A stretch of 11,778 bases of DNA, taken from the NCBI GenBank assembly GCA_026985375.1, contig JALSQP010000082.1, positions 1 through 11,778 on the forward strand, read 5' to 3'. Shown one piece after another: positions 1 through 11,778 of this stretch. How positions within the stretch are numbered: position 1 is the stretch's first letter; each line of letters opens with the position of its first letter. Position numbers and translations under genes: made by a program. This DNA comes from Desulfurococcales archaeon. Lineage in GTDB: Archaea; Thermoproteota; Thermoprotei_A; Sulfolobales; Desulfurococcaceae. Below the pieces are notes generated by a model. It was not told the DNA's origin, did no database searches, and was given only the letters and a program-made list of their open reading frames with translations.

Positions 1-195
1 ACCCATCTCTACATGGAGCTTACCACCCCATCTTTCTTCCACTTTCCTTATGGTTTCCATTATTTTTTTGTCAACTATGTCTGCAAGGATAAACCCATTA
101 GCGCCGAAAGCCCTGGCGACTAATGCTACATGTGTTGTTATTCTTTTATCTCGCTCCGGTCTATGTCCGTATCTCAGCACATATATTTTCTGCAT
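1..195 (-). CDS. trm56: tRNA (cytidine-56) 2'-O-methyltransferase Trm56, N-terminal fragment
   Basis: Only the first 65 codons lie inside the window; the rest runs off the left edge. The N-terminus contains [18 protein letters not shown], the hallmark start of archaeal Trm56, a SPOUT-class enzyme that methylates the ribose of C56 in the T-loop of tRNA using S-adenosylmethionine. The SPOUT knot would lie outside the window. The ATG at 195-193 has a strong Shine-Dalgarno site, GGTGAT at 205-200, with four bases between. Both the site and the first codons lie inside the 3' end of the upstream GTPase gene, so the two genes overlap by 35 bp in different frames, which suggests coupled translation. 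Third gene of an apparent MBF1-HflX-Trm56 operon. Identification is by recalled family signature. Confidence 0.88.
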
Positions 196-1252
196 TTAAA
201 TCACCACTTGAAATGTCGTTGATAAGTCTCTTGAGTAATTCTATATTATAGCCTGTTCTAGCTGAGATCATTATGGGTATTTCAGATGGTTCTAGTAGCT
301 TATCGAGTTTTCTGAATATTTCCATCAAGTCCTGCGGATCTATAAGGTCGATTTTATTCAATGCGACAATTACGGGTTTTCCATGAATACCTAGACCGAG
401 TAAAATCTTTCTCGTTTCTCTAAGCTCCTTTAAGGCTTCATCAACCCCCTTAGAAATATCGATTACATTAATTACTATATCGGAGTAAACTATCTCTTCC
501 AGTGTTGCATAGAATGCATCAATGATCTCAGGAGGAAGATCCCTGATAAACCCGACGGTATCTATAACAATGAATTTCTTTCCATTGAAAAAGAAGGAAC
601 CAGTCTTAGGATTGAGTGTTGTGAACGGCTCGGGTCCTACTGGTTTATTATAGCCTGTTAATGTGTTGAATAGTGTTGTTTTACCCGAGCATGTATATCC
701 TACTATAGAAACATGGGGCAAACCATATTTGATCCTCTTTTTCCTTCTTATCTCTCTCGTCTTACTTAGTTTGCATAGTTCTCTCCTTATCCGCGCTTCG
801 CGCTCTTTCGCCATTCTATAGTATTTTTCATAGCCATAACGTCCCGAGCCGAGGAATCCGTGGAGTTCACCTAGTTTTGCTCTTCTAATAGCTTCTTTAA
901 TAATTGGCAGCCTATGCTTTAATCTTGCTAATTCTATTTGCATTTTTGCTTCTTTGCTTCCAGCATGCAACGCGAATATTTCGAGAATTAGGTCAATCCT
1001 GTCAACGGGTTCTTTTCCGGTTGTCCGTAATAGATTGATCTTTTGAACGGGTCTAAGTCTATCTAAAACTATGATCTCAGACTCAGTATTTTTGATGTAC
1101 TCGAGCCTGTTCATAGGAATATAGTACTTTGGATTAGGTCTACGTACATATATTATGTCTTCAATTCCAGGATAAACCGTTCTTACCAGGGCGAGTTCTT
1201 CCTCGAGGTGACTCCTGTATTTATGTGGTATGAAAACCAGTGCTGTATTCAT
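161..1252 (-). CDS. hflX: HflX-family GTPase
   Basis: A 363-residue translational GTPase of the HflX (Obg-HflX) group; bacterial members bind the 50S subunit and can split stalled ribosomes, and archaeal members also bind the large subunit. Residues 1-165 form the HflX-specific N-terminal region with a long basic helical segment (about 100-170) rich in KEAK/RRAK/RRKKR. The G domain follows: G1 GYTCSGKTT at 185-193, switch I FTTLNP at 210-215, G3 DTVGF at 231-235, G4 NKID at 299-302 and G5 SAR at 330-332. The G1 loop reads TCSGKT where most family members have TNAGKS. The gene starts five bases after the MBF1 stop, with a modest GGGAAG site reaching into the MBF1 stop region, and its 3' end overlaps trm56. 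Cytosolic and ribosome-associated by family. Confidence 0.93.
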
Positions 1253-1257
1253 TGGGA

Positions 1258-1785
1258 TTACTTCCCTTCTTTCCTAATCTTTATCAGGTCACCTACGGTG
1301 AAGTAGTCATCTCCCTTCTTACTGTCATAGTCAAATTCAACCTCGTCTGCAATAGGCTCTAATAGAGTTATCCCCAATACTTTTTCGAGCCTTCTAGCAA
1401 GCTCGATGCTGGGTTTTAGGCGTCCAGCTTCAACCCTCTTTATTACATTTTCTTTTTCTCTAACTTTTTGTGCCAGTACTTTCTGGGTCCACCCAAGTCT
1501 TTGTCTAGCTCTCCTTATTCTCTCGGCATAGTCTTCTACAACCTCGTAATCGTCCTCAAGTATTCTTCTAGGTATTCTCCTCGGTGGTCTGGGCTTTATA
1601 GGTCTAGGCTTCTGCGTTGCTAATGAGGGTGTACTAAATGTTCTTTGAGTAGGAACACTTCTTTTCTTCATTAACCTGTTATAACACTGTGGGCAAACAG
1701 TCATTACTACTCCTTCGACCATAACAGTTCTACATAGCCGTTCATCATGGATCTCTCTGCCACATAATTCGCAGTAGCAGGGCAT
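1258..1785 (-). CDS. mbf1: Archaeal MBF1, zinc-ribbon plus HTH protein
   Basis: A 175-residue protein with an N-terminal zinc-finger-like segment (CELCG at 5-9 and CPQC at 31-34), a basic proline-rich linker (about 50-75) and a cro/C1-type helix-turn-helix (about 88-142) containing RIRRARQRLGWTQKVLAQKV. This is the architecture of archaeal multiprotein bridging factor 1. In eukaryotes MBF1 links activators to TBP. In archaea it associates with the 30S ribosomal subunit during translation, which fits its operon with a ribosomal GTPase and a tRNA methylase. The ATG at 1785 follows a GAGGATGA Shine-Dalgarno site. First gene of the leftward operon, divergent from PAN. The acidic C-terminal tail EFDYDSKKGDDYF is typical. 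Confidence 0.92.
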   Translation of the reverse strand: MPCYCELCGREIHDERLCRTVMVEGVVMTVCPQCYNRLMKKRSVPTQRTFSTPSLATQKPRPIKPRPPRRIPRRILEDDYEVVEDYAERIRRARQRLGWTQKVLAQKVREKENVIKRVEAGRLKPSIELARRLEKVLGITLLEPIADEVEFDYDSKKGDDYFTVGDLIKIRKEGK

Positions 1786-1832
1786 TTTCTCATCCTCAGA
1801 TAGTGATATTAGATACTATGGTTTTTAGGGGT

Positions 1833-1842
1833 AGATATAATC
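1833..1842. promoter_or_regulatory. Putative shared TATA element between mbf1 and pan
   Basis: AGATATAATC lies in the 81-bp divergent spacer. Read leftward it gives TTATATCT, with an expected start near 1811, about 25 bases before the mbf1 ATG, leaving room for its GAGGATGA site. Read rightward it predicts a start near 1862, which would leave almost no leader for pan and lies after pan's GGGG site. Rightward use is therefore less certain. Inference from spacing only. Confidence 0.4.
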
Positions 1843-1866
1843 ATTAGTACTTAGGGGTTGATGCTT

Positions 1867-3075
1867 ATGAGCACTAATGAATCTAAGGACACGTTAACGG
1901 GTAAGATGAGCACTGACGACTACATTAGGTTCTTAGAGTCGAAGCTGAGATGGTTGGAGGTCGAGAAGGAGAGACTGAAGATGCAGATAAAGTATTATCA
2001 AACAGAGATCGAGAAACTACTATCTCCTCCACTCGTAGAGGCAATAGTGATCGATGTACTCGATGATGGAAGAGCTATTGTTAAAAGCACTACTGGGCCA
2101 AACCTAATTGTCAGTGTCAGCGAGAAGATAGATAAAGAGAGGCTTCATCCGGGGATGCATGTCGCATTAAATCAGAGGGGTTCAACGATCGTTGAAATAC
2201 TTCCGGATTACGAAGACCCATACGTTAAATCGATGGAAGTTATTGAGAGACCAGAGGTTTCATTCAGCGATATAGGCGGTCTTAAGAGCCAGATCCAAGA
2301 GCTTAAGGAAGTTGTAGAATTGCCTTTGAAGAACCCAGATCTATTTAGAGAAGTCGGTATTGAACCTCCGAAGGGGGTACTCCTCTATGGCCCACCAGGG
2401 TGCGGAAAAACGCTTCTAGCAAAAGCTGTAGCTCATGAGGCTGGTGCAACATTTATCAGTATCGTTGGGAGCGAGCTTGTTCAGAAATTCATAGGTGAGG
2501 GTGCTAGAATAGTAAGAGAAGTCTTTAGACTGGCCAGGAAGAAAGCCCCTGCAATAGTGTTTATCGATGAAATAGACGCCATAGCGGCAAGAAGACTAGA
2601 TATCGGAACTAGTGGTGAGAGAGAAGTCCAGAGAACCCTTATGCAGCTACTTGCAGAAATAGATGGTTTTAGACCTCTTGATAATGTTAAGATAATAGCA
2701 GCTACTAACAGAATAGACATACTAGACCCGGCTATTCTGAGACCTGGAAGATTTGACCGACTAATTGAAGTTCCACTACCTGACCTAAATGGTAGATATG
2801 AGATATTCAAAGTACACACACGTAGGATGAAGCTCAGAGATGTAGATTTGTATGAACTAGCTCGCCGCGCTGAAGGAGCTACGGGAGCCGAGATCAAGGC
2901 TATAGTTACGGAGGCTGGATATAATGCTATACGTGATGGACGCAAATATGTTACTATGACTGATTTCATCAAGGCTGTCGACAAGGTCATGACGAAGAAA
3001 TACATACGTGATAATAATATGAAGTATCTGGACAACAAGCGTGAGAAAAGATTGTTCTCGCCGATATTCCAGTAG
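1867..3075 (+). CDS. pan: Proteasome-activating nucleotidase (PAN)
   Basis: A hexameric AAA+ unfoldase that feeds substrates to the archaeal 20S proteasome. With the ATG at 1867 it has 402 residues: N-terminal coiled coil (about 14-52), the LLSPP linker (51-55) with the proline expected for the alternating cis-Pro kink, an OB domain (about 56-115), then the AAA+ core. Walker A is GPPGCGKT (175-182), pore loop KFIGEGAR (207-214), Walker B VFIDE (231-235), sensor 1 N281, and arginine fingers in LRPGRFDR (291-298). The ATG at 1867 is chosen because AGGGGT at 1853-1858 is 8 bases away; TTG at 1858 and ATG at 1861 are too close to it. The protein ends Ile-Phe-Gln, whereas the usual proteasome-docking tail is hydrophobic-Tyr-X. 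Followed after 14 bp by the PUA gene. Confidence 0.95.
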
Positions 3076-3089
3076 ACCGGTGTTGGTTT

Positions 3090-3575
3090 TTGCTAGTTCG
3101 CCCTCCCACACTTTCTGAACTTAAAGAGCTCAGAACAATAGCTAAACTACAATTTAGAGGAATACCTGATAGTTTCATTCCTGAAAACATACGTCTCGTA
3201 TTGAGTACATCAACACATAAGATAAGGTATCTTATTTTAGATGGTAAGCATTATTTATCGATGAGAGCGAGTGATTATAGATTCATACTTCATATTCCTG
3301 CAGGGCTAACATTACATCAATTGTTGCCCCAGCCATTCTGTAGAGTTTATGTTAATCATAAATATGCGGGTTTCATAGCTGATGGGGGAAATGTGTTTAC
3401 CAAGCATGTTGTATGGGCAGATCCCGATATAAGACCTGGCGATGAAGTTGTTGTGGTAGATTATGAGACAGGAGAAGTTATTGGTGTGGGGAAAGCCTCT
3501 AAGCCCGGATGGGAAATGATATATTATGGATGGGGCGAGGGAGTTAGGATTAGGGAGGGAATAAACGAGGTATAA
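3090..3575 (+). CDS. C2-PUA domain RNA-binding protein, probable PUA subunit of split ArcTGT
   Basis: A 161-residue protein with two domains. Residues about 10-80 (LQFRGIPDSFIP, HKIRYLILDGKHYLSMRASD) resemble the C2 region found just before the PUA domain in archaeosine transglycosylases and ArcS. Residues about 84-157 form a PUA domain: GGNVFTKHVVWADPDIRPGD (99-118), then VVVVDYETGEVIGVGKAS and a final GVRIREG. PUA domains bind tRNA and rRNA. It probably supplies the tRNA-binding C-terminus missing from the TgtA encoded at 4274-5857. Split enzymes of this kind are known from Methanosarcina and Thermoplasma. The start is TTG with GGTG about seven bases upstream. It lies between pan and the PAC2 gene with gaps of 14 and 4 bp, so is probably co-transcribed with them. 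A general PUA protein is the alternative. Confidence 0.75.
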   Translation: MLVRPPTLSELKELRTIAKLQFRGIPDSFIPENIRLVLSTSTHKIRYLILDGKHYLSMRASDYRFILHIPAGLTLHQLLPQPFCRVYVNHKYAGFIADGGNVFTKHVVWADPDIRPGDEVVVVDYETGEVIGVGKASKPGWEMIYYGWGEGVRIREGINEV

Positions 3576-3579
3576 AATC

Positions 3580-4329
3580 TTGGTAGCAAGGATAAAGGCC
3601 TTTATGCTTAAGGGATTTAGTCCATCAGAACTCAAAGACTCGATCTTCGTGACGGGTTATCAAGGCTTTGGAATGGTCGGATATCTAACTAGTAGACATA
3701 TAGCTATGGAGCTGGGTCTTCGAAGGGTAGGCTTCATAATAACTCAGCACATGCCCGAAGCAACATTCTATAAAAAAGGATATGGGCTCACCTATCCTTT
3801 CGAACTGTATTATGGTGTTGTAAATAATAAGAAACTACTGGTACTCGTTAACCATGGTACACCCCATGTACGTGAAAGGACAAAATACGCCGAATATCTG
3901 GGCTCTTGGCTAAAAAGTGTAGGCGTAAGTGAAGCCATCCTTATAGGCGGGCTAGACCCTGCTGTAAGGGAGAAGGAAGATGAAAAATACCGATGGATCC
4001 CAATAGGAGACTGTAAAAGACAGCTAGACGCACCGTTGCTCGAAGAAAAACACGTTATAGGACCTCTTGCTCTAACAATGCTATTCCTAGAAGCCAACGA
4101 CATTCCAGGTGTGGCTATATTTGCTTATACGGAGCTGTACCGCCCAGATCCTAGGGCTACTGCTGTTGCTGTCGATATTATCTCAGATATACTGGGGGTT
4201 AAGATAAATACTGATCGCCTCCTGGAAGAAGCTAAGGTCATAGAGAGGATCGAGGAGAAGAAAAAAGAGATGCTCAAGGCTCTCGAGGGCGAGGTCGAGA
4301 CTGAACGAGAGCATCCAATGTATGTCTGA
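3580..4329 (+). CDS. PAC2-family protein, proteasome assembly chaperone homologue
   Basis: A 249-residue cytosolic protein of the PAC2 / proteasome-assembly-chaperone-2 fold. It has the glycine-rich first strand-helix turn GYQGFGMVGYLTSRHI (26-41), the core LLVLVNHGTPH (86-96), AILIGGLDP (119-127) and GPLALTMLFLEANDIPGVAIF (161-181), and a charged helical tail from about 213. The last three residues are Met-Tyr-Val, matching the hydrophobic-Tyr-X motif by which archaeal Pba proteins and PAN dock on 20S alpha rings. Location two genes after pan supports a proteasome role. The start is TTG with GAGGT eight bases upstream; ATG at 3604 would be a shorter alternative. The last 56 bp overlap tail-to-tail with tgtA on the other strand. 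Confidence 0.85.
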   Translation: MVARIKAFMLKGFSPSELKDSIFVTGYQGFGMVGYLTSRHIAMELGLRRVGFIITQHMPEATFYKKGYGLTYPFELYYGVVNNKKLLVLVNHGTPHVRERTKYAEYLGSWLKSVGVSEAILIGGLDPAVREKEDEKYRWIPIGDCKRQLDAPLLEEKHVIGPLALTMLFLEANDIPGVAIFAYTELYRPDPRATAVAVDIISDILGVKINTDRLLEEAKVIERIEEKKKEMLKALEGEVETEREHPMYV

Positions 4330-5857
4330 TACATTTAATGCCATGCTCTAAAAGCATCCCACATACTGCTTCTGACAAGTTTTCGGACCAGGAATCATGA
4401 ACATAATATACTATTACCTCATCCATGCTCTTTTCAATCCCCTTGAGTTTTATTATTGTGTCAACAATCTCATTTGAGCTTTCGATAATGGTATAACGGT
4501 CGATGTTGTCATTGTATTCATGTTGGAAGAATGGGTAAGTGTTAGAAAGGCTCGGTGGAAATACACCTAGGAATGGATGATAAAGTAGGCATTCTTCATT
4601 AGGAATTATTTCCTTAACTAACTCGATGATGTTGCTATAAGGTTTCCTAGTAGCTGGTACTAAGTAAATGGTATTTCCAAGGTCTAGCTTGGACAAGACG
4701 AATTTGTATACGTTATTTTTAATTGCTCTGAGTCTCGGATGATACAAGCTATCATGGTCGTTCATCATTATGGCGAAGGTATTAGGTTTTGTAATAGGAT
4801 TATATTTTTCGAGTAACCTAACGTATTTCTTAACTATATTAAACGCTGATCTAAGCGATGGGTGGGCTTTACTCTTATATTCAAGATACTCCCATAATCT
4901 ACCTTCCTTTATATGTTCCTTGATTTTCCTGAGCTCCTCCATGAGGATATATAGATTATGAGTCGCTAATAATCTGATCTGCTCCTTCCTCTTTAGACTC
5001 TTTAACTCTGCTAGCGTATATCTGGAACATACTGGGCAATTGCATGGGAGATAGGTTAGCTCGTCTAGCCGTCTTGTCCCTGTCTCAGTCATGTAACGCC
5101 CGTCTCGGGCGTATAGGATATAGCTAGCACTATCAAAAAGGTCTGCACCCAAAGCTACTAGAAAGGGTAGAATCATCGGGTGCCCGACGCCAAATACGTG
5201 GAGTGGTTTCTGAGGGGGTAAATGTAGTCTTGCTAGTGCGGCAAGCTCTACTATGTCCGCATAATCATATCTTTCAAGAAGCACTGTAGGAGAACCTAGT
5301 GCGTGGATGTGGTAGGGATACTTCCATGCGCGTAGGCTGGAGTAGAGCACGAGATCCCTATATGGTGCTCCCTGAATAGGGAGAACCCATAATTGATCGG
5401 TATCCATTATTAGAGGTAAGGCTTCCGTTGCTCTATCAAAAGTCTCGAAGACAGCTCTACGTGCTTCTTCCCATGACATTTTAGTTCCTGTTGGTACATC
5501 AAGTATAACGCCTATGTCAACATCGATCTGTTTCTCATACTCGATTATTGTCTTATTGTCTATTTCAATGTCTCCATAGACCAGTACTTGGTATCCTCCC
5601 GAGTCAGTCATGATTACTTTGTTCCATTTTAGCGCGTCGTGTATGTTCTTGGGTCTTCCTCTATTTCTTCTATAGAAGAGGTATGCGTTTGTAATAAAGG
5701 CGTTAAAACCCATTTTCTCGATTACATATAAAGGTACATCTTGACGAATAGGATCAATTACGGGAAAAAGGTAGGGTGTTTCTATTGTTCCGTTTTTTGT
5801 TTTTAGCTTTGCTATTCTTCCAGCTAGATCATATTCTTTCGGGTCATAGTATTCCAA
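4274..5857 (-). CDS. tgtA: Archaeosine tRNA-guanine transglycosylase, catalytic subunit without PUA domain
   Basis: Replaces guanine at position 15 of tRNA with preQ0, the first step of archaeosine formation. The 527 residues show TGT active-site features: DSGGYQ at 85-90 (acid/base Asp85), QGAPYRD at 162-168, a GSP loop at 188-190, GVGHP at 223-227 and the nucleophile in LFDSASY (Asp242). The structural zinc ligands are C272, C274, C277 and H300. Beyond about residue 330 lies a C1-like region, but no PUA motif is visible. Full-length archaeal enzymes are about 580 residues and end in PUA. The start is TTG, one base after the SmAP3 stop, giving the normal N-terminus DLAGRIAKLKT; no early ATG exists in frame. 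Its end overlaps the PAC2 gene by 56 bp. Probably works with the PUA protein at 3090-3575. Confidence 0.93.
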   Translation of the reverse strand: MEYYDPKEYDLAGRIAKLKTKNGTIETPYLFPVIDPIRQDVPLYVIEKMGFNAFITNAYLFYRRNRGRPKNIHDALKWNKVIMTDSGGYQVLVYGDIEIDNKTIIEYEKQIDVDIGVILDVPTGTKMSWEEARRAVFETFDRATEALPLIMDTDQLWVLPIQGAPYRDLVLYSSLRAWKYPYHIHALGSPTVLLERYDYADIVELAALARLHLPPQKPLHVFGVGHPMILPFLVALGADLFDSASYILYARDGRYMTETGTRRLDELTYLPCNCPVCSRYTLAELKSLKRKEQIRLLATHNLYILMEELRKIKEHIKEGRLWEYLEYKSKAHPSLRSAFNIVKKYVRLLEKYNPITKPNTFAIMMNDHDSLYHPRLRAIKNNVYKFVLSKLDLGNTIYLVPATRKPYSNIIELVKEIIPNEECLLYHPFLGVFPPSLSNTYPFFQHEYNDNIDRYTIIESSNEIVDTIIKLKGIEKSMDEVIVYYVHDSWSENLSEAVCGMLLEHGIKCIRHTLDALVQSRPRPREP

Positions 5858-5858
5858 A

Positions 5859-6311
5859 TTACTTTCCCTTTAGAACCTTCTTTCTTTCCTCCATATACTT
5901 CTGGAAGAACTCATAGATGGTCTGTGCTAATGGGCCTGTGCCTTCCACACCTTTCTCTGTAACCTTGTAGCGGCTCTGGATAATCACAGCTCTAGCTTCA
6001 GGTATTATCTTGATTAGATGCTCAGGTATACGCATGTTTCTCATGATGAACTCCTTGAAGTCTTCGGGCTCGAACAATGGTATTTCTGTTGTCAGTATCT
6101 CCGAGACTCTCTCTCCTTTGATAAATACTTTAGGATACGTATTACCATTGTTATCGACAGCGTTTTCCAACAATAGGTTCAGACTCGGATGATCGAAACC
6201 AACTAGTTTTCCCTCGTAATATCGTCCATCAGCAAGAATAACCTTGATCTTCTTGTCAATTAGGCCGGCGAGCTCGGCCGCTAATCGTCTGGAAGCATCG
6301 ATTATGCCCAT
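5859..6311 (-). CDS. Sm-like archaeal protein SmAP3 (LSm domain plus C-terminal domain)
   Basis: A 150-residue protein. Residues about 10-77 are an LSm/Sm fold: Sm1 runs through VILADGRYYEGKLVGFD (24-40) with conserved D28-G29, G34 and D40, then N45 in LNLLLEN. Sm2 is VFIKGERVSEI (62-72), with the usual [IV]-[RK]-G core. Residues about 78-150 are an extra C-terminal domain rich in helices. This two-part layout matches crenarchaeal SmAP3, which in Pyrobaculum assembles into a 14-mer. It is an RNA-binding ring protein whose function is still open. The ATG at 6311 has GGTGAT at 6322-6317, five bases upstream. First gene of a two-gene operon with tgtA (one-base gap), tying it to RNA metabolism. 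Confidence 0.88.
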   Translation of the reverse strand: MGIIDASRRLAAELAGLIDKKIKVILADGRYYEGKLVGFDHPSLNLLLENAVDNNGNTYPKVFIKGERVSEILTTEIPLFEPEDFKEFIMRNMRIPEHLIKIIPEARAVIIQSRYKVTEKGVEGTGPLAQTIYEFFQKYMEERKKVLKGK

Positions 6312-6348
6312 ATCGTATCACCTTTAGGGAAAACTAATATCCGAGTAG

Positions 6349-6376
6349 GGATATATTGAAATTGCGCTTATAATGA
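6349..6376. promoter_or_regulatory. Divergent TATA elements for SmAP3-tgtA and rpo8
   Basis: Two AT-rich boxes sit in the 89-bp divergent spacer. GATATATTG at 6350-6358 (plus) predicts initiation near 6380, about 20 bases before the rpo8 ATG and upstream of its GGGGG site. ATTATAAG read leftward (6375-6368) predicts initiation near 6345, leaving about 30 bases to the SmAP3 ATG and including its GGTGAT site. The two promoters would overlap, so their use could be mutually constrained. Spacing-based inference. Confidence 0.45.
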
Positions 6377-6400
6377 TATGCCCTACTTGGGGGTTATGGG

Positions 6401-6751
6401 ATGCCGATATACAAGTGTAGGATTGATAGTATTGAGCCGCTCAGGTTGCCCGATGTCTATAGGGCTAAGCTTAGCTGTGATGATGCATCAATGGAAGTTG
6501 AGCTTCATGAAAAGATAATGAAGTTAAGACAAGGAACAGATGTTGAAGTATATATTGATAAGAGTAAGGATAAGTGTCTGCGATACAATTTCTGTGGCCG
6601 AGCATATGTAGTCTCGATCAATAAATTCGAGGACTATTATCGTGTAGTATTATCTATTGCGGGGCTTCTTGTTGTTGTTAAGCTTCGTGAACAGCCTAGG
6701 GCACCGTTTAAAGTTATGAATGAAATATATGTCGGTATTAGGTTTATTTAA
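6401..6751 (+). CDS. rpo8: DNA-directed RNA polymerase subunit Rpo8 (RpoG)
   Basis: A 116-residue OB-fold-like protein that I assign to the Rpb8 orthologue found in Crenarchaeota and Korarchaeota. The most telling parts are FCGRAYVVSI (64-73) and VVLSIAGLLVVVKL (82-95), which match the Rpb8 pattern of a Tyr/Phe-x-Gly-x-x-Tyr strand followed by a hydrophobic strand ending in Gly-Leu-Leu. The N-terminal half (MEVELHEKIMKLRQGTDVEVYI, split over two strands) matches the Rpb8 acidic-ligand and 'L-x-x-G-D' turn. Length is close to known archaeal Rpo8. The ATG at 6401 lies eight bases after a GGGGG run (6389-6393). It is alone on its strand for 99 bp, divergent from SmAP3. It would be a peripheral structural subunit of RNA polymerase. 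Found from pattern memory, not alignment. Confidence 0.72.
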   Translation: MPIYKCRIDSIEPLRLPDVYRAKLSCDDASMEVELHEKIMKLRQGTDVEVYIDKSKDKCLRYNFCGRAYVVSINKFEDYYRVVLSIAGLLVVVKLREQPRAPFKVMNEIYVGIRFI

Positions 6752-6796
6752 GTATAGTATACTTTCTTAGTACAAATTACTTCATTCTTGATCATG

Positions 6797-6804
6797 TATT
6801 TAAG
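6797..6804 (+). promoter_or_regulatory. Putative TATA box for the 6851-8319 gene pair
   Basis: TATTTAAG is a good archaeal TATA match. With usual spacing it predicts initiation near 6826, about 25 bases before the ATG at 6851 and just before a GGGGAG run at 6831-6836. This argues against the more upstream TTG (6788) or ATG (6794) starts in the same frame, which would lie before or inside the box. Confidence 0.4.
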
Positions 6805-6850
6805 CATATGTAAAATAATCTTCCTAAATCGGGGAGTCAATTATAAAGGG

Positions 6851-7195
6851 ATGACATTGAAACACGAGACCATGATATTGGTCGAACTGCTTAGGTACGA
6901 TGATTCTACTGATGACAAGGTATTCGAAGAGCTTCTCGAGCTACAGCGGTATATAGCTCTCCGGACAGCCAAAAACAAGGATTTAGAGTACTATATCGTA
7001 TCTTATAGTAAGAGGAAAGGAAAGGATAAGGGCGTTGTAATAGTAGTTCGAGGAATGCCTGAGATAGCATATAGAGAATCAGAACTACTAGTAGACTATA
7101 TCAAGAGCAGATTTACCACGATCACTTGTAACCGTCTAAATAATCGTGGCGAGACAGTAAAGCTAGAGCTTCCTGTATCGCAAAATTTTTTCTGA
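6851..7195 (+). CDS. Unrecognised alpha/beta protein, possibly the N-terminal domain of the following HerA/VirB4-type ATPase
   Basis: 114 residues from the ATG at 6851; I do not recognise a family. The predicted order is strand (MILVELLRYD), helix (DDKVFEELLELQRYIAL), strand-turn-strand (EYYIVSYSKRKGKDKGVVIVV), helix (YRESELLVDYIKSRF), strand. This beta-alpha-beta-beta-alpha-beta layout is like the small N-terminal domain in front of many VirB4-type ATPases. It stops at TGA 7193-7195, immediately after T_TTT_TTC, and the -1 frame from there runs without a stop into the ATPase. I therefore suspect that it is the first part of one 489-residue protein. Start choice is uncertain: TTG 6857 and ATG 6875 are also possible. 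No transfer signs; codon use is like its neighbours. Confidence 0.7.
   Translation: MTLKHETMILVELLRYDDSTDDKVFEELLELQRYIALRTAKNKDLEYYIVSYSKRKGKDKGVVIVVRGMPEIAYRESELLVDYIKSRFTTITCNRLNNRGETVKLELPVSQNFF
7186..7192 (+). other. Candidate -1 frameshift site T_TTT_TTC before a stop codon
   Basis: In the frame of the 6851 gene the end reads CAA AAT TTT TTC TGA. TTTTTTC fits the X_XXY_YYZ heptamer for tandem -1 slippage exactly, and the stop follows at once. A -1 shift continues CTG AGA CTC TTT AGG (from 7192) into the ATPase frame, adding about 19 residues before Met at 7249. The six-T run could equally cause transcriptional slippage or a base-count error in sequencing. I did not find a convincing downstream stem-loop by eye. 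Confidence 0.5.
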
Positions 7196-7248
7196 GACTC
7201 TTTAGGAGAAGATATGATCAAATAAAGGGATTTGCTGTAGTCGATTTT

Positions 7249-8319
7249 ATGCAGGCAAGCATTAGATATCCTACACGACTCATTAGTAGAAGTATTGAGA
7301 ACCACATGGGGAATAATGAAATAGTTCTAGGAAAGGCTCTGGGCTGTAAGCAGGAGCCACTTATTGTAATGCCAGTTAGTATGCTATATAGACATATTCT
7401 CGTAGTAGGAGCAACTGGTTCAGGCAAGACTAGGACAACGGCATTTATTATTAACTCATTACAGTACGCCTATCCACACAAATATAGGATAGTAGTCCTG
7501 GACTGGCATGGCGAGTATGGATCTCTTTTGAAGAAATATGTTTATGTAGACCCTTATAATGCTCCCGTCAATATCGTTGATATAAAAACGTTATCATGGA
7601 TAGAAACACTATACGATGTACTAGGGCTAACAGATCCCCAAGCATACGTTCTCCAGAAAATAATCGAGAAATCGAACATTGCTTCAAGTATCGATATCAG
7701 GAAACTATATAGGCTAATTGAAGAAATGGATACCGAGAATGTTAACTGGTTGAGAGAAGTAAAATATGCATTACTAAGAAGACTCGCCCCACTGGTCTAC
7801 GGTGATAATTATAGACTCTTTACAGGGATCAAAGACTTTCTTGAGCTGTTCAAGAATAGGACTACCTATGTTGTAGATCTAAGTATGATACGAGAGACAA
7901 GGATTAAGAGAGTGTACGCTACATTCATTATTCGTTACGTTTTCGACTATGCTCTAAGGAATAGTATGCACGACACTGTACTTGTGATCGAAGAAGCACA
8001 TAATCTTATGAAGAAGAGTAATTCTCTAGAAACAATTACACGTATGTTATCAGAGATACGTAAGTTCGGTGTTGGTGTTATAATAGTGTCTCAGTCTCCC
8101 AGCGGCCTTAGTCATGATATTATGAAGAACACTGCTTCCAAGATAATTCACTCGATAAAATCATCCGTAGACTTAGAGATTATATCTAGATCACTTATAT
8201 TGGATAAAGAACTCATTAGCGTAATCCCTTATCTCGAACCAGGAGAAGCAGTTGTAACTCTACCAAATTATAAAAAGCCGTTGTTGGTTAAAATAGGGAA
8301 TTTACCTGAAAAACTTTGA
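7249..8319 (+). CDS. HerA/VirB4-type hexameric ATPase domain protein
   Basis: 356 residues from the ATG at 7249, forming a complete FtsK/HerA-superfamily P-loop domain. Walker A is GATGSGKT (54-61), then DWHGEY (85-90), typical of HerA-like pumps. Walker B is VLVIEEAHN (244-252) with two acidic residues, followed by RKFGVGVIIVSQSPSGL (271-287), the strand with the sensor Gln and nearby arginine-finger candidate. Such ATPases translocate DNA or drive secretion; no nurA, mre11 or rad50 lies nearby, so a role in DNA-end processing is not supported here. The start is doubtful. No Shine-Dalgarno site lies within 5-12 bases of 7249 (AAAGGGA ends 18 bases away), and 19 coding-like in-frame codons precede it, back to the slippery site at 7186. 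No ATG, GTG or TTG occurs in that extension. Convergent with the thermosome gene, five bases apart. Confidence 0.88.
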   Translation: MQASIRYPTRLISRSIENHMGNNEIVLGKALGCKQEPLIVMPVSMLYRHILVVGATGSGKTRTTAFIINSLQYAYPHKYRIVVLDWHGEYGSLLKKYVYVDPYNAPVNIVDIKTLSWIETLYDVLGLTDPQAYVLQKIIEKSNIASSIDIRKLYRLIEEMDTENVNWLREVKYALLRRLAPLVYGDNYRLFTGIKDFLELFKNRTTYVVDLSMIRETRIKRVYATFIIRYVFDYALRNSMHDTVLVIEEAHNLMKKSNSLETITRMLSEIRKFGVGVIIVSQSPSGLSHDIMKNTASKIIHSIKSSVDLEIISRSLILDKELISVIPYLEPGEAVVTLPNYKKPLLVKIGNLPEKL

Positions 8320-8324
8320 AGATC

Positions 8325-9962
8325 TTACTCTTCTTCCTCCTCTTCACCACTCTTTCCGGTCTCCTCGGGTTTTTCGACCTTACTTGCCGCTATAATGTCA
8401 TCGATCCTTAGAATTATTGTTGCGGCTTCTGTTCCTGCCTTTAGCGCATTAGCCTTTACGCTTACAGGCTCAATTACACCTAACTCCATCATATTGGTGA
8501 GATCTCCTGTGAATACATTAACACCCATCCACTTACCCTCCGGTGTCTCGTGAGCTGCTCTTAGCTTCATTATTATCTCTACAGGGTCTAGTCCAGCGTT
8601 CTCTGATAGCGCCATGACCAGTCCTTCTAGTGCCTTTGCAAATGCCTCAATTGCCAGCTGCTCCTTACCTCCAACGGTCTTTGCAAACTTTCTGAGATGC
8701 TTTGCTAGCTCTGTCTCAACGGCTCCTCCTCCCGCAACGATCTTGCCATCCTTAATCGCGTCTGCAACGGCTGCTAGAGCGTCTCGTGAGCTTCTCTCAG
8801 CCTCATCGACCAGTCTCTCTAGTCCTCCACGTATCACTATGCTTACCGCCTTGGGGTTCTTGCATCCTTCAATGAACACCATCTTGTCTTCTCCAACTTT
8901 TCTCTCCTCAACAAGCTTTGCTTCGCCGAGATCTTCAGGCCTTAGGTCGTCGATGTTGCTTACTATTCTTCCTCCTGTTGCTCTTTCTAGTTTCTCCATG
9001 TCGCTTCTCTTTACTCTTCTTACTGCCAGTATTCCTTTCTTGGCGAGGAAGTGCTGGGCAACCTCATCAATACCCTTCTGGCAAATCACAACATTAGCAC
9101 CAGTCGAAGCAATCTTCTCAACCATCTTCTTGAGAATCTCTTCCTCCTGCTCTAGGAATGCTTTTAGCTGTGAAGGATCAGTTATTCTGATCTCTGCATC
9201 GATCTCAGGCTTTTCTATCTCTAGTGGTGCATCAATTAATGCTATCTTGGCGTTTTCAACTTTTCTAGGCATGCCTGGATGAACTACTTCCTTGTCAAGG
9301 ACTACACCATATACTAGCATTGAGTCAATTAGGCTGCCACCATACTTCTTTATGATCTGTACGTTATCTAGATCGATGTAGTATTTGTTACCTCTTTTCT
9401 CAACGATCTGTTTGACGGCCTTGACGGCTAGTTCGGCGAAGTATTCTCTCGCGTCGTGTACAGCCTTGCTTGTGAGGCTGGTCTTAGCGATCTTCTTGAG
9501 GCTTTCCTCATCGTTTATGTCTATGGGCTCTGCGATCTCGTAGAGATACTTGAGTGCTTCATCAAGCGCTTTTCTATAACCACTAACTATGACCGTTGGG
9601 TGTATGTTTTTATCTAGAAGCTCCTCGGCGTGTCTTAGTAGTTCGCCAGCGAATATTACAGCGGTCTTAGTTCCGTCGCCGACTTCTTCATCCTGACCCT
9701 TTGCAATCTGTACTAGCATTTTGGCTGCTGGATGTTGAACCTCCATTTTGTCGAGAATTGTTGCACCATCATTGGTTATTGTTACGTCTCCTAGGGCATC
9801 TACAAGCATTTTGTCCATTCCTTTGGGACCGTAAGTTGTTCTTAGGGTTTCTGAAATGGCCCTTACAGCCATTATGTTTGTTCTTAGGGCTTCTCTCCCT
9901 ACGGTTCTCTTAGTGCCTTCCTTGAGTATTAGTACAGGTATTCCCATAGGCTCGACTACCAT
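8325..9962 (-). CDS. ths: Thermosome subunit (group II chaperonin)
   Basis: A 545-residue subunit of the double-ring archaeal chaperonin that folds proteins using ATP and a built-in lid. Visible signatures: [11 protein letters not shown] (42-52), [12 protein letters not shown] (61-72), GDGTKT (95-100), the helical-protrusion region around 240-275, the catalytic Asp in SSRDALAAV (D394) and the adenine-side loop VAGGGAVE (409-416). The ATG at 9962 is preferred over GTG 9971 because AGGTGATC ends three bases before it, an excellent Shine-Dalgarno site that overlaps the GTG. The C-terminus ends in a run of six Glu after GKSG, instead of a Gly-Gly-Met-rich tail. Several paralogous subunits usually exist per genome; which one this is cannot be told here. 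Monocistronic, divergent from S17e. Confidence 0.97.
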
Positions 9963-10004
9963 TGTGATCACCTAAGCTTGTAATGGTTATGTATTACCTC
10001 TTTT

Positions 10005-10069
10005 GCCATTATACCACATAAATGTGCTTCTATATAAAGTTAACTCTCTGGGAAACAATAATTTTAAAA
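10005..10069. promoter_or_regulatory. Divergent promoter region of thermosome and S17e
   Basis: Leftward, TTTATATA (10038-10031) predicts a thermosome transcript starting near 10010 with a leader of about 48 bases. A second box, GGTATAATG (about 10013-10005), would give a start near 9984. Rightward, ATTTTAAAA (10061-10069) predicts a start near 10092, about 23 bases before the S17e ATG at 10115. Assignments rest on TATA-to-start spacing alone. Confidence 0.45.
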
Positions 10070-10114
10070 CCACATATATCATTCAAAATCAACAGTGCCT
10101 GAATGGTGATAGGA

Positions 10115-10327
10115 ATGGGTAAAGTAAGAACGAAAATGATCAAGAGAACCGCTAGAGAGCTACTTGAGAAATACCCTGATGTATTCACAAATGATTTTGA
10201 GCACAACAAGAAAGTAGTTAGTCAGCTCGTTATAACAGGATCAAAGCGTGTGAGAAACCAGATAGCAGGCTACATAACACACCTGGTAAATATAAGGCTT
10301 AAGCGTGAGGCACGTACGATTTCTTAA
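10115..10327 (+). CDS. rps17e: 30S ribosomal protein S17e
   Basis: A 70-residue small-subunit protein shared by archaea and eukaryotes and absent from bacteria. MGKVRTKMIKRTARELLEKY, NDFEHNKKVV and SKRVRNQIAGYITHLV match the family throughout, and the length is normal. ATG 10115 is chosen over ATG 10103 because GGTGAT at 10106-10111 sits correctly before it and family members begin MGxVRTK. Followed after 14 bp by a Cgi121-like gene, probably in the same transcript. Confidence 0.95.
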   Translation: MGKVRTKMIKRTARELLEKYPDVFTNDFEHNKKVVSQLVITGSKRVRNQIAGYITHLVNIRLKREARTIS

Positions 10328-10341
10328 CATCTCAAGGTTAG

Positions 10342-10869
10342 TTGAAATTGGATAGAATCAAAGCATCTAATAACACCTTACATCTTCCAATCAATATTGA
10401 GCTTCAAGGAAACAGAATCCTAATCAATTATATGGGTAAAGAGATCAAAGCATACATCTATGTATGTGATGGGACGAAAAAGGACATCGATAAAGAAATA
10501 AAAGAACTAGATATCTCTCCATCTCATCCCATAGCAATCATACCTTTTACTATGATAAACTCCATTTGGCAAATAGTGTTTGGTATAATTAACTATGAAA
10601 TTATACACACATATCGGAAAAACTTATATGATAAATTTAGAAATAAGGGGCTCCTTCTATCTATGCTAATAACAGGCGAACAACAGCTAGGTGATATTAT
10701 TAATAGATTAAGAGATGAATATGTCCGCTCTAATTCAAAATATTTTGTGATCTCGCTCCAAGACTGCATAATCCTATCCGATAAATGTAGTGAAGATGTA
10801 CAGATCAATGCGTCTATCGAGCCGAGGCATCTTATAAAAAACGTGGATAATTATCTGAAACTCATATGA
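10342..10869 (+). CDS. Cgi121-like protein, putative KEOPS subunit (divergent)
   Basis: 175 residues, Lys- and Ile-rich. I assign it tentatively to the Cgi121/TPRKB family, a KEOPS component that binds the tRNA 3' end during N6-threonylcarbamoyladenosine synthesis. The support is the helical middle region: PFTMINSIWQIVFGIINYEI (68-87), then NLYDKFRNKGLLLSMLITGE (93-112) followed by QQLGDIINRL. This resembles the Cgi121 order 'helix; Asn-x-x-x-Lys/Arg-x-x-x-E-ILL-x-x-x-G-xx-Q-I-xx-A-I'. The usual Glu before the ILL stretch is replaced by Gly-Leu, and the early part is hard to match. The start is TTG at 10342, or TTG 10348 with better spacing from AAGGTT (10334-10339). Co-directional with S17e and probably translated from its transcript. 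Confidence 0.5.
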   Translation: MKLDRIKASNNTLHLPINIELQGNRILINYMGKEIKAYIYVCDGTKKDIDKEIKELDISPSHPIAIIPFTMINSIWQIVFGIINYEIIHTYRKNLYDKFRNKGLLLSMLITGEQQLGDIINRLRDEYVRSNSKYFVISLQDCIILSDKCSEDVQINASIEPRHLIKNVDNYLKLI

Positions 10870-10883
10870 GGGCCCGGTAAAAA

Positions 10884-10976
10884 TTACCATTCTTCCTCTT
10901 CTTCCCACCATTCTTCTTCCTCTTCCCATTCTTCTTCCTCTTCTTCCCACCATTCCTCCTCGAAGTATACCACCAT
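10884..10976 (-). CDS. Novel Glu/Trp-only acidic mini-protein (30 residues)
   Basis: From ATG 10976 the frame reads MVVYF and then only Glu and Trp: 19 Glu and 6 Trp in 25 residues, ending with Trp and TAA. Trp occurs at 9, 10, 17, 23, 24 and 30, about every seven residues. A GGGGG run (10988-10984) lies seven bases upstream, a TAA in the same frame lies two codons upstream, and a TATA-like box at 11036-11027 predicts a start about 30 bases before the ATG. The codons are varied between GAA and GAG. No function can be assigned and I know no family. Extreme charge (about -19) with Trp stripes could suit binding to a basic surface, metal or nucleic-acid-binding protein; that is speculation. The alternative is that the purine-rich tract is a simple repeat with a chance ORF. 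Confidence 0.55.
   Translation of the reverse strand: MVVYFEEEWWEEEEEEWEEEEEWWEEEEEW
10890..10955 (-). repeat. Two perfect 24-bp direct repeats inside a purine-rich tract
   Basis: The 24 bases encoding E-W-W-E-E-E-E-E occur identically at 10955-10932 and 10913-10890 (minus strand), separated by 18 bp of similar sequence encoding E-W-E-E-E-E. The strand asymmetry is complete: the minus strand is purine plus T in TGG only. The repeat length keeps the reading frame, so duplication would lengthen the peptide without breaking it. Confidence 0.85.
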
Positions 10977-11026
10977 GAATTATCCCCCGCGTGTCTGTTG
11001 GCCCATAATGGAATTGGCTCCTAAAT

Positions 11027-11036
11027 GATATTAAAA
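11027..11036 (-). promoter_or_regulatory. Putative TATA box for the Glu/Trp mini-ORF
   Basis: TTTTAATATC on the minus strand predicts initiation near 11006, upstream of GGGGG and about 30 bases from ATG 10976. AT-rich surroundings make chance matches likely. The rest of 10977-11169 holds no other gene that I can support; TTTTTAATAA at 11096-11105 or AAAGATTAA near 11142 could serve the zinc-ribbon gene on the plus strand. Confidence 0.3.
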
Positions 11037-11169
11037 TATATGGTTATATCAAAAAGGTCTCCTCCTATATATAGTAAGGCTCTTGTTGATAGACAATTTT
11101 TAATAACCCATATATTACAATCCATATGCGTAACTCTAAGTAAAAGATTAACAGTTAATGGGGACAGAT

Positions 11170-11454
11170 ATGGTCAGATTTTGCCCCAGATGTGGTGGAC
11201 CAATGGTTCCGGTCAAGAAAGACAAGCAGGTATATCTTAGATGCCTCAGATGCGGCTACACGATCAGGGCAGATAAAAAGGCGACAGAATCCTATAGAAT
11301 AAAGTATCAGGTTGAAGAAGATAAGAGAGTTATAACTTCAAAAGCCACGGAAGCCGAACGCCCTGTCCTTTCCCCAGAAGAGAGAGAAATTCTTAGGGAA
11401 TACTATGAAGTATTTCTTGAAACGTTTCAGGAAGAGGAAGGCGGTGAGGATTAA
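11170..11454 (+). CDS. TFS/Rpb9-like protein with only the N-terminal zinc ribbon
   Basis: 94 residues. The N-terminus MVRFCPRCGGPMVPVKKDKQ, with C5-x2-C8 and LRCLRCGYT (C25-x2-C28), is the Rpb9-type zinc ribbon that starts archaeal transcription factor S. TFS proteins are about 105-115 residues and end in a second, TFIIS-type ribbon carrying the catalytic Asp-Glu that stimulates RNA cleavage. Here that ribbon is absent: residues 45-94 have no Cys and form a charged helix (LSPEEREILREYYEVFLETF) with the acidic end EEEGGED. No ribbon remnant is visible downstream, so this is not a simple frameshift. It could still bind RNA polymerase through the first ribbon. The ATG at 11170 has GGGG six bases upstream; ATG 11158 overlaps that site. 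Confidence 0.72.
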   Translation: MVRFCPRCGGPMVPVKKDKQVYLRCLRCGYTIRADKKATESYRIKYQVEEDKRVITSKATEAERPVLSPEEREILREYYEVFLETFQEEEGGED

Positions 11455-11464
11455 AAGAGATAAG

Positions 11465-11537
11465 TTATCAGTACCTCACCCGAAATCATCATTAGCCGTT
11501 AAGGCCTCTGTGCCGTCACCAATCATCATTTAGTTCG
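11465..11537 (-). ncRNA. Probable C/D-box guide sRNA
   Basis: On the minus strand a C box ATGATGA (11529-11523) and an identical C' box ATGATGA (11492-11486) are followed by a D box CTGA (11471-11468). The 14 bases between C' and D (UUUCGGGUGAGGUA) fit the 12-nt guide spacing of archaeal C/D RNAs, which direct ribose 2'-O-methylation of rRNA or tRNA. By the N+5 rule the methylated base would be the U complementary to the A five bases before the D box, in a target reading UACCUCACCCGA. The D' box is less clear; CAGA at 11510-11507, twelve bases after C, is the best candidate and is degenerate, and D'-to-C' spacing is long. GTTATTAAAG around 11570 is a plausible minus-strand TATA box about 25-30 bases before the RNA. 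Ends are approximate. Confidence 0.62.
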
Positions 11538-11661
11538 GCATAAGTTACTTTACTGAAATATCCTTTAATAACTAGATTCTCGGTTTTCTTGAATTGAATA
11601 GATTGAATTAGTAGACGACCCTAAGCTTTGCCTAAATGTTGTATAAAGCGGGCTGATATCA

Positions 11662-11778
11662 ATGCCAAGAATAGCGGTGGTCGATAGAGAATATTGTAAA
11701 CCTAATAAATGTGGCTTAGAATGTATACGTTTCTGTCCAATTAACAAGAGTCGCCGAGGCACGGCGATCGAATTATCC
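11662..11778 (+). CDS. abce1: ABCE1/RLI ribosome recycling ATPase, N-terminal fragment
   Basis: The first 39 codons only; the gene continues past the right edge. MPRIAVVDREYCKPNKCG and LECIRFCPINKSRRG are the invariant start of ABCE1 (RNase L inhibitor homologue), with Cys at 12, 17, 21 and 25, the first ligands of its two [4Fe-4S] clusters. The full protein uses paired ABC ATPase domains to split post-termination 70S ribosomes in archaea. The ATG at 11662 follows GGCTGAT (11651-11657). TATAAAG at 11642-11648 looks like a TATA box but is too close to the ATG for an ordinary leader, so TTTAATAA near 11573-11580 may be the promoter. Confidence 0.95.
   Translation, partial: MPRIAVVDREYCKPNKCGLECIRFCPINKSRRGTAIELS

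Follow-up and report, generated by a model that had tools for sequence, protein, structure and literature searches.

The window, which is the whole stretch of 11,778 nucleotides analysed here, contains on its minus strand a short coding sequence (10884..10976) of 30 codons that runs from an ATG to a TAA. Its product (ORF 10976-10884), the peptide MVVYFEEEWWEEEEEEWEEEEEWWEEEEEW, consists of 19 Glu and 6 Trp with few other residues, and we refer to it as the EW microprotein. A Shine-Dalgarno-like GGGGG (10984..10988, minus strand) lies 7 nt before the ATG and is identical in 5/5 congeners, and an in-frame TAA is found upstream of the ATG with a single TTC codon separating the two. The longest exact internal repeat of the coding sequence is 24 nt (GAATGGTGGGAAGAAGAGGAAGAA), which covers codons 8-15 and 22-29, 42 nt apart and in frame. 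A preliminary description had reported the near-pure Glu/Trp ORF of 30 residues, the GGGGG 7 bases upstream, the preceding in-frame stop and the in-frame 24-nt repeat, and all of these were found again when the sequence was re-read. Further upstream, a TATA-like box (atatattttaatat, 11028..11041, minus strand) is located 52-65 nt before the ATG and is near-identical in 5 congeners; it is probably the promoter of the EW gene. The leader from this box to the ATG (10977-11027, GGAGCCAATTCCATTATGGGCCA...) is almost invariant in five congeners and may be a regulatory element. Within the same genus, this leader is kept while the cgi121-like protein encoded next to EW falls to 50% identity in one congener.

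The EW gene converges with a gene for a Cgi121-like KEOPS subunit (10342..10869, plus strand), with 14 nt from stop to stop, and beyond it lies the gene for S17e (10103-10327). On its other side, the EW gene is divergent from the gene of an RPB9/TFS-like zinc-ribbon protein (11158..11454, plus strand), homologues of which were found in 60/61 genomes. These three names had been proposed from the sequence alone. That of S17e was borne out by Pfam (PF00833 at 1.7e-21), while the zinc-ribbon gene matched Zn_ribbon_RPB9 at 5.5e-5, just under the gathering score of Pfam (23.4 versus 25.2 bits). The cgi121 identity is weakly supported: the protein alone had no match in Pfam, CGI-121 was matched in 2/12 aligned Cgi121-like members (best E 0.004), and the best PDB match of the profile was 1zd0, PF0523, at E 0.011. 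The start of abcE1/rli1, which encodes the ribosome-recycling ATPase, follows at 11662..11778 on the plus strand, reads MPRIAVVDREYCKPNKCGLECIRFC... and runs off the window; it was judged by its likeness to the ABCE1 starts of congeners, and the family (Fer4_RLI, ABC_tran) was assigned on the homologue L157.

The variation among relatives shows how the EW gene has been kept. Five genomes of the genus have this stretch; in them, 8/8 variable columns in the EW tract (codons 6-30) are at codon position 3, and all of them are GAA/GAG. Two codons outside the tract differ in the encoded residue, with Val/Ile at codon 3 and Phe/Leu at codon 5. In 45 sister pairs, taken from 158 tracts that were in part collected with patterns and a compositional filter, which prefers intact Glu/Trp frames, 194/216 nucleotide differences were at codon position 3, with 167 synonymous and 30 non-synonymous codon changes compared to an expected synonymous fraction of 0.18. 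Four tests did not start from EW itself, namely the five-congener alignment, the loci located through the cgi121-like gene, the survey that started from ABCE1 and the wider stretches of its five exceptions. The cgi121-like gene was located in 30/61 genomes, including that of the window, and all 30 have an orthologous in-frame Glu/Trp ORF converging on it at a stop-to-stop distance of 1-65 nt. Frameshifts and stops in relatives, which had been named beforehand as evidence against a gene, were looked for in these genomes, and the EW frame was intact in 30/30. The shortest natural EW has 12 residues (MRWFEEEWEEEW-TGA) and ends 1 nt from the cgi121-like stop in genome G016 (L044 after 1891). In other lineages, an SD-like word was found upstream of 40/57 EW starts, and TATA-like words peak at 41-45 nt (10) and 56-60 nt (9) before the start, both being counts made without a shuffled control. 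Taken together, the comparisons show strong selection on the protein and make it near certain that EW exists as a selected coding sequence and very likely that it is translated into a peptide. The preliminary description of a real, selected and very probably translated acidic-aromatic peptide that length cut-offs miss is thus strongly supported, by the silent variation and by the ORFs conserved in 30/30 genomes.

The composition of EW was examined in 111 unique tracts, a set built partly via patterns and a composition filter biased to intact Glu/Trp frames. Glu makes up 72%, Trp 17% and Asp 5% of the residues, and the length is tolerant. Successive Trp are mostly adjacent or 5-8 residues apart; a spacing of 5 was observed 109 times compared to 35 ± 5 in shuffled tracts, and spacings of 2-3 are avoided (14 observed versus about 100 shuffled). 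The tract ends in Trp in 103/111 cases, in a set partly selected by patterns that demand a terminal Trp. AlphaFold2 predicted a single helix for residues 2-29 with a mean pLDDT of 94, which for a Glu-rich 30-mer alone is weak evidence. The helical moment of the Trp residues at 100 degrees was 0.350, below that of shuffled tracts (0.404 ± 0.019). An amphipathic or heptad helix was rejected, since the Trp share no helical face despite the AlphaFold2 helix. The 'near-heptad rhythm' of Trp noted at the outset thus holds as a non-random spacing and does not hold as a helical hydrophobic stripe.

A pattern for the C-terminus, ...WEEE(E)EW-stop, matched 68/214 genomes of the order with one match each, and as a negative control the reversed pattern matched none, which is more than chance would give. 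With a stricter two-part pattern, 84 stretches were obtained from 84,980 bacterial and archaeal species, and every title was archaeal: Desulfurococcales, Sulfolobales, Pyrodictium, Ignisphaera, Pyrobaculum, Thermoproteus, Thermofilum, Bathyarchaeota, one Methanomethylicota and two Thermococcus-labelled MAGs. A looser pattern matched 126/397 genomes of a phylum sample (genomes at least 80% complete, the window's own genome excepted), with matches of the reversed control in 3 genomes; the two genomes it matched in family f15 comprise one match out of frame and one that reads WEEEKDW-stop. The form differs between lineages, being EEEWWEEEEEEWEEEEEWWEEEEEW in the window's genome, EEEWEEEWEEEEWEEEEWEEEW in sister genera, MEEDWEDIEEEDWEDIEEEDWEEDEW in family f11, where Asp stands in place of part of the Glu and Trp is kept, EEEDEWEEGEDEEWEEEEW in family f14 and EEEEWPEDEEEEEWPEDEDDFEEEEEW in family f16. 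EW is a genuine protein gene, usually single-copy, and one of an unnamed family of archaeal microproteins with 12 to about 70 residues, in which runs of Glu (or Asp) are broken by 2-6 Trp and the commonest ending is ...WEEEEW.

Several variants were observed beside the usual form. One genome, G235 of family f21, holds three separate pattern matches rather than the usual single copy. At nine loci (L133, L141, L144, L147, L148, L170, L176; L130, L159) a basic head (MSKRKTPPK..., MQPPKKKRK...) precedes the acidic Trp tract, and these forms have no ABCE1 alongside in the fetched stretch; the bin JZ-2_2_bin_4.3.1 contributes two stretches, both of the basic-head form (L133, L176). Two more divergent acidic ORFs with repeated EWPEDEEE units are found upstream of ABCE1 in family f16 (L319, L321), which suggests that the family may be wider than the DNA patterns show. 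At two further loci, L134 (EW stop 5843, plus strand) and L183, a LysW-like zinc-ribbon protein (MPTVSCPVCGADFEINEKEF...) ends in the EW tail; the L134 form matched PF21344 at 7.7e-6, just below the cut-off.

NCBIfam had no match for 6/6 EW peptides without the ribbon, and Pfam had none for 3/4, with E 0.58 for the chance match of the fourth; neither library gave a family match for the window peptide. Two EW peptides were searched against protein databases and gave 65 candidates, none at E<=0.01, and 875 candidates, none at E<=10; we read these empty results as a reflection of composition correction and not of an absence of relatives. A PDB search with one EW peptide found nothing at E<=10. 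Since the composition-corrected searches were empty, short length and low complexity together hide EW. A text search of the accessible literature found no paper with WWEEEE, WEEEEWEEE, EEEWEEEEW, EEEWEEEW or EDWEEEDW, and none was found in searches on archaeal small proteins of glutamate and tryptophan or on an acidic motif of ABCE1/eIF3j; on the gene neighborhood of ABCE1 in archaea, the accessible part of PMC4275035 concerns TSR3/TSR4.

The neighborhood of EW was surveyed from both sides. For the survey starting from ABCE1, 60 genomes were chosen from families already seen, all from Thermoproteota and with pattern matches and non-matches mixed. An EW-type ORF was found directly upstream on the same strand in 25/30 genomes of the order. 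Outside the order, ABCE1 itself was found in 27/30 genomes, and 13/27 had an EW-type ORF upstream on its strand. All 38 of these ORFs are on the ABCE1 strand, 40-614 nt before ABCE1, and no EW ORF was found elsewhere in the 57 ABCE1 stretches (up to 3.4 kb). When wider stretches were taken for the five exceptions in the order, an EW ORF was present within 1.6 kb of ABCE1 in 5/5, in rearranged positions: in genus g27 it lies behind ABCE1 by 421, 883 and 1,041 nt on its strand in three genomes and by 1,118 nt on the opposite strand in a fourth, and G053 has it 1.4-1.5 kb upstream, on the opposite strand. These moved ORFs (L342-L345 and L346) end in EEEEWE or EEEW, and they provide a natural test of cis versus trans action. 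Outside the order, 14/27 genomes had no EW beside ABCE1, four of which (L333, L334, L340, L341) had a short upstream stretch or a partial ABCE1 match. Genomes in which no EW was found still have ABCE1, so ABCE1 does not depend on EW everywhere.

Starting from EW, 50 loci were examined from the 68 matches in the order. ABCE1 lies 38-385 nt downstream on the same strand in 22, 1,337-1,369 nt downstream with other genes between in 4 of the window's family, and 0.7-1 kb away on the other strand in 16, all from the window's family; no ABCE1 was found in the fetched stretch at 8/50. The 84 collection loci (L112-L195) come partly from the same genomes as the order loci (L062-L111), and the counts are not summed. 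ABCE1 is downstream on the same strand at 54-495 nt in 47 of them, elsewhere in the stretch in 13 (11 on the other strand) and absent from the stretch in 24, several of which have little flank. Outside the order, among the matches listed, ABCE1 follows EW at 29/30 loci, at 60-176 nt in 25 and at 862-1026 nt in 4; these loci (26 from family f14, 3 from f44 and 1 from f28) were drawn from a longer list. In unique codirectional cases, the distance from EW to abcE1 is 41-385 nt in 67/79. Thirty order genomes were selected as ones that the strict pattern missed; only 3 of them had an EW ORF near ABCE1, and at least six of the remainder carry EW-type ORFs in other places. No ABCE1 was present in the fetched stretch in several genera of the window's family, at Pyrobaculum- and Thermoproteus-type loci, where EW adjoins a SpeH-like gene (name read by eye), and in one Bathyarchaeota subtype, in which the form with the MSKRKTPPK head is beside other genes. 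In one Thermococcus-labelled MAG, EW adjoins a MoeA-like gene (name read by eye). For the window's family, the neighbor that is both closer and always present is the cgi121-like gene (30/30). The EW gene is retained even where it has been inverted or placed behind ABCE1, so selection seems to act on the product and not on a leader position. Across lineages, ABCE1 is the recurrent neighbor of EW, and taken together, these arrangements make a functional tie between EW and ABCE1 likely, though not a universal one.

We propose, at a confidence slightly short of even, that EW is a trans-acting acidic Trp ligand of ABCE1 or of the ABCE1-bound 30S subunit that adjusts ribosome recycling. The peptide would be made from its own short mRNA or, in other lineages, as the first cistron before abcE1. 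As a small, highly acidic and multivalent Trp ligand acting in trans, it would bind ABCE1 or the 30S subunit carrying it, and would adjust the association, ATPase cycle or release of ABCE1 in recycling. This mode may be likened to that of the acidic Trp N-terminus of eIF3j/Hcr1 or of the acidic-hydrophobic tail of aP1, without demonstrable homology to them. A trans-acting product is the economical reading, as a leader that works purely in cis is excluded where the gene is flipped, in the window's family, and where the copies have moved. Binding to ABCE1 or ABCE1-30S is proposed because two known ABCE1 ligands are acidic stretches that carry aromatic or hydrophobic anchors.

The composition of EW (72% Glu, 17% Trp, 5% Asp) and its tolerant length would also suit a fuzzy multivalent binder of another kind, a general acidic chaperone or mimic of nucleic acid whose charge and Trp stacking shield a basic protein (a ribosomal protein, Cgi121/KEOPS or a chromatin protein), with a link to ABCE1 that is historical only. 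That EW and the cgi121-like gene always face each other tail to tail in the window's family would fit this role as well. The preliminary description had suggested a mimic of nucleic acid or a partner of a basic protein, whereas the genome context indicates the more specific ABCE1. The ABCE1 neighborhood is found repeatedly, in several families within the order and beyond it, and outlasts rearrangement, and among the clustered Bathyarchaeota neighbors no Cgi121-like ORF was recognised by eye, an asparaginase-like gene being found upstream instead. We consider such a general shielding role unlikely.

A cis-acting leader is a still less probable account. EW would then be a uORF on the abcE1 mRNA, and ribosomes stalling or dropping off at the Glu run or the Trp codons would give feedback on abcE1 by the level of ABCE1 or the supply of Trp. 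Acidic runs destabilise translating ribosomes, and many lineages have EW immediately before abcE1 in the same orientation (41-385 nt in 67/79; 25/30 order genomes). In contrast, the EW gene of the window's family is flipped and runs towards the cgi121-like gene in 30/30, three g27 genomes have EW behind abcE1 and a fourth has it on the opposite strand, and in G053 it is upstream on the opposite strand. ABCE1 is on the other strand at 16/50 order loci and 11/84 collection loci, and elsewhere EW stands apart; the Glu/Trp composition persists through all of these inverted, moved and ABCE1-distant loci. For both the window's family and the rearranged loci, the cis leader was rejected as the sole role.

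A non-protein purine tract acting as DNA or RNA (a terminator, an antisense RNA over the end of cgi121 or a triplex tract), whose GAR/TGG repeats are open by chance, would agree with the strand-asymmetric purine repeat with its 24-nt internal repeat and with the location at a convergent gene end, but it was rejected by the codon-position bias (position 3 in 194/216 and 8/8 differences) and is very hard to reconcile with tracts that are in frame and stop-terminated in 30/30, SD-like words before 40/57 starts and f11 forms that swap part of the Glu for Asp with Trp retained. A LysW-related amino-group carrier or substrate of peptide modification would agree with the two loci (L134, L183) at which a single ORF joins a LysW-like zinc ribbon to an EW tail. 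It is highly improbable, since the peptide of the window lacks a zinc ribbon and has Trp instead of EDWGE at its end, and the identified neighbors in the window are translation and transcription genes.

The proposal of a trans-acting ABCE1 ligand can be extended to the phylum, which we regard as doubtful: Thermoproteota may hold an unrecognised and widespread recycling cofactor, a microprotein built of little more than two kinds of amino acid that docks on ABCE1 in the post-splitting complex and is a functional counterpart, convergent or stripped-down, of the acidic Trp arm of eIF3j. If EW serves ABCE1, archaeal recycling has a missing factor and the eIF3j-ABCE1 partnership gains an archaeal parallel. 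Even without a role at ABCE1, EW offers a clean example from nature of a low-complexity acidic-Trp microprotein that is functional. Over much of a phylum, selection has maintained a protein made up almost entirely of two kinds of amino acid, one of which, Trp, is the costliest of all, and no family library that was searched includes it. Because the natural minimum is 12 residues, EW can be approached directly with synthetic peptides.

Acidic tracts with anchors of this kind are found in several known systems. Disordered regions of histone chaperones and transcription activators are rich in Glu/Asp with spaced aromatic anchors, as in EW; unlike EW, they are segments of large eukaryotic proteins, and we know of no link between them and ABCE1. 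The C-terminus of LysW carries an acidic EDWGE motif with Trp, and LysW/ArgW resembles EW in this acidic Trp C-terminus and in the LysW-like ribbon fused to an EW tail at two loci, whereas both the zinc ribbon and the C-terminal EDWGE are absent from the window peptide.

Two further systems are known ligands of ABCE1. The N-terminus of eIF3j reads DSDSWDADAF...DRWEGEDEDEDVKDNWDDDDDE (checked on chain 6ybw_z, 258 residues), and PDB 6zvj contains ABCE1 together with eIF3j. In the parts of the sources available to us, Hcr1 is found in Rli1 complexes and extra Rli1 suppresses the deletion of Hcr1 (PMC3836723), the Hcr1-Rli1 partnership is described with direct binding cited (PMC5737393), and a study of the archaeal 30S-ABCE1 complex describes eIF3j as an assistant in recycling that may affect the ATPase (PMC7196836). 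The acidic stretch with spaced Trp in eIF3j/Hcr1, a partner of ABCE1/Rli1 in recycling, resembles EW in composition; the PDB search with one EW peptide gave no statistical sequence match to eIF3j. They differ in that eIF3j is a eukaryotic protein of 258 residues with further regions, all missing from EW, which in its 30 codons is archaeal, has little but the tract and uses Glu rather than Asp. The tail of A. pernix aP1 (KKEEEVDLSGLSGMFGF) binds aEF1A and, by a citation in the same partial source, ABCE1 (PMC6791870). It has a short acidic stretch followed by a hydrophobic/aromatic C-terminus, as EW has a Glu run followed by a C-terminal Trp. In contrast to EW, which is free-standing, Trp-based and encoded elsewhere, aP1 belongs to the aP0-aP1 stalk and its tail uses Leu/Met/Phe, and its aP0-anchored N-terminal part has no room in the 30-codon EW coding sequence. 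EW is a member of neither the eIF3j nor the aP1 family, the further parts of which are absent from it.
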